64,000 bases of DNA from Mariniblastus fucicola (GTDB lineage: Bacteria; Planctomycetota; Planctomycetia; Pirellulales; Pirellulaceae), in NCBI RefSeq assembly GCF_008087665.1, contig NZ_CP042912.1, positions 2,046,001 through 2,110,000 of the forward strand, written 5' to 3'. Positions within the stretch are counted from its first letter, which is position 1; every line of letters begins with the position of its first letter. Positions 1 to 64,000 of this stretch are shown piece after piece. The notes below the pieces were generated by a model that did not search any database, was not told where the DNA came from, and saw nothing but the letters and a program-made list of their open reading frames with translations. A program made the translations under genes and the position numbers.

Positions 1-282
1 TCGGCTTGTCACATCCATCATTCGAGAAGGGCAAGCACTTTTTCTGATGTCGCTAATATGCCAGCACTTATGTCGAAATCACGAATCTGCAAATAAGCGA
101 TGCACTGCTGCGTAAAAAATGCGCATCGATAGCCTGCTTAACTATTGGGCAGCGGGCGTAGTGACATTTCCAGAATGTCCTTCTTCTCGCTTTTCTGGAG
201 ATTGTTCGGATTTGGCTCAAGAAACGGTGTTTTCGCCTGTTTTCAGGTCGAATATTGATTCACCGTGTTGGGAGCAAAGAAA

Positions 283-326
283 GGTGGCCACTGGCCTGTC
301 GACAATTGTAGTCAAGCACAGGCCAG
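283..326. repeat. Inverted repeat downstream of the TIM-barrel gene
   Basis: CTGGCCTGT at 291-299 pairs with ACAGGCCAG at 318-326, with GGTGG just outside on the left and TTCACC on the right. It lies 37 bases past the stop of the leftward gene and could be a weak transcription end, but it has no T-run. Its GGCCTGTG-like core resembles the dispersed repeat found near 21.7, 36.4 and 50.2 kb. The rest of bases 1-362 shows no convincing gene; short frames there have no family features. Confidence 0.4.
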
Positions 327-362
327 GGCGTGTTCACCTTCGATGAGTAAAACTTATCCTGC

Positions 363-1307
363 CTAACCGGCCAGTTCGTCGCGGCATTTTTCCAGCAACT
401 GGCGGGTCTTTGTAATGCCTTCTTTGGCTTCGCCTTGGCCTTCGAATTCGATGCCAACGTAACCACGGTAGCCGGCGTCGTAGACGATTTGCATGATCTT
501 GCGGAAATCGATGTCGACTTCGTTGCCTTCGGCGTCAAATTTGTATGCCTTGGCGCTGACAGCTTTCGCGAACGGCATCAGAGCAGCCATACCGATATAT
601 CGATCGTAGTAGTTGCCTTTTTTGCCGTTCCGAGGCCACTCGATCCAGAAATTGCCAAAGTCCGGAAGCGTGCCGCAGTTGTCGAGGTCGACTTTGCGGA
701 TCACTTGAGCCAGCCATTGGCCGTTCGAAGACAGACCGCCGTGGTTTTCGACGATCACGTTGATGTCGTGCTGGGCAGCGAACTCACTCAAACTTCTCAG
801 CCCATCGGCCGCACGTTCGGCTTGTTCCTGATACGTTCCGCCTGACGCCGCGTTGACGCGAATCGAGTGGCAGCCCATATGTTTTGCGGCTGTGACCCAT
901 TTATAGTGATTCTCAACCGCCTTTTTGCGTGCTGCGTCGTCCGGATTTCCAAGCTGGCCTTCGCCGTCGACCATGATTAGCAACGACTTAACGCCGTTAT
1001 CGTCGCATCGCTTGATCATTTGGTCCAAATACGCCGTGTCTTCGGCTTTGTCTTTGAAGAACTGATTGACGTATTCAATCGCGTTGATTCCAAGGTCTTT
1101 GGCGGTTTTGGCGAACTCGAGGTTGTCCATTTTGCCTCCGCGAAGTTCGCGGTTGAGCGACCACTGAGCCAGCGAAATTTTGAATGGAGGCTCATCAGCT
1201 GGCTTATTGATCGCAGCAAATGTCGAGGTAGCCGGTGCGGCAAGCGTCAGGGCTGCTGCTGCCGATGTTGCCGCGAGAAAGTCGCGACGATTGAGTGGAT
1301 TGGTCAT
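363..1307 (-). CDS. Tat-exported sugar phosphate isomerase/epimerase-like TIM-barrel protein
   Basis: The 314-residue product begins with a twin-arginine signal (RRDFLAATS, arginines 7-8) followed by an alanine-rich hydrophobic stretch to about residue 31, so export in folded form is expected. The mature part has the xylose-isomerase-like TIM-barrel pattern of the hydroxypyruvate isomerase/IolE superfamily, with strand-end motifs such as SLAQWSLNREL, IRVNAASGG, VIVENHGGLSS and YVGIEFEG; the Glu and His residues in these are the usual metal ligands of the fold. Planctomycetes carry many exported paralogues of this family. The exact substrate cannot be read from the sequence. The gene is single and convergent with nothing on its left; on its right it is divergent from the dehydratase gene. 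Confidence 0.85.
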   Translation of the reverse strand: MTNPLNRRDFLAATSAAAALTLAAPATSTFAAINKPADEPPFKISLAQWSLNRELRGGKMDNLEFAKTAKDLGINAIEYVNQFFKDKAEDTAYLDQMIKRCDDNGVKSLLIMVDGEGQLGNPDDAARKKAVENHYKWVTAAKHMGCHSIRVNAASGGTYQEQAERAADGLRSLSEFAAQHDINVIVENHGGLSSNGQWLAQVIRKVDLDNCGTLPDFGNFWIEWPRNGKKGNYYDRYIGMAALMPFAKAVSAKAYKFDAEGNEVDIDFRKIMQIVYDAGYRGYVGIEFEGQGEAKEGITKTRQLLEKCRDELAG

Positions 1308-1388
1308 TGGTTCTCCTGTGTTAAAAGTTCTCAGCGTGGCTCTATCATATACGGCGGGTCACAAATCTGAAAATACAGGGAACGACAT

Positions 1389-2345
1389 ATGCCAAAAACC
1401 GCAGTTTCTTTCGAAGACGTCCAGTCGGCGCATGAAGTCGTCGCCAAGTTTGCTCATCGTACTCCGATTTGGACGTGCGAAACGCTCGATCGGATCAGCG
1501 GTATGCAGCTGTTTTTTAAGTGCGAGAATTTTCAGAAAAGTGGAGCTTTCAAGTTTCGCGGCGCGATCACGGCGGTCAGTCGCCTGTCAGATGCGGAAAA
1601 GCAAAATGGTGTCGTGACGCACAGTTCCGGAAATCACGCTGCGGCTTTGACTCGCGCCGCGGCGATCAATGGCGTCGAAGCACATATCGTGATGCCAGAG
1701 AATTCTTCGAAAATCAAAATCGCTGCGGTTGAGGAATACGGCGGGAGGGTCACGCTTTGTAAACCTACGCTCGAGTCGCGCGAATCGACCGCGGAACTGG
1801 TTCGTCAGAAAACCGGAGCCACTTTGATTCCGCCTTTTAATCATCCTGATGTAATCGCCGGACAGGGGACGTGCGCGAAAGAGCTGTTTGAAGATGTTGA
1901 GTCGCTCGACGCCATCGTGGTTCCAATCGGAGGCGGCGGTTTGATGTCGGGTTCTTGCCTGGCCGCGGCGGCAATGTCGCCCTCAACCAGAATCATCGGC
2001 GCCGAACCGGCTGGAGCGGACGATGCATATCAGTCGCTGGCGGCAGGGCGAATGATTCCGCTAGAACGCGCGAATACAATAGCCGACGGTTTGCGTACCA
2101 GTCTCGGCGATATGACGTGGCCGATCATTCAAAAGCACGTCGAACAAATCGCGTTGGTATCGGACGAAGAGATCGTCGAAGTCATGAAGACGTTTTTTGA
2201 GCGATCGAAGTTGCTGATCGAAACCAGCTGTTGCGTAGCGGTTGGTGCGGCGCTGCTACGGAAAATCGAAAATCTGTCTCAGGGGAGCCGCGTCGGCGTA
2301 ATCATCACCGGCGGGAACGTGGATTTGGCCGCCCTGCCCTTTTAA
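1389..2345 (+). CDS. PLP-dependent threonine/serine dehydratase or serine racemase-like enzyme
   Basis: A 318-residue fold-type II PLP enzyme. The cofactor lysine is K55 in the motif SGAFKFRGA, the substrate-binding loop is SSGNHAAAL at about 79-87, and the phosphate-binding glycine run GGGGLMSG follows near residue 185. The length fits the single-domain catabolic threonine dehydratase/serine racemase group, because the C-terminal ACT-like regulatory domain of biosynthetic IlvA is absent. The expected reaction is deamination of L-threonine (or serine) to the 2-oxo acid, or racemisation of serine; the sequence alone does not decide. It ends 76 bases from a convergent SPFH gene. Confidence 0.85.
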   Translation: MPKTAVSFEDVQSAHEVVAKFAHRTPIWTCETLDRISGMQLFFKCENFQKSGAFKFRGAITAVSRLSDAEKQNGVVTHSSGNHAAALTRAAAINGVEAHIVMPENSSKIKIAAVEEYGGRVTLCKPTLESRESTAELVRQKTGATLIPPFNHPDVIAGQGTCAKELFEDVESLDAIVVPIGGGGLMSGSCLAAAAMSPSTRIIGAEPAGADDAYQSLAAGRMIPLERANTIADGLRTSLGDMTWPIIQKHVEQIALVSDEEIVEVMKTFFERSKLLIETSCCVAVGAALLRKIENLSQGSRVGVIITGGNVDLAALPF

Positions 2346-2359
2346 GGGTCAGCAAATGC

Positions 2360-2399
2360 TGCGGCTCAACTTGGCGCAACTGACGCAAGCAGAGCCGCA
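2360..2399. terminator. Possible bidirectional hairpin between convergent genes
   Basis: TGCGGCTC at 2360-2367 pairs with GAGCCGCA at 2392-2399 around a 24-base loop, in the 75-base gap between the dehydratase and the leftward SPFH gene. No T-run follows, so a role as transcription end is only a guess from position. Confidence 0.35.
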
Positions 2400-2420
2400 A
2401 CAATCCAATCTCAATTTTGC

Positions 2421-3329
2421 TCAACCGTCTCGTCCAACCTGAATCAGCATGTTGCTTTGATCTGGCAAGATGTCGATTGAAGCGTTTGAATTCAAAAGGT
2501 TTTCGACTTCCATCACTTCCAGAACCGTTTCCAGGATCTCCGGATCTTTCTTGGCGATCTCGTTTAGTGCCTCGCCGACGATCTGCGGCCGCGAAGAAGC
2601 GGCTTCGGCCATTTTCTGTGACACTCGAAATGCAGTTTCGGATTTGATCAGTCCGACCCGGTTCTCCCCGTCCTGTTTCATCGCGCTCGTCACCTGGACC
2701 AGTCGCTTCACTACTTTTTCAGTAATGTTGTCGACCATCCCACGATCCGTGAAAGCGACTTTGCGAATGTAAACCGATCCCAAAGAGTAGCCCCACTGTT
2801 CGGAGAGCGGAGACACCGTTGCGCGAACGTTGCGGCTGAGCGAATGACGATCTTCGAGCATCTTTTCCATCTCAAGATTGCTCAGCGTCGAAATCGTGGA
2901 ACTGGTAACGTTCGCCTGAAGTGAACCTTCTGGATTGGCGTTGGTGAACAGGTAGGAAATCGGATCCGAGACGCGCATCTCGTACCAAATGCCGACGCCC
3001 ATCGGCGTTCCCTCTTCCGAGTTCACCATCTGGTTCCGCATATAATGCTGACGCAGCGATGTCCCGACCACGTACTTCTTGCCGAAGAAAGGAATCAGCA
3101 ACGCCTTGGGGCCGAACTTGGTCAGCGGAAATTGCAAACCCGGTTCGTCGATCGTGCCGATGACTTTTCCGAACAGCGTGAAGACTTGCGACTGACATTC
3201 GTTGACGCAAGCGTAGAGCCCGAACATGCGAGCCAAGCCAAGGAAAATCGGAATGGCCAGGAGTCCCATGAGGAAACCAGGGATCGCATAAGGCAGCCAG
3301 CCGATGAGTGATTCGATCAATTCTTCCAT
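2421..3329 (-). CDS. SPFH/band-7 membrane protein, HflC-like partner
   Basis: The 302-residue product has an N-terminal membrane segment (about residues 8-35, with a second short hydrophobic part) and then an SPFH (stomatin/prohibitin/flotillin/HflKC) domain; the C-terminal part is Ala/Glu-rich and helical. The ATG at 3329 was chosen over an upstream in-frame GTG at 3350 because an AGGGAGGA ribosome site sits just before it, inside the end of the upstream gene; the gap to that stop is one base. The tight pairing with the next SPFH gene matches the HflK-HflC arrangement, where both subunits form a membrane cage that controls the FtsH protease. FtsH itself is not in the window, so the target is inferred. 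Confidence 0.8.
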   Translation of the reverse strand: MEELIESLIGWLPYAIPGFLMGLLAIPIFLGLARMFGLYACVNECQSQVFTLFGKVIGTIDEPGLQFPLTKFGPKALLIPFFGKKYVVGTSLRQHYMRNQMVNSEEGTPMGVGIWYEMRVSDPISYLFTNANPEGSLQANVTSSTISTLSNLEMEKMLEDRHSLSRNVRATVSPLSEQWGYSLGSVYIRKVAFTDRGMVDNITEKVVKRLVQVTSAMKQDGENRVGLIKSETAFRVSQKMAEAASSRPQIVGEALNEIAKKDPEILETVLEVMEVENLLNSNASIDILPDQSNMLIQVGRDG

Positions 3330-3330
3330 T

Positions 3331-4353
3331 TTAGATTCCTCCCTTTTCACTTGTTCCCGTTGTCTGGATGACGCGTTTGGCCTTGCTGAACAAAGGGATC
3401 CGCAAATTCCTCAGGTAGGCTCGCAAACAATCCGAACCGCCCTCTTTTTTGATTTGAGACAGCGTCTCGGCCAGTTCTTTCAGTGGAGCAACTTCGGCTT
3501 GTGCGTTGTTCGTCGCGATTTCGACAGCTCGTGCGCTCATCGTGATTTGCTGTTCCGAATCCGCGCGAGCGGTACTCAGATCGCCTGCGACCTGGTTGCG
3601 AGTGCTGTTGATCGCCGACAACGCTCGGTCGACTTCGCCCGGCGGATCGATTTCCGTAATCAATGCCGCGTCCAACTCAATTCCGTAGCGACCGGTCGTC
3701 GATCGACATTGCTCTTCCATGTACTGATTGAGCAGCGGAAGATTTTTCCGCAGGTCATTGATCGAAACGCCTTCTGATAATTCGACCGCGGAATCAGTTT
3801 CCTCAACGACAGCATCTGCGTCCGATGGTTCTGCATCCGAAAGCAGAGCCTGGCCTCGCGGATCGACGAAGTTTGCGACACGTTCCCGCAAAACTGAAAC
3901 GAAGTAGCCCATCACGTGCTCCAGCGGACTCGCGACGCCGAACAGATAGGGATAAAGATTGCTTTCGCTGACTCGATAGCGAAGCTGACCATTGATTCCC
4001 GTGGTCAAGTTGTCTTTGGTGACCGCTTCGATGGTGTCCTGGGCCTTCGATGGATCCCACGACAAGTCAACGGCTTGAGTCGCGACGCTGACTTTCCGCA
4101 CGCGCTGCCACGGCATTTTGAAGTACGGCCCGCCTGGTCCGACGACTCGAACTTGAGGAAACTCATAGCGTTCCTCTTCTTCGCTGGTCATTTCGGATGG
4201 TTTTTGCAACGTTTTTTCGCGAAGCCGCTGAGCCTTGCCAAAGCTTGTGACGACGGCGCGTTGGTCAGGGCTGACGGTATAGAAACCGCCGATCCCTGCG
4301 CGGAAAACGGAGTATGTCATGACTCCCAAAGCAAGGAAAACTAAAAAGACCAT
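3331..4353 (-). CDS. SPFH/band-7 membrane protein, HflK-like partner
   Basis: A 340-residue protein with one N-terminal transmembrane segment (about residues 2-20) and an SPFH domain from the motif GFYTVSPDQRAVVTSFGK onward. This stretch is the usual entry into the HflK/stomatin domain. The C-terminal third is rich in Ala, Glu and Gln and is predicted helical, as in cage-forming family members. It is the first gene of a two-gene unit; its stop codon is one base from the start of the second SPFH gene, so both are almost certainly co-translated. The likely role is membrane protein quality control or membrane organisation. Confidence 0.8.
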   Translation of the reverse strand: MVFLVFLALGVMTYSVFRAGIGGFYTVSPDQRAVVTSFGKAQRLREKTLQKPSEMTSEEEERYEFPQVRVVGPGGPYFKMPWQRVRKVSVATQAVDLSWDPSKAQDTIEAVTKDNLTTGINGQLRYRVSESNLYPYLFGVASPLEHVMGYFVSVLRERVANFVDPRGQALLSDAEPSDADAVVEETDSAVELSEGVSINDLRKNLPLLNQYMEEQCRSTTGRYGIELDAALITEIDPPGEVDRALSAINSTRNQVAGDLSTARADSEQQITMSARAVEIATNNAQAEVAPLKELAETLSQIKKEGGSDCLRAYLRNLRIPLFSKAKRVIQTTGTSEKGGI

Positions 4354-4540
4354 CAGTCAAACACCTCGATCAGAAACAGGTTGAATCCACGCTGCATACT
4401 ACTTTGAGTATAGAGCAATTCAACATGCCGAAGTGCGGTCGGGAGAAAGCAAATTTGGAATCGAGCCGAACGACCGTCGGCACGCGAATCCGACGGATCA
4501 CTTTTCGGGAGCGTAATCAGTCCAGCCAGCGACCGATGGT

Positions 4541-5728
4541 TCAGTCTTCTCGCAAAGTCAGCGGATGATCGGACAGCGGATCGTTGACAGAGATCGCAAT
4601 CGATCCGTCCAGGATTTTCTCGACCAGTTGCCCAACCAGACCTGCTCTCCATCCGGTGGCGAGTTTCGGTGGCGTCTTCAAATCCAGCACGCCCATTCGC
4701 CAGGCTGCAAGGTTGCGAACTTCGTCGCTGGTTCCAACGATCGAAGACGCAATGTTTTGCTCACGGCAAACGACTTTCAACGCGATATTGATGAACTGGC
4801 CCAACAAGCCGAGGTTCGTCGTTTTGCTGCGAGGCAACTTTTTCGGATAGTCGTCTTTGTTCAGGCTCAACGCTTTTTCGATCGCGTCCGAGATTGGTTG
4901 GATCGCGTTTCTCGCAACCCGGTTTTCGAAACCGCGGATCGCACGAAGCCTCTCAATGTCCGACGATCCGCGTTTGGCCAGTTCCGCAATCAGGTCGTCC
5001 GCAAGCACGCGCCTCGGTGCGCGATTTTTTCGCTCCGCTTCACCGTCGCGCCATATCCAGAGCTCGCGAACGATCGCCAGCGACTTGCGGTTCATGTTCG
5101 CGATGCCGGATACTCGACGCCACTGCGGTTCGTCAATTGTTTTCTCAAGTTCGCCCTGCCACGAATTCATCTCGTCACGAATCCAGTCGCAGCGACCGAG
5201 CTTGGTCAGCTTTTTCAGAATTTTATTGTACAACGGAATCAGGTGCGTTACGTCCTGAAGCGCGTACGCCATTTGTCGATCCGAAAGCGGTCGCCGAGCC
5301 CAATCGGTGCGCGTTTCACCTTTATCCAATGACTCGCCAATCACGCGCGAGACAAGATTTCCGTAAGACGACGGGTAGTCCATTCCGATCAGCCCGGCAG
5401 CCAGTTGCACATCGAAAAAGTTAACCGGTCGTTGGCCGATGGCTCGATAGCAAAACAGAAATTCTTCTCGCGCGGCGTGCACGATCGTTACATGGTCACC
5501 GGTGCAGAGAGCTTTCCAGAACAGGTCAACGTTGCTGACTTCCATCGTGTCAACAATCGCGTACTCTGATTCGGTCGCGACTTGCAGCAAACACAGTTCG
5601 GGCCGGTATCGGTTCTCTGAAACAAATTCAGTGTCAAATCCGATATACTTCGCGGACTCAAGCCGCTTGCATAACGATTCCAGAGCGCTGTCGGTAGTTA
5701 TAAATTCGAATTCGGGAAGTTCGGACAT
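4541..5728 (-). CDS. rnd: Ribonuclease D-like 3'-5' exonuclease with HRDC domain
   Basis: The 395-residue product has the DEDDy exonuclease fold followed by HRDC-type helical regions, as in RNase D, which trims the 3' ends of tRNA precursors. Exo I is FDTEF (D32 and E34) and Exo III is in YALQDVTHL (Tyr and Asp). At Exo II, where the E. coli enzyme has HAGSEDLEVF with catalytic Asp85, this protein reads HAAREEFLFC, so Glu stands in for Asp. The ATG at 5728 is preferred to an in-frame TTG 27 bases upstream. The gene is divergent from the mfnB homologue with about 70 bases between the chosen starts. Confidence 0.85.
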   Translation of the reverse strand: MSELPEFEFITTDSALESLCKRLESAKYIGFDTEFVSENRYRPELCLLQVATESEYAIVDTMEVSNVDLFWKALCTGDHVTIVHAAREEFLFCYRAIGQRPVNFFDVQLAAGLIGMDYPSSYGNLVSRVIGESLDKGETRTDWARRPLSDRQMAYALQDVTHLIPLYNKILKKLTKLGRCDWIRDEMNSWQGELEKTIDEPQWRRVSGIANMNRKSLAIVRELWIWRDGEAERKNRAPRRVLADDLIAELAKRGSSDIERLRAIRGFENRVARNAIQPISDAIEKALSLNKDDYPKKLPRSKTTNLGLLGQFINIALKVVCREQNIASSIVGTSDEVRNLAAWRMGVLDLKTPPKLATGWRAGLVGQLVEKILDGSIAISVNDPLSDHPLTLRED

Positions 5729-5799
5729 CCGGGTGGCGGGGTTGGTCGAGGGCAATGTTAAAGTTTAACTCAAGCGGCGAAAACTGGATACGCCAAACT

Positions 5800-6555
5800 A
5801 TGAATCACACTCACTCAGCTCGTAAAAATACCGTTGGTCTTCTGGTTAGCGTGAGAAGTCTTCGCGAAGCCGCGGTCGCGGAAAGTGCTCAATGCGTCAC
5901 GATTATTGACCTCAAAGAGCCTGAGCACGGGTCGCTGGGTTGCGTTTCGATCGAAGTCGCCAATGCCGTGCTAGACGATCTTTCCGGTGATTCTCTGAAA
6001 AGCATCGCGCTCGGCGAAGCAAAAGATTGGCCCGTTTGGCCGCAGGTGGATGCCGCGATTCGAAATCAAGTGCTCGCTGGTTTCGATTTTGCCAAAGTTG
6101 GCCTCTCCGGGTTGGTTGACCAGCCAGATTGGGTGTCGCGATGGAAGATCTGTTTTGCTGGGCTTCCCGATCGAGTTCAACGCGTCGCTGTGGCTTACGC
6201 GGATGAAGATCTGGCTCAGTCGCCATCGATTGAGAGCGTGATTGAAGCGGCGGAAGAAGTCGGCTGCAACGTTCTGTTAATCGATACGTTCAATAAACAG
6301 CACGGCGGTCTGTTGAAGCTGCTGACGGAACAGCGGCTGGCTTCGATCATTCAGTCAGCGAAAAAGCGGAAACTGAAAGTCGTGCTTGCGGGATCGTTGA
6401 CGCATGAAGACGTTGCGGCGATCAGACAACTCAGCCCCAGCCTCGTTCCGGACCTGATCGCCGTCCGTGGCGCGGTTTGCCAGCACGACCGAAGCTCCGC
6501 TATCGATGCCACGAAGATCGAGGCCCTCGGCAGTCTGCTTTCTTCACAAAGCTGA
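5800..6555 (+). CDS. mfnB: MfnB-like (5-formylfuran-3-yl)methyl phosphate synthase (DUF556)
   Basis: A 251-residue TIM-barrel protein matching the archaeal MfnB family, which condenses two glyceraldehyde-3-phosphate molecules into the furan precursor of methanofuran. The Schiff-base lysine motif is visible as IIDLKEPEHGSLG (K39); a second conserved lysine is in AKVGLSG and a third region is LIDTFNKQHGG, matching the three conserved lysine sites of the family. Planctomycetes are known to carry tetrahydromethanopterin/methanofuran-linked C1 genes, and this is one of that set. ATG 5800 was chosen because the family begins near LLVSVRS; an earlier in-frame ATG at 5755 would add 15 unrelated residues. 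No other C1 gene is adjacent. Confidence 0.82.
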   Translation: MNHTHSARKNTVGLLVSVRSLREAAVAESAQCVTIIDLKEPEHGSLGCVSIEVANAVLDDLSGDSLKSIALGEAKDWPVWPQVDAAIRNQVLAGFDFAKVGLSGLVDQPDWVSRWKICFAGLPDRVQRVAVAYADEDLAQSPSIESVIEAAEEVGCNVLLIDTFNKQHGGLLKLLTEQRLASIIQSAKKRKLKVVLAGSLTHEDVAAIRQLSPSLVPDLIAVRGAVCQHDRSSAIDATKIEALGSLLSSQS

Positions 6556-6647
6556 CCGACAGATTAAATCTGATCTGGTGGCAACTACCCCACGCCGATC
6601 GCAACGCGCTATGACTGCAGCCAATCCCAGGCTGGGTTGAGCTGGAA

Positions 6648-7091
6648 TTAGGCCTGTCGCGCATCGGCATGTTGTTCGGCCAGCCATGACTCGATTTTGA
6701 GTTTGATCTCGTCGCGGACCTCGCGAAACTTCTCCAGCTTTTCCTCATCCGTGCCCGATAGTGCCGCCGGATCTTCGAAAGGCCAGCTAAGCGTCTGTAG
6801 CACGTTGGGCCAAATTCGCGGACAGGAAGTCTCGGCTTTGTCGCACACAAAAACAACATAGCGAGCGGCGACTTTTCCGAGATAGTCGCTGAGCGGTTTC
6901 GAACGATGGTCTTCAAGGTCATAGCCAATCTCATTCATCACCTGAACGGTGAGCGGATTGACGCCAGCCGGTTCCAGCCCTGCGCTGTGGACCTCGAATC
7001 GATCACCAGCTTGCCGACGCAGAAACGCCTCCGCCATTTGGCTACGCGCAGAGTTTCCAGAACAGAGAAAAAGCACGATCGGTTTGGCCAT
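6648..7091 (-). CDS. arsC: Arsenate reductase, thioredoxin-coupled low-molecular-weight phosphatase type
   Basis: The 147-residue enzyme reduces arsenate to arsenite. The phosphatase-loop CX5R motif is CSGNSAR with C10 and R16. The relay cysteines C83 and C90 (CDKAETSC) correspond to the second and third cysteines of the S. aureus/B. subtilis type, so thioredoxin should regenerate it. The acid in WPFEDP (D107) fits the general acid. ATG 7091 is chosen because the family begins at [13 protein letters not shown]; the upstream 30 residues of the open frame are not family sequence. It is the last gene of the leftward ars cluster, 126 bases after arsA. Confidence 0.92.
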
Positions 7092-7217
7092 GGTTTGGAT
7101 TCCCAATTGAATAAGCAAATGGTTTGATGGAAGTAGTCGAACCCCGAAGCAACAGCAAGGCGACGGCAGCGTCTTGCTCAAACTTCGAGGTGGACCACGG
7201 ACAAAACGCGTCCAAAA

Positions 7218-8984
7218 CTAGGAAGCAATCAGCTCGTCAGCCAGTCGGCGAAGGTTTTCAAGTCCCGTCGGTGACTCTTTCTGCCACGGCAAAATCGCCA
7301 ACCGATTCGACAACGAATCACGGACTTCGCGAACAAACGGAACTTCATTCTGTTTTCGCTGCAGCAAAACCGGGTCGGAAACGTCGAGCGACTGAAAACT
7401 CTGATTGATCACCCACGCATATGGCTCAATCTCGGCCCGACGAAGATCTTCCTGAAGCTGTGTCGCTTCGTGAACCGGTGTCGCTTCCGGCAACGCCACG
7501 ATCAACATGCGAGCAAATTTCGGATCGCGTAGCCGCGGCAAAAGCTCTTGCACATATTCGGGCATCTCCGTCGTATGACGTGTCACTTCGCGATGGTAGG
7601 CCAACGCCGAATCAAGCAGCAAAACCGTATGACCTGTCGGAGCCGTATCAAGCACGACGAAATGATCGCCTCCTTCGGCCACCGCGCGGGCGAACGCACG
7701 AAAGACCGCGATCTCTTCGGTGCAAGGCGAACGCAAATCTTCTTCCAATAATGCTCGACCCTGTTCGTCCAGATCCGAGCCAGCCGTTGCCATGACTTCG
7801 GCCTTGTACTGCTCGACTTCTTCCGCCGGATCGATTCGGCTGACCGTCAGGTTCGGAAGGTTCTCTGTGGCCATCGTGGAAACCAGATGAGCCGCCGGAT
7901 CGGTTGTCGAAAGTAAAACGTTGTGTCCGCGACCGGCAAGTGCAACAGCGATCGATGCCGCGACCGTCGTTTTGCCAACGCCGCCCTTGCCCATCGTCAT
8001 CACCACGCCGTGGCCCGAAGCAGAGATGTCTTCGACCAGTCCGCCCAGGCCGATCGGCAGATCCTCCAGCACGTCATTCGACAAACGAACTTCGTGAACC
8101 GCGTCCGGATTGCCGACTTGTCGCAACGCATCAACTCCCATCAAGCTGGTCGCCAACAACGGAACCGAAGTGCGGGGTAGCGATTCGATGGCTGCCGGAA
8201 TCGTATCCAGTGACTTTTGACAGCGACTCTCCATCGCCGCCGCGAACTGGTCGTCTTTCGATGCAGCCGTGAATACGCCGTTGACGATCAAGCGTTGGTT
8301 CTTGATCCCAAGATGTTGCAACTCGCCGCTCGTTTCTGCGGCTTCGCGAAGCGCGGAAGTCTCTGGTCGAGTCACCAACACGAGTGTCGTTGCGTTTCCA
8401 TCCGACAACGCGTCAACGCTTTTCTGATAGATCAACTTTTGATCCTGCAATCCAGCCAACGGACCAAGGCAGGAAGTCCCCGTTGTGTTCGAGTCCATGA
8501 ACCCGGACCACGCTGACGGCAAAGTCAGCAAACGCAACGTGTGGCCTGTCGGAGCGGTGTCGAAAACGACGTGGTCGTACTGCGAAGTCGAATCTGCGTC
8601 GCCCAGCAATCTCGAAAACTCGTCAAACGCAGCGATCTCGACCGTGCAAGAACCGGAAAGCTGCTCTTCCATGCTGGCCACTGCCGATTCCGGCAAAACG
8701 CCGCGATAGGGGCCGATCATTCTCTCGCGATACAGCCTCGCCGATTCCACCGGATCGATGTTCATCGCTTGCAAGTTTTCGACTCCGTTGATCGGCGTCG
8801 GTGTGCTTTTGATTTCGGTCGCCAACACATCGTGAAGGTTCGATGCCGGATCGGTCGAAACGAGCAGCACTCGCTTTCCCTGTTCCGCCAATTGAACCGC
8901 AGTCGCACAAGCCATCGAAGTCTTGCCGACTCCGCCCTTGCCTGTAAAGAATAAATTTCGGGTTGGATTTTCAAAAAGTTTCAT
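7218..8984 (-). CDS. arsA: Arsenite-transport ATPase ArsA, two fused ATPase halves
   Basis: A 588-residue soluble ATPase that energises arsenite export. Each half has a deviant Walker A motif GKGGVGKT (first at residues 15-22, second near 335) and a signature DTAPTGHT. The three cysteines that bind As(III) in E. coli ArsA (113, 172 and 422) are present in SGSCTVEIAAF, TSCLGPLAGL and SPCTEEIAVF, so allosteric metal activation should be intact. The start is ATG 8984, behind an AGGAG ribosome site and 10 bases after the arsD stop; an upstream in-frame start would overlap arsD. ArsA normally docks on ArsB or Acr3, but no such permease gene is seen nearby. Confidence 0.94.
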   Translation of the reverse strand: MKLFENPTRNLFFTGKGGVGKTSMACATAVQLAEQGKRVLLVSTDPASNLHDVLATEIKSTPTPINGVENLQAMNIDPVESARLYRERMIGPYRGVLPESAVASMEEQLSGSCTVEIAAFDEFSRLLGDADSTSQYDHVVFDTAPTGHTLRLLTLPSAWSGFMDSNTTGTSCLGPLAGLQDQKLIYQKSVDALSDGNATTLVLVTRPETSALREAAETSGELQHLGIKNQRLIVNGVFTAASKDDQFAAAMESRCQKSLDTIPAAIESLPRTSVPLLATSLMGVDALRQVGNPDAVHEVRLSNDVLEDLPIGLGGLVEDISASGHGVVMTMGKGGVGKTTVAASIAVALAGRGHNVLLSTTDPAAHLVSTMATENLPNLTVSRIDPAEEVEQYKAEVMATAGSDLDEQGRALLEEDLRSPCTEEIAVFRAFARAVAEGGDHFVVLDTAPTGHTVLLLDSALAYHREVTRHTTEMPEYVQELLPRLRDPKFARMLIVALPEATPVHEATQLQEDLRRAEIEPYAWVINQSFQSLDVSDPVLLQRKQNEVPFVREVRDSLSNRLAILPWQKESPTGLENLRRLADELIAS

Positions 8985-8994
8985 CGTCTCGCTC

Positions 8995-9363
8995 CTAACA
9001 ACATCCTGTTCCACCACAACAATCGCCGTCGGTCGCGACCGGCAAACTGGCCTTCTTCAATTCCGTCCCCGTCCACAACGCAAGGTTGTCGCGGGAAGGG
9101 TAATCGCTTCGGCTGACCAAACGATCGTCGATCAAAATCAACGGAAGACAATCAACGCCTTCGTCGGCAAGTAATTTTTGAACTTGCGAGTTCGCCGTGA
9201 ACGCCTGCGGTTCCTGTGCGAGGTTGAATCGCTGCACGTCGTGGCCCTGCGACTTCAGCCACTCAAGATCGCTCGCGAACTGCGGCAACACGGGATCGAC
9301 TTGCGGCCCACAGACTCCCGTCGAACAACACAGCGGTTTGTCAAAGATTTGAACTTTGCTCAT
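8995..9363 (-). CDS. arsD: Arsenic metallochaperone ArsD
   Basis: A small 122-residue protein that hands As(III) to ArsA. The binding cysteines C12, C13 and C18 are in the motif LCCSTGVCG, at the same positions as in the E. coli plasmid protein. The C terminus carries a further CCGGTGCC with two vicinal pairs, also found in classical ArsD. ATG 9363 places these at the canonical numbering; the longer open frame adds ten residues. It lies between arsR (71-base gap) and arsA (10-base gap) in one transcription unit. Confidence 0.93.
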   Translation of the reverse strand: MSKVQIFDKPLCCSTGVCGPQVDPVLPQFASDLEWLKSQGHDVQRFNLAQEPQAFTANSQVQKLLADEGVDCLPLILIDDRLVSRSDYPSRDNLALWTGTELKKASLPVATDGDCCGGTGCC

Positions 9364-9434
9364 TTGAAAACTCCTCGGGTATTTGAAATGCAATCGTTAA
9401 TCGTCGAACGACGATGGTTCGTTGTAAAAAAACA

Positions 9435-9767
9435 CTACAGGGCAGCAATCAGTTTCTTCAGCGTCTCAAGCTTCTCTGAATTGATGCAGTAGCAAACTTT
9501 TGGTCCATCGATCTCACCCTGAATCAGTCCCGATTCTTTGAGGATCTTCAGGTGCTGCGAAACGGTGGACTGTGCCAGAGGAAGCTCCGCCACAATCTCG
9601 CCACAAACGCAAGCCTCACGGCTGATCAGTAACCGAACGATACGAACGCGTGCCGGATGAGCGACCGCCCAGGCAAGTTTTGCCAGAACCTCAGCGTTCG
9701 AATCGTCGGGAAGCTTCACATCGCCCGACTCGCAATCGCGTTTGGTTGGTTTCTTCGCTCTCGGCAC
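9435..9767 (-). CDS. arsR: ArsR-family metalloregulatory repressor
   Basis: A 110-residue winged-helix repressor that leads the ars cluster. The As(III)-sensing cysteine pair is in EACVCGE, equivalent to the ELCVCDL box of ArsR, and the recognition helix is in LAQSTVSQHLKILKESGL. The wing follows with GPKVCYCIN, which holds two extra cysteines. Arsenite binding should release it from its own promoter. The N-terminal 20 residues are basic and polar and may be disordered. A promoter-like sequence with a 10-base palindrome lies 40-60 bases upstream of its start. Confidence 0.92.
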   Translation of the reverse strand: MPRAKKPTKRDCESGDVKLPDDSNAEVLAKLAWAVAHPARVRIVRLLISREACVCGEIVAELPLAQSTVSQHLKILKESGLIQGEIDGPKVCYCINSEKLETLKKLIAAL

Positions 9768-9797
9768 GTTGTTCCTTTGATCGGTGATCGACGATTA

Positions 9798-9826
9798 ACG
9801 ATATCGTCCAATATTGGCTGCGTCAA
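9798..9826 (-). promoter_or_regulatory. Predicted arsR promoter with palindromic operator candidate
   Basis: Read on the minus strand, TTGACG (9826-9821) and TATCGT (9803-9798) are spaced by 17 bases, a good sigma-70 arrangement, 31 bases upstream of the arsR start codon. A perfect palindrome CCAATATTGG lies in the spacer at 9808-9817, a suitable place for ArsR to block RNA polymerase. Promoter and operator roles are inferred from position and sequence only. Confidence 0.5.
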
Positions 9827-9924
9827 CAGTTTCTTTCTACCGCAGCGTGAGATTTTATGCGAGTCGAACCTTTGGAGCCTTAAAAACCGTGATTTTAGAC
9901 GATTCGTGCGGCCCCGGTTCGCTG

Positions 9925-11112
9925 CTAAAGGACACTCGCGATCGCTTCGCAAAGCCGTTGGCGATTCGAGTCGTTGATTCCGGCGACGTTGATTCTTCCG
10001 CTGCCGAGAATGTAAACCGAGTGTTCTTTCATCAACGCTTCGGCATATTTCCCGCTCAGTCCTGAGTAGCTGAACATGCCGCGCTGATCATTCAGAAAGC
10101 TGAAGTCGCGCTGCGGAGCCACCTGCTTCATCGTGTCCACGAACGCGGTTCGCAATTGTTTGATTCGCGTCCGCATCTCATCCAGTTCCGTCTCCCATGA
10201 TTTCCGCAGCGTCGCATCCGAAAGCACCGTGTTCACAATCGCGGCGCCGTGCGTTGGTGGATTGGAATACATTCTTCGGATCAGAGTTTTCACCTGGCTT
10301 TGCATCGCGTCGGACGCGTCATCGGAAGTCGAAACGACAGTCAGCCCGCCGGTGCGTTCTCCGTAAAGCCCAAAGTTCTTGGAGAACGAATTGCAAATGA
10401 TGGCTTCCTTGTCGCCGTCAGCCAAAAATTCGCGGATCGCAGCAGCGTCTTCGTCGAGTCCGTCGCCAAAACCCTGGTAGGCAAAATCGAAAACAGGCAG
10501 CAGCCCTTTCTCCGATACCAACTTCAGCAGTTCGGTCCACTGCTCTTTCGTCGGATCCACACCGGTTGGGTTGTGGCAAGCCCCGTGCAACAAAATCGCC
10601 TGTCCGGACCTGGTTGAATCCGCGATTGATTTCATCATGGCGTCGAAATCGAGCGACACACCGTCTTCGCCAAGATAGTCATGCTGTTGCACTTGGATGC
10701 CAGCGTTACCAAAGATTTTCGGGTGGTTAGCCCAAGTCGGATTGCTGATCCAGATCGTGTCGATTCCGAGCGCCGTTCGCAGCAGTTCGCCCGTCACGCG
10801 TAGCGCTCCTGTGCCTCCTGGAGTTTGCGTCGATTTCCATTTGACCGATTCCGCGACGGGACCCAGCAGCAGTTTTCCTACGTGGGCGTTGTAGGCGGGC
10901 ATGCCATCGATCGGCAAGTAAGTCCTGCTGGCGTGGGCTTGGGCCAGCATATTTTCGGCGTCAGCAACGGCCTGCATCAAAGGCGTTTTTCCGCTTTCGT
11001 CCTTATAGACGCCAACAGTCAGGCTGATTTTATTCTCGTTGGGATCGTTACGAAACTTTTCGGTCAATCCAAAGATCGCGTCAGGAGGATGTAGTTCAGC
11101 GGACTCAAACAT
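9925..11112 (-). CDS. Aspartate/aromatic amino-acid aminotransferase
   Basis: A 395-residue class I aminotransferase of the AspC/TyrB (alpha subfamily) type, moving the amino group between aspartate or aromatic amino acids and 2-oxoglutarate with PLP. The cofactor lysine is K245 in NSFSKNFGLYGERTG. NPTGVDPT near residue 181 and the C-terminal GSGRINVAG, whose arginine holds the substrate alpha-carboxylate, are also family hallmarks. Length is typical. Which substrate is preferred cannot be read safely. The gene is a stand-alone leftward unit between the peroxidase gene and arsR. Confidence 0.92.
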   Translation of the reverse strand: MFESAELHPPDAIFGLTEKFRNDPNENKISLTVGVYKDESGKTPLMQAVADAENMLAQAHASRTYLPIDGMPAYNAHVGKLLLGPVAESVKWKSTQTPGGTGALRVTGELLRTALGIDTIWISNPTWANHPKIFGNAGIQVQQHDYLGEDGVSLDFDAMMKSIADSTRSGQAILLHGACHNPTGVDPTKEQWTELLKLVSEKGLLPVFDFAYQGFGDGLDEDAAAIREFLADGDKEAIICNSFSKNFGLYGERTGGLTVVSTSDDASDAMQSQVKTLIRRMYSNPPTHGAAIVNTVLSDATLRKSWETELDEMRTRIKQLRTAFVDTMKQVAPQRDFSFLNDQRGMFSYSGLSGKYAEALMKEHSVYILGSGRINVAGINDSNRQRLCEAIASVL

Positions 11113-11322
11113 CGGTCACTTTCGGTTTCGTTGTGTCTCAAACAGAACTGCAAAGATTACTTTCATTGAGTGACTTTCTCAAGCCAGCTAGACCCGGGCC
11201 GTCTCAAATCGTGCTCAATAATTTTCCATTGCCATAAAAAGAACCGCCGCCTGCTTACACATCAGGCGGCGGTGGCTGGCGATGTGGATCACACAGCCAT
11301 CGGAGTCTGTTCGCCGTTTTGG

Positions 11323-12993
11323 TCAATTCGTGACCTGGAAAACGTTACGCGGAATCTTGCGGACCTCCGTGTTTCGCCAAATGACATTTGAAAGCCGCGT
11401 CGCATCGATGACTTCGACATCGGCCGGGTGCATTTCCAGCTTGTACCAGAACCGGTCGGCGTCTCTCAAGTCGGCAAACTGTTGGGACAGAATCGTCCGA
11501 ATGGTGATTCCCACGCTTCCGTCAGCGACATGGTCCTCACTCAGCATTCCAACCCACGGGTCGATCAGATCTACGTCGCCGTAGGCTTCCTCAAGCGCCA
11601 GTTGTCGCACAGGATCGGCCGTGATGTCGGCGAAAGTGCTGACGGGTGGCAACCCGAATCGCATTCGTACCACGTTGTAGTCCGGCAGTCCGTGATCGCG
11701 TCCTCTTTGAATGTTCAGAGATGCCAGGTCGAATCCGCCGGCCCCCGGAGGACCGAACAGAAAGTTTCGAACTTCGCTGGTGACGTGTGGATCGATTTCC
11801 TGAGCCTGCTGCACAATCAGACCGCGGATGTATGGCTCGATTCCATGCGATCGGACTTCTGCCGGATTGAAAAACGCGTCTCGCAAGGCCAGATTTCCGT
11901 CGTCGATCACGTCGTAGTTTTCATCCAGCCGCATCAGCTCCGTTGGCAGCATCGTATGCCCAAAACGGTAAGCTGCCGTCGTGAAGGTGTTCGAGACGTT
12001 TGGGAAAATTTCCGGACGGTATCCTCGGTAAGACCTGAGTGCTCCTTCTCCCAGCAGCGTCGGCAGAAATTCGTTGTACGTGATCGCCTGCATGATGCCA
12101 ACGACACGTTTGCGTGCTCGAACGAAAATCTGCTCGTCGGTAAGCGTCGGGTACAACGTCGCGTAACGTGTCGCGATCCGGTTGTGCTCTCGAACGAACA
12201 GCGTATGCATGCAAGTCAAAGCGTTCTGCTCGTTGGCCCGGATATCGCCGGCGATGAAGAAGCCTTCGTCGTCCACCGGTAACATGTTTCCATCGCTGGT
12301 TTTCATCAGTCCACCAGAAAGCGTTCGCAAGCTTATGCTGGTCGCGGCATCGGAGCCGTAGACGTTGGAACCGTCGATCCAGGAAGTAATTGCATTGATC
12401 TGTTCGCGTGGCTGATTGTCCTGATTGGTTCTGTATTCCGAGCGAAACAGGAATATCAACTCTGTCCCGGTAGAAAACGGATCAAAGAGCAAGTCACCCG
12501 TCGGGACAACGATTGGAAACGGCTCCGGAGGATGCTCGTGCGATTCCGTCAAACCAAAGTCGTGATCAATGAACTGTCCCCACTGCCAAACCATGGAAGT
12601 CATGCCGCGATTGTTGGCGATGAACTCTTCGTCCTGGTTGGACACGAGGTTGCTGATCAGTCGCGGGCTGGGGCGGTCGCTGCCTGAGGGAAGCGAGATG
12701 CCGTCCTCGTATGCAGAAGGAACACGGCGTCTGAGGTTACCGCCGGCTTGTCCCCACGTTTCATGAGAGAGATTGTTGTTTGATCCGTTGATCGTGCGAA
12801 ACCTCTGGATCACGATCGGGATTCTGTCTTCAGGTCCGCGTCTGCGTGGCGGGTGAAACTCGTGTTTCGCTTCGTGGTAGTCCTTCGTTTTTTCGTCGCG
12901 TCGGTCTCTGCTTTGAGCCTGACTTTCGCTAGTCGGGATCGACGTGATCAGCATCAAGCCAATCATTGCCATGATGGTGTTTCTCATCTTCAC
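11323..12993 (-). CDS. Secreted animal-type (peroxinectin-like) haem peroxidase
   Basis: A 556-residue protein with a signal peptide (residues 1-27, cleavage after SQAQ likely) and the myeloperoxidase/animal haem peroxidase domain. The distal histidine is H144 in FIDHDFGLTE, where the neighbouring Asp would make the first haem ester, and the proximal histidine is H346 in YRFGHTMLP. WIDGSNVYGSD and FVREHNRIA are further family motifs. Bacterial members are called peroxicins and oxidise halides or phenols with hydrogen peroxide. Translation starts behind a TTGGAG ribosome site. It is divergent from an ECF sigma factor with 193 bases between starts, which may link their control. Confidence 0.92.
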   Translation of the reverse strand: MKMRNTIMAMIGLMLITSIPTSESQAQSRDRRDEKTKDYHEAKHEFHPPRRRGPEDRIPIVIQRFRTINGSNNNLSHETWGQAGGNLRRRVPSAYEDGISLPSGSDRPSPRLISNLVSNQDEEFIANNRGMTSMVWQWGQFIDHDFGLTESHEHPPEPFPIVVPTGDLLFDPFSTGTELIFLFRSEYRTNQDNQPREQINAITSWIDGSNVYGSDAATSISLRTLSGGLMKTSDGNMLPVDDEGFFIAGDIRANEQNALTCMHTLFVREHNRIATRYATLYPTLTDEQIFVRARKRVVGIMQAITYNEFLPTLLGEGALRSYRGYRPEIFPNVSNTFTTAAYRFGHTMLPTELMRLDENYDVIDDGNLALRDAFFNPAEVRSHGIEPYIRGLIVQQAQEIDPHVTSEVRNFLFGPPGAGGFDLASLNIQRGRDHGLPDYNVVRMRFGLPPVSTFADITADPVRQLALEEAYGDVDLIDPWVGMLSEDHVADGSVGITIRTILSQQFADLRDADRFWYKLEMHPADVEVIDATRLSNVIWRNTEVRKIPRNVFQVTN

Positions 12994-13186
12994 TCCAATT
13001 CATGTTTACTTTTTGCTTCGTGGTCAAGCAGCGGAAGTGAACCTGAGTGACCTGTTTCTGTTCAAACCTTGAAACGCGAAACGGTCAAGGATTTCTACGC
13101 TTTCTAATAAATTTCACGAAACCTTTGGTGGACGAACGAGTTCCCGTCGCAATTAAATGGATACGGAACAGAAAAAGGAGAGAATC

Positions 13187-13804
13187 ATGAAAGACGCAAA
13201 CTCGAGTGCTGAATTTGATTCAGCTCAAAAGGAACTGATCGCCGAATTCACCAAACATCGAGAGACACTTTGGAAAGCCATTTTCTTTCGGCTGGATCAT
13301 CGGCTTGGTGGACGCATCGATCCGGACGACGTTTTGCAGGAAGCCTGGCTTGATGCGAACATGCGGCTGAAGCAGTTCGTTGAGGAGCGAGCTTCGTGGA
13401 CGATGCACATTTGGATTCGCGTTATCCTGAGACAGACTTTGGTCAACGTTCACCGTCGTCACTTTTCGTCCAAGAAGCGTGACGCGTCCAAGGAAATCGG
13501 CAACACGGTTAGCGATGGCGATGATTTGCCAACGATGGCGGACTGCTACGTGGGGCGAGTTTCGACTCCTAGCCAGGCGGCGATGAAGAAGGAGTCGTTC
13601 ATCGAACTGGAGACTGCGTTGCAGCGAATGAAGCCAAAGGATCGAACGGTCCTGACCCTTCGTCATTTCGACGAGCTATCCAATAAGGAAGTCGCAGCGA
13701 GGCTTGGTCTGTCAGAAAAAGCGGCCAGCATTCGGTATGTGCGAGCGATCGAGAGATTGAAGAAAGTGCTGGAGTCTCCCGGACCCGCGACAAGTGCAAA
13801 CTAG
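13187..13804 (+). CDS. ECF-family RNA polymerase sigma factor
   Basis: A 205-residue sigma factor. Region 2 carries DPDDVLQEAWLDANMRL, and region 4 is an HTH in LSNKEVAARLGLSEKAASIRYVRAIERL. The pattern fits the planctomycete/verrucomicrobial ECF group. ATG 13187 is chosen because GGAGAG sits directly upstream; an earlier in-frame ATG at 13157 has none. No anti-sigma factor gene follows; the next rightward gene is far off. It is divergent from the haem peroxidase gene, so that gene or distant ones may be its targets. Confidence 0.85.
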   Translation: MKDANSSAEFDSAQKELIAEFTKHRETLWKAIFFRLDHRLGGRIDPDDVLQEAWLDANMRLKQFVEERASWTMHIWIRVILRQTLVNVHRRHFSSKKRDASKEIGNTVSDGDDLPTMADCYVGRVSTPSQAAMKKESFIELETALQRMKPKDRTVLTLRHFDELSNKEVAARLGLSEKAASIRYVRAIERLKKVLESPGPATSAN

Positions 13805-14101
13805 GCACTTCCAAAAACGTGAAACCGGACTTCGGCTTGGCATCGCATCGTGCTTGTGATCCACGGCGCGATCGCAAGCTGGCGGTTTGACGTCAGCTGA
13901 ATGCGACTGCGGATCACAGGTTGGAAGCCGATGCGAGTTGAGTGCCGACGCGACTGCGCGGGGCGATTGCCTGAATGTCGTGCCGCGCTAACAGAGCCAG
14001 TTTCAAAACTGATCACTTGGTAGTGGCTGCGGCGTCTCGCCGCGGTATTTCTGGTATTCACTGCGGCGAGACGCCGCAGCCACAAGGTTTTGAAACTGCC
14101 T
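13805..14101. repeat. Intergenic region with long nested hairpin and a dispersed-repeat copy
   Basis: No gene is seen. A perfect 21-base inverted repeat has arms at 14023-14043 (GTGGCTGCGG... at its left end) and 14063-14083, with a 19-base loop. Outside it, CAGTTTCAAAAC at 13998-14009 pairs with GTTTTGAAACTG at 14087-14098, so the whole element spans about 100 bases. At 13912-13935 lies GATCACAGGTTGGAAGCC..., a copy of the dispersed repeat seen near 36.4 and 50.4 kb. The hairpin sits between the convergent sigma factor and RND pump genes and could end both transcripts. Confidence 0.7.
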
Positions 14102-17100
14102 CTAAGCAACCGAAACGTCTGGTTTGTCAGATTTGATGTGCTGGGATTCGAAATCTGCAGCATGATCGTGATACAGCGGCAGTCCGAATCTCATCAGCAC
14201 GCTACCGTAAAGCGAATAGAACACCGGGACCAAAACAAGAATCAACAACGTTCCGAACAGCAATCCAAAGATCAGGCTGACCGCCATCGGAATCAGAACC
14301 TGAGCCTGCATCGAAGTCTCCAAAAGCATTGGAAACAGGCCGGCGATCGTTGTCATTGAAGTCAACATGATGGGGCGAAAACGTCGACTTCCGGCGCTCG
14401 CCAACGCGTCTTTCAGCGGAATGCCTTTGCGGACACGAGCGTTGATAAAGTCGACCAATACGATCGAGTCGTTCACGACCACGCCCGTCAACGCGATCAA
14501 TCCAAAGAAGCTGAACAAAGTCAATTCGATACCGACGATCGCATGGCCAGCGATCGCCCCGAGCCATCCGAATGGAATGATCGACATGATGATCAGCGGC
14601 TGAATGTAGGATCGAAACTGCAGCGTCAACAGCACGTACATGCAGAGCAACGCGATCGCAAAACCGACGAACATGCTGCTCATCGACTCTTCATTTTGAG
14701 CCTGTTCGCCTTCCCAGTTCACCGACAGGTTGGCTCCGTATTTTTCACGATACGATTCGACCATGCCGGGGATGAAGTCTTTCTTCATTTCGGCAATCAG
14801 ATTTCGCCCGTTCACTTTTTTGCTGTCCAGGTCAGCCGTCACCGTGATGCTTCGTCTCTGGTCAAGCCGATTGATTTCAGCCAATTCGCGGCTGTGAGAA
14901 ATTTCGGCAACTTCCGTCAAAGGTCGCTCATTCCCCTGGGCGTCGCGGATGCGAATCTCTTCGAACGCCGTTTGCGTTTCACGTGCTTCGCGAGGGTAGC
15001 GGACCATCAATTTGACTTCGTGCCGGCCGCGTTGAAGCCGCATGACTTCGTTGCCGTAATAGATCGAGCGAATTGTTTCGGCAAGGTCCTGCTCGTTCAA
15101 ACCCAATGCCTGACCTTCATGATTGAGTTTCAAAGTTCGCTGCCATTTTCCGGGCCGCATATCGTCTTCGATGTCAAACACGCCGGCTTTCGCAGCCAAC
15201 CATTTCTTGCATTTCTCGGCGGCTTCTTCCAGATACGGAGCCCCCGTGTCGTCGGCCAGAATTTTGAATTCGACCGAAGCACCGCCAGGGCCCATCGAAC
15301 GGGCTCCGAACTTCAGCACTTCCGCTCCAGCGACTTTCGGGACGCGTTCCCGCCACTTGTTGATCAGTTCGCGCGCCGAATAGGTTCGCTCATCGGTGGG
15401 CGTCAACAGAACTGAAACGCTACCGACATGGCTGCCGTTGGTAACGCCGGTTGGCCCTTGCATCGTGTCGCCGACTTCGCCAACTTTTTCGTACAGGTTC
15501 TGGATGACCGACGGATGTCCTTCGGCCTCAAGTTCCGCATTGAGGCTTTCGAACGCTTCACGCAAATGAGTCACGCCCTCGGCAGAAAACGCAGAAGATG
15601 TTCCGTTGGGAAAGACCAACGTTCCGCTGATCTCGCGTCCGTCGAGTTTCGGGAACATCCCGAACGGAGCCAATCCGGACATCACAATTCCGACGGTCAT
15701 AATCATGGCCCCGAATGCAGTCGACATCACCACGATTCGATTGCCCAGCGAAAATCGAAGCAGCGGCTCGTAAATGCCCTCGATTGCGTAGCTCATCAGC
15801 TTGCTCGCACCCGCGTTGAGTTTCTCAAACAGATACAGAAACGGCTTGAAGATATATAACACTGCCGACATCAAGCGAATGAACAGGTTGTTGTCGTGAG
15901 CCAGGTGAGCCGGCAAAATGAACGTGCTTTCGACCAGGGAAATGATCAGCATCGCGATCACCGCCAGCGGCATGATGGCGATGAACTTGCCCATGACTCC
16001 CGTCACAAACGCCAGCGGCAGAAAGGCAATGATGGTTGTCGTCACCGAAGCCGTCACGCTGGGCAGAACCTCAACGGTTCCTTCGATCGCGGCGGCGATA
16101 TGTCCCATGCCTTCTTCGCGTTTGTTGTAAATGTTTTCGCCGATCACAATCGCATCGTCGACGACGATGCCGAGTGCCATCAGGAACGCGAACATCGAAA
16201 GCATGTTCATCGTTTGGCCAAACGCGAGCAGAACGAAGCCCGCTCCAAGAATGGAGATCGGAATCCCCATCGCGACCCAGAACGCAAGTCGCAGTTCCAG
16301 GAAAATCGCAAGTACCAGGAACACCAGCAGCAAACCTTGAGCACCGTTTCTGGCAAGCAGATCGATTCGGTCGATCACATCCAAAGAGATGTCTCCCCAC
16401 GTTTCAATCTTGTACCCGGGAGGCATCTGTTTGCTCGCGGCGTAGGATTTGACCGCGTCAACAACGGTAAACAGGTCTTCCTTGTTCGTCTTGGAAATCT
16501 GAATCACCAGGCCTGGGCGACCGTTGATCAGATTGATCGAAGTCGTTTCCGCGAATCCGTCGACGACGTTGGCAACGTCCCCGACACGAACCACATCACC
16601 ATCCGGTTTCGTGATCGCAGGGAGGTCCGCGATGCCCAGCCCGTCTTCGCGTTTGTTGTTTCCTCGCAGCAACATCTCCTGCGAACCGGTGACCATTTTT
16701 CCGCCCGGAACGTCGATGTTCTGTTGGCGAACGACTTGAGCAAAACCGCCAAGGCTCATGCCGAACTGTCGCAGCGTGTCTTCCGAAACTTCGACCGAGA
16801 TTTCATAAGGGCGCTCGGCCACGATTTCCGCAGAAGAAATAGCGGGGCCTTTCGGCTGGAACAGGCCCGCCAGCAGCCTGCGAACCGGGTTTTTGGGCGG
16901 CACGGGCCTCAAATCCAATAACTCGGCGCGCACCTCTTCTGTCAAATCGCGCAACTGCCTTTCGGATTCGAGCGCTTCGGCACTATTGCGTTCGACGCCA
17001 GGCGGTAACTCGGGGCCGATAATCCCCACTGAAATTGAGGGGGATCGGAACACGATCTGTTTGACTTCTGGTTCTTCGGCGCGCGGAGGCATGAAAGCTC

Positions 17101-17452
17101 GAACCTGGTCGATCTCACTGCGAGTCTCGTCAAGAACCTTTTGAACATCCGAAGCACTATTGTCGAGCTCAAGAATGACATAGCCGAAGCCTTCTTTGGC
17201 GACGGCCGTCATTTTTTTGACACCGTCGACATTCGCACACGCCGATTCCAGTTTCTGGCAGATTCCATCTTCGACTTCTGCGGGCGTCGCACCAGGGAAC
17301 GGCACCGTGACCAGCAAGATTTCAAGGTTGAAGGCGGGGAAGACTTCGCGGCGCATGATCACCATTGAAATCGCGCCGACGATCAGCGAAGCAATCAGGA
17401 ACGTGTTCATCGCGGGCGAGTTTGCAATAGCCCACTTGATGATGGATCGCAT
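14102..17452 (-). CDS. RND-family efflux pump, inner-membrane permease
   Basis: A 1116-residue AcrB/MexB-like transporter. It has the duplicated RND plan: TM1 at about residues 12-32, a large periplasmic loop, TM2-6, TM7, a second loop, and TM8-12. The TM4 motif GIVVDDAIVIGEN near residue 430 keeps the aspartate pair of the proton relay, which fits the drug/organic-substrate (HAE) class rather than metal pumps. The first periplasmic loop has an extra stretch around residues 165-215. The adaptor gene lies 121 bases upstream on the same strand, so the two form an export unit; no outer-membrane TolC gene is beside them. Confidence 0.93.
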   Translation of the reverse strand: MRSIIKWAIANSPAMNTFLIASLIVGAISMVIMRREVFPAFNLEILLVTVPFPGATPAEVEDGICQKLESACANVDGVKKMTAVAKEGFGYVILELDNSASDVQKVLDETRSEIDQVRAFMPPRAEEPEVKQIVFRSPSISVGIIGPELPPGVERNSAEALESERQLRDLTEEVRAELLDLRPVPPKNPVRRLLAGLFQPKGPAISSAEIVAERPYEISVEVSEDTLRQFGMSLGGFAQVVRQQNIDVPGGKMVTGSQEMLLRGNNKREDGLGIADLPAITKPDGDVVRVGDVANVVDGFAETTSINLINGRPGLVIQISKTNKEDLFTVVDAVKSYAASKQMPPGYKIETWGDISLDVIDRIDLLARNGAQGLLLVFLVLAIFLELRLAFWVAMGIPISILGAGFVLLAFGQTMNMLSMFAFLMALGIVVDDAIVIGENIYNKREEGMGHIAAAIEGTVEVLPSVTASVTTTIIAFLPLAFVTGVMGKFIAIMPLAVIAMLIISLVESTFILPAHLAHDNNLFIRLMSAVLYIFKPFLYLFEKLNAGASKLMSYAIEGIYEPLLRFSLGNRIVVMSTAFGAMIMTVGIVMSGLAPFGMFPKLDGREISGTLVFPNGTSSAFSAEGVTHLREAFESLNAELEAEGHPSVIQNLYEKVGEVGDTMQGPTGVTNGSHVGSVSVLLTPTDERTYSARELINKWRERVPKVAGAEVLKFGARSMGPGGASVEFKILADDTGAPYLEEAAEKCKKWLAAKAGVFDIEDDMRPGKWQRTLKLNHEGQALGLNEQDLAETIRSIYYGNEVMRLQRGRHEVKLMVRYPREARETQTAFEEIRIRDAQGNERPLTEVAEISHSRELAEINRLDQRRSITVTADLDSKKVNGRNLIAEMKKDFIPGMVESYREKYGANLSVNWEGEQAQNEESMSSMFVGFAIALLCMYVLLTLQFRSYIQPLIIMSIIPFGWLGAIAGHAIVGIELTLFSFFGLIALTGVVVNDSIVLVDFINARVRKGIPLKDALASAGSRRFRPIMLTSMTTIAGLFPMLLETSMQAQVLIPMAVSLIFGLLFGTLLILVLVPVFYSLYGSVLMRFGLPLYHDHAADFESQHIKSDKPDVSVA

Positions 17453-17573
17453 GGTTCAGTTTTGGGTTAGAGGTTTCGGCTGGGCTTCGGGCCACAGTTC
17501 TCTGGCTGGAAGGTTTGAGAGCGACTGTTGCGCGCTCGTGTCAAATCGCGGCATCACCGGTCTGACGTTTTTG

Positions 17574-19124
17574 CTAGTTCGTTTGCTCGGCGTCGTCACC
17601 CTTGGTCGCGGCAACTTCTTCCGAGTCGGAATCTTTCAGGTTCGCGGCTTCGCCTGAGGCATCCTCGGATCCGTCGGCAATCAAAACTTCGGCACCAACC
17701 GTCGGTTGTGCCAGAGGCGACACGACAACGGCGTCACCCGGTTTTAAGTCGCCTTCCTTAACACGCGCCACGATATTGACTTCCATTTTGCCCGTCTCAT
17801 CGTTCTCCCATTCGGATCGGTCGACTACCTCAACCGAGCTTCTCATCAGGCTATTGCCGCGTACAAACCAGACATCGCCGTTAGGTTGAAGGGCTCGTTC
17901 GCTGAACGTGAGCAAGTCATTGCCCAGATCAGCCGACGAGGTTTGAACTTCGATTCGACACTTCACGTACATGCCGCGAACCAGTGCCCGCGGTCCCGTT
18001 TTCGCCTGAATGACGGGTTTGGAGACGATGATTCGGCACGGCGTTGTCTTCGTAACCGGATCACGTCCGATGCCGCTGAATCGTTCCAAAACTCCCGACC
18101 AAACCACATCCGGTTCGGAAGCGTCATAGATTTGGACTTCGGTTCTCGGCAGCTGATAAATCGATTGGGCCGCTTCTTTGTCTTTCGAGTTCATCCGGAT
18201 CCAGTCCAGATCCGTCGTCGTCAGATTGCAGCGGACTTCAGAGACTTCTGTGTTCTCGAACTGGACCACCAACTCGCCCTGACGCACGAAGGCATCCTGC
18301 TGAACCGATTCGGCAACGATGACGCCGTCTGCAGGAGCGACGATTTTGGTGCGGCGAAGTTCCAGCTCGGCTCGGTTGAGTCGTTGTTGAGTGAAAGACT
18401 TTGCCGCGACTTGCGTTTCCCGGCTGGCGATCAAACTCTCAATCGCATTGGTGCGAGCCGTGACCTGAGCCTGGGCTGCGTTGACAGAGCTGCGAGCTTG
18501 ATCAAGTTCCGAGGGCGAGATCGCGCTGCCAAGTCGTTTTGATCGGTCGTACTCGCGGTTCTGGATTGTGTAATCCTGTTCCGCAATTTGAAGATTTCTT
18601 CTTTCGCCGGAAATTTGACGATCGATTTCATCGAGGCGTCGGTCGGCCTGCACAAGTTCCGCCCGGATCGTGGCAAGCTCAAGCTCGTACCCTTCCGGGT
18701 CTATTTGGATCAGCGGTGTGCCTTTTTTCACAAAATTACCGGCCAGGCACTCCGGATATTTTTTCAGGACGCGACCGTTCACTTCCGCGGCAACATTGAT
18801 CTCCCGGTGTGGGACGACGGTGCCGGAAACCAGCAGGTCGATCCCGCCGGCGTACTGGTCGACTTTCTGCAAAACGACTTGTGGCACGAGCGCCGTCGGA
18901 TCCTGCGATTCAGTCGGCTTGGCCAGTAAAATAAGCCCATAGCAACCTGCGGCAGCGCCAAGCAAAATTAATAAAGACAGCCCATAGCGCATCAGGCTGG
19001 GCAGGCTATCGCTTTTGGCGCGGCGCCGAACAGTAGCGTCCGGTGATGGCGCCGGAGCGGCGGTTTCAGAAGCCGGAGCTGATTCGTCAGCTGTTTTTTC
19101 CGGGTTGTTATGTTCCTCGGACAA
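17574..19124 (-). CDS. RND efflux periplasmic adaptor (membrane-fusion protein)
   Basis: A 516-residue HlyD/AcrA-like adaptor. A Ser/Ala/Pro-rich cytoplasmic tail precedes one transmembrane segment at about residues 42-68. The order is then: first lipoyl half (PHREINVAAEVNGRVLK), a coiled-coil hairpin at about 150-250, second lipoyl half (TKIVAPADGVIVAESV), and beta-barrel parts. The C terminus is unusually acidic (about the last 35 residues). The start appears to be TTG at 19124, with GAGG nine bases before it and no better codon in frame. It precedes the RND permease gene and bridges it to an outer-membrane channel encoded elsewhere. Confidence 0.88.
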   Translation of the reverse strand: MSEEHNNPEKTADESAPASETAAPAPSPDATVRRRAKSDSLPSLMRYGLSLLILLGAAAGCYGLILLAKPTESQDPTALVPQVVLQKVDQYAGGIDLLVSGTVVPHREINVAAEVNGRVLKKYPECLAGNFVKKGTPLIQIDPEGYELELATIRAELVQADRRLDEIDRQISGERRNLQIAEQDYTIQNREYDRSKRLGSAISPSELDQARSSVNAAQAQVTARTNAIESLIASRETQVAAKSFTQQRLNRAELELRRTKIVAPADGVIVAESVQQDAFVRQGELVVQFENTEVSEVRCNLTTTDLDWIRMNSKDKEAAQSIYQLPRTEVQIYDASEPDVVWSGVLERFSGIGRDPVTKTTPCRIIVSKPVIQAKTGPRALVRGMYVKCRIEVQTSSADLGNDLLTFSERALQPNGDVWFVRGNSLMRSSVEVVDRSEWENDETGKMEVNIVARVKEGDLKPGDAVVVSPLAQPTVGAEVLIADGSEDASGEAANLKDSDSEEVAATKGDDAEQTN

Positions 19125-19373
19125 TTCGGTTGGCCTCGCGATACCTTAAACTCAAAACAGGGTTTGTTACTTGTTACGTTGGGGTGTCAATCGTAGCAGC
19201 AAGGTCTGCGGTTGAAATATCGATTTGACCAATTGGGCAGTCTTGTAGAAAAATCACCCCAAAGCAGCTAAATTGGCGTCCAACGAAATGTGATTTTTCG
19301 AGTTTGGGATCTAGCCAGACTTTGATACCAAACCCTCACAAACACCGTTTGTTTCAAAATTTCAGGTACCGGA

Positions 19374-21635
19374 ATGAGCTCTAGCCAACGCGTACGAAAC
19401 TGGATTCCAGTTTTCGCAGTCTTCACCATCGTGAGCCTAATGGGCGACAGCGGTTACGCCCAGAATTCCAATTGGGCCAATTGGCGCGGTCCCGAACAGA
19501 ACGGGATCTCTCGCGAAACCAATCTGGTCGAGGATTGGTCGCTCGAACCGCAAAAGAACGTTGACTGGGTCGCTGACACCGGTGGACGTTGCACACCGAT
19601 CGTGCTCAATGGGCGCATCTATCTGAATTGCCGCACAAAAGACGATTTCAACGATCCGGAAGAAAAGATCCACTCGCAGGAGCAGGTTGTCTGTTGGGCG
19701 GAAGATGGAACTGAGTTATGGCGGGATGAGTTCAACGTTTTCAAAACAGACATTCCATCACCGCGAGTCGGTTGGGCTGCGATGTGCGGCGACGAAGAAA
19801 CGGGCTACGTTTATTCGCACTCCGTCGGCGGTTTGCTGAAGTGTTATTCTCCCGATGGCGAAATCGTGTGGGAGAAAAGCCTGTTTGAAGAGTACGGGAA
19901 AATTTCCGGCTACGGCGGACGTACACAGACTCCGATCATCGACGAAGACCGTTTGATCGTCAGCTTTCTGGCAACCAACTGGGGCGACACCAAAGGCCCG
20001 GCACCGAAACACTACTACTACGCGTTCGACAAAAAAACCGGTTCGCTGCAATGGGTTTCTGCTCCCGGTGGAGCACCGAAGGATACAAACTACTCGGCTC
20101 CTGTCGTGGCCGTGGTCAAAGGACAGCGAATGCTGATCGGCGGAAACGCGGACGGCGGAATCTACGCGATGAATGCTCGTACCGGAAAACCGATTTGGGG
20201 ATTCCGTATGTCACTTCGCGGACTCAATACAACTCCAGTTGTTGTTGGCGACAAAGTTTTCATCTCTCACGGTGAAGACAATATCGACAACCAGGAATTC
20301 GGCCGGGTCCAGTGTATCGATGCGACTGGAACCGGTGACGTGACCGACACGCACAGCGTTTGGCGTGAGGACGGCATCAAAGCCGGTTACACTGCCCTGC
20401 TCTCTCATGACGGAATGCTCTTCGTCGTTGCCGACATCGGAAACATGATCTGCTACGACTGCGAAACCGGAAAACGACTTTGGGAGCACGACCTTGGTAC
20501 GGTCGGAAAAGGCTCACCAGTTTGGGCCGATGGGAAGATTTACGCGACCGAAGTCAACGGCCATATGCACATCCTCAAGCCTTCTCGCGAAGGTTGCGAG
20601 TCGCTTTCGAAAGTCAAAATCAAGTCGGCTGGTGAGGGAATTGGCGACGACGAAATCTACGCGTCTCCGGCAATTGCCAACGGTCGCGTCTATCTTGTAA
20701 CTCGTGATCGCACGATTTGCATTCACGATAAATCCAAAGAAGTCGTCATCGGCGAGCCAAAAGCTTTGCCTGAAGAAACGCCAGCGGGTAGCGAAATTGA
20801 CATGATTCAACTTCGCCCCTACGAGGTCATTCTCGACGCTGGCAAGTCGCAAGACTTTGAAGTTTGTGCGTTTGATGCCAACGGTCGACTGATCAAGAAA
20901 ATGCCGGCCGCGGAACTGAAGATCGGAGAAACTTTGACCGGTTTGACGACCAGCGGCGCAACGCTGACTTGTCCGAGCGATGTTTCGACGGAATTGGCTG
21001 GAACGATCACGACTGAGGTCGAAGGTAAAACCGCGACGGCTCGTATTCGTGTCTTCAACCCGTCGACCGTTTGGAAGTGGGACTTCGAAGGTTACAAAGG
21101 CGTCAAAGTTCCGCCAACGTGGGTTCGTGCTCACATCAAGATTAAGCCGTTCGATCTTAACGGCAACACGGTCATGAAAGTCACCGGTGGTGCGGAAGCC
21201 AAAGGGCGTCCAAGCCATAACATTTCGATCGGCCCTCCGGACATGAAGGACTTCACCCTTCAAGCTGACGTGATGATGACCGAACAGCGTCGCCAATTGG
21301 CAAGCGTTGGTCTGACCGCGAATCGATACGATCTGTACCTTAAAGGGAACGTTGGCAAGCTTCAGGTTCGCTCGTGGCCGCCGCACTTGCGGATGGCACA
21401 GACGATGAAGTTCCCAAGCGATCCGGACGTTTGGTACACGATGAAGATGAAGGTCGAAACGACGGATGACGAAGCAACGATCTACGGGAAAGTCTGGCTG
21501 CGTGACTCGGAAGAGCCAGCTGACTGGTCGATCGTCGCGACGGATCCTCATCCGAACCAAACTGGTTCGCCCGGCCTGATCTTTTACGCTCAGGCAGACT
21601 GCTTCTTCGATAACGTCGTGTTGACGAAAGAGTAA
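19374..21635 (+). CDS. Secreted PQQ-type beta-propeller protein with C-terminal jelly-roll-like domain
   Basis: A 753-residue exported protein: signal peptide in residues 1-29 (cleavage after GYAQ likely), then an eight-bladed PQQ-like propeller from about 35 to 460 with repeated Trp-containing blade motifs (NWRGPEQNGIS, VWREDGIKAGY, RLWEHDLG). After a spacer with an Ig-like stretch comes a C-terminal beta-sandwich region (about 590-753) resembling the DUF1080/concanavalin-like domains common in planctomycetes. Typical PQQ-dehydrogenase catalytic residues are not evident, so it is better seen as a binding or scaffold protein than an enzyme. A shorter propeller paralogue lies directly downstream. 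Confidence 0.8.
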   Translation: MSSSQRVRNWIPVFAVFTIVSLMGDSGYAQNSNWANWRGPEQNGISRETNLVEDWSLEPQKNVDWVADTGGRCTPIVLNGRIYLNCRTKDDFNDPEEKIHSQEQVVCWAEDGTELWRDEFNVFKTDIPSPRVGWAAMCGDEETGYVYSHSVGGLLKCYSPDGEIVWEKSLFEEYGKISGYGGRTQTPIIDEDRLIVSFLATNWGDTKGPAPKHYYYAFDKKTGSLQWVSAPGGAPKDTNYSAPVVAVVKGQRMLIGGNADGGIYAMNARTGKPIWGFRMSLRGLNTTPVVVGDKVFISHGEDNIDNQEFGRVQCIDATGTGDVTDTHSVWREDGIKAGYTALLSHDGMLFVVADIGNMICYDCETGKRLWEHDLGTVGKGSPVWADGKIYATEVNGHMHILKPSREGCESLSKVKIKSAGEGIGDDEIYASPAIANGRVYLVTRDRTICIHDKSKEVVIGEPKALPEETPAGSEIDMIQLRPYEVILDAGKSQDFEVCAFDANGRLIKKMPAAELKIGETLTGLTTSGATLTCPSDVSTELAGTITTEVEGKTATARIRVFNPSTVWKWDFEGYKGVKVPPTWVRAHIKIKPFDLNGNTVMKVTGGAEAKGRPSHNISIGPPDMKDFTLQADVMMTEQRRQLASVGLTANRYDLYLKGNVGKLQVRSWPPHLRMAQTMKFPSDPDVWYTMKMKVETTDDEATIYGKVWLRDSEEPADWSIVATDPHPNQTGSPGLIFYAQADCFFDNVVLTKE

Positions 21636-21673
21636 GCTATTTCGTGGTTGCTGCTTCTGGCGGCAACCATTTT

Positions 21674-21699
21674 GGTGGCATGGGCTTATGCCTGTGATC
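21674..21699. repeat. Dispersed palindromic repeat copy
   Basis: GGTGGCATGGGCTTATGCCT followed by GTGATC is the reverse orientation of the element also found at 50281-50308 and 50388-50417. It lies in the gap between the two propeller genes. The core AGGC/GCCT arms make it a short hairpin. Confidence 0.7.
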
Positions 21700-21740
21700 T
21701 CATCGAACCGACAGGTTGCTGTCGTTGAACCGAATTCCAA

Positions 21741-21769
21741 TGCGGCGGTGTAAAGCCGCCACCACGACC
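21741..21769. repeat. Second dispersed repeat type (GCGGCGG...CCGCCACCACGA)
   Basis: TGCGGCGG and CCGCCACCACGA flank a short loop. A near copy with the same outer bases is at 50350-50375, and in both places a copy of the other repeat type lies within 70 bases. This suggests a shared intergenic element made of two palindromes. Confidence 0.65.
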
Positions 21770-21800
21770 AAGCACATCAATGCCAATCAGGATACTCACA

Positions 21801-23333
21801 ATGAAAGCCAACGCTTTTCAATTATCGCTCGCCATTGCTCTTGCCGCCCTGTTTGCCTCAACGGCGTCCGCCCAGAAAAAGGACTGGCCGATGTGGGGTG
21901 GAACGATTGACCGAAACATGGTCGCTGAAATCGAAGGTGGCGTTTCCTACGATTTCGACATGGAAAAAGGAAAAAACGTCGTTTGGTCTCAGGGCATTGG
22001 CTCGCAGACTTACGGTAATCCGGTCGTCGCTGACGGGAAAGTCTACGTCGGAACCAACAACGGTGGCGGTTTCCGTCCCAAGCATCCGGCCGAACAGGAC
22101 AAAGGAATCCTGTTGTGCTTCGATGAAAAATCGGGCGAGTTTCAGTGGCAGTTGACGCGTGAGAAACTTCCTTCTGGCCGCGTAAACGATTGGCCGCTGC
22201 AGGGGATTTGCTCCACACCCGTCATCGAAGGCGATCGACTTTGGGTCGTCACTAACCGCTGCGAATTGATGTGCATCGACACAAAAGGGTTCGCTGACGG
22301 CAAGAACGATGGCATTCAGGACGAAGTCGACAACGAAGTCGGCGATGCGGACATTGTCTGGAACATCGACATGATGGGCGACGAGCTTGGCGTGTTCCCG
22401 CACAACCTCGCGACCAGTTCTCCACTCGTTCACGGCGACAATATTTATCTGCTGACGTCGAACGGCGTCGACGAAGCTCACCTCGAAGTTCCTTCACCAC
22501 GTGCTCCCTGTTTTCTTTGCGTCAACAAGAACACTGGCGAAATCGTCTGGGAAGCCGGTCAGCCTGGCGATGCAATTCTTCACGGGCAGTGGGGTTCGCC
22601 TTCGGTCGGTGTTGTTAATGGCAAAACACAGGTTTACTTTCCTGGTGGCGACGGTTGGTTGTATGCCCTCGACGCTGACACTGGCGAAGAGATTTGGAAG
22701 TTTGACCTGAATCCGAAAAACACAACATGGGAACTCGGCGGTGCTGGACTTCGAAACAGCGTCATCGCTTCTCCTGTCTTTTACGAGAACAGCGTCATCC
22801 TTGCCGTTGGTCAGGATCCGGAGCATGGTGAAGGCGTTGGCCACTTGTGGCGCGTCGATGCAACGAAGACCGGCGATGTCAGTTCTGAGCTTGGTGAGAT
22901 CGCAACCGAGGGGAAACCGAATCCAAACTCGGGCGTCATCTGGCACTACGGTGGTGCGGATCCTGAGCATGAAGACGAAGCCATGTTCCGCCGCACAATG
23001 TCAACTGTCGCGATCAAGGATGGTTTGTTGTTTGCTGCCGACCTGAGCGGTTTCGTTCACTGTCTTGATTTTGCGACTGGCGAGCGACATTGGGTTCACG
23101 ATTTGCTTTCCGGAGTTTGGGGATCGCCTGTGATCGTCGACGGTAAAGTGTTCATCGGCAACGAAGACGGAACGCTGACCGTGTTCAAGGCTTCACCGGA
23201 AAAGGCAGAAGTATTGGCTGAGATCAGCACGACGAATTACTCATCGATCTACAGCACGCCAACTTTCGCCAATGGAAAGTTGTTCCTCAGCGACCGTGCT
23301 CGGCTGTACTGCATCGACGTGCAAGCCAAATAA
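21801..23333 (+). CDS. Secreted PQQ-type beta-propeller protein
   Basis: The 510-residue protein has a signal peptide (about residues 1-25, ending FASTASA) and PQQ-like propeller blades over almost the whole length, with repeated motifs such as [16 protein letters not shown] and [18 protein letters not shown]. It starts like its neighbour with a tryptophan-rich [14 protein letters not shown] blade, so the two are paralogues, but it lacks the C-terminal domain. ATG 21801 has AGGA upstream; an earlier in-frame ATG would push the signal peptide inward. Function is probably ligand binding or assembly outside the cytoplasm. A strong terminator follows. Confidence 0.82.
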
Positions 23334-23358
23334 CGTCTGCTTCGCTTAGAAATGTTCA

Positions 23359-23394
23359 AACGCCGTGTCGCTGATTCGCGACACGGCGTTTTTT
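23359..23394 (+). terminator. Rho-independent terminator after the propeller genes
   Basis: AACGCCGTGTCGC at 23359-23371 pairs perfectly with its complement at 23378-23390 around a 6-base loop, and the run TTTTTT follows at 23389-23394. It lies 26 bases after the second propeller stop codon and 54 bases before the end of the leftward thioredoxin-like gene. Confidence 0.9.
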
Positions 23395-23447
23395 CGTGCT
23401 GCTGTTGATGGAAAATGTGCTCTGGCCATCGCCGGCGCGCGTTTCAA

Positions 23448-24560
23448 CTATTTCCGTTTGGCGACCAGCGATTCGAGGTAAGCTTCGAGTTCCGCTTTGA
23501 TCTTTTCGTCCGCTTTCTCCACCGCTTCGGTTTGAACTTCGATCGCTTCTTCAAGGTTGCCCTCGAGTTCAGCGATATGAGCCAAGGTGTCGAGCGACGC
23601 GGCCGAACGTTCTGCTTTCACCGAAAGGTCAATTGCGGTGCGGGCCAGTTCAAGAATTTCCGGCTTCAGTTCAGCACCTTTCTCGGTCGCACTCACAACG
23701 CTCCAAGCCATGCTGTTCATCATCGTTGCATCCTTGAAGTGCTCCTTCGCGATGTTCTTGAAATCCTTTTCGGTTCGGCGAAGGCCGTTCTCCAGGCAAA
23801 TTTCGAGGCCTTTCAACTGCCACTGCTGACGGTCGCGGCCCTCGTAGTCCTTCACCATCTTGAAAATCTGGTTGACTGCCAGATTGTGTTTGTTCTCCTT
23901 GATGTGCTTTGCGATTTCTTTCTTGTTTCGCTTGAGCCGGTAGTTGCGTTCAAACGTTTCCTTGAACGCGTCGCGATCCCAGGTGCCTTCCACAACCTGC
24001 TCCAAAGGTCCATCGATTCTGGTTGGGTAACCGATCCACTCAACATGCCCGGTTTTGCCAATGATGAACGCGCTGGGAATTCCCGTCTGACCCGCGGCGC
24101 GAAAGATTTCCTTTCTCACCGAGCCATCCGGATCGCAGGTCAGGCAGTATTTCGATGTTAGCTCTGCGAACGTTTCCGGCGAATCCTTCTTTGCCCTCTT
24201 GGGAAGGAACACTTCCACCTCTTTCAGCTTTTCGCTGGAGACGCTGATGACCTGAACTCCTTGCTCGGCATACTTTTCAGCGACTTCGCTGATGTGCGGA
24301 ATCGCGCGTCGACAAGGACCGCACCAAGTCGCCCAAAACTCAACCACATAAACATTCCCCTTCTTGAATCGTTTTACCTCTTCGAAACCGTCCGGCATCG
24401 AAAGCCAATGTTCGATGTCCAGTTTTGGAGCTTTGGATCCAACGGAAAGCTTGGGGCGATTCTCGTTAGCGTACGAATCGTTCGCCAGGAATAAAGAATG
24501 GAAACCAAGGGCGGCGACCAAGCCGGTAATGAGAAAACTTGACGGGCGAAAACAGTTCAT
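23448..24560 (-). CDS. Exported TlpA/redoxin-like thioredoxin-fold protein with helical C-terminal domain
   Basis: A 370-residue protein with a signal peptide at about residues 1-31 and a thioredoxin-fold domain at about 40-180. The redox motif is WCGPC (C80 and C83) within VEFWATWCGPCRRAIPHIS, typical of TlpA/ResA-type disulphide reductases. After it, a helical region (about 200-370) rich in Ala, Glu and Lys with TPR-like spacing may bind a partner. It likely acts on thiols of exported proteins. It is divergent from acetyl-CoA synthetase and convergent with the propeller genes. Confidence 0.85.
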   Translation of the reverse strand: MNCFRPSSFLITGLVAALGFHSLFLANDSYANENRPKLSVGSKAPKLDIEHWLSMPDGFEEVKRFKKGNVYVVEFWATWCGPCRRAIPHISEVAEKYAEQGVQVISVSSEKLKEVEVFLPKRAKKDSPETFAELTSKYCLTCDPDGSVRKEIFRAAGQTGIPSAFIIGKTGHVEWIGYPTRIDGPLEQVVEGTWDRDAFKETFERNYRLKRNKKEIAKHIKENKHNLAVNQIFKMVKDYEGRDRQQWQLKGLEICLENGLRRTEKDFKNIAKEHFKDATMMNSMAWSVVSATEKGAELKPEILELARTAIDLSVKAERSAASLDTLAHIAELEGNLEEAIEVQTEAVEKADEKIKAELEAYLESLVAKRK

Positions 24561-24741
24561 CGATCAATCCTCTAAACGGAAGTAGTTTGCGGGAGAGCTT
24601 TGCGTATCCACAATCGGGGCAGCACCATACTACCATCACCGAAGCCCGGGAATCAAAGTCAGGTTGCTGCGAAAGTTGTCCGAATCGGCTAAACTGGACC
24701 TGTCCACCAAACGCCACCAAATTCCTCGCGGAGCAAAATAC

Positions 24742-26692
<1,951 letters not shown>

Positions 26693-26703
<11 letters not shown>

Positions 26704-27703
26704 CACAGGTTTCAACTGCATCGCGGCTGTCCTGCTGATGCTGTTCTGTTCGACAGCCGTGGACGCTCAATCGTCTGCTGTGAAATCCGTGCTTCCGCAC
26801 ACCGTCAAGATTGTCGGCAGCGGAGGAATGCGGGGACTGGAAGCCTACCAGTCCGGCATTCTCATCTCCAGCGAAGGACATGTTCTGACCGCCTGGAGCT
26901 ATGTGCTGGATTCCGCATCGACTGTCACGACCAACGACGGCGAACGATTCCAGTGCAAGTTGCTGGGCTATGACGCGAAACTGGAAATCGCAGTCGTGAA
27001 AATCGACGCGGAAGGTTTGCCGCATGTCGATCTCGCCAGCGCCGTCGACCCCGCGATCGGGACTCCGATTCTCGCCTTTTGCAACTGCTACGGCGTCGCC
27101 ACGGGTGACGAACCGGTCAGCGTTCAACGCGGTGTTGTTTCCGCCAAAACAAAACTCGCTGCCAAACGAGGGTCCTGGCAAATTCCATACACCGACGACG
27201 TTTTTATCCTCGACGCCATCACCAGCAACCCGGGCTCGGCCGGAGGAATGGTTTGTGACGTCCGTGGCAGACCAGTTGGCTTGATTGGCAAAGAGTCACA
27301 GGACGCCAGGACCGGATTGTGGCTGAGCTATGCGATTCCGTTTTCCAAACTGACCGAATCCGTCAATCGGATCCTCGACGGCAAAAATCTTCAGGAACAA
27401 AACATGACCTCGCGCCGAACGGCCGAGCCACTGGACCCGCAGTTGCTCGGTTTTGCTTTGGTGCCGGAGGTCCTCAATCGAACTCCGCCCTACATTGAGT
27501 TTGTGCGTGAAAAAACGGTCGCGTTCCGGGCCGGTTTGCTGGCTGACGATCTGGTTATCGAGATCAACGGTTTGCCAACCGCGTCGTGTCGTGACGTTGC
27601 CAAACGCCTCGGTCAGGTCGATCGCGATTCTCCGGTCACGATCACAATTCAGCGCGGCAGCGAATTCCTTACGGTTACGATGTCGCTTCTGGAGTCCAAT
27701 TGA
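26693..27703 (+). CDS. Exported HtrA-like pseudoprotease with PDZ domain
   Basis: A 336-residue protein with a signal peptide (residues 1-26), a trypsin-like HtrA/DegP domain (about 30-235) and one PDZ domain (about 250-333). The fold motifs align closely to HtrA, but the triad does not: the His position in LTAWSYVL is S69, the Asp position in KLEIAVVKI is E98, and the Ser position in NPGSAGGMV is A183. Proteolysis is therefore unlikely and a binding or scaffold role is inferred. ATG 26693 overlaps the end of acs by 11 bases; its own stop overlaps the next gene by four. A possible use of S182 instead of position 183 cannot be ruled out. Confidence 0.8.
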
Positions 27704-29625
27704 AATCGATCCTTTCAACTTTGCTCGCAACCGGATTGACTTTCGTTTTCGCGATTACTTGCGTCGCGCAGGATGAAGCGGTTAAAGCTTCCGCGGCAGC
27801 GATCCGCTACGCTTCTCAATCTGTCGTTCAGATCGACACCGTCGGCGGGCTGACTCCGCAAGGCCAGTCGCGATCGACGGCTGCTTTTTCCGGGACCGTC
27901 GTGTCGGCAGACGGCTTGATCGTCACCGCCAGCTACAACTTGCTCCACCAACCGGCCAGCGTTTTCGTCAAGTTTCCAGCTGCTGATGGTGAAAGACCTG
28001 ACGCTACCGAACGCGTGGCGGCAGAGATCGTTGCCACGGATTCCAGCCGTAACCTGACGCTGTTGAAAATCGACCGAGACGAAATGGTTCCGATTACGTT
28101 CGCGAACGAGACCAGCGTTCGCGTCGGTGAGCGGGCGATTGCGATTGGAAAAAGCGTTTCGATGCGAGACGCAAATGTCTCTTTCGGGATCGTGAGTGCC
28201 AAAGGCAGGATTTGGAACCGGGCCACTCAAACCGATGCCAAAATTTCACGTCAAAACTATGGCGGGCCGCTCGTCACGCTTTCCGGACAGGCCATTGGGA
28301 TTCTCGTTCCGATGCAGCACAGTAGCTCGGAAGTTGCCGCAGGATCGCAGTGGTACGATTCAGGCATCGGTTTCGCCGCGAACGTCGATGCGGAGTCAGA
28401 TGCGTTCAAGCGATTTCTTGGTGGTGAATCGCTGCGAGCCGGACTGATTGGAGTGTCGTTTGAAGGCCAGGACGAGAACGCGGATCCGGCCAAAGTTTCT
28501 TTTTGTCTACCGACTTCACCGGCTGGCAAAGCGGGTTTGAAAGTCGGCGACACGATCGTAAAAGCCGCAGGAAAGCTGATCGTTCGGCAGGCGCAATTCA
28601 AACACTTGATCGGCCCACTGTACGAAAAAGAAACGCTTTCCGTCGTCGTTGAACGAGACGGTAAAACTCTGGAATTCGGGATTGAACTGGCTGGCGAGAT
28701 TGACCCCTACGTCGAGCCAGAGTTTGGCGTTCTGTTGCGGCTGGCCACAGAAGTTCCAATCATCGAGACTGTCATTCCCGAGTCTCCTGCCGCGGAAGCG
28801 GAACTGAAATCCGAGGACGTGATCACGAAAGTTAACGATGCGGAAATCGCTTCGGCTGACGAGTTCCGTGAAGCTCATAGGCAGCTGGTTGTTGGCGAGC
28901 CAATCAGCCTTGAGGTAGAGCGCGCGGGAAAATCCATCGAGTTGTCGCTCACACCGCGCCGACAACTGGCTGATATTTTGAAAACTGTACCGTTGCGGAA
29001 CACGGGTGCGGCACGCGAATTCGAATCGATTGAGATTGCCGTCGCGGAAGGATCCAATAAATGTCTCGCTTTCGTGCCCCAGTCAGATGACGCGGATGAA
29101 GAGGATGCCGAATCGAAACGTCCTCAACCTCCAGTGCTGGTTTGGGTGCCTTCGCCCGGGCCAGTCGATGCGAAAGCCATGTTTCGGAAATTCGAAAACT
29201 TTTGCTCGACGAACGATGCGCTTGTCCTGATCCCGCAGTCGGTCGATCCGGAGAAATGGCTTCCGGATGACGCGTCCGTGATCGCGAAAGCTCTGGATCG
29301 ACTCGCCCAGCGTGCTTCTTTTGATCCGCGTCGGGTCGCAATTGCGGGCAAAGGCCCGGGCGGCGAAATGGCGTTGCTGACTGCATTTTCCAATCGAAAG
29401 TTGTTCGCGGGCGTCGCCATGATCGATGCCGAACTTTCGACCAGCCAGCCAAACCTGCAGTCTCTCCCGTCGACAAAGTTGCATCTGATGGTGCTTGGCG
29501 CCGAGGGCAACCAGGAGAGCATTCAGTTCTTTCGCGAGAAGGGATTTTCGATTTTCGAAGATCCGAGTTCAGCCAATGCCCTCGAGCGGTTGGCGATTTG
29601 GCTCAGAACGCTCGATCGACTGTAA
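27700..29625 (+). CDS. Exported HtrA-like pseudoprotease with two PDZ domains and C-terminal hydrolase-like domain
   Basis: A 641-residue protein starting with TTG inside a TTGA overlap with the previous stop. It has a signal peptide (about 1-24), an HtrA-like domain (about 30-240), two PDZ domains (about 245-335 and 340-430), and a C-terminal alpha/beta-hydrolase-like region (about 445-640) with VAIAGKGPGGEMALL in the place of the nucleophile elbow, where Gly replaces the expected Ser. The protease triad is replaced as well: Y79 for His, N118 for Asp, and Y187 for Ser in RQNYGGPL. Both catalytic modules thus look inactive. It pairs with the preceding gene as a likely two-subunit binding system. 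Confidence 0.78.
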   Translation: MKSILSTLLATGLTFVFAITCVAQDEAVKASAAAIRYASQSVVQIDTVGGLTPQGQSRSTAAFSGTVVSADGLIVTASYNLLHQPASVFVKFPAADGERPDATERVAAEIVATDSSRNLTLLKIDRDEMVPITFANETSVRVGERAIAIGKSVSMRDANVSFGIVSAKGRIWNRATQTDAKISRQNYGGPLVTLSGQAIGILVPMQHSSSEVAAGSQWYDSGIGFAANVDAESDAFKRFLGGESLRAGLIGVSFEGQDENADPAKVSFCLPTSPAGKAGLKVGDTIVKAAGKLIVRQAQFKHLIGPLYEKETLSVVVERDGKTLEFGIELAGEIDPYVEPEFGVLLRLATEVPIIETVIPESPAAEAELKSEDVITKVNDAEIASADEFREAHRQLVVGEPISLEVERAGKSIELSLTPRRQLADILKTVPLRNTGAAREFESIEIAVAEGSNKCLAFVPQSDDADEEDAESKRPQPPVLVWVPSPGPVDAKAMFRKFENFCSTNDALVLIPQSVDPEKWLPDDASVIAKALDRLAQRASFDPRRVAIAGKGPGGEMALLTAFSNRKLFAGVAMIDAELSTSQPNLQSLPSTKLHLMVLGAEGNQESIQFFREKGFSIFEDPSSANALERLAIWLRTLDRL

Positions 29626-29730
29626 GCCACCTTTCCCATTGCGGCAGTCGTCTTTCGTTACACAATCGAGCCCCGCAATCATGCGCAGCGAGTCGACAAT
29701 TGACTGTCGTTGCGACGTGATGCTGACACG

Positions 29731-30609
29731 CTACAACGCGTCGCCGCAGTACTTGCAGTACTTCGCATCCGCGTCGTGGCCTTCGGTCAGGCAGCTGGGG
29801 CAGGAACGAGTCAGCACTTTTCGGCGTTTCGTTTCAATGATCTCCGCGGAAACAAAACCCGTCGGCACAATGATCAAGCTGTAGCCAAGCAGGATCACAA
29901 GCGAAGACACAAACTTTCCCGCGACGGACTTGGGAACGATATCTCCATAGCCCACGGTCGTCATCGTCACGATCGCCCAATAGATCGCTTCCGGGATCGA
30001 AGTAAACTCGCTCTTTTCCTTCTTCCATGCGTACTCGACTTCGTACATCACCGTTCCCGCCACGGTCACGATCACCATCACGGTCGCCAGAAACACAATG
30101 ATCTTTCCGCGCGAGCGCCAAATCGCGGAACCAAGTTCGTCGGCTTCTTCCTGAAACCAACCAAGCTGAAAGATTCTGAACACTCGCAGCAAACGCAGAG
30201 AACGAATTGCACTGAACGCACGACCGAAATCGCTGGCGTTGAGATACAGCAAAATGTAGTCAGGAAGGAAAGACAACAAATCAATGATGCCCCAGGAGCT
30301 GCGAATATATCGAATCGGGCGTCGCACACAGTACAGTCGCATCGCGTACTCGATCGTGAACAGAACGGTGAAACCCCAGCTGGCGTAGAACAGAGGCCAA
30401 TAAAACGGCCCCGGCCCGTGATCGTCACCGCTCCAGCCGATGTTTTTTACCGTTTGTAGACAGGCGACGATGATGCTGGCCACGATCGCGATCAACAAAA
30501 CCACGTCGAACACCAGCCCCCAAAACGTATCCGCGCCGAAAATGATCTGGTGCAATTTCTCACGCGCTGGCGAAAGCACGGGCGGTTTATCGATGTCTTT
30601 TTTCGGCAT
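29731..30609 (-). CDS. Voltage-gated potassium channel-like protein with C-terminal zinc ribbon
   Basis: A 292-residue six-segment channel. S4 is seen as SLRLLRVFRIFQL with arginines every third residue, and the selectivity filter is TMTTVGYGDIVP between S5 and S6, so potassium selectivity and voltage sensing are expected. The C terminus ends with a CPSC...CKYC double pair, a small zinc ribbon that is unusual for this family. ATG 30609 was chosen because the 29 residues before it in the longer frame are basic and unstructured; the choice is uncertain. The gene is convergent with the pseudoprotease gene. Confidence 0.88.
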   Translation of the reverse strand: MPKKDIDKPPVLSPAREKLHQIIFGADTFWGLVFDVVLLIAIVASIIVACLQTVKNIGWSGDDHGPGPFYWPLFYASWGFTVLFTIEYAMRLYCVRRPIRYIRSSWGIIDLLSFLPDYILLYLNASDFGRAFSAIRSLRLLRVFRIFQLGWFQEEADELGSAIWRSRGKIIVFLATVMVIVTVAGTVMYEVEYAWKKEKSEFTSIPEAIYWAIVTMTTVGYGDIVPKSVAGKFVSSLVILLGYSLIIVPTGFVSAEIIETKRRKVLTRSCPSCLTEGHDADAKYCKYCGDAL

Positions 30610-30775
30610 GCGAGGCGAGGGGTTGGAGGCGGAAGTGAGCCGGTTCGGGTGCCTGTTTTCGAGAGCTGATTTTCGGGAATCGGGTTTTGATGGCAATACG
30701 AATCTGCAACAATCCCCGATCGAAGGCCACCTTTATTCGCTCTCCGACCATAAATCTTGCCACGAAAGCTCACCT

Positions 30776-31522
30776 TTGTCGTCCCCGTCAACTTCTCCCC
30801 GGCTGCTGATCATCATAGCCACCTACAACGAGCTCGAAAATCTTCCGGAGCTGGTGCAGCAACTGGAAACGCTGCTGCCGACCGCTGATTTGCTGGTCAT
30901 CGACGACGGCTCGCCTGACGGCACCGGAGAGTGGTGCGACGAACGAAAGGCCACTGATCCGCGGCTGAGCGTAATTCACCGTCCCGGGAAAATGGGTTTG
31001 GGGTCGGCAACTGTTGCCGGATTCGAATACGGTCTGGCGAACGATCCGCCCTACGACTTGCTCGCAACCATGGACGCGGATTTCAGCCACGACCCAAAGT
31101 CACTGGTTGAGCTGGTGCAGTTTTTGGAAAGCGATATTCAGCAGGACTTTGGTGGCGTGATCGGCAGCCGCTACGTTCCTGGCGGAGGCATCGAAAACTG
31201 GCCGTGGATGCGCCACGTGAGTTCGCGAGGCGTCAACTTTGTCGCCAAATTTTTGCTGGGGTTGAAGACGAAAGACAACAGCGGTGCGTTTCGAGTTTAT
31301 CGCGCTTCGACGTTGAACTCGATCGATCCTGGCAAAATCGAAAGCTCAAGCTTTGCCTATCTGGAGGAAATTCTGTGGCGAATTCGAAAGCAGAAGATTG
31401 CGATGAAAGAGCTGCCGATCACATTTCGCGACCGCGAGCTCGGTGCTTCGAAGACAAGTTTAAAGTTGGGAGTCAGCGTGTTCTGGCATCTGCTGAAAAT
31501 TCGTATGGGCTTGGTGAAGTAG
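30776..31522 (+). CDS. Polyprenol/dolichol-phosphate mannosyltransferase-like glycosyltransferase (GT2)
   Basis: The 248-residue GT-A enzyme matches the DPM1 class that loads a sugar, usually mannose, onto polyprenyl phosphate. The start region LLIIIATYNELENLPEL, the metal site MDADFSHDP, and VIGSRYVPGGG are family motifs. It lacks the C-terminal membrane domain of longer relatives. No ATG lies close to the domain: TTG 30776 is preferred because it gives the normal length, whereas the far upstream ATG at 30440 would overlap the channel gene over 170 bases and add over 100 unrelated residues. Confidence 0.85.
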   Translation: MSSPSTSPRLLIIIATYNELENLPELVQQLETLLPTADLLVIDDGSPDGTGEWCDERKATDPRLSVIHRPGKMGLGSATVAGFEYGLANDPPYDLLATMDADFSHDPKSLVELVQFLESDIQQDFGGVIGSRYVPGGGIENWPWMRHVSSRGVNFVAKFLLGLKTKDNSGAFRVYRASTLNSIDPGKIESSSFAYLEEILWRIRKQKIAMKELPITFRDRELGASKTSLKLGVSVFWHLLKIRMGLVK

Positions 31523-31695
31523 TGCTAGCGTGATTCCGCACGACAGGCGTTGTGACGAAGCCGAAATCGGTAATGCCGCTGGCTGAGCATTCCCGCTGGC
31601 TGAGCATTCCTATTGTCGCAGCCCGCCCGAATCACCTAGAATTCGCGGCTGATACATTTTCGCCCGCCAATCGATTGATCACGGAAGATTCAATC

Positions 31696-33339
31696 ATGCG
31701 CAATCTTATACTCGTTGCCTTCGCCGCCGCGATGTTTTTTGTCTGTTCTGCTAACGCAAACGGTCAGGAATATTCGCTGCTGTACACAGCCATCGTCAAA
31801 AACGATGACGCATCGGTACACAGCGGTCCCGGCAAGTCGCATTATGCAACCCATCGGCTCAATCGCGATGAGCTTGTGCAAGTCTACCGTCGGGACCCCG
31901 GAGGCTGGTGTCTGATCCGGCCGCCCGAGCGAAGTTTCAGTTTGATTCCACGATCGGCAGTGAAGCTGCTTTCTGACGAAGTTGGAGAAATCAAAATCGA
32001 TGGCGTTGACGCATGGGTCGGAACCAAACTTGGCCCTGTCGAAAATCCCATGTCGCAGAAGAGCCTGAAGAAAGGCGACCGGGTCGCTATCGTCGGCGAA
32101 GTCAGTTGGCCAAACCCGGCCGGAAAGCCAAATGTTTGGCTGCAGATTGAGCCGCCATCCGGTGAGTACCGTTGGATTCATGTTTCGAACCTGCAGCTTC
32201 CGCCCGAGAAAGACACACGAACGGAATCGCCGTCAACAAAGCGCGAGCTGCACGATGACGAATCGCTCGATAGCGAACCGAGCCAGCAACGCTCTTCACC
32301 ACGCAGCCTTTCACGAGCAAGCCAGAACCAAGACGCCACCGAGAACTCGCCAACCGAACGGGATTACAGCGAACCGCCATCGTTTAGCAAATCGAAATCA
32401 GACCTGCGAACTTCGTTTGCCAAAGGGGCAAGCAGCTCTCAAGCCAGAACTCGAAACTCCAAACGAAAGATCGCCACCAAGGAAATTGGTTCCGGTTGGA
32501 AATCTGCGACTCGCCCGATCCCCGAAGTCGATCCAGTACCGCCACAGTTCAGCGCCAACTTCGCCAGCCCGAACAGAAACCCCAACGACATAAGAGTCAG
32601 CGATCCGGATTCGGGATTTGTCGAACAAGCGACTTTCGTCCAGGAAGCTGCCGCCGATTCCCGGTTCGAACCATGGGATGGCCGCCCTGTTTCTGCTCTA
32701 AGCCAGCCAGCACGGGCGCCGGACAGATTCGCTTCGCGAGATTCGATGGATCGACAAGTCAGGTCATATGTTCGAGACCAGAGCCAATCGAACCTCGCCA
32801 CGAACCGCACTCGCGACGACGGGTTTGAGAAGCTCCGCGAAAACTCGACGTTGATTGAGATCGAAGATCGGTTGTCGAAAGAGATGGTCAAGGAGCCTGG
32901 TAGCTGGAATTTGGCCGACCTGAAATTCGCAACCGAGCGAGCCAAAGCCAGAAGCGTCGATCCCGTTGAACGTTTGGCGTTCCAGCACGTGATGGACAAA
33001 ATCGAACGCTGTGATCAGCTTCGCAAGCACTACCAGCAAGCGTCTCCCTATCCTGCAGCGTCATCCAGCATCGGTTCGGCCAGGTCAGGCACCTCGACAG
33101 CCGGAACGCCCTACGACGCGGTTGGATGGCTCAAACGATTGGCAAACAGCAGCGGGCGGGTCGATCCAACCTATGTTCTGCAGGATTCGCTAGGCAATGT
33201 GACTCACGAAGTTGTCGGAATAGCGGGCATGAACCTTGGTCAATACGTTGACAAGCAGGTCGGCGTGATCGGACGTCGAGGTTTCAACCGAAGGCTGAAA
33301 CTGAACCATGTCACCGCTGAGCGAATTGTCGTTCGATAG
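31696..33339 (+). CDS. Secreted protein with two SH3-like domains
   Basis: A 547-residue protein with a signal peptide (about residues 1-23, ending SANANG). Two bacterial SH3-like domains follow: about 27-95 (VHSGPGKSHYATHRLNRDEL is the RT-loop-like start) and about 97-170 (ending YRWIHVSNLQL). Such domains commonly bind peptidoglycan peptides or proteins. The middle 170-430 is Ser/Arg/Pro-rich and probably disordered, and the last 100 residues form a compact region ending in RRGFNRRLKLNHVTAERIVVR-like basic sequence. A conserved planctomycete family is likely; the function is unknown. ATG 31696 gives a proper signal peptide. Confidence 0.75.
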   Translation: MRNLILVAFAAAMFFVCSANANGQEYSLLYTAIVKNDDASVHSGPGKSHYATHRLNRDELVQVYRRDPGGWCLIRPPERSFSLIPRSAVKLLSDEVGEIKIDGVDAWVGTKLGPVENPMSQKSLKKGDRVAIVGEVSWPNPAGKPNVWLQIEPPSGEYRWIHVSNLQLPPEKDTRTESPSTKRELHDDESLDSEPSQQRSSPRSLSRASQNQDATENSPTERDYSEPPSFSKSKSDLRTSFAKGASSSQARTRNSKRKIATKEIGSGWKSATRPIPEVDPVPPQFSANFASPNRNPNDIRVSDPDSGFVEQATFVQEAAADSRFEPWDGRPVSALSQPARAPDRFASRDSMDRQVRSYVRDQSQSNLATNRTRDDGFEKLRENSTLIEIEDRLSKEMVKEPGSWNLADLKFATERAKARSVDPVERLAFQHVMDKIERCDQLRKHYQQASPYPAASSSIGSARSGTSTAGTPYDAVGWLKRLANSSGRVDPTYVLQDSLGNVTHEVVGIAGMNLGQYVDKQVGVIGRRGFNRRLKLNHVTAERIVVR

Positions 33340-33422
33340 CGAACCGATTCGGACCCGCTTGCTGCGTTTGATAAATCGCTGCGTTCAGCACGGCGAAGTT
33401 CGAAGTGATTTAGTGCGGTCGC

Positions 33423-33458
33423 AAAAAAAGCCTGAACCGTGTCAGACACGATCCAGGC
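33423..33458 (-). terminator. Rho-independent terminator of the sigma-70 gene
   Basis: Read on the minus strand, GCCTG...CAGGC encloses an inner hairpin CGTGT-CTG-ACACG, followed directly by TTTTTTT (33429-33423). It lies about 70 bases beyond the sigma factor stop codon. Confidence 0.8.
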
Positions 33459-33530
33459 GATACCTCAAGCGGGATTCAAATCCGCTTTCCACGGTCAAGT
33501 GAATTGCTTTGTAGTCATATAAGACCGGTT

Positions 33531-35039
33531 CTACGTTGTCTCCGGAACGCGACCTTCCCAAGTGGGCTCGACGCCGTCAACGAAGCTTGCAAGTCCGTTG
33601 TTTCGGTAAGGCTGTTGCAGCTTGCGAACGGCCTTCGACTCGATCTGGCGAACGCGTTCGCGCGTCACTGAAAAGATCTTGCCGACTTCTTCCAGCGTGT
33701 ACGAATAGCCGTCAGCAAGGCCATACCGCAATCGAAGGATCTCACGTTCGCGATAGTTCAGATACTCCATCGCCTCTTCGATTCGCGATTTCAGAGCCGC
33801 CTGGTGCGTCGAGTAAAGCGGATCGTCGTCGCGATGATCTTCGAGGAACTCGCCGAAGTAGCTGTCTTCTCCGTCGCCAACGGGTTGATCAAGCGAAAGC
33901 GGAGTACGAGCCATCTTCATGATCACCTTCGTATCGTCGAGCGAAAGTTTGGCTCGCTCCGAAGTCTCCTCAGGAGTCGGCTCGCGACCGAGTTCCTGAA
34001 CCAGCAGCCGCATCACATTGCGAACCTTGCTCATTGTGTCAATCATGTGCACCGGAACACGAATCGTGCGGCTTTGATCCGCAATCGCCCGAGTGATCGC
34101 CTGACGAATCCACCATGTTGCATACGTTGAAAACTTGTATCCACGCTTGTGTTCGAATTTGTCAACAGCTCGCATCAACCCGGTGTTACCTTCCTGAATC
34201 AGATCCAGAAAACTCAAGCCGCGGTTGCGATACTTCTTGGCGATCGAAACGACCAAACGCAAGTTCCCTGCTGAGAGAATCCGCTTGGCCGCGTCCTGAA
34301 TCTGGTGCAGTTCGTTCGTTTCGCGGACTCGGCGGTCAAGCGTGGCAGGTGTTTCAAAAGTTTGATGCATCAGGAAATGAAGCTCGGTACGCAGCTCTTC
34401 CAGCGAACGTGCTCCGACAGATCCCGTGATCTTGGCTTCTTCAATCAGCTCACGAAGCTGCTGCATACGATCGTTGATTTCTTCAAGCTGCTCGAACAGC
34501 GGCTGCAGGCGGTTGTAGCGAAGATTCATTTCTTCGACCAACATGACACACTTGTTGCGACGTTGAGCCAAACGCTTCCAGGCCGCCCGACGTTGCTTCA
34601 TTGGAATCGACTTGCTCACGGACATGACATAGTCGGCATGGTTCAAAGCCAGCAGGTGCTTAAGTGTCTTCAGATTGGGAACCAGGCGAAGCATAATTCG
34701 CTTCTTTTCTTCCTTGTTCGTAACAGAAACTTCGATCGTGCGATCAAGGCGAAGTTTCTTGCGAAGAACCAGCTTCAACGCCTGATACGCACCGCGGAGC
34801 ATAAAGTCCGTTGCCAACATCTTGTTGCGGAACTTGAAGCGGGCTTTGTCGATCGCAATCGCCGCCGAAATTTCTTCTTCGCGAGTCAACAGCGGAATGC
34901 GGCCCATCTGCATCAAGTACATTCTCACGGGATCGTCGATCGCCCCTTCGTCTGACACTTTGATTTTTGACTCGGCTTCTTGTGGACTCGTGGTCGTTGG
35001 CGAGTCCGTTCCGATGTTGGCTTTTTTGAGTCGCGGCAT
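33531..35039 (-). CDS. rpoD: RNA polymerase principal-type sigma-70 factor
   Basis: The 502-residue protein has region 1.2 ([22 protein letters not shown], about 36-58, quoted in part), a long helical non-conserved region (about 65-240), region 2 ([20 protein letters not shown] and the -10 reader [19 protein letters not shown]), region 3, and region 4 with [20 protein letters not shown] that reads the -35 box. The acidic region 1.1 of E. coli RpoD is missing. This pattern fits the housekeeping sigma, although a close group 2 factor is possible since planctomycetes often hold several. Start ATG 35039 has GAGGAAAG upstream. It is divergent from the DnaJ-like gene. Confidence 0.9.
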
Positions 35040-35358
35040 GCTTTCCTCACTGAAGATTCTCTTGATGTGAATCAGGAGTAAAGCAGGGATGATGCCAACC
35101 TTCGCGATACAGGCCGTTAGTTCGCGAAATAGCTCATTTCAAAGGAAATTTGAAGCAAATCGAAAGATTTAAAGAATTTTGTTCAAGGCACAATTGGGAC
35201 AAGTGTTGCATTTTGCCAACATCTGTTGCCGAATTGCACCCAGGTTGATCAATTTCAACGCGGTGTTCACAGACTTTGCGACTTCTATCCGGGGGGCGAC
35301 AGTCGTAGAATTGGCTTTTTAGGAACTGAACTCCCTCTGAAGACAGAAAACAGCCTCG
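35040..35358. promoter_or_regulatory. Divergent promoter region between sigma-70 and DnaJ-like genes
   Basis: A 319-base gap without a gene. It must hold the start signals for both neighbours. No CIRCE element (the HrcA operator), riboswitch or clear -35/-10 pair was recognised by eye. Confidence 0.4.
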
Positions 35359-36330
35359 ATGGCAGCGGACGACTATTACGAAGTTCTCGGTGTTTCGAAA
35401 ACAGCCACCGTAGAAGAGATTCAAAAAGCTTATCGCAAACTTGCACGGAAATACCATCCGGATCTGCATACTGACGAAAGCGATCGCGAGAAAGAAAAGG
35501 CCAAGCAAAACTTCCAGAAAGTCCAGCAGGCCTATGACGTTCTCAGCGACGAGAAAAAGCGTCAGATGTACGACCAAATGGGGCCCGGATTCGAGCAAAT
35601 GGGCGGCGGTGGTCAGCCGTTTCCCGGCGGGCAAGGCAATCCGTTCGGCGGTATGGATATTGATCTGAGCTCTCTGTTCGGCGGAGGCGGCGGGCGAGGT
35701 GCTCCCGGCGGCGGCGGAGCAGGTTTTGAGCAGATCTTTCGTCAGATGGGAGGCGGCGGTCCGCAGCAGCGAACTCAGGCTCCTGCCAAACCGGAGCCTG
35801 TCGAGCAGGAGATCACTGTTCCGTTCGCGACTTCTGTTCTTGGCGGCGATCATCAAGTCTCGTTCAAGCGAACCACGGGCAAAGTCGAAACGATCAGCGT
35901 CAAGATTCCGGCCGGCATCGAAAGCGGCAAGAAAATTCGTCTTCGGGGGCAGGGCGCCGAATCTTACAGCGGCCAGCGCGGCGACATGATGATTGTTGTT
36001 AAAGTGGCCCCGCATCCAAACTACGGTCGCAAAGGTTTGAACCTGTTGCTCACCGTTCCGATCACGCTTGCCGAAGCAGCACTCGGAGCGAAAGTCGATG
36101 TGCCGACGCCTCACGGTACCGTGACCTTGACCGTTCCAGCAGGAACTTCCAGCGGCAAGTCCTTGCGACTCAAGGGCATGGGTGTGCGAACCAAAGACAA
36201 GAAAGGCGACCTGATCGCGGAACTGCAGATCCAGCTGCCAGAAAAACTGACCGAGGATGATGAAAAGCTGATTCGCCAGTTGGAGTTGGCTTACGAAGAC
36301 AAGAATCCTCGTTCAGACATTCGCTGGTAG
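35359..36330 (+). CDS. DnaJ-family co-chaperone without zinc finger (CbpA type)
   Basis: A 323-residue type II Hsp40. The J domain (about 1-75) has the HPD motif at residues 33-35 that stimulates DnaK ATPase. A Gly/Phe-rich linker with many GGG runs spans about 80-140, and the two beta-sandwich substrate-binding domains follow (about 150-315) with VTVPAGTSSGKSLRLKGMG. The CXXCXGXG zinc centre of DnaJ is absent, so it resembles CbpA. No dnaK or grpE is adjacent. It starts at ATG with no overlap with its neighbours. Confidence 0.93.
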   Translation: MAADDYYEVLGVSKTATVEEIQKAYRKLARKYHPDLHTDESDREKEKAKQNFQKVQQAYDVLSDEKKRQMYDQMGPGFEQMGGGGQPFPGGQGNPFGGMDIDLSSLFGGGGGRGAPGGGGAGFEQIFRQMGGGGPQQRTQAPAKPEPVEQEITVPFATSVLGGDHQVSFKRTTGKVETISVKIPAGIESGKKIRLRGQGAESYSGQRGDMMIVVKVAPHPNYGRKGLNLLLTVPITLAEAALGAKVDVPTPHGTVTLTVPAGTSSGKSLRLKGMGVRTKDKKGDLIAELQIQLPEKLTEDDEKLIRQLELAYEDKNPRSDIRW

Positions 36331-36390
36331 ATTCTGGTTGGCACAGCCTTGAGTGTCATCTCGTCGAGACGCAATTTGCCGGCAGATGGA

Positions 36391-36415
36391 ACACAGGCTG
36401 GAAGCCAACGCCGCC
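36391..36415. repeat. Dispersed palindromic repeat copy, eroded
   Basis: CACAGGCTGGAAGCC followed by a changed right end (AACGCCGCC) matches the copy at 50388-50417. It lies just upstream of the flavoprotein GTG start. Its presence argues that this stretch is intergenic, not coding. Confidence 0.6.
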
Positions 36416-36441
36416 ATTTTTGGAAACTGACGAAAGCCCAC

Positions 36442-37716
36442 GTGATTGAAACTGAACAAGTTTGGGACGTCGTCATTGTCGGGGGTGGCGCGGCCGGATT
36501 GATGGCTGCCGCGTCTGCCGCTCAGCTTGGCAAGCGAACGCTGCTGCTGGAAAAGAACCGGAAATTCGGCGTTAAAATTCTGATGTCGGGCGGGACGCGA
36601 TGCAATATCACGCACAACACCGACGCTCGTGGAATCGTTGAAGCCTTCGGTCGAAATGGCAAATTTTTGCACTCGGCGTTGGCGACGATGTCTCCCGCAG
36701 ATTGTGTTGAGCTCTTTAACTCGTTGGGAGTTGAGACCAAAGTCGAATCGACTGGCAAAGTCTTTCCCGTCAGCAACAAAGCGATCGATGTTCGCGACGC
36801 GCTCGTTCGATACGCCGAAGACTCTGGCGCGATCCTGCAGAACGAATGTCCGGTTCATGGCATGAGTAAACTGGACTCAGGTGAGTTCGTGGTCGAATCC
36901 GATCACGGTTCGTTTCAATGCCGCGGTGTCATACTGACAACTGGCGGACTGTCGTTTCCCGGTTGCGGCACGACCGGCGACGGCTATCCATGGGCCAGGG
37001 GTTTTGGACACAGCATCGTCGAAACCGTTCCGGCATTAACGCCGTTGCTATCGCGGTGTGAATGGGCCAACGAGCTGAAGGGGCTCACCATCGATCCAAC
37101 TCGCGTCGAAGTTTGCGAGCCCGAGAAAGAGGGCGCAAAAAAGAAACGTAAGCCACTCGCCAAAACAACCGGCTCGCTGCTATTCACTCACTTTGGATTC
37201 TCCGGTCCCGCCGCGATGGATGTTAGCAGCGCCGTTGCCGGTCATAAAACTAAAAATCGGCTAACGCTGGTTTGCGATTTTCTACCAGCACAAAAAATGT
37301 CAGCCGTCGAGCAACAGCTTCAAACCGCGAAGTCTTCCGCGGGAGGTCGTTCGGCACTTCGCGTTGTCAGCGATTTGTTCCCTCAGTTTCCCAAACGACT
37401 GGTCGAGCAACTGTTGGCCCAGGCAAGCGTGCCGGTTGATCGACGTTTTGCTGAGCTTTCCTCACAACAACTGGCCAGGATTTCGTCTCAGCTTAAACAG
37501 CTGGCGTTTCCTGTCCAAGGCACGCTCGGGTACGAGAAAGCAGAGGTCACATCGGGCGGCGTGAAGCTCTCTGAGGTCAACAGCAGCACAATGGAAAGCA
37601 AACTGGTCGCTAATCTCTTCTTTGCTGGCGAAATCTTGGACCTCGACGGACCGATAGGTGGATTTAACTTTCAATCGGCCTGGAGCACGGGTTGGTTGGC
37701 CGGACAGTCTGTCTGA
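36442..37716 (+). CDS. HI0933/BaiN-family FAD-dependent oxidoreductase
   Basis: The 424-residue flavoprotein starts with an FAD-binding Rossmann fold (DVVIVGGGAAGLMAAASAA) followed by the family motif KILMSGGTRCNITHN, and ends with FAGEILDLDGPIGGFNFQSAW, which closes the flavin site. HI0933-type proteins occur widely; some reduce bile acids, but the usual substrate is unknown. The start is unclear: TTG 36349 opens the longest frame, but GTG 36442 is preferred because a repeat copy lies in between and the family starts near the Rossmann motif. It follows the DnaJ gene on the same strand. Confidence 0.85.
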   Translation: MIETEQVWDVVIVGGGAAGLMAAASAAQLGKRTLLLEKNRKFGVKILMSGGTRCNITHNTDARGIVEAFGRNGKFLHSALATMSPADCVELFNSLGVETKVESTGKVFPVSNKAIDVRDALVRYAEDSGAILQNECPVHGMSKLDSGEFVVESDHGSFQCRGVILTTGGLSFPGCGTTGDGYPWARGFGHSIVETVPALTPLLSRCEWANELKGLTIDPTRVEVCEPEKEGAKKKRKPLAKTTGSLLFTHFGFSGPAAMDVSSAVAGHKTKNRLTLVCDFLPAQKMSAVEQQLQTAKSSAGGRSALRVVSDLFPQFPKRLVEQLLAQASVPVDRRFAELSSQQLARISSQLKQLAFPVQGTLGYEKAEVTSGGVKLSEVNSSTMESKLVANLFFAGEILDLDGPIGGFNFQSAWSTGWLAGQSV

Positions 37717-37811
37717 ATTGGCCTCAAGTTACAACGATTGACCGATTTACACCGGTTAGAATGTGACTATCTTAGGGGGATCACTGCCCCTCTCGTTCCA
37801 GGAACCCTCTC

Positions 37812-40800
37812 ATGACTTCCAGTCGTTCCCGTTCTCGTGCACGTTTCAGCTATGGCCCTCTTGAGCAGAAAAGACTTCTCGCGGCCGACCTTTCTACCGC
37901 AACAACTGCCGAAGCGTCCTACTATCTTGAAGATTTCAAACAGGAGTCTGTTGCTCGTACCTACCTCGACAGCCAAACAGAAACGGCGGATCTGCAAACC
38001 GGCGATGTTGAGCTAAGGCTGGTTGAGATCCAGCGTGGTCTTGCGAGTACCGTGACTCGATTTCAACAAACCGTCCACGGCGTTCCGGTTGCTGACGCCT
38101 GGGTAGCGACCATCCAAGGTCCGACGGGCGATTTCGTTCACGTCCACGATCAAAGCGTGGAAGCTGTTTTTGATGCAAGTTGCGAACCTGGAAAAACCTC
38201 GATCAACTTTGAGTTGTCTGAGGAAATTGCTCTGGAGTATGCAGGAGCAAAAACGATGTTCGCCGATACGCGTGGCGAGCTGGTTTGGTTGCCGGGCGAA
38301 GGCAACGATAAGTCTGCCAGCCTTGTTTGGCAAACGACTGTCTTTGCCGTTCGCGATGGAAGCGTTGATGATGACCACGACCACGACGACGGACATTCCC
38401 ACAGCGAAAACGAGCACGGAGACTTTCTGACTTACATCGATGCGTTTTCTGGTGAAGTAATCTCTCAGGAGAACCGTATCTCTCACTTCACCGAAGGTTC
38501 TGGTGACGTGTTCTATCCCAACCCGTATCAAACTCTTGGAAGTGATACCGGGATCACGGACAACAATGACGCCAACAGTACTGCGTTAGAAAATCAGCAC
38601 ATCTCAGTGACGTTGGAAGGACTCGATGAAGGCACCGGGCTGATCAAGGGCGAGTTCGTTGACCTGTCGACGCTCAACAGCAGCACCATCACCGACGTCG
38701 ACGCCGATGAAGCTGATCGCGTGTACGAGTACACTCGTGACGACCCACGTTTCGAACAGGTGCAGATTTATCACACCGTCGACCAGATCAATCGCTACTT
38801 TCACGATCTGGGATTCGATGACGACACCGGAACGCCTAACGGTATCCGCGATTTTCCGACGCTGGCGAACGCTCACTGGTTCACAGATGACCAGTCGTTC
38901 TACTCCAGTGGAAACGACGCAATTCACTTTGGTGACGGCGGCGTCGATGATGGCGAAGACGGAGACATCATCGCTCATGAATATGGCCACGCGATCCAGA
39001 ATAACCAAAACGCGGCATGGGGTGGCGGCGAGATGGGTGCGATGGGTGAAGGGTTTGGCGACTATTTGGCGGCAAGCTTCTTCCAGAATGTGGGCGACGC
39101 AGCGTTTCAGGCGACTCACGCTGCTGCCGTGGGGGAATGGGATGCGACCAGCTATAGCAGCGACAATCCTCCCAACTTGCGACGTGTCGATGGCAACAAG
39201 ATGTATCCGACTGATCTGGTCGGTCAGGTGCACGCCGATGGTGAAATTTGGTCTCGCGCGTTGTGGGATCTGAATCAGGATATCGGTGCGGCGGCAGCTG
39301 ACCAGCTGGTCCTTGAGTCACACTTTCTCTTGCCTGGAAGCTCGTCAATGGTCACTGCGGCCGAGATGATTCTGATGGCGGATGAGAATCTCAATGGTGG
39401 ACTCTATGAGAGCAACATCCGGGCGGCGTTTGAAGCTCGCGGGATCCTCGAAGCACCTGAGACGATCGGTGTCGTTTCTTTTGATAGCTCTGTCTATGCG
39501 GTTGGAGACACGATCGAAATCGATGTGGCAGATGGAAACGCTCCATCAAACATTCAAGTCGTTGTGACAAGCTCCAATGGCGATTCGGAAACACTTTCAC
39601 TGACAGGATCAGGCAGCTATTCGACTTCGATCGTTTCTGTCGAAGGAGCCGTGACCGCTGACGATGGGCAGTTGCAAGCCGCAATTGGGGACACGATCAC
39701 GGTAAGCTACTTCGATGCAGATGACGGAGCGGGCGACAGCTTTACCGCGACCGATACTGCGGTGTTCCAGAACATCTCGGTTTATCATTCAGAAGATACT
39801 CCAACGCCGATCAACGACAACTCGACGATTACCAGCACCATTACGATTGCTGATGAAGGCAATTTGTTGGACGTCGATTTGCTGCTTGATATTACTCACA
39901 CTTGGGACGGTGACCTGACAGCGGTTTTGACCGCTCCTGGAGGCCAGCAGTTCACTCTGTTTGATCGAATCGGTAGCAGCGGGGACAACTTCACCGATAC
40001 GCTGTTTGATGACGACGCTCCAGATTCGATCGATTCGGGGACTGCGCCTTACACTGGAACGTTTCGACCGAACGATGCGTTCACTTCACTGGTAGGAACT
40101 TCGATCACCGGTGATTGGGTATTGTCGATCTCCGATGCAGCAACGCAGGATACGGGAAGCCTGAACAACTGGTCGCTCTACATCGTTGTCGAAATCGACG
40201 AGCCTGTTGGGCCGATTACGGATAGCAACTCTGCCACCAATACAGTTGCGGAAGACGCAGCAATCGGTGCTTCTGTTGGAGTTACGGCATCTGCGACGGA
40301 TCCTAATGACGACGTGACATACTCACTCACGGCAGATGCTGGCGGATTGTTCGATATCGATCCAGTCTTTGGTGTCGTGACCGTCGCGGGAGCGTTGGAT
40401 TTCGAAAGTGCAGCCACACACACGGTCACTGTTCGTGCGGACAGCGACGATGGTTCGTTCAGCGAAGCAGACTTTGATATCGCGGTGACCAACGTCAACG
40501 ACGCTGTCGTGACGACTCGCCAGCTGTTCTATCTGGGTTCTGACTACGACACGGGAGACGCTTTCGATTCCGTTGCGACAGACAAACAATTCCTGCTTCC
40601 TGGCGAAACGGCGACGTTTGCGAACTACTCGTCTTACTCGCTCGGGATCAACGGGCTGGCACTGGAGCTTAATGACCTGAATCAGGTTCCAACGCTCGCC
40701 AACATCGGAGACTTCTTCGACTTCAAAGTCGGCAACGACGACACGACTGCGGACTGGACCGATGCTCCTGCTCCAATTTCGCTGGACTACGTTTCCAACG

Positions 40801-41408
40801 TTGACGCAAGCGGCACCGATCAGATTGTGCTGCAGTGGGCTGACAACGCGATCGAAAACCAATGGTTGCAGATCACAGTCAACGCAGGCAACACAACAGG
40901 CTTGGCAGCTCCAGACGTGTTCTACTTTGGCAACGCGATTGGCGAAACCGGCGATTCGACGACCGATGCTCGAGTCGATGCGGATGACGTTTCTCGAGTT
41001 CGACAAAACCTTTCCGGTTTCTTCTCTGTCGGGATCGACAACGTTTACGACTTCGATCGTGATTCACGAGTCGACGCTGACGATGTCTCGATTGCCCGTC
41101 AGAACCTGTCCGGATTCTTCCCAATCAGACTGATCACGCCTGGAGCTGGAAAAGCCGATTTTGGTTCAGGCTCGGATTTGTTGTTCGATGCGGCCGGTGA
41201 TGATGGCAAGCCGACGACGTCGAAAGAGGCTGGTTTGGCCAAGCGTTCGATCGTTGTTCAGACAAACGAGAAAGTCGAGCTGTCCGGTGCGATTGTTGCG
41301 GACAATGACGTTGCTGTGGTTGAGTCGCCAGCACAAGAGCGCGTGAAAGCGGAAGCTGAACTTGATCGTGCGTTCGTCGAATTTGACTTCGAAGCTGAAC
41401 TGGTTTAG
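37812..41408 (+). CDS. Large secreted M36-like metalloprotease with P-domain, cadherin-like and dockerin modules
   Basis: A 1198-residue protein. It starts with the planctomycete anchor motif PLEQKRLLAAD (residues 17-27). A pro-region is followed by a His/Asp-rich loop (DDDHDHDDGHSHS, about 190-203). The metalloprotease core has HEYGH at 389-393 (catalytic E390) and the third zinc ligand E413 in GEGFGDY, as in fungalysins. A proprotein-convertase P-domain follows (about 652-797), then a cadherin-like domain (about 805-900), and two dockerin-type calcium repeats (DARVDADDVSRVRQNLSG and DSRVDADDVSIARQNLSG, about 1050-1100). Protein turnover outside the cell is the probable role. Confidence 0.85.
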   Translation: MTSSRSRSRARFSYGPLEQKRLLAADLSTATTAEASYYLEDFKQESVARTYLDSQTETADLQTGDVELRLVEIQRGLASTVTRFQQTVHGVPVADAWVATIQGPTGDFVHVHDQSVEAVFDASCEPGKTSINFELSEEIALEYAGAKTMFADTRGELVWLPGEGNDKSASLVWQTTVFAVRDGSVDDDHDHDDGHSHSENEHGDFLTYIDAFSGEVISQENRISHFTEGSGDVFYPNPYQTLGSDTGITDNNDANSTALENQHISVTLEGLDEGTGLIKGEFVDLSTLNSSTITDVDADEADRVYEYTRDDPRFEQVQIYHTVDQINRYFHDLGFDDDTGTPNGIRDFPTLANAHWFTDDQSFYSSGNDAIHFGDGGVDDGEDGDIIAHEYGHAIQNNQNAAWGGGEMGAMGEGFGDYLAASFFQNVGDAAFQATHAAAVGEWDATSYSSDNPPNLRRVDGNKMYPTDLVGQVHADGEIWSRALWDLNQDIGAAAADQLVLESHFLLPGSSSMVTAAEMILMADENLNGGLYESNIRAAFEARGILEAPETIGVVSFDSSVYAVGDTIEIDVADGNAPSNIQVVVTSSNGDSETLSLTGSGSYSTSIVSVEGAVTADDGQLQAAIGDTITVSYFDADDGAGDSFTATDTAVFQNISVYHSEDTPTPINDNSTITSTITIADEGNLLDVDLLLDITHTWDGDLTAVLTAPGGQQFTLFDRIGSSGDNFTDTLFDDDAPDSIDSGTAPYTGTFRPNDAFTSLVGTSITGDWVLSISDAATQDTGSLNNWSLYIVVEIDEPVGPITDSNSATNTVAEDAAIGASVGVTASATDPNDDVTYSLTADAGGLFDIDPVFGVVTVAGALDFESAATHTVTVRADSDDGSFSEADFDIAVTNVNDAVVTTRQLFYLGSDYDTGDAFDSVATDKQFLLPGETATFANYSSYSLGINGLALELNDLNQVPTLANIGDFFDFKVGNDDTTADWTDAPAPISLDYVSNVDASGTDQIVLQWADNAIENQWLQITVNAGNTTGLAAPDVFYFGNAIGETGDSTTDARVDADDVSRVRQNLSGFFSVGIDNVYDFDRDSRVDADDVSIARQNLSGFFPIRLITPGAGKADFGSGSDLLFDAAGDDGKPTTSKEAGLAKRSIVVQTNEKVELSGAIVADNDVAVVESPAQERVKAEAELDRAFVEFDFEAELV

Positions 41409-41504
41409 GTCAGCCAAATTTGGCTTGGCTGAATTCAAAGATTTGGCCAAACGATTTTGATCAATCGGCCTTGCTGAATTTAGCTGTTCAGCTTGTCCCG
41501 AATT

Positions 41505-41640
41505 CTCCTCTTTGAACTTCTGGATTTTCTCCAGAAGTTCAAGGTAGTTGAGATCCGTGACGCGTGCCGAGTCGTTAAGCGTGCCGAGTCGCAGACTCCT
41601 GTGGCTTCTGGCGGCGCTTTGGCATGACCAGCACCAAGGC
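41505..41640 (-). pseudogene. Decayed duplicate of the 3' end of the giant ATPase gene
   Basis: A stretch of 33 bases at 41509-41541 is identical to 44799-44831, which encodes the C-terminal ELLEKIQKFKE region of the giant ATPase. Similarity goes on with substitutions and small insertions for about 100 more bases (GTAGTTGAGATCCGTGAC against GTAGTTGAGTTCCGTAAC, then the GTGCCGAGTCG region and CTGGCTTC). A 12-base piece is doubled at 41563-41574 and 41580-41591. No frame codes through it. The rest of the 531-base gap (41409-41939) shows no gene; the leftward frames at 41480-41853 are by-products of this remnant. Confidence 0.75.
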
Positions 41641-41939
41641 CCACGATTGGGCTTCTCCCAAAGACGAGCTGATCGTCTCTGACCTTGAGCAAGTCCTTCC
41701 GTTTTCGTTCATGACGTCGTGTAACTTCGCCTGCGCCAAAACTGGCACAGCCGGATAGCCAAGCGTGCTGCGTAAGTCACCCTGGTAAGACAGCCAGTAA
41801 GCCTGCAAAATTCGGGAAATCGAACTCCACACGCGGCAACGAAGGACGGGCATTTTTCTGGCAGTCAGTTATTATTGCTATATTGGTTGACTCTCTTCAA
41901 ACCGAGAGGAAGCACACTATTCTCCTGAGAACGAACACC

Positions 41940-44750
41940 ATGACTGACTTTTTTCGCGCCTCGACCTTGATGATGTCTCTTGCATTGTTCAGCGTAGCAA
42001 TTTGTTGCACCGAACAATCGTCCTTGGCTGCCTCGCCACAACTTGATGGTGAACATGGAGAGGATGGCGTTTCTGGCGATCCCGGAACCGACGGAGAAGA
42101 CGGCACTGATGGATCGGACATCGTCGAATCGGCCACCGATGAGATTGGCTTCAGTGTGTTCGGTGCCCGAGGAGGCAATGGTGGAACAGGCGGTGACGGC
42201 ATTGATGGGGACGACGAAGGGTCCTCGGCACAAGGCGGCAATGGTGGTAACGCTGGAAATGGAGGAGATGTTCATGTGAGCCGAAGTGCTCCGGCAGATC
42301 CAGATACTTTTTTCTCAACTGCGGTACGCGGTGGCCATGGCGGTGATGGAGGAGGTGGCGGAATAGGAACCGGCTTTGAGCTTGGAGGTGACGGCGGATC
42401 CGGAGGTCACGGTGGACGCGGAATCATTGACGGTGAAATAGGTGAATACGCATCGTTCTCCGCTCGAGGAGGTGATGGTGGGGACGCAATTGGCGTTGGC
42501 GCTGTCGCTGGTGACGGCGGTCGCTCTTACGTCAAATCTCGATTCCTGTCGAACTTTCGCTATGCCACAATTAATCAGAACGGTGGCCGAGGTGGTGCCG
42601 GGTTTGACGGAGCCGAAGGAGGCCAAGGTGCCGGTTCGACGATTGGATTCAACCCGGACCAATTTGTCTTTGATCCGGCCGGCGGCGGCGGAGGCGGTGA
42701 TCTAAACCTGAATGTCAACATTAGCGGTGGCAGGGGCGGAGACTCATACAACGGCACTGTTGGTCGAGGCGGCACGGCACGTTTGAATCTTGCACCGCTT
42801 GCCGGCGGAGCCTCCTCGCTCGGGTACACTGTCAACGCTTCGATTGTTGCGGGGCAAGGTGGGCGCGGTATCTCTACCGGAAACCAGGACACCGATGGAG
42901 CCACCGGAGCCATTGCGTTGCTCAATACTGACGACCAGCAATTGCGAACCAGCAGTTTTTTCATTCGCGGTGGCAACGGAGGTTCCGCCTTGGGTAGGCA
43001 AAATCAAGGCGATGGTGGTCAAGGTGCTGCGGCAATCGTCAACGGAGCCATCCGAGTCGCCGAGTCCAATCGTTTCGGAAGGCTTTCACTCACGATGTAC
43101 GGAGGAACGGGTGGTCATGCTCAAGGGACAGGCTGGTCCGGAAACGGCGGCAGTGTCATTGCTCCCGACATGGAACTGCACGCCGACGGAGGTGACTACC
43201 TACAAGTTTTCCTCGCTGGTGGTGACGGTGGCTGGGGCAAACGCAATGGGTCGGGCGGTGACGCCATCATCCAGAATCAGAACGCTCAGCTGGAACTGGG
43301 AACTGAGGTCAAATATTTAGGGACCTATGAAGCAACTGCCTTTGGCGGGAACGCAGGGCAGGGTAAGAATGCAGTCAACGCCGCGACGGGCGGAAACGCT
43401 GTCGCTGAACTCAGCCAGACGGGATATTCGGGCATAAACGCCTCTACCGTTGCACAAGGCGGTTTTGGCAATGATGGAGCAAGTGGCAATGCAACTGCGA
43501 AGACGTTTGCTCATTCGCTTTTGGATGACCGATTTGATTTCGACAATTCCGTCACTACAAGTGCGGTCGCTGCCACCCGACGTGGATCGAGAGGCAACTG
43601 GCGCCCAGCTTACGGAACAAATTCTGTCGCCGAATCTACTGCGATCAACGAAAACGAAGGCAGGACCAATGCCGTCGCGTCAGCCTATGGCGGTTGGGGA
43701 TTTCTGCAGGGAGGCGACGCGATTGCCACCGCTTCGTCGCATAGCATGGTCGATGGAAGCGACTCCTTCGCAAACGCCTACACACGTGGTTCCGGCAGCA
43801 CAAACTCAAGTGATGGAAACCTTTCGGAAAGCACTGCCGTTGCGACCTCAGGGTTGCAAGCGTCATCGCAGGCTCTGGCCAACTCGGAACGTATCGGCCA
43901 CAACGTCACGGCAAAATCGTTGGCTACAGCGACAGGCGACCGCATCTACTCCAATTCCTATGCTTCGACGCGGACATCGTCATGGGAACACTACGCTTCT
44001 GTGCGAACCGGATCAACGAGAAGTCTGTCTGACCAGATCGTGACCGTTGATACAGGGAGCCTGGTCCAGTTTCGCAGCTCTGATGCCATCGCTCGACCGG
44101 TCCTTGAGGGCCAGATGACTGCGGCACTACTGGTGAATCCAATCAGCGATCAGGTCGCAGAGTTCTTTGAAGATGAAAGTGATTTCGGCGATGTCTTTCT
44201 CGGATCCGAGGGCTCGGAAGTGATCGGAGTCGGATCCGTTTTCGCATCTGGGGTCGACGAAACACAACTTTTCTCCAACGCACACATTGAGTTGGACCTC
44301 GAGATACAAGAGGAGCAGTCGGGTGGAAGATTTCAGATCGGATTCTTCGGCCTGGACGACGATTTCGGCGGTTTCGAAGAAATATCTGTTTGGGGGACAC
44401 TCAACGGTCGAGAGTTCATCAACGAGGAATGGGAAGGCGAAGACAGCGCAACCGATGCCATGTCGTTCTTTGATGACCTGTTACTTGACGTTGCCGATAC
44501 GCCGCAGAACCTCGAGCACATCGATCTCGATTTTCACCTCAATTTCGTCTCCAACGATGCCACAGACCTGTTTGGTCTTGGGTTTGTCTTCGGCAACGTC
44601 GAGGTAGATGAGCTTGAAACAGGCCTCGCAGTTCGAGCACCGTCTCAACGATTCAGTCTTGGAGGCATCACCGCAGTTCCGGAACCGAGCTCGATTGTCG
44701 TGTTGATGTCGCTTGCCGTTATTGCGGGCTTCAGAAGGCAGCGATCGTAG
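41940..44750 (+). CDS. Glycine-rich secreted protein with PEP-CTERM anchor
   Basis: A 936-residue surface protein. A signal peptide at about 1-31 ends SLAASP. From about 35 to 480 the chain is built of GGxGG-type repeats (GGNGGTGGDG, GGHGGDGGGGG and the like), which resemble PGRS or collagen-like surface proteins. The region 480-700 is Ala/Ser/Thr-rich and 720-905 is acidic. It ends in a PEP-CTERM sorting signal: VPEPSS at 913-918, a hydrophobic helix, and FRRQRS. Exosortase would cleave it and attach it at the surface; no exosortase gene is nearby. ATG 41940 gives the signal peptide directly. It is enclosed by the ATPase gene on one side and the decayed copy of that gene's end on the other. 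Confidence 0.85.
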   Translation: MTDFFRASTLMMSLALFSVAICCTEQSSLAASPQLDGEHGEDGVSGDPGTDGEDGTDGSDIVESATDEIGFSVFGARGGNGGTGGDGIDGDDEGSSAQGGNGGNAGNGGDVHVSRSAPADPDTFFSTAVRGGHGGDGGGGGIGTGFELGGDGGSGGHGGRGIIDGEIGEYASFSARGGDGGDAIGVGAVAGDGGRSYVKSRFLSNFRYATINQNGGRGGAGFDGAEGGQGAGSTIGFNPDQFVFDPAGGGGGGDLNLNVNISGGRGGDSYNGTVGRGGTARLNLAPLAGGASSLGYTVNASIVAGQGGRGISTGNQDTDGATGAIALLNTDDQQLRTSSFFIRGGNGGSALGRQNQGDGGQGAAAIVNGAIRVAESNRFGRLSLTMYGGTGGHAQGTGWSGNGGSVIAPDMELHADGGDYLQVFLAGGDGGWGKRNGSGGDAIIQNQNAQLELGTEVKYLGTYEATAFGGNAGQGKNAVNAATGGNAVAELSQTGYSGINASTVAQGGFGNDGASGNATAKTFAHSLLDDRFDFDNSVTTSAVAATRRGSRGNWRPAYGTNSVAESTAINENEGRTNAVASAYGGWGFLQGGDAIATASSHSMVDGSDSFANAYTRGSGSTNSSDGNLSESTAVATSGLQASSQALANSERIGHNVTAKSLATATGDRIYSNSYASTRTSSWEHYASVRTGSTRSLSDQIVTVDTGSLVQFRSSDAIARPVLEGQMTAALLVNPISDQVAEFFEDESDFGDVFLGSEGSEVIGVGSVFASGVDETQLFSNAHIELDLEIQEEQSGGRFQIGFFGLDDDFGGFEEISVWGTLNGREFINEEWEGEDSATDAMSFFDDLLLDVADTPQNLEHIDLDFHLNFVSNDATDLFGLGFVFGNVEVDELETGLAVRAPSQRFSLGGITAVPEPSSIVVLMSLAVIAGFRRQRS

Positions 44751-44773
44751 ACAGCCGCGGCCCCGCCGGATTG

Positions 44774-47700
44774 CTACTCGATGTCGCCGGGGTTTTCTTC
44801 TTTGAACTTCTGGATTTTCTCCAGAAGTTCAGAGTAGTTGAGTTCCGTAACACGTGCCGCGTCGCGGATTCCTCTGGCTTCGGGCAGTGCTTCCGCCATG
44901 GCCAGAATCGGATCCATCCAGGTCTGCAGAACGCGAAACTGGTTGCGGATGATGTCAAGGAAGATCGTCGGCACCTTGTTGATGACTTCGACTTCGATCG
45001 GATCGACGCCTTTGTCGTGAACGTTGGCCACGGGGTTCGTGGCCGGCGCAACGACCGCGGATCCCTGAGTCTTGATGCCGTCCTTCATCAGTTTTTTGAT
45101 GCCAGTCAACGTCTTGTTGAACTTCTCAAGCTCGGAAACTGCCGTCGTCATTCGCTCGGCCGATGGGTCAGCCGACGAAGCGGTGATCATCTGATTCATC
45201 CCGGATTCGACGGCTTTCTTGATCGAAATCAGCCCGTCGCTGACGGTCGTCATTTGGGCAATCACGCGGCCCAGTCCATCGTCTTCGCTGGCTCCGGAGA
45301 GCAGCAAATTTCGCTGGAAGGTACGTTTGATATCCTCCCAGCGTTCGAGTTCTTCGCCTTCGAGTTCGCCCATCAGCTCTTTCAGCTTCAACAGGTTCGC
45401 CTGAGCTCCCGTCGTCAAAGTCTGAGCCTGATTGTTGTAGTGCGAACGGATCAGCGTCAGCAATTCCTCGTCGTTCATCACCGGGCGGATCTGTTCGGCG
45501 ATCTTGTTCATGTCGCGATACGAACCCTGCAACTTGAATGCCGGCTCGGTTCGATAGTCGTCGGCCTGAGCCGCGGATTCGATGTACAGCTGATTCACGT
45601 GCAGTACGACATCGCGAACTTTCAACAGCTTTCGCATCACCGAAACGAACTCGTTGACTTCCTCGACCGAGTAATTGCCTGCGAGGCTTTCTGAAGGAGC
45701 ACCTTTGCTGGCCGCCATCTTGATCACACGATAAACGTCTTCGCGAGACTTCGAATTCAATCGGGCCAGCGTCGAATTCGATGTCAGGCAGTTCTCCAGA
45801 TAGCTCAGCTCGAACGAATCCGCGTTGCCACCGATGACGTCGCCAAGGTTGTACGTGTCGGCTCGGCTGGCAAGCATGTCCGGGATCTGAAACTTCTCGC
45901 CGCTTTCGGTGTACGGATTTCCCGCCATCACAACGGCAACTTTGCGTCCACGCAAGTCATACGTTTTCGTTTTGCCGCCAAAGACGCCTTCGATTCGACG
46001 CGTCGCATCACAAAGCGAAATGAACTTCTGCAAAAACTCAGGGTTGCAATGCTGGATGTCATCGAGATAGATCATCACGTTATCGCCCATCTCGAGCGCG
46101 AGGTTCAGTTTCTCAACTTCCTCGCGAGCACTCGCATTCGGTGCCTCGTTCGGATCAAGCGAAGTCACCTGGTGACCGATCGCCGGACCGTTGATCTTCA
46201 TGAATGTGATGCCCAGGCGATTGGCAACGTACTCCATCAACGTCGTCTTACCGTATCCCGGTGGCGAAATCAGCAGCAGCAAGCCCATCAAATCGGTTCG
46301 TTTTTCTTCGCCGACGACGCCCATCTGTTTCGCCAGGTTGGCACCGATCATCGGCAAGTACGTGTCGTTGATCAGCTTGTTGCGAACAAAGCTGGTCAGC
46401 ACGCGTGGCTTGAATTCGCCAAGCCGCAATTCCTCGCGGCGTTGGTCAACGATTTCTTTTTTCAGATGCGTGTAAGCTTCGTAGGCCGGAACGGTGTTGG
46501 TCTCGAACTTTGCCAGACGAAGCATGAATTCGTGATAGTCCAACTCGTAGATTTTGGAGTCCACTACGCGATGGTCGCCGAGCATTCCTTCGATCTCGAC
46601 AACGGTCTTCATGTCCAGCATCTTGCGATGATCGGCGTTGCCTTCGATCAGAATCGCCGCTGTTTCTTCAATGTAATCCCGCAAATGTGGATCAGTTTTT
46701 GCGTTTGATTCGACAAAAGCTCCAACCCAACCGCAGGCGATTTCGAAGCGTTCCTGAATCGATAGTGAATCGGACCCAAGTGTTTCGGCAAGTTGATTGC
46801 CGCCTTTTTTCTTGGCGATGAAATCAGTGAAGCGATCACCAAGCTCGGTCGCGGCTTTGCTTGACGGCCACTTGCCTCCGGAAGCCAGCTGCTCGTAGAG
46901 ATATTCGGCCGTCTCGGAAACGGTGGCAACGTTTTCCAGTCTGTGATCGTTCTGAAGTGAAGACAGTTTTTTCGATCGGGCATCGACCGTGTCCACAGCT
47001 GTCGTGTCCACAGGCTGGAAGTCTATGTCACCTTCACCAGCGAGAATCTCAGCCCGTAACTTGTTGATGTAGTCTTCGCGTTCCTTCAAGCCGCCGAACA
47101 ACTTCGTCGCTGCACCAAGACTGGCCAGTTTGTCTTCCCAAGCCTGCTTCACGCCTGGACTCAGTTCGCCCAACTCCAGCCAATACATCGCCGCTTTGGC
47201 GCGTGATTTCGGCGAGTACTTCAACAGCCCCAGATCCAAATGCATTTTCAGCAGCTGGCTCAAAATCAGGTTCGCGTCATGATCGTGGACGCCTTTGATG
47301 TAACCTTCGCTGTAGCGGGGTGCCATGAACTGGCTGACCGTTTCAAGGCGTTTTTCATCGTCCGCCTTGAACAGTTTCTTCAAATCAAGATCTGGTGAGC
47401 GGAGCATCTGATAGGCCAAATACTCGGCGCGATACACGTCGCGATTTTCGCTGACCACCGTCTGATCCCAAACCGGTTTGGTCGCGTTGAGCTCGGGTGA
47501 GGTCGCTGTCTCGAAATAGTTCGTGCCGCTCAAGTGGAAGTGCATGTCGCCGTCTTTGATGACGGTCGTCAGATCCAATGGCTGCACGTTGACGGAGAAC
47601 TTGTGCGTGCCAAACTGAATGATGTTCTGGCCATCGACGTACAGCTCATTTTTGTCACGCAGTTGGCGAATCGTGTCTTCGCGAACCGTTTTTAACCGGC

Positions 47701-50185
47701 TCTGAATGTCGTCGACTTTTACTGACTCTTCAAGTTCCTCAAGCTCGGACACGATGTCCCGAACTTTGTCGATCATCAGATCAGAGGAGAAATAGCTGTT
47801 GATTTCGTCGACCGAATCGAAATTGGCAACACGATTGCGGATGCCTTTCAAAATTCGATCTGCAGCCGCCATCAGCGCGGTCGCGCGGCGATTACGGGCT
47901 TCAACGAGTTGCAATTTCTTCGTATCGAAAGCCGCGTAGATCTCTTCGCGTTTCTCGGCGAGCTGTACAACAAATTCATCGAACTCGGCAAATCGACCTT
48001 CGATCTCTTCGACCTGAACCATCATCTTGGTCAGATATTCGTCGCACTTTTCCGGTGTGTCGCAAACGTCCAAATAGTTGACGACCGCCTGGCTGACGAG
48101 TTTGATTTGCGAATTGAATTCGGCTTTGCCTTCTACCGAAAACAGCTCCTGCGATTTCTTCTTGATCGAAGCCCGCGTCGAATTCAGGCTGGAATAGATC
48201 GCCGAAATGTTGTCGATGATTCGCGTGCGCTGCGTCGGATCATCGATCTTCAAGTTGCTGACAATCTCGATCAACATCTCCAGTTCGTTGCCGACCTGAA
48301 CGATGGCCTCGTCCAGAACTTTGGCTTCAACACCGGTTTTCAGTTCGTCGATCGAGTCGTTTTGTTCTGCCACTCGCTGCTGGTACGGAGCCAACGCCGC
48401 ATCATCAAGCAAAAACTCAACGCATTTATGCGACAGCCGGTCAGCATTCTCGCTGATCTCGGACTCGAGCGATTCAACGGCCGCGAGGTCAACGTATTTC
48501 AACTCCTTGAGCGAAATCACCTGCCCGCGGACCGTGCGGAGGCTTGACAGTGCTTGTACGAAGCGGTCGATGTTATCGAATCGGCCAGACGTTGCGTTGC
48601 GAACGACTTCCTTGGCTGCTTTCGCCGTTTCTTTGTACTGTTTCGCGGTATTGCTGCGGACCCGGACGACTTTCTCGAACTCGTCCACCGCTGCCGTGGC
48701 AGCTTCGCGGATCGCTTCAACGGGCTCGGCCAGATTGAAAGTCTGCTCGTCGCTCAGCCAGAAATTTGAATCAAGGATGTCCGACGAACGCTTGACGATA
48801 TCGACGTACAGATTCGCGTAGGAATCCTCCTGGTCGATCAGCGTCATAATCTCGTGCGCTTCGGCCATCGCCCGCACGATCTCCTTGTTGCCGATCTTGA
48901 AGATGTAAGAATCCGTTTGCTCGCTCGACGCAGATTCGTCAGCCACAAATGGAGTCTGCCAAATTTGAATCGCGTGATGCTTCTGCGGTTCTTCGTCGGC
49001 TTTGAAGTAGATCAAATGGCCGTTGTCGAAAATCGAAAAACCGTTGCACAGGATCGGCGTGTCGACTCGCTGTTCGATCACGTTGTACATCAGCAACGCA
49101 TAGTCGCCGGTGCTCTGGTTGTAGAACGCGTAGAGATAATCCTCGCCGTTGGGAGAAGCAATGCGGCGCTCGAAAGCCAGATTCGTGAGCCCGTTGTCGA
49201 AGATTTTGCTCTGGCCGGTTTGCAGATAGTAGCCGTTTGCGAAAATCAGGCCGTGGTCTTCCGGGAGGAAGATGCAGGATTCGGCAATCGAGTCCAGTCG
49301 CTGGGCGGTTTGTGTTTTCTCGTTGTAGATGACGTATCGAAATTGTTCTTCCTTGAACGGCTTGATCTTCATCAAAATGATGTTGCCCACGATCGCATAG
49401 AAGATTTCTGCGTCGTCAAGCGTCTGGTCAGGATCGTCAACGGGCTCGGCATAGATGCCTGACCCATCTTCCGTGTTGTCTTCGATCTTGACCGTCAGGT
49501 CGCCGCCGACAGTTTCGATGTAAACGCGGTCTTCGATCGAGATGTGCGGGTGCAGTCCGCCACGATGGAACTCACGCGTCGTACGCTTCCATTTAAATTC
49601 GTGTTGCGGCGGATATTTGACTTCGTGATCGCTGCGATTGTCGATGTACTTCAGCTTGTCGCCCTGCATCAGAAACTTGAAAGTCTTGATGTCAGTCAGC
49701 GATTTTCCGGTTCGAAAAACCAGATAGAGGTACGGCCCGGAGACGTGAAATTTCGCGAATCGGGTGTCTTTGTAGTATTTGTACAGCGCGTGGAAGTCAA
49801 CGCCGAACTGTTTATCGCTGAGCAGGTCGAGCGATTCTTCGTGGAAGCTTCCGTCTTCGAAGCGGTAGACCGAGAACACGTCCGGAAGTTCCGTGACGGA
49901 TTTCAGGCCCATGTGAACGTTGTAGCCGAAGAGAAATTTGTCTCCGATCGGCACGATGTCTCGAGCCGTGCAATTGTGCTCGGTCGTGATTCGTTGTTTC
50001 GAAACCAGCTCGGTTGGGATCGCTCCGAAAACGTTACGCCGTTCGTTGTTGAGTTTTTGCAGACGTGCATCCAGTTCGGCAGAATGGGACTTCAACCGGT
50101 TTTGGATGATCTCGTACGTGCCGCGCTCGAGCGTTGGCTCGTTCGGATCGGATTGCGAATCAGGTTGTGTTTCTGTTGGTGGCAT
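44774..50185 (-). CDS. Giant AAA+ ATPase of the DUF3686 'DNA repair ATPase' type
   Basis: A 1803-residue protein. The N-terminal half (about 50-450) is beta-rich with repeated YLVF, YFKAD and YNVIEQR-type strands, consistent with the DUF3686 domain. Residues 450-900 are helical and likely coiled coil. The C-terminal AAA+ module has Walker A SPPGYGKTT (K1313), Walker B MIYLDDIQH (D1375, D1376) and a sensor-1 Asn in VVMAGNPY, close to MoxR-type ATPases. Further helices reach the acidic end. The start ATG lies inside a dispersed repeat and no ribosome site is evident. Upstream, on the same strand, are YqiK- and YqiJ-like genes. The 'DNA repair' label is a database name; the true role is unknown. 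Confidence 0.88.
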   Translation of the reverse strand: MPPTETQPDSQSDPNEPTLERGTYEIIQNRLKSHSAELDARLQKLNNERRNVFGAIPTELVSKQRITTEHNCTARDIVPIGDKFLFGYNVHMGLKSVTELPDVFSVYRFEDGSFHEESLDLLSDKQFGVDFHALYKYYKDTRFAKFHVSGPYLYLVFRTGKSLTDIKTFKFLMQGDKLKYIDNRSDHEVKYPPQHEFKWKRTTREFHRGGLHPHISIEDRVYIETVGGDLTVKIEDNTEDGSGIYAEPVDDPDQTLDDAEIFYAIVGNIILMKIKPFKEEQFRYVIYNEKTQTAQRLDSIAESCIFLPEDHGLIFANGYYLQTGQSKIFDNGLTNLAFERRIASPNGEDYLYAFYNQSTGDYALLMYNVIEQRVDTPILCNGFSIFDNGHLIYFKADEEPQKHHAIQIWQTPFVADESASSEQTDSYIFKIGNKEIVRAMAEAHEIMTLIDQEDSYANLYVDIVKRSSDILDSNFWLSDEQTFNLAEPVEAIREAATAAVDEFEKVVRVRSNTAKQYKETAKAAKEVVRNATSGRFDNIDRFVQALSSLRTVRGQVISLKELKYVDLAAVESLESEISENADRLSHKCVEFLLDDAALAPYQQRVAEQNDSIDELKTGVEAKVLDEAIVQVGNELEMLIEIVSNLKIDDPTQRTRIIDNISAIYSSLNSTRASIKKKSQELFSVEGKAEFNSQIKLVSQAVVNYLDVCDTPEKCDEYLTKMMVQVEEIEGRFAEFDEFVVQLAEKREEIYAAFDTKKLQLVEARNRRATALMAAADRILKGIRNRVANFDSVDEINSYFSSDLMIDKVRDIVSELEELEESVKVDDIQSRLKTVREDTIRQLRDKNELYVDGQNIIQFGTHKFSVNVQPLDLTTVIKDGDMHFHLSGTNYFETATSPELNATKPVWDQTVVSENRDVYRAEYLAYQMLRSPDLDLKKLFKADDEKRLETVSQFMAPRYSEGYIKGVHDHDANLILSQLLKMHLDLGLLKYSPKSRAKAAMYWLELGELSPGVKQAWEDKLASLGAATKLFGGLKEREDYINKLRAEILAGEGDIDFQPVDTTAVDTVDARSKKLSSLQNDHRLENVATVSETAEYLYEQLASGGKWPSSKAATELGDRFTDFIAKKKGGNQLAETLGSDSLSIQERFEIACGWVGAFVESNAKTDPHLRDYIEETAAILIEGNADHRKMLDMKTVVEIEGMLGDHRVVDSKIYELDYHEFMLRLAKFETNTVPAYEAYTHLKKEIVDQRREELRLGEFKPRVLTSFVRNKLINDTYLPMIGANLAKQMGVVGEEKRTDLMGLLLLISPPGYGKTTLMEYVANRLGITFMKINGPAIGHQVTSLDPNEAPNASAREEVEKLNLALEMGDNVMIYLDDIQHCNPEFLQKFISLCDATRRIEGVFGGKTKTYDLRGRKVAVVMAGNPYTESGEKFQIPDMLASRADTYNLGDVIGGNADSFELSYLENCLTSNSTLARLNSKSREDVYRVIKMAASKGAPSESLAGNYSVEEVNEFVSVMRKLLKVRDVVLHVNQLYIESAAQADDYRTEPAFKLQGSYRDMNKIAEQIRPVMNDEELLTLIRSHYNNQAQTLTTGAQANLLKLKELMGELEGEELERWEDIKRTFQRNLLLSGASEDDGLGRVIAQMTTVSDGLISIKKAVESGMNQMITASSADPSAERMTTAVSELEKFNKTLTGIKKLMKDGIKTQGSAVVAPATNPVANVHDKGVDPIEVEVINKVPTIFLDIIRNQFRVLQTWMDPILAMAEALPEARGIRDAARVTELNYSELLEKIQKFKEENPGDIE
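44804..44830. repeat. Perfect hairpin inside the 3' coding end of the ATPase
   Basis: GAACTTCTGGA (44804-44814) and TCCAGAAGTTC (44820-44830) form an 11-base stem with a TTTTC loop. It codes for ELLEKIQKF. The same hairpin is kept without change at 41514-41540 in the decayed copy. Confidence 0.75.
47007..47035. repeat. Dispersed repeat copy inside the ATPase coding sequence
   Basis: CACAGGCTGGAAGTCTATG followed by TCACCTTC differs from the intergenic copy at 50388-50417 at only two bases over its core. On the coding strand it specifies the stretch around GDIDFQPVD (about residues 1051-1060) and keeps the frame open. It falls in a region between the coiled coil and the AAA+ domain. Confidence 0.65.
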
Positions 50186-50202
50186 AGGCTTTTGGCCTGT
50201 GA
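50178..50202. repeat. Dispersed palindromic repeat carrying the ATPase start codon
   Basis: GGTGGCATAGGCTTTTGGCC followed by TGTGA is the reverse of the copies at 50281-50308 and 50388-50417. The ATPase ATG (complement of CAT at 50183-50185) lies within it. Confidence 0.75.
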
Positions 50203-50280
50203 GCGCGCTGGATGGATGATTGGAAAATTATGAAGGTGGTTGGCGACTGGCCTGTGCCGACGTGCCTTTGTCGACATTCG

Positions 50281-50308
50281 GATCACAGGCAAGCCTATGC
50301 CACCTTGG
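50281..50308. repeat. Dispersed palindromic repeat copy
   Basis: GATCACAGGCAAGCCTATGC followed by CACCTTGG, in the gap upstream of the giant ATPase. It and the copy at 50178 are in opposite directions, so they could pair as a long hairpin. Confidence 0.75.
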
Positions 50309-50349
50309 GTTTTGGCTGAACAGAGGCTTGTTGCCTCTTTGGCGTGAAT

Positions 50350-50375
50350 GCGGCGGCATAGGCCGCCACCACGAG
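50350..50375. repeat. Second dispersed repeat type copy
   Basis: TGCGGCGGCATAGGCCGCC followed by ACCACGA. It matches 21741-21769 outside the short loop. Confidence 0.65.
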
Positions 50376-50387
50376 GTTTTCAGTGAG

Positions 50388-50417
50388 TTCACAGGCTGGA
50401 AGCCTATGCCACCTTTG
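50388..50417. repeat. Dispersed palindromic repeat copy at the 3' side of the flotillin-like gene
   Basis: TTCACAGGCTGGAAGCCTAT followed by GCCACCTTTG ends two bases before the flotillin-like stop codon. It is the fullest copy and serves as reference for the family. AGGCTGGAAGCCT is its hairpin core. Confidence 0.8.
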
Positions 50418-50418
50418 C

Positions 50419-52443
50419 CTACGACTTCACGCTCAGCTTCTTCAGAACTGCACCGGCGTTTTCAGTCGCGACGCCGGCCTTGTTCGCCATGCCCATCATC
50501 GACTGGAGCTGTCCCAGCACGTTGACATCGTTGGTCAAGCCCATCATTTGGCCAAGCAATGCCGCGACGCTGAGATTCTTCAGGTCTTCGCTGCTGATGC
50601 CAAACATGTCGATGTGCTTTTTGATCTCGGATGAAAGCTGAGCCGGATCGCCGTTGAAGAAAGTGTTCTTCACGTCGGTCAAAACCGTGCTCTCACCGAC
50701 CAGGCGATCAACCTGCTTGCCCGCCGTAATCGAGTTCACGATCGAATCGAAGAACTGTCCGTCTCCACCGACGATGTCGATGTTCGCTTCACGCAACGAC
50801 TCGGCAATCATGCCGGCCTGAGCTTCCGCGATTTGACGTTGAGCATCGATGCCCGCCAATTCGATATCTTTCTCTTTCTGGAGTTCCAGTTTGAACTCTT
50901 CGTGCTCGCGACCGACGCTGTCGAACAGCTTCATCGCTTCCGCCTTCTCGGTGATACCGCGAGCGTCGGCGCTGAACTTCAGTTCCGCAACTTTGGCTTC
51001 TGCAGTACCTTCCTTTTCGATCGCATCGGCTTTCGCAAGGATCACATCCGCTTCGGCAAGTCCCGGAGCCGCAGTTTCGGCCTGCAAAGCCTCTGCCAAC
51101 ATTTTCTTCGCGTCGGTTTGCTTTTCCGCAGCCGAACGTTCCGCTTCAGCCGTCACGATGACGGTTTCCGCATCGAGAGTCGCAGCCTGTTTCTTGGCTT
51201 CGGCAGCCTGAACCTGTTGAACCAACTGCTGTTGAGCCAGCTCTTCGGCGGCCGTAACGGCAACCTGTTTCTTACGATCAGCAGCCGCGAATTCGCGAGT
51301 ATCCTTGATCTTTTCTTCTTCTTCCACGACCGCACGTTCAACGATGACTCGTTCGCGGATGACGTCCTGGATGTTCTTCTTCTCGACTTCGACCGCTTTT
51401 TCTTTGTCGATCTGAGCCAGCGTTACGATACGCTCGCGCTCCGTAATCTCAAGGCCACGATCTTTCTCGACGCGTTCTGTTTCCACCGCTTCGGTGCGTT
51501 CTTTCGATTTCGCAGCAACGATCACAGCACGCTTCTTGTTCTCTTCGGCGACCAGAATTTCTTCTTCGGCGCGAATCCGAGCCGTTTCCTGTCGCTGACG
51601 TTCTTCTTCCTGGACGACTTTCGCGTCCGCTGTTTGACGTGCCGTTACTTCAGCGATCTCGCGCTGCTGTTTCTCTTCGGCTTCGACCTGTTGACGTTCG
51701 AGAGCCAGAATGGCTTCGCGAGCTTCAACGTCCTGCTTCTTCAGCGTTTTCTCTTTTTCACGCTGGATGAAGTTCGCACGCGTGATTTCTTCGGCCGTCA
51801 AATCGGTGATCTTCTTGATACCTTCAGCGTCGAGAACGTTGTTGGGATTCAACTTCTCAAGATCCGTTTGCTCAAGGTAGTCAATCGCCGCGTCGTCAAG
51901 CACGTAGCCGTTGAGGTCCGTGCCGATGATACGCAAAATTTGCTCGCGGAACTTTTCGCGAGAGTTGTAAAGCTCAACGAAATCGAACTGTTTACCGACG
52001 GTTTTCAAAGCTTCGGAGAACTTTGGCTCGAACAGAGCACGCAGGGCTGTTTCATCAGACGCACGATCGCAACCGAGGAACTGAGCCACGCGTTCGACGT
52101 CTTCTTTTGTTTTGTTCACGCGAACGAAGAAGCAAACCTTGATGTCGGCTCGCATGTTGTCGCGACAGATCAAACCATCTTCGCCCGAACGATCGATCTC
52201 AATTCGCTTCACCGAGATGTCCATCAATTCGGCTTTGTGGAGAATCGGAATCACCCAGTCGCCTGAGAAGCTCACGTTCGTTCCGCCCATACCGTTTCGC
52301 ACGATCGCAGAACCCTGATTGACTTTGCGATAGTAGCGAAGCATGAACACGAACGCGCCCACGGCGATAAAGAACAGGGCGCCGCCGAGGATCATAAAGA
52401 ACCAACCCATAGGGCTGATCGCGAGTATGGTGCTGTCAATCAT
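50419..52443 (-). CDS. yqiK: YqiK-like flotillin family membrane protein
   Basis: A 674-residue protein with one N-terminal transmembrane segment (about residues 14-38), an SPFH/flotillin domain (about 45-220), and a very long Ala/Glu/Lys-rich coiled coil (about 240-560) with AEAKKQAATLDAE-type repeats, then a small C-terminal domain. Flotillins assemble in membrane microdomains. ATG 52443 has GGGAG upstream, and the 45 extra residues of the longer frame would overlap the preceding gene. It lies 46 bases after a YqiJ-like gene, the same pairing as E. coli yqiJ-yqiK, and 233 bases before the giant ATPase on the same strand. Confidence 0.88.
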   Translation of the reverse strand: MIDSTILAISPMGWFFMILGGALFFIAVGAFVFMLRYYRKVNQGSAIVRNGMGGTNVSFSGDWVIPILHKAELMDISVKRIEIDRSGEDGLICRDNMRADIKVCFFVRVNKTKEDVERVAQFLGCDRASDETALRALFEPKFSEALKTVGKQFDFVELYNSREKFREQILRIIGTDLNGYVLDDAAIDYLEQTDLEKLNPNNVLDAEGIKKITDLTAEEITRANFIQREKEKTLKKQDVEAREAILALERQQVEAEEKQQREIAEVTARQTADAKVVQEEERQRQETARIRAEEEILVAEENKKRAVIVAAKSKERTEAVETERVEKDRGLEITERERIVTLAQIDKEKAVEVEKKNIQDVIRERVIVERAVVEEEEKIKDTREFAAADRKKQVAVTAAEELAQQQLVQQVQAAEAKKQAATLDAETVIVTAEAERSAAEKQTDAKKMLAEALQAETAAPGLAEADVILAKADAIEKEGTAEAKVAELKFSADARGITEKAEAMKLFDSVGREHEEFKLELQKEKDIELAGIDAQRQIAEAQAGMIAESLREANIDIVGGDGQFFDSIVNSITAGKQVDRLVGESTVLTDVKNTFFNGDPAQLSSEIKKHIDMFGISSEDLKNLSVAALLGQMMGLTNDVNVLGQLQSMMGMANKAGVATENAGAVLKKLSVKS

Positions 52444-52489
52444 TAATGAATCTCCCAATTTGAAATCAACCGAAGCTGTATCGTTAAGT

Positions 52490-53140
52490 CTATTTGTCTT
52501 CCCACTTACACAGTTCAACCATGTAAGTGTCATTTTCGTAGTTGTAAGAAAGAATCCTGGCAGCGTCGCCTTTGCCAAGATTAGGTTTGTCAGGCTGCTT
52601 GCGAGCGTTGATGACCAACTCGGGGCCGTCCAACTTTATGCTGACCTGGCCAAATGATTCGGTGACTTCCGAAGTCGTTACCGCTCCGATCATTCCGATC
52701 ATCCTGTCCCGCGTCGTGTCATTTTCTTGCGGCTTAAACCCTTCAGCGAAAGGACCAAGGATCAGGCGAGTCAAAAACAAACAGGCCGCGACGTTGACTG
52801 TGCCAATCAGCAATCCGGCCAACACGTTGCCGCCAGGATTGAGCAAATGGTTTCCGAGAAAGCTTGCCGCCCAGAAAAGCAGAGCGAAAACACTGGCGAC
52901 CAAAACAACTGGCACGTGATTCAAGTGCATCAGCTCGGCAAACGAGCTAAATCCACCTGTGTGAGTATCGAAGTCGCCGTCAACGTCCAGCACATTGAGG
53001 TCCGTATCGAAATCGATGTCGATAGCGTCGACTCCGATGGCTCCAACAATGACCATCATCCAGTACAACAGGCATAGCAACAGCAGGCCTGTTGCCGGCA
53101 GGTTCACCAATTGAAATGTTTCGTTGATAAAGTCGATCAT
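52490..53140 (-). CDS. yqiJ: YqiJ-like membrane protein with C-terminal OB-fold (NfeD-related)
   Basis: The 216-residue protein has hydrophobic segments at about 13-35, 75-95 and 105-130, then a soluble beta-rich domain (about 140-216; GMIGAVTTSEVTESFGQVSI) of the OB-fold type. Such proteins are the usual partners of YqiK/flotillins, as NfeD is of other SPFH proteins, and may tether or regulate them. The start ATG 53140 is chosen because the family starts at the first hydrophobic helix; the longer frame adds ten polar residues. It is the first gene of the leftward three-gene set. Confidence 0.8.
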   Translation of the reverse strand: MIDFINETFQLVNLPATGLLLLCLLYWMMVIVGAIGVDAIDIDFDTDLNVLDVDGDFDTHTGGFSSFAELMHLNHVPVVLVASVFALLFWAASFLGNHLLNPGGNVLAGLLIGTVNVAACLFLTRLILGPFAEGFKPQENDTTRDRMIGMIGAVTTSEVTESFGQVSIKLDGPELVINARKQPDKPNLGKGDAARILSYNYENDTYMVELCKWEDK

Positions 53141-53625
53141 GTTCTTTTCGATCCGTTTGCACTGCGTCATTGGTTGCGCAGTGAGCGAAAATTTAGGTCA
53201 CGGCTAACCCGTGTCTGGCTTCGTGCCAAAAAATCAAGGAACGTTTGGACGCAAGAGAATCGTCACAATCGGAGGATGTGTTAGGATTCCGGACGTCCGG
53301 TTCCGTTCAAGATTCGACCATAGTTCGCGGCCAATACCAAAATCTTGGAAGAATTCGCGACCGGAAAAGCCGCTAGATTGCGAAGGAACGGCAAAATACA
53401 GGCTGCCGGAGGGCTTGGCGTCGCTTCGGGCGGCTAGTGTTGATGGAGAGATCTCGCATCGCGGGTCCAGGCCTTTCGTTTAACGGCAAGCCGTAGGCGA
53501 CTGCGTCATCATGCAGCACCCGTCGCCTGCGGCTTGCCGTTAAACGAAAAAAAGCAGTACCCGGTCGCCTCGGACCCCACCGAGCGACGAAGTTAGTTTT
53601 GAAACCGAAGAAGAACCGAGATTCG
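53141..53625. other. Intergenic region upstream of the yqiJ-like and S4 genes
   Basis: No gene is supported in this 485-base gap. It should contain the divergent promoters of the YqiJ/YqiK/ATPase set and the S4 gene. CACTGCG (53160-53166) pairs with CGCAGTG (53177-53183) close to the yqiJ start. A large inverted repeat at 53474-53549 is listed separately. Confidence 0.5.
53474..53549. repeat. Long inverted repeat (28-base arms)
   Basis: The left arm 53474-53501 starts TTTCGTTTAACGGCAAGCCG and the right arm 53522-53549 is its complement with one mismatch; the loop is 20 bases. AAAA continues after the right arm. It lies 76 bases upstream of the S4 gene. It may be an intergenic repeat element or a strong RNA hairpin; no transposase is linked to it. 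Confidence 0.8.
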
Positions 53626-53874
53626 ATGTCTGAAGAAAACCAACCTGCTGAAAGTCCTGCCGAGGACGTTCCGCTCAACATCCGGCTGGATCAGTTTCTG
53701 CAGCTTTGCGGAGTGCCGACTGGCGGACAGGCAAAGATTCTGATTCAGGATGGACAAGTCACTGTCAATGGTGAAGTCGAGACTCGTCGGCGGAAGAAAC
53801 TTGTGATCGGTGACGAGGTAGGTCTCGATGGCGAAGTCTACGACGTCGCGTTGAGCGCTGACGAAGAAGAGTAG
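53626..53874 (+). CDS. Small S4-domain RNA-binding protein (YbcJ-like)
   Basis: The 82-residue protein consists almost only of an S4 RNA-binding domain: IRLDQFLQLCGVPTGGQAKILIQDGQVTVNGEVETRRRKK in outline (R19 onwards, quoted here only by its key parts IRLDQFLQ and VTVNGEVETRRRKK). It fits the YbcJ/RNA-binding S4 family thought to act on rRNA or ribosomes. The ends are acidic (DEEE at the C terminus). ATG 53626 is preferred to an in-frame TTG 27 bases before. The stop codon is directly followed by an AGTCTG-type repeat cluster. Confidence 0.85.
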   Translation: MSEENQPAESPAEDVPLNIRLDQFLQLCGVPTGGQAKILIQDGQVTVNGEVETRRRKKLVIGDEVGLDGEVYDVALSADEEE

Positions 53875-53876
53875 GT

Positions 53877-53995
53877 CAGTCTGTCTCAGACTGACACCGG
53901 ACTGTACGAGTCTGGGACAGACTCGGCTACTAAGTTAGGCTCGGTCGAACGAGTCTGAGACAGACTCGGCTACTAAGCCAGACTTGGCTACTGAA
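53877..53995. repeat. AGTCTG palindromic repeat cluster, first block
   Basis: An inverted unit CAGTCTGTCTCAGACTG (53877-53893) is followed by two 29-base direct copies at 53906-53934 and 53949-53977 (core GTCTGRGACAGACTCGGCTA with R as A or G) and a partial one at 53979-53995. It starts three bases after the S4 stop codon. A second block of the same family follows at 55390-55521. Confidence 0.85.
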
Positions 53996-54027
53996 TTTGG
54001 CCGTTGGAGCATGGGCAGATTTGCTTG

Positions 54028-55134
54028 CTACTGCCGACGCGCGATCCCGGTTGCGATGTGATACCGACGGCTTTCGAAAACTTCGACTTCATCCAGCCAC
54101 TGTCCGAGGTTGTCACGGTACCACTGTGGCATTCGTGTCACTAAAACCATACGACCGCCGATCCTCAAGGCACGGACAGCAGTCTCGATGAAATGCTTGG
54201 CGATGCGGAAGTCCGCATAGTAAGGCGGGTTCGCAATCGCCATGTCAAACTGCCCTGCCCTGTTCCCCAGGTGCCCGTCGTGGTTGAGTTCTGCGACGAC
54301 GTTGGAAAGTCCATTCAGTTCAGCGCCGCGGCGAGTGCAATCGATGGCTCGCGAGTATGAGTCAATTGCGTACAGGCTGCATGAAGGGTCTCGTTTGGCC
54401 AGGGCCAGCGACATTGCTCCGCTGCCGCAACCGATTTCGATGATGTCGCATTCAGGAAAGACTTCGACCACATCCAAAATTTGACGCGCGCCGTTGTCGA
54501 ACTGTCGATGGGCAAATACGCCTGGACGGGTCACGATCTGAATCAGGTTGCCTTCGTCGCGAAACGCCAGCTGGCACGAATAGTCCTTACGCTTTTTGAG
54601 TTCTTTCCTTTTGATCACATAGTAGACGTTCGATTGTTTGAACTTGCGAACTTTGACCGACTTGTTGAACGCCTGCATCTGCTCATACAACCACTTGTCT
54701 TTCGGGTTGTTGATCGCAACCACCAGAGCGCCTCCAATCTCCAAATGGTGATAAGCCGTTTGCAGGATCTCGCGGTTCAGTTCTGCCTCGCCGCCCTTCA
54801 GCAAAGCCAGGCAGACCAAATCGACTTGCGCAGATTCACTGTCCTTGCCCCAATCCGCGTCGCAGGCGAAATCAAGGTTCGCTGGCGGATCGGAGTAATG
54901 CGTTCGTGCGAGCGAACAACGATAACTATCCAAATACCAGGCCGTGACATTTGCGTTTGGCCGGGCGCTGGCAAGCATTTCAGCAGCTTGGGCTCGACCG
55001 TTGGAAACGACGACGATGGAGTTTCCCGGCAGTTTGGAAGCGACTTCGTGAAGACATGCTTCGTTGGGCCGGATTTCGACTTTGACTTCAGGCGGAGCGA
55101 AGGCTGGATCAGGAGTGCGGTTTGGATCAGTCAC
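54028..55134 (-). CDS. RsmC/RlmG-like class I SAM-dependent methyltransferase
   Basis: A 368-residue protein of the two-domain 'methyltransferase small' type that methylates guanine in rRNA. The N-terminal domain (about 15-180) is a degenerate methyltransferase fold. The C-terminal one has the SAM motif IIEIGCGSGAMSLAL and the catalytic motif IANPPYYADF. Whether the target is 16S or 23S rRNA is not shown. The start is uncertain: GTG 55134 avoids overlap with a small rightward ORF and keeps all of the fold; ATG 55242 would add a Ser/Glu-rich leader. It lies between the two AGTCTG repeat blocks. Confidence 0.82.
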   Translation of the reverse strand: MTDPNRTPDPAFAPPEVKVEIRPNEACLHEVASKLPGNSIVVVSNGRAQAAEMLASARPNANVTAWYLDSYRCSLARTHYSDPPANLDFACDADWGKDSESAQVDLVCLALLKGGEAELNREILQTAYHHLEIGGALVVAINNPKDKWLYEQMQAFNKSVKVRKFKQSNVYYVIKRKELKKRKDYSCQLAFRDEGNLIQIVTRPGVFAHRQFDNGARQILDVVEVFPECDIIEIGCGSGAMSLALAKRDPSCSLYAIDSYSRAIDCTRRGAELNGLSNVVAELNHDGHLGNRAGQFDMAIANPPYYADFRIAKHFIETAVRALRIGGRMVLVTRMPQWYRDNLGQWLDEVEVFESRRYHIATGIARRQ

Positions 55135-55189
55135 GGTTTTGGATTGCGTATTGATTTCAGGTGTTTTCGGCTGGTATTGTAATGGAACA

Positions 55190-55387
55190 ATGGACGATTC
55201 AACGCAGACAAATTCAGATTCGCACGAGGAAGAAGACTCCATCGCCGAAGAATTGCGCCGCAAGTATTTGTATCGCAAACTGGTGATTAACGGTGGGATC
55301 AAAATGCCCGCAAGGCTGGCGATGAAAATGGTCGGGCCGGATTGTGCGTTTCATCTGTATCGGAATCATCAGCCGGATGAAGAGTAG
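55190..55387 (+). CDS. Small hypothetical protein
   Basis: A 65-residue frame with an acidic N terminus (SHEEEDSIAEELRR) and a basic, hydrophobic middle (KYLYRKLVINGGIKMPARL) that looks like a real short domain. I do not recognise the family. It starts with ATG but has only a weak ribosome site. If the methyltransferase began at ATG 55242 the two genes would overlap on opposite strands. Its stop codon lies in the same GAAGAGTAGG-CAGTCTGTC context as that of the S4 gene. Confidence 0.5.
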   Translation: MDDSTQTNSDSHEEEDSIAEELRRKYLYRKLVINGGIKMPARLAMKMVGPDCAFHLYRNHQPDEE

Positions 55388-55389
55388 GG

Positions 55390-55521
55390 CAGTCTGTCCC
55401 AGACTGGTGCCGTGGAACAAGTCTGGGACAGACTTGGCTACTTACTACGGTGGTGAACAAGTCTGAGGCAGGCTTGGCTACTTACTACAGTGCAACAAGT
55501 CTGGGACAGGCTTGGCTGCTT
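55390..55521. repeat. AGTCTG palindromic repeat cluster, second block
   Basis: The inverted unit CAGTCTGTCCCAGACTG (55390-55406) is followed by direct copies at 55416-55444, 55456-55488 and 55494-55521 with core AACAAGTCTGGGACAGRCTT. Order and spacing follow the first block at 53877-53995. The block ends ten bases before the leftward aroC stop. Confidence 0.85.
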
Positions 55522-55530
55522 TTGTGTTGC

Positions 55531-56757
55531 TTACTCAAACAGCTTGAAATCATCCGCGTGAACGCGCCCAGATTGATGCTGCAGCACCGCGTTGGCCAGC
55601 TCGATCGCCATCCGGGACTCAAGTGCCACGCCGGCGCGAATTGCCACGCACGGATCGTGCCGACCTTTGTCCAGTTGGTAGTCGATCTCCGAAAGGTCCT
55701 TGCGAACGCTTTTTTGCGCCGTTGTAATCGTCGACGTTGGCTTGAACGCAACTCGAGCCACGAGAGGACGGCCGGTTGTAATCCCGCCGAGCATTCCGCC
55801 GTGGTGATTCGACTTGTATCCGTCGCCGCGAATTGAATCGTTGTTTTCGCTTCCCAGTCGCGTCACGACATCGTTGCCCGACCCTACTTCAACAGCCCGT
55901 GCCGCGTGCAAGCCTCCCAACGAACCCATCAGCCTGAGCTTAAGACTGTTGTACAGCGGAGCACCGACGAGTGGCGGAACGTTCACCGCGATGACCTCAA
56001 CGATTCCGCCAAGCGAATCGCCGCCCTTGCGAGTCTCGATAATCAGCTTGGCAGCCGCGTCTGCGAACTCGGGATCGATGGTGTAGATTTCGGACGCCGC
56101 AAGCGACGCTTCCAGGTCGTCAACATCCGTCGCTGATGAATCCTGCGAATCGAAAACATCAGCAAGATGCCTTTTGGATTTCAACGAGCCAACCTGAACG
56201 ATGTTGGACAGGAAACGGGTCCCAAACGCTTCGGCCAGAAAAGCCCTGGCAATCGAGCCACCGACGACATCGCTGATTGCACTTCGATAGCTGGACCGCC
56301 CTCCCCCGCGATAGTCGACAAAGCCCTTGGACTGATGATGCTTCACCAGATCGGTATGCCCGGGCCGGACTTCTCCTTGCGGGCCAGCGAACTGTTGATA
56401 GTGGCCGCTCTTTGAAGAAGCCGATCCCACGAACGCCGCGATCGGTTCTCCAGTTGCAAAGCCAGATTTATAGGTCGCAATTTCGGCACCGCCGCCGATG
56501 GAGAACGCCGGTCCAGCCAACATCGCGTCGTGGTTTTGGTCGTCGAAAACGCCAGAAGTTAGCACGACCTGATCCGCTTCGTTTCTTGGCGTCCCGTGCT
56601 TGTTCGAGCCCGGTCGGCGTCGATTGAGAAAATGTTGAATCTGATCTCGCTCGATCCGAATCCCGGAAGGGCAGCCGAAAGTGATCGTTGTGATTCCGGG
56701 ACCGTGTGATTCTCCGGCTCCGGCGACTGCGAAAAGTGGACCGCCGAGGATTTCCAT
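55531..56757 (-). CDS. aroC: Chorismate synthase
   Basis: A 408-residue enzyme for the last step of the shikimate pathway, turning EPSP into chorismate with reduced FMN. The family signatures GESHGPGITTITFGCPSG (about 15-32), RSSYRSAISDVVGGSIAR (about 155-172) and the C-terminal RVAFKPTSTI are present. The flavin is likely bound by the His and Arg residues in these loops. Its length is a little above the usual 360-390. It is a single leftward gene; the next gene to the right is divergent. Confidence 0.95.
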   Translation of the reverse strand: MEILGGPLFAVAGAGESHGPGITTITFGCPSGIRIERDQIQHFLNRRRPGSNKHGTPRNEADQVVLTSGVFDDQNHDAMLAGPAFSIGGGAEIATYKSGFATGEPIAAFVGSASSKSGHYQQFAGPQGEVRPGHTDLVKHHQSKGFVDYRGGGRSSYRSAISDVVGGSIARAFLAEAFGTRFLSNIVQVGSLKSKRHLADVFDSQDSSATDVDDLEASLAASEIYTIDPEFADAAAKLIIETRKGGDSLGGIVEVIAVNVPPLVGAPLYNSLKLRLMGSLGGLHAARAVEVGSGNDVVTRLGSENNDSIRGDGYKSNHHGGMLGGITTGRPLVARVAFKPTSTITTAQKSVRKDLSEIDYQLDKGRHDPCVAIRAGVALESRMAIELANAVLQHQSGRVHADDFKLFE

Positions 56758-57050
56758 CGAAGACCTATAAATGTGTGGTTAAAGTTAAGAGCCGTCATTT
56801 TACGAAAATGCTCGCACAATAAGTAGAGCGTTCAGATTGCCAGTCACGGACCGAGTCAGAGACAATTTGTGCCCGAGAGCAATCTACGTCCGAGTATACG
56901 CGGTGAACTTGCAAGTCGACCCGGCAGAATCTGATTCAGCCCGGAACGGCAGGTTAAATGAGGATGCTTTAAAGAACGCGACGAATGCATTAGACTTGCG
57001 GCTTCGTCTTTCGCCGTGAAATCGCGGCCAAAGTTTCAGGATTTTGATGC

Positions 57051-58535
57051 ATGCCCAAACAGGGCAGCAACCGGAGACCTTCCTTGTCAGAAGCAGATAT
57101 CGGATTGATTGGGCTTGCCGTAATGGGCGAGAATCTTGTTCTCAATATGGCCAGCCACGACTTCACCGTGGCAGTCTATAACCGTACGACTTCCAAAGTC
57201 GACAACTTTATTGAAGGTCGAGCCAGCGGCAAATCGATCATCGGCACGCATTCGCTCGAAGAGCTTTGCAGCAAACTCAAACGGCCGCGCCGCGTCATGA
57301 TTATGGTCAAAGCCGGAGGTCCGGTTGACGCCGTCATCGCGGGACTGCTGCCGTTTCTCGAAGAAGGCGACATCGTCATCGACGGAGGGAACAGCGAATT
57401 CCCCGATTCGGTTCGCCGCACCGAAGACCTGGCTGCGAAAGGTATTCTGTACATTGGAACCGGAGTTTCTGGCGGCGAAGAAGGAGCACTCAAGGGGCCC
57501 AGCATTATGCCTGGCGGAAATCCTGAGGCTTGGCCACACGTGAAACCAATCTTTCAGGCGATTAGCGCCAAAACCGACAAAGGCGAACCGTGTTGTGACT
57601 GGGTTGGTCGCGGCGGTGCAGGGCACTTTGTGAAGATGGTTCACAACGGCATCGAGTACGGCGACATGCAGATGATCTGCGAAACGTACCAGATGATGAA
57701 GAGCGGACTGGGAATGTCCAACGACGAGATGCACGAAGTTTTCGCTCGCTGGAACAACGGCGTGCTTGATAGCTACCTCGTCGAAATCACGCGAGACATT
57801 CTTGGCTATCGCGAAGACGACGGATCGGCCACGGTCGATGTCATTCTTGACACAGCAGGGCAAAAGGGAACCGGGAAGTGGACTGCGATTACTGCTCTTG
57901 ATGTCGGTCAGCCACTGACGCTGATTGGCGAGGCTGTTTTCGCGCGTTGTTTGTCGGCTTTGAAAGACGAACGAGTCGCTGCATCGAAAGTATTGAACGG
58001 CCCCGAGGTCAGCTTCGATGGTGACAAAGCGGCTTTCGTGAACGATCTTGAACAGGCTCTTTACGCGTCGAAAATCGTTTCTTACGCACAAGGTTACCAG
58101 TTGATGCGAGCGGTTTCCGATGAGCGGGACTGGGAGCTCAACTACGGTGGAATCGCCATGATGTGGCGCGGCGGCTGTATTATTCGCAGCGCGTTTCTGA
58201 ACAACATTCGCGACGCCTTTGAAAAAGATTCCGGGCTGACGAATTTGCTGTTGGATCCGTTCTTCGAAAAAGCTGTCGAAACGGCTCAGGCTTCATGGCG
58301 AAACGTCGTCGCAACCGGCGTCAAGCTTGGTATCCCGTTGCCGGCGATCAGCAGTGCGTTGTGCTATTACGATGGGTACCGGACAGAGCGACTTCCTGCC
58401 AATCTGTTGCAGGCTCAACGTGACTACTTCGGTGCTCATACGTACGAGCGATTGGACAAAGAACGCGGTGAGTACTTTCACACCAACTGGACAGGACGCG
58501 GCGGGACGACTTCGTCAACGTCGTACAACGTGTAG
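57051..58535 (+). CDS. gnd: 6-phosphogluconate dehydrogenase (decarboxylating)
   Basis: A 494-residue enzyme producing ribulose-5-phosphate, CO2 and NADPH. The Rossmann motif IGLAVMGENL is at about residues 20-29, the substrate loop VSGGEEGALKGPSIMPGG is at 139-156, and the catalytic K195 and N199 lie in GHFVKMVHNGIEYGD. The helical dimer domain follows and the C terminus ends with the HTNWTGRGGT tail that closes the active site. Length is normal for the long form. Together with zwf 0.7 kb downstream it covers both NADPH-making steps of the oxidative pentose phosphate pathway. Confidence 0.97.
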   Translation: MPKQGSNRRPSLSEADIGLIGLAVMGENLVLNMASHDFTVAVYNRTTSKVDNFIEGRASGKSIIGTHSLEELCSKLKRPRRVMIMVKAGGPVDAVIAGLLPFLEEGDIVIDGGNSEFPDSVRRTEDLAAKGILYIGTGVSGGEEGALKGPSIMPGGNPEAWPHVKPIFQAISAKTDKGEPCCDWVGRGGAGHFVKMVHNGIEYGDMQMICETYQMMKSGLGMSNDEMHEVFARWNNGVLDSYLVEITRDILGYREDDGSATVDVILDTAGQKGTGKWTAITALDVGQPLTLIGEAVFARCLSALKDERVAASKVLNGPEVSFDGDKAAFVNDLEQALYASKIVSYAQGYQLMRAVSDERDWELNYGGIAMMWRGGCIIRSAFLNNIRDAFEKDSGLTNLLLDPFFEKAVETAQASWRNVVATGVKLGIPLPAISSALCYYDGYRTERLPANLLQAQRDYFGAHTYERLDKERGEYFHTNWTGRGGTTSSTSYNV

Positions 58536-58723
58536 CACGTTGGTCTGATATCTGCTGACTCGCATGATTTTGTACGAGCAGCACGGTTTGCTTTGTCGAA
58601 AGTTTTTCGGGGAAGAATGATCGGGAACGAAGCGTCGGTGAATCATCGACGTCTTTGTTTTTGTCGAGCCACCCGAATTGGTACGGATAGGCGTCGTTGA
58701 CTTTTGAATATTGGAGAAACGCG

Positions 58724-59215
58724 ATGAATGTAAACGAAGCAATCAAATTGGGCATCGACTGCGCGGACATGATTTGCGGGGCCTATCTCGACGATCTCAC
58801 CAACGAAGAAGCGATGCAGCGACCTCATTCAGGTTGCAATCATGTGAACTGGCAGATCGGGCACTTGATCGCGTCGGACAACGCGATGTGCAATGGGTGT
58901 GTGCCCGGAAGCGTGCCGGCACTCCCGGACGGTTTTGAAGAAAAATACTCGAAAGAAAAAGCTGCCAGCGACAATGCGGATGACTTCATACCCAAAACCG
59001 AATTGATGGAAATTTATCGCAACCAGCGGCAGGTCATCAAGGACGTGTTGGCGGGACTGAGTGAAGAGCAATTGAGTGCTGCTTCGCCAGAGAGTTTTCA
59101 ATCTTATGCTCCAACGGTTGCGTCGTTGTTCAGTATGATTGGGTCGCACTGGTTGATGCACTCCGGCCAGTGGACGGTGTTGCGTCGCGAACTTGGTCGC
59201 GAAATCGTGATCTAG
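58724..59215 (+). CDS. DinB-superfamily protein
   Basis: A 163-residue four-helix-bundle protein. Metal-type histidines are seen in NHVNWQIGHLIASDNAM and GSHWLMHSGQWTVLRREL, in the positions typical of the DinB/YfiT group. Such proteins are often metal-dependent thiol transferases or have unknown activity. ATG 58724 is preceded by GGAG. It lies between gnd and zwf on the same strand, 27 bases from zwf, and is probably cotranscribed with it; no direct pathway link is known. Confidence 0.8.
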   Translation: MNVNEAIKLGIDCADMICGAYLDDLTNEEAMQRPHSGCNHVNWQIGHLIASDNAMCNGCVPGSVPALPDGFEEKYSKEKAASDNADDFIPKTELMEIYRNQRQVIKDVLAGLSEEQLSAASPESFQSYAPTVASLFSMIGSHWLMHSGQWTVLRRELGREIVI

Positions 59216-59242
59216 TTTGATCGCCAAATCCTGAAAGGACGA

Positions 59243-60781
59243 ATGGATATGAGTACGCGAGACATCGAACCGGTTGTTTTTGTAATCTTTGGTGCGTCGG
59301 GCGACCTGACACGAAGGAAGTTGATTCCGGCGATCTACGACCTGTTCAAATGCAAACTGTTGCCAGAAAATTTTGCATTGTTGGGCGTGAGCCGCAGTAA
59401 GCTCTCGGACGATGACTTTCGGCAGAAGGCGTTTCTGAACAATGAGTTGTTCGATATCTCGGAGGAGCCCGCCGAAACGGTGGAGGCGTTTGCGAAGCTG
59501 CTTTTTTACCAGCCGATTGATACGAATAGTTCCGACGACTATGCCAAAGTGAAATCGCGTCTTGATCAGCTTGATGGTGAATTCAAAACGGCTGGCAATT
59601 TCGTATTCTATCTGTCGACTCCTCCCGTTTTGTACGACAAAATTCCGGCGTTTCTTTCCGCGCACGGGCTTAATCGCTGTGAAGGTTCGTTCCGGCGGTT
59701 GGTCATCGAGAAACCGTTTGGTTACGACAGCCAGTCCGCCCGAGAGCTCAATAAATCGCTAACGGAGTATTTTCCGGAAGATGAAATCTATCGGATTGAC
59801 CACTATCTGGGCAAGGAAACGGTTCAAAACCTGTTGGTGACTCGGTTTGCGAATTCTGTTTTCGAGCCGCTGTGGAATCGAAACTATATTCAACATGTAC
59901 AGATAACTTCTGCGGAACCCATCGGTGTCGGCAATCGAGGTGGATACTACGATGAATCCGGTGCACTCCGCGACATGCTGCAAAACCACTTGATGCAGAT
60001 CGTAGCGCATATTGCGATGGAGCCGCCAATCTCACCATCTGCCGAGGCAATCCGAGCCGAGAAATCGAAGCTGTTTCAGTCGCTTCGTCCAATCGCCGAA
60101 TCCGAAGTGGCCAAGTACTGCATCCGAGGCCAATACATGGCGTCAAAGATGCGAGGCGAAATGGTCAAAGGCTATCGCGAAGAGGAAGGCGTGCCGTCAG
60201 AATCGAAAACGGAAACATATGCCGCGGTGAAATTTTTCATTGACAACTGGCGTTGGTCGGGAGTCCCGTTTTACATCCGCACCGGCAAGCGACTGCCGAC
60301 GAAAGTGACCGAAGTTGCGATTACGTTCGATCGTCCACCGCACAAGATTTTTCGAACTGATCAGGATTTGCATCTGGCTCACAACCAGTTGGTGATGCGC
60401 ATCCAACCAGACGAAGGTCTTCTGCTATCGTTCGGAATGAAAGTCCCAGGTGAAGGTTTCGACGTAAAAAATGTGGGAATGGATTTCCATTACTCTGATT
60501 TGGCCGAAGCCGATGTTCCGGAGGCCTATGAGCGTTTGCTGCTGGACTGCATCAAGGGAGATCCAACGCTGTACGCGCATGGCGATAGCGTTGAATACTC
60601 GTGGAAATTCGTTGAGCCAATTTTAAAGGCTTGGAAGAACGACGATTCGATTCCTGTCTACGGCTATCCGGCAGGTAGTTGGGGGCCGGAGTTGGCCGAC
60701 GATCTGATCGAGCCAGCAGAGATTACGTGGCGAAATCCATGTCGAAAACTCACCGAAGACACCAGTTTTTGCGAGCTGTAA
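59243..60781 (+). CDS. zwf: Glucose-6-phosphate 1-dehydrogenase
   Basis: The 512-residue enzyme oxidises glucose-6-phosphate to the lactone while reducing NADP+. The cofactor motif GASGDLTRRKL is at residues 17-27, the active-site motif RIDHYLGKE has H187, and H249 is in the LQNHLMQI motif that acts as base. ATG 59243 has a GAAAGGA ribosome site. It is the last gene of the gnd-dinB-zwf group. Enzyme pgl, for the lactonase step between zwf and gnd, is not seen in the window. Confidence 0.97.
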   Translation: MDMSTRDIEPVVFVIFGASGDLTRRKLIPAIYDLFKCKLLPENFALLGVSRSKLSDDDFRQKAFLNNELFDISEEPAETVEAFAKLLFYQPIDTNSSDDYAKVKSRLDQLDGEFKTAGNFVFYLSTPPVLYDKIPAFLSAHGLNRCEGSFRRLVIEKPFGYDSQSARELNKSLTEYFPEDEIYRIDHYLGKETVQNLLVTRFANSVFEPLWNRNYIQHVQITSAEPIGVGNRGGYYDESGALRDMLQNHLMQIVAHIAMEPPISPSAEAIRAEKSKLFQSLRPIAESEVAKYCIRGQYMASKMRGEMVKGYREEEGVPSESKTETYAAVKFFIDNWRWSGVPFYIRTGKRLPTKVTEVAITFDRPPHKIFRTDQDLHLAHNQLVMRIQPDEGLLLSFGMKVPGEGFDVKNVGMDFHYSDLAEADVPEAYERLLLDCIKGDPTLYAHGDSVEYSWKFVEPILKAWKNDDSIPVYGYPAGSWGPELADDLIEPAEITWRNPCRKLTEDTSFCEL

Positions 60782-61054
60782 ACGGATCGTCTGTTTTGCC
60801 AGGACGATCTTCCGATTGGTGGTCTTCAACGGAAGAAACACACCGAATTCGTCGCGATGACCACGAATTGGCCGACAAAGATCGTGTTCGCGATCCTGAA
60901 AAATATGTTTTTTTGATAGCTGTTTGCCGTTTGATTTCGTTGAAAGAACAGGCCACGACGGTTTCGTGGAATCTTTTCAATAGCATGTCACGGATTGTTT
61001 TGCTTCAGAGAAGTCGATTCAATACAGGCGTGTGACTCTGGAGGCTGAGCTGCG

Positions 61055-62053
61055 ATGTCTGCGAACCACTCACGAACCGAGACTTCTTACATCGATCGCA
61101 ATCAGTTTTTGGATGTGTATCCGATCTGCTCTCGGCTGGTGTCCGAGATTGGACGCGTGTTCATCCGAAGTTGGACCGACGAGCAGGCCAGTCTGCATCG
61201 CGAGGAACTGGTTGGCCGTCTGATCGAGTCCGGTGTTTCAAAAGCAAAAGCCGAGATCGCGTGGAAGTTGATCGTACAGGACCATGCGAAGAGCGGTGCT
61301 CGTAGCGCGCCGAATTCCGATTCAGTCTCGGCGATGAACCTGAACGTCTCGGCGGCAAACAGTGCCAATGGCAATTCAGAATTTCGCAATTCAGGATCTG
61401 GTGCCCAAACTGACGAAAACATTTTTTCGTTTGAGCATGGTCGTTGGGTCGTGCGATATCTTGGTCAGACCATTTATCCTCAAGACATTACCGGCATCAA
61501 GTATCTACACTGTCTGATCGCGAATCCGGGCGTAACATTCTCGCCGCAGGAGCTTTACAACGGATTTGGCGGCCGAAAAACGAGGCAACGTCCCAAGGCA
61601 ATGAGCGCTGGTGATGCGCTACGAACAGGTGTTGGCTTTGAGCCTACCAAGCCCGATGTGCTGATCGATCAACAGGGCAGAAAAGCCATGCTGGCACGAC
61701 TCGAATCGATCGAATCTGAAATGGCGAATGCGAAACTGGTACCAGACGCGGATTTGATTGAGAAGCTGGTGGCCGAACGGATTGGAATTACAGCGCATCT
61801 CCGCAAGGCATTCACTCCTGTGGGGAGCCGCCGCATTCAAGAGCCGGATTTGGTGCGTCGAATGAAAGCAGTCGACATCGCGATCCGCCGCGCCAAAGAA
61901 AAGATTCAACGAGCCGGCCACTATGAACTGCTTCGACATCTTAACGATACGGTCGAAGTGAAGGTCAAGTCTGGTTGCCGCTACCACTCGACGGCAGAAC
62001 CGGTTTGGCGTACCAGTGCCGTCGCGTTCATTGCTCCGAATCAGCCTCGATAG
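61055..62053 (+). CDS. Stand-alone regulator-type C-terminal module protein
   Basis: A 332-residue protein of no clear named family. Residues 1-75 are helical. After a Ser/Asn-rich linker (about 85-125), the part from FEHGRWVVRYLGQTIYPQDI to the end resembles the C-terminal module found behind ATPase/TPR parts in large LuxR- or cyclase-type regulators: a winged-helix-like GIKYLHCLIANPGVTFSPQEL, a helical arm (ARLESIESEMANAK), and VDIAIRRAKEKIQ...HLNDTVEVKVKSGCRYH. There it follows ATPase parts; here it stands alone. This likeness is from memory and not from a search. DNA binding or protein contact is possible. Downstream is the C39/ABC gene. Confidence 0.55.
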   Translation: MSANHSRTETSYIDRNQFLDVYPICSRLVSEIGRVFIRSWTDEQASLHREELVGRLIESGVSKAKAEIAWKLIVQDHAKSGARSAPNSDSVSAMNLNVSAANSANGNSEFRNSGSGAQTDENIFSFEHGRWVVRYLGQTIYPQDITGIKYLHCLIANPGVTFSPQELYNGFGGRKTRQRPKAMSAGDALRTGVGFEPTKPDVLIDQQGRKAMLARLESIESEMANAKLVPDADLIEKLVAERIGITAHLRKAFTPVGSRRIQEPDLVRRMKAVDIAIRRAKEKIQRAGHYELLRHLNDTVEVKVKSGCRYHSTAEPVWRTSAVAFIAPNQPR

Positions 62054-62494
62054 TCGGCGATCGCAACAGTGGGGCAAAGTTGATAAAAAGAACTTGGTTG
62101 TTAAACGGTAGGCACAATTTGCGTCTGGCACACCCATGGGCGGCGTCGATCTCTCAGTGTTTCCGCGATCTTCTTGTCGCGAGACAATGTGGCACTTTCG
62201 TGCTGTCCTGGTTGAGCAAAGTCATCAAACGATTCCGGCAGCAATTCCCTGGTTTTGGCGACGCTTGCATCGGCTGCCGCATTCCGCGTTAGCCACCGAT
62301 GTGGGCTTGATTCTTTCCCGCAGCAGCTGCTCGCGTATTGCATTGCTAGCAAATTTCGTTTTCTTCATGTCGCGTGGAATTTGTACGTGGCGCGTGGTGT
62401 AGTTCCAGTCGGATGAAGGGCCTGCGACTTGGAGCAGCGCCTGAGTATTGGCGACACGTTGCACAATGGATGTGCGACAGGTTTGGGAAGAGCC
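62054..62494. other. Intergenic region upstream of the C39/ABC gene
   Basis: A 441-base stretch with several short frames but none with a family feature, signal peptide or ribosome site. GTTAAACGG at 62100 recalls the arms of the repeat at 53474. Promoter signals for the following gene are presumably here but were not resolved. Confidence 0.4.
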
Positions 62495-63979
62495 GTGGGG
62501 AAAATTGAAAGACAGTTGACGGATTCCGACTGTGCAGTTTGGGCGATAAAAGCCATTTGTTTTCAGGCAGGAGTTTCTGTTCCACCAGCGAACACGATTC
62601 GACGTCACATCGATCTCGAAGATGGTGGAACGTCGATTCGAGGCGTACGTGATGCGTTGTCGGAGTTCGGTGTCTCCGCGCAACCTGTTCAAGGGCCATC
62701 GGATGCGATCGATCAAGCACCATTGCCTGCGATCGCGCTAATTCGCGTCGCAGGTACGCTGCTGCACTACGTCGTCGTGCTCGAAGCGAATCGAAACCGA
62801 GTCAAATATTTGGATCCCGGTATCGGCGGAGTAGCCGTCGAGGTTTCTTCCAGCCAGTTTGCCGACGTGTTTACCGGCAGTCTGATTCTGTGCGAACGGA
62901 AACCGGACTATGTCGCGGTGGATTTCGGGCAGGAAATCGATGCGAATCGTTTTCTCGTCGGCGCGGTAGCTCACGAGTCCAATGCGGCAACCGCGTTGTG
63001 TATCGGAGAGGTATTTCAACTCGCGCTACTGCTGATCGGAATCTTGATGCTAAAGAATTTCTTTAGCAGCTCTTCGTTGGGAACGCCAAACTTCTGGTAC
63101 TTGGGTGGAATAGCAATCTGCGCTGTTCTTTATCTGTGGATCGGAAAGCTACACCATCTGATCAAAGCTGATGTCAAATCTCGCGCACTACTCTCGTTGT
63201 TCAACTTTTCAACGAGCCTGATCGAGCAGCACGAATTCGACCCCAAGAAAGGCCTGCGTCAAGCTTCATCGCGGTGTGTTGGGGCAGTGACTTCGGTTGC
63301 GGATTCGTTAACCAATCTAATCTCATTCCCCGGCAATACTGCCAGCCTTCTGTTGTATCTCGGACTCATGGCCTGGTTTGATCTTTATGCAGCCGGGTAC
63401 GCCACATTGTTGGGCGTTGCGCTAACAGTCTATTGCGTCTGGTTCTCGAGCGCCAGTCGCCGTTCGCATCGAGAAGTTCTCCGTGTCCGAGATCGAAACG
63501 AAGCCGGGCTGGCCTTTTTGATGGCCAATGTCGAGCCAGAAAGCAAAGTTGTCACAGACATGCCGTGGTCTCAACTTGCCTATTGCGACGCAGTGGCCAA
63601 GTCAGACAACTTTACGTCGCTCGATGGAACCGTTTCCGCCAGTGTGGGGCGAGCAAACCTGATTGCCGGATTGTTAATTGGAGGGTTGCAACACACGACG
63701 CTGGGCATGGGGCACACAATGGCGGTGTTTTTTATGCTTAGCATCTACACAAGTATTATCGTCCGCTGGTCCAAGCGTGTCGCTTCGATCCCCGAGTGCC
63801 GCTTTCATGTTCGTCGACTGCTTGACTTCCTGTCTGACTTCACCAGTGATTCGCTGCAGTATTCCGTGGTCAGAAACGCGAACCCGAAATCCAGGGTTGG
63901 GGCTCCATCGATCACGACGTTGAGCGTTCCGGAATCGAGTGGCAACGAGCTAACAGTTGAAGCAGGAGGTGTGTTGTGA
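62495..63979 (+). CDS. C39-peptidase/ABC-exporter membrane-domain protein lacking the ATPase domain
   Basis: A 494-residue protein with the start GTG at 62495 (TTG at 62429 is the alternative). The N-terminal domain (1-140) looks like a C39 double-glycine peptidase: Q7, C13 in DSDCAVWAI, a His in LLHYVVVLE, and an Asp in YLDPGIGG, so the catalytic set is complete. Membrane helices follow (about 160-440) in ABC-exporter style. The chain ends without Walker A, signature or Walker B motifs. The stop overlaps the start of the next gene (GTGA), which may supply the ATPase. A role in peptide processing and export is inferred. Confidence 0.72.
   Translation: MGKIERQLTDSDCAVWAIKAICFQAGVSVPPANTIRRHIDLEDGGTSIRGVRDALSEFGVSAQPVQGPSDAIDQAPLPAIALIRVAGTLLHYVVVLEANRNRVKYLDPGIGGVAVEVSSSQFADVFTGSLILCERKPDYVAVDFGQEIDANRFLVGAVAHESNAATALCIGEVFQLALLLIGILMLKNFFSSSSLGTPNFWYLGGIAICAVLYLWIGKLHHLIKADVKSRALLSLFNFSTSLIEQHEFDPKKGLRQASSRCVGAVTSVADSLTNLISFPGNTASLLLYLGLMAWFDLYAAGYATLLGVALTVYCVWFSSASRRSHREVLRVRDRNEAGLAFLMANVEPESKVVTDMPWSQLAYCDAVAKSDNFTSLDGTVSASVGRANLIAGLLIGGLQHTTLGMGHTMAVFFMLSIYTSIIVRWSKRVASIPECRFHVRRLLDFLSDFTSDSLQYSVVRNANPKSRVGAPSITTLSVPESSGNELTVEAGGVL
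63964..63969 (+). promoter_or_regulatory. Strong ribosome-binding site for the last gene
   Basis: AGGAGG lies six bases before the GTG at 63976. It falls within the end of the preceding gene and decides that a new gene starts here. Confidence 0.8.
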
Positions 63980-64000
63980 GTCATCATCTTCAGGTCGCCT
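63976..64000 (+). CDS. 5' end of a coupled gene running out of the window
   Basis: GTG at 63976 overlaps the TGA of the C39/ABC gene in a GTGA arrangement, and a perfect AGGAGG site is upstream. The visible codons read MSHHLQVA, too few to name a family. By position it should be a partner of the exporter, perhaps its ATPase subunit or a second membrane half. Confidence 0.65.

What the first reader, a model, noticed from the sequence alone, without database searches (positions are those of the whole stretch)
44774..53140. YqiJ-like + YqiK/flotillin + 1803-residue AAA+ ATPase as a candidate membrane-linked system
Three genes in one direction encode an OB-fold membrane protein, a flotillin with a very long coiled coil, and a giant protein with a beta-rich DUF3686 part, coiled coil and MoxR-type AAA+ domain with intact Walker motifs. 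YqiJ/YqiK pairs are known; addition of the ATPase suggests that a flotillin microdomain is coupled to ATP-driven remodelling. The 'DNA repair' label of the ATPase has no visible support in its sequence (no nuclease or helicase motifs).
Basis: partly seen in the sequence, partly recalled or inferred. Interest (0 to 1): 0.7.

Follow-up and report, generated by a model that had tools for sequence, protein, structure and literature searches.

The report
Flotillin operon with giant ATPase motor
A planctomycete carries a three-gene membrane operon (a small NfeD-like membrane protein, a flotillin scaffold and a giant propeller-AAA+ ATPase) that stays together across many bacterial phyla; the gene combination was already described in 2024, and its proposed role as an ATP-driven membrane-protein remodeller is plausible but untested.

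Summary
In detail: 44774-53140 (minus strand) holds yqiJ-like, yqiK/flotillin and an 1803-aa DUF3686-AAA+ gene. Of 294 sampled planctomycete genomes, 39 encode DUF3686, and all 39 have this flotillin directly upstream on the same strand. Conversely, 39 of 41 genomes with this flotillin clade have the ATPase; in the other two the contig ends just after the flotillin. Of 62 loci from GTDB species with enough upstream sequence, 58 have the flotillin and 56 YqiJ in that order. Flanking genes are not conserved. Structure prediction makes DUF3686 a beta-propeller followed by long helices; the AAA+ module is closest in fold to MoxR-class NorQ and CbbQ. The combination is not new: a 2024 PSP survey (PMC11237479) describes this operon, with or without CesT/Tir-PspA. 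Most likely it is a flotillin-NfeD membrane platform served by an AAA+ remodeller (shown: linkage, predicted folds; inferred: complex, activity). The 'DNA repair' name has no sequence support.

The parts
52490..53140 (-). YqiJ/NfeD2-like membrane protein, 216 aa, three hydrophobic segments then a soluble C-terminal part (about aa 147-209)
   Evidence: ORF; YqiJ_N 20.6 bits, cut-off 23; hydropathy; relatives in the same position at 56 of 62 GTDB loci
50419..52443 (-). YqiK-type flotillin, 674 aa: N-terminal membrane segment, SPFH domain, long charged helix region, conserved C-terminal tail
   Evidence: (start), and (Band_7; alignment of 25 relatives)
51901..52326 (-). SPFH/Band_7 domain of the flotillin
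   Evidence: 47 bits, 46 bits
44774..50185 (-). 1803-aa DUF3686-AAA+ ATPase
   Evidence: Pfam; relatives
48947..50023 (-). predicted beta-propeller (aa 55-413) within DUF3686
   Evidence: AlphaFold2 pLDDT 88; VIA-align rows over aa 55-413 are largely WD40 and other propeller proteins, best Z 8.9
47576..48907 (-). long alpha-helical/coiled-coil stretch (about aa 427-870), includes DUF7902 at aa 597-680 (48146-48397)
   Evidence: (helices up to aa 640); aa 641-870 not modelled, inferred
45365..46432 (-). AAA+ module (aa 1252-1607), nearest fold NorQ/CbbQ
   Evidence: model pLDDT 85; (NorQ 9qh4 Z 17.2, rmsd 3.4 over 239 residues)
46244..46264 (-). Walker A PPGYGKT (aa 1308-1314)
   Evidence: invariant
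46058..46072 (-). Walker B IYLDD region (aa 1372-1376), Asp in the place of the usual Glu
   Evidence: both Asp invariant
45863..45919 (-). sensor 1 Asn1423 (GNP) to candidate arginine finger Arg1441 (PDMLASR)
   Evidence: conserved columns; role assigned by position (inference)

Best explanation
The three genes encode one membrane-associated machine. YqiK (flotillin) and its NfeD-type partner YqiJ form an oligomeric platform on the inner membrane that gathers membrane or membrane-near client proteins. The soluble giant ATPase is recruited to this platform through its beta-propeller and long helices, and its C-terminal AAA+ module, probably a hexameric ring, uses ATP to remodel, extract or refold clients or the flotillin assembly itself. 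Shown here: the genes, their near-obligate linkage, the domain folds (predicted) and conserved ATPase motifs. Inferred: membrane location, physical contact, hexamer formation, the client and the direction of remodelling.
For: All 39 planctomycete genomes with DUF3686 in a sample of 294 have the flotillin directly upstream on the same strand; 39 of 41 genomes with this flotillin clade have the ATPase, and the two exceptions are contig ends. Fourteen genomes with only distant flotillins lack the ATPase, so the link is to this flotillin clade. 58 of 62 GTDB loci and all 11 plasmid-collection records keep flotillin before ATPase. Flanks are not conserved: at most 6 of 21 planctomycete loci share a flanking family, so the linkage is not shared descent of a whole region. 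YqiJ and YqiK have membrane segments and the ATPase has none, as expected of a soluble motor docked on a membrane scaffold. Propeller and AAA+ folds. S. aureus FloA-NfeD holds and stabilises unfolded proteins in membrane microdomains without ATP (PMC11222466, abstract), which gives an ATPase partner an obvious job.
Against: No direct evidence of a complex, of ATP hydrolysis or of a client. E. coli and Shewanella have yqiJ-yqiK-type pairs described without this ATPase (PMC2636767, PMC1468410), so the pair can work alone. Two of 62 GTDB loci (L097, L109) have the ATPase with no flotillin nearby. The Walker B Asp-Asp could mean weak hydrolysis.
Confidence: 0.55

Rival explanations
1. The ATPase is a Vps4-like disassembler of PspA/ESCRT-III-like polymers; flotillin and YqiJ only anchor PspA to the membrane, and the trio works with PspA encoded in the operon or elsewhere, as PMC11237479 suggests.
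For: 24 of 62 GTDB loci carry PspA just upstream, 23 with a CesT/Tir chaperone; the annotated Hymenobacter plasmid has Tir-PspA-DUF1449-flotillin-ATPase and pQBR103 has YjfI-PspA-...-SPFH-ATPase. 22 of 34 trio-bearing planctomycetes checked have a PspA above the Pfam cut-off somewhere.
Against: 12 of 34, the window's own single-contig genome included, have none above the cut-off; planctomycete neighbourhoods closest to the window have none beside the trio. A divergent PspA could be missed (own genome: 23-bit match, cut-off 33.9, in a 277-aa frame with a membrane segment and coiled coil).
Confidence: 0.25
2. The ATPase is a DNA-repair enzyme, as its database name says, and the flotillin link is incidental or regulatory.
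For: The Pfam description of PF12458; weak RuvB P-loop matches; an HTH plus Peptidase_S24 (LexA-family) regulator lies divergently beside the Bacteroidota operons; loss of a YqiK homologue in Shewanella raised spontaneous resistance and peroxide sensitivity (PMC1468410).
Against: No nuclease, helicase or DNA-binding domain matches above cut-off; RuvB matches are below cut-off and confined to the P-loop; near-obligate linkage to a membrane pair; the S24 domains aligned do not show a conserved catalytic serine; the Shewanella authors read the phenotype as iron and oxidative stress.
Confidence: 0.05
3. The module is a mobile stress or defence cassette (for example against phage or membrane-active toxins) rather than housekeeping.
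For: Patchy distribution: 26 of 60 close relatives and 39 of 294 phylum genomes; copies on plasmid-collection records; flanks differ between genomes.
Against: No PADLOC match for ATPase or flotillin; no relative in the phage records or IMG/VR; no defence genes seen beside it among the window genes scanned.
Confidence: 0.12

Closest known systems
CesT/Tir-PspA + band-7/flotillin + YqiJ + propeller-AAA+ operon and its abbreviated form (PMC11237479, 2024)
   Same: Same three protein types, same gene neighbourhood; that paper notes abbreviated operons with band-7/flotillin, YqiJ/YuaF and in some cases the AAA+ ATPase across bacteria and archaea
   Different: The window copy has no PspA or Tir beside it and no PspA above cut-off in the genome; counts, reciprocal linkage and fold models were produced here
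E. coli YqiJ-YqiK / NfeD2-SPFH2 pairs (PMC2636767)
   Same: NfeD-type protein followed by SPFH2 flotillin in one operon
   Different: No DUF3686 ATPase in the pair described there; DUF3686 not found in the 14 control genomes
S. aureus FloA-NfeD (PMC11222466)
   Same: Flotillin plus NfeD partner on the membrane
   Different: The S. aureus system acts without ATP and no ATPase partner is reported in its abstract
NorQ/NorD and CbbQ/CbbO (MoxR AAA+ remodellers)
   Same: Nearest solved folds to the AAA+ module (Z 15.5-17.2)
   Different: No VWA domain seen in the trio, no helix-2-insert hairpin in the model, AAA+ fused to a propeller and coiled coil
HflKC-FtsH and PspA/ESCRT-III-Vps4
   Same: Membrane scaffold or polymer paired with an AAA+ machine (established knowledge)
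   Different: No protease domain in this ATPase; client unknown

Membership tests
Flotillin/YqiK (SPFH2) | SPFH/Band_7 domain | tested here: met
   Band_7 46-47 bits over a 23.6-bit cut-off
Flotillin/YqiK (SPFH2) | N-terminal membrane segment and long coiled coil after the SPFH domain | tested here: met
   hydrophobic aa 5-38; aa 201-550 rich in A/E/K/Q/R with almost no G/P; by composition, no coiled-coil program was run
Flotillin/YqiK (SPFH2) | NfeD2/YqiJ gene in the same operon | tested here: met
   YqiJ-like gene 46 bp upstream; kept at 56 of 62 GTDB loci
YqiJ/NfeD2 | YqiJ_N membrane domain | tested here: inconclusive
   20.6 bits, below the 23-bit cut-off; three hydrophobic segments
YqiJ/NfeD2 | C-terminal OB-fold/NfeD beta-barrel | tested here: inconclusive
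   profile matches YuaF 2k14 at E 0.52 only; no structure predicted
DUF3686 ATPases (PF12458) | DUF3686 domain above the gathering score | tested here: met
   628 bits, cut-off 25
AAA+ ATPases | Walker A, Walker B, sensor 1 | tested here: met
   PPGYGKT, LDD and GN conserved; Walker B carries Asp for Glu
MoxR-class AAA+ | fold closest to MoxR-class ATPases | tested here: met
   top ten VIA-align rows are NorQ/CbbQ, Z 15.5-17.2; next families about 14
MoxR-class AAA+ | helix-2-insert hairpin | tested here: inconclusive
   no strands between model residues 464 and 500 at high pLDDT; model only
MoxR-class AAA+ | VWA-domain partner gene nearby | tested here: inconclusive
   no VWA domain in the trio or the neighbouring genes scanned; the genome was not searched
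PSP (PspA) system | PspA gene in the locus or genome | tested here: inconclusive
   no PspA beside the trio; best match in own genome 23 bits, cut-off 33.9
DNA-repair ATPase | nuclease, helicase or DNA-binding domain | tested here: not met
   no such Pfam or NCBIfam match above cut-off

The most novel reading that the evidence does not exclude
A PspA-independent bacterial membrane protein-quality machine in which a flotillin-NfeD platform captures clients and a dedicated propeller-bearing MoxR-like AAA+ motor of a new subclass (no helix-2 insert, Asp-Asp Walker B, no VWA partner) unfolds or refolds them.
Probability: 0.25. Interest if true: 0.65.

Novelty: new member of a known kind. Interest (0 to 1): 0.38.

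Why it matters
What bacterial flotillins do is an open question, and YqiK mutants have given weak or pleiotropic phenotypes. A flotillin clade that, in planctomycetes, is found with a dedicated AAA+ ATPase wherever the contig allows the check gives a concrete, testable partner: ask what the ATPase pulls on. It also shows that the widely copied name 'DNA repair ATPase' for DUF3686 proteins probably misleads.

Tried and rejected
Chance neighbourhood: rejected by 39 of 39 adjacency, reciprocal co-occurrence and unconserved flanks. Phage or viral origin: no relatives in phage records or IMG/VR. Known defence system: no PADLOC match for ATPase or flotillin; one weak 2TM-effector hit for YqiJ at E 0.007 judged as chance. 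Promoters and terminators: number of sites at the level of shuffles, so no operon boundary could be drawn. No solved relative of DUF3686 by sequence. Full-length flotillin against Pfam gave nothing; cutting out the SPFH part solved that. Literature: no held paper mentions 'DUF3686', or 'DNA repair ATPase' with flotillin.

Full report
What is there. On the minus strand of the window lie, in transcription order, a YqiJ-like gene (52490-53140), a YqiK-type flotillin gene (50419-52443) and an ATPase gene of 1803 codons (44774-50185). The genes before and after run the other way (S4-domain gene at 53599 plus; PEP-CTERM-type gene 41883-44750 plus), so the three stand alone as a directon. YqiJ has three hydrophobic segments, the flotillin one at its start, the ATPase none. 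The flotillin has an SPFH domain and a long charged, helix-forming stretch with almost no Gly or Pro. The ATPase has DUF3686 (628 bits), DUF7902 and an AAA domain.

Is the linkage real. I searched 294 planctomycete genomes for DUF3686: 39 have it. I then searched the same genomes with a profile of 25 flotillins from such loci. In all 39 the flotillin lies directly upstream of DUF3686, on the same contig and strand, with 123 to 1576 bp between the two matches. Going the other way, 41 genomes have a flotillin of this clade (over 600 bits). Thirty-nine have the ATPase; in the two others (G279, G310) the contig ends 54 and 263 bp after the flotillin match. Fourteen more genomes have only distant flotillins (at most 241 bits) and no ATPase. 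So in this phylum sample the clade and the ATPase go together in every testable case.

Outside the phylum. A GTDB scan gave at least 550 relatives, of which the best 80 were kept, so they are biased to close ones. They come from Planctomycetota, Bacteroidota, Verrucomicrobiota, Desulfobacterota, Kiritimatiellota, Lentisphaerota, Chlorobi, Bacillota (Orenia) and others. Of 62 with at least 3.5 kb upstream, 58 have the flotillin within 1.5 kb and 56 have YqiJ, same strand. Of the other four, one has the flotillin at 1.6 kb (L126), one has it divergent (L145), and two have none near (L097, L109). Eleven plasmid-collection records, from Pseudomonas, Proteus, Vibrio, Photobacterium, Halomonas, Streptomyces, Nonomuraea, Deinococcus and Hymenobacter, all have the flotillin just upstream of the ATPase (some of these records are whole-replicon size, so 'plasmid' is the collection's word). 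Flanking genes around planctomycete trios are not conserved, so the trio itself is the unit held together.

Prior description. [quoted passage not shown] The window's trio is the abbreviated form. That paper does not use the name DUF3686, so the identity of the ATPase rests on its domain layout and operon context.

Structure. AlphaFold2 with 41 sequences gave residues 1-640 at pLDDT 88 and 870-1660 at pLDDT 85. That Z is only moderate and the blade number was not determined. The second model's residues 383-738 (protein 1252-1607) are closest to NorQ and CbbQ, MoxR-class ATPases (Z 15.5-17.2, rmsd 3.4-4.2 over 229-253 residues), ahead of dynein and midasin (about 14) and ClpB (about 13). The model shows a pre-sensor-1 hairpin (strands 528-533, 536-541) but no hairpin in helix 2. 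Walker A and sensor 1 are conserved; Walker B reads LDD. No nuclease, protease or helicase domain was found above cut-off. The database phrase 'involved in DNA repair' therefore has no support in the sequence, though absence of motifs is not disproof.

PspA. The 2024 paper suggests that abbreviated operons may act with PspA encoded elsewhere. I tested 34 trio-bearing planctomycetes: 22 have a PspA above the Pfam cut-off, 12 do not, among them the single-contig genomes G000 (own), G033 and G042 (trio membership). The own genome's best match is 23 bits, below the 33.9 cut-off, in a 277-residue frame with a membrane segment and coiled coil. So PspA is not a necessary partner unless it is too diverged for the model.

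Mechanism. The best-supported reading is a flotillin-NfeD platform with a docked AAA+ remodeller. FloA-NfeD of S. aureus holds unfolded proteins at the membrane without ATP (PMC11222466, abstract); here an ATPase would add release, unfolding or turnover of the platform. The linkage, membrane segments, folds and motifs are shown or predicted; the contact, the ring, the client and the direction of work are inference. The main rival is a Vps4-like action on PspA polymers; DNA repair and defence are weaker.

Verdict. A real, strongly conserved module of a kind already described, with a still untested function. Interest is moderate: it names a concrete partner for a class of flotillins whose role is unknown.

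Noticed in passing
L076:3577-4362 (minus) and 25 other loci, mostly Bacteroidota: An HTH_3 plus Peptidase_S24 (LexA-family) regulator lies divergently upstream of the Tir-PspA-YqiJ-YqiK-ATPase operon in 25 of 26 loci that carry it; its S24 part lacks a conserved catalytic serine. The terms S24, LexA and XRE do not occur in PMC11237479.
   Followed up: partly
window 50178-50415: The 233-bp gap between flotillin and ATPase genes holds repeats of about 23 bp (GTGGCATAGGCTTCCAGCCTGTG) in both orientations; further copies at 36392 and at 47009, inside the ATPase gene. One copy covers the ATPase start codon, so the start is not certain.
   Followed up: partly
window 2697-4278: Two further SPFH/Band_7 genes in tandem on the minus strand, 48 and 58 bits; seven SPFH matches in the genome.
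   Followed up: no
L167 (own genome, C1:3343017-3343658): A 277-residue frame with an N-terminal membrane segment and coiled coil, weakly like PspA/IM30 (23 bits): a possible divergent ESCRT-III-like protein.
   Followed up: partly
L097: A Desulfobacteraceae DUF3686 ATPase without flotillin, downstream of an NTPase-like and a TPR-like gene and with a C-terminal repeat-like extension (names by eye from the translation): an exception to the linkage.
   Followed up: no
window 41883-44750: A Gly-rich repetitive protein of 955 aa with a PEP-CTERM sorting signal, convergent with the ATPase gene.
   Followed up: no
G201 contig 89, 9503-19791: A planctomycete with three PspA-like genes on the same contig around the trio: a phylum case of the long operon form.
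   Followed up: no
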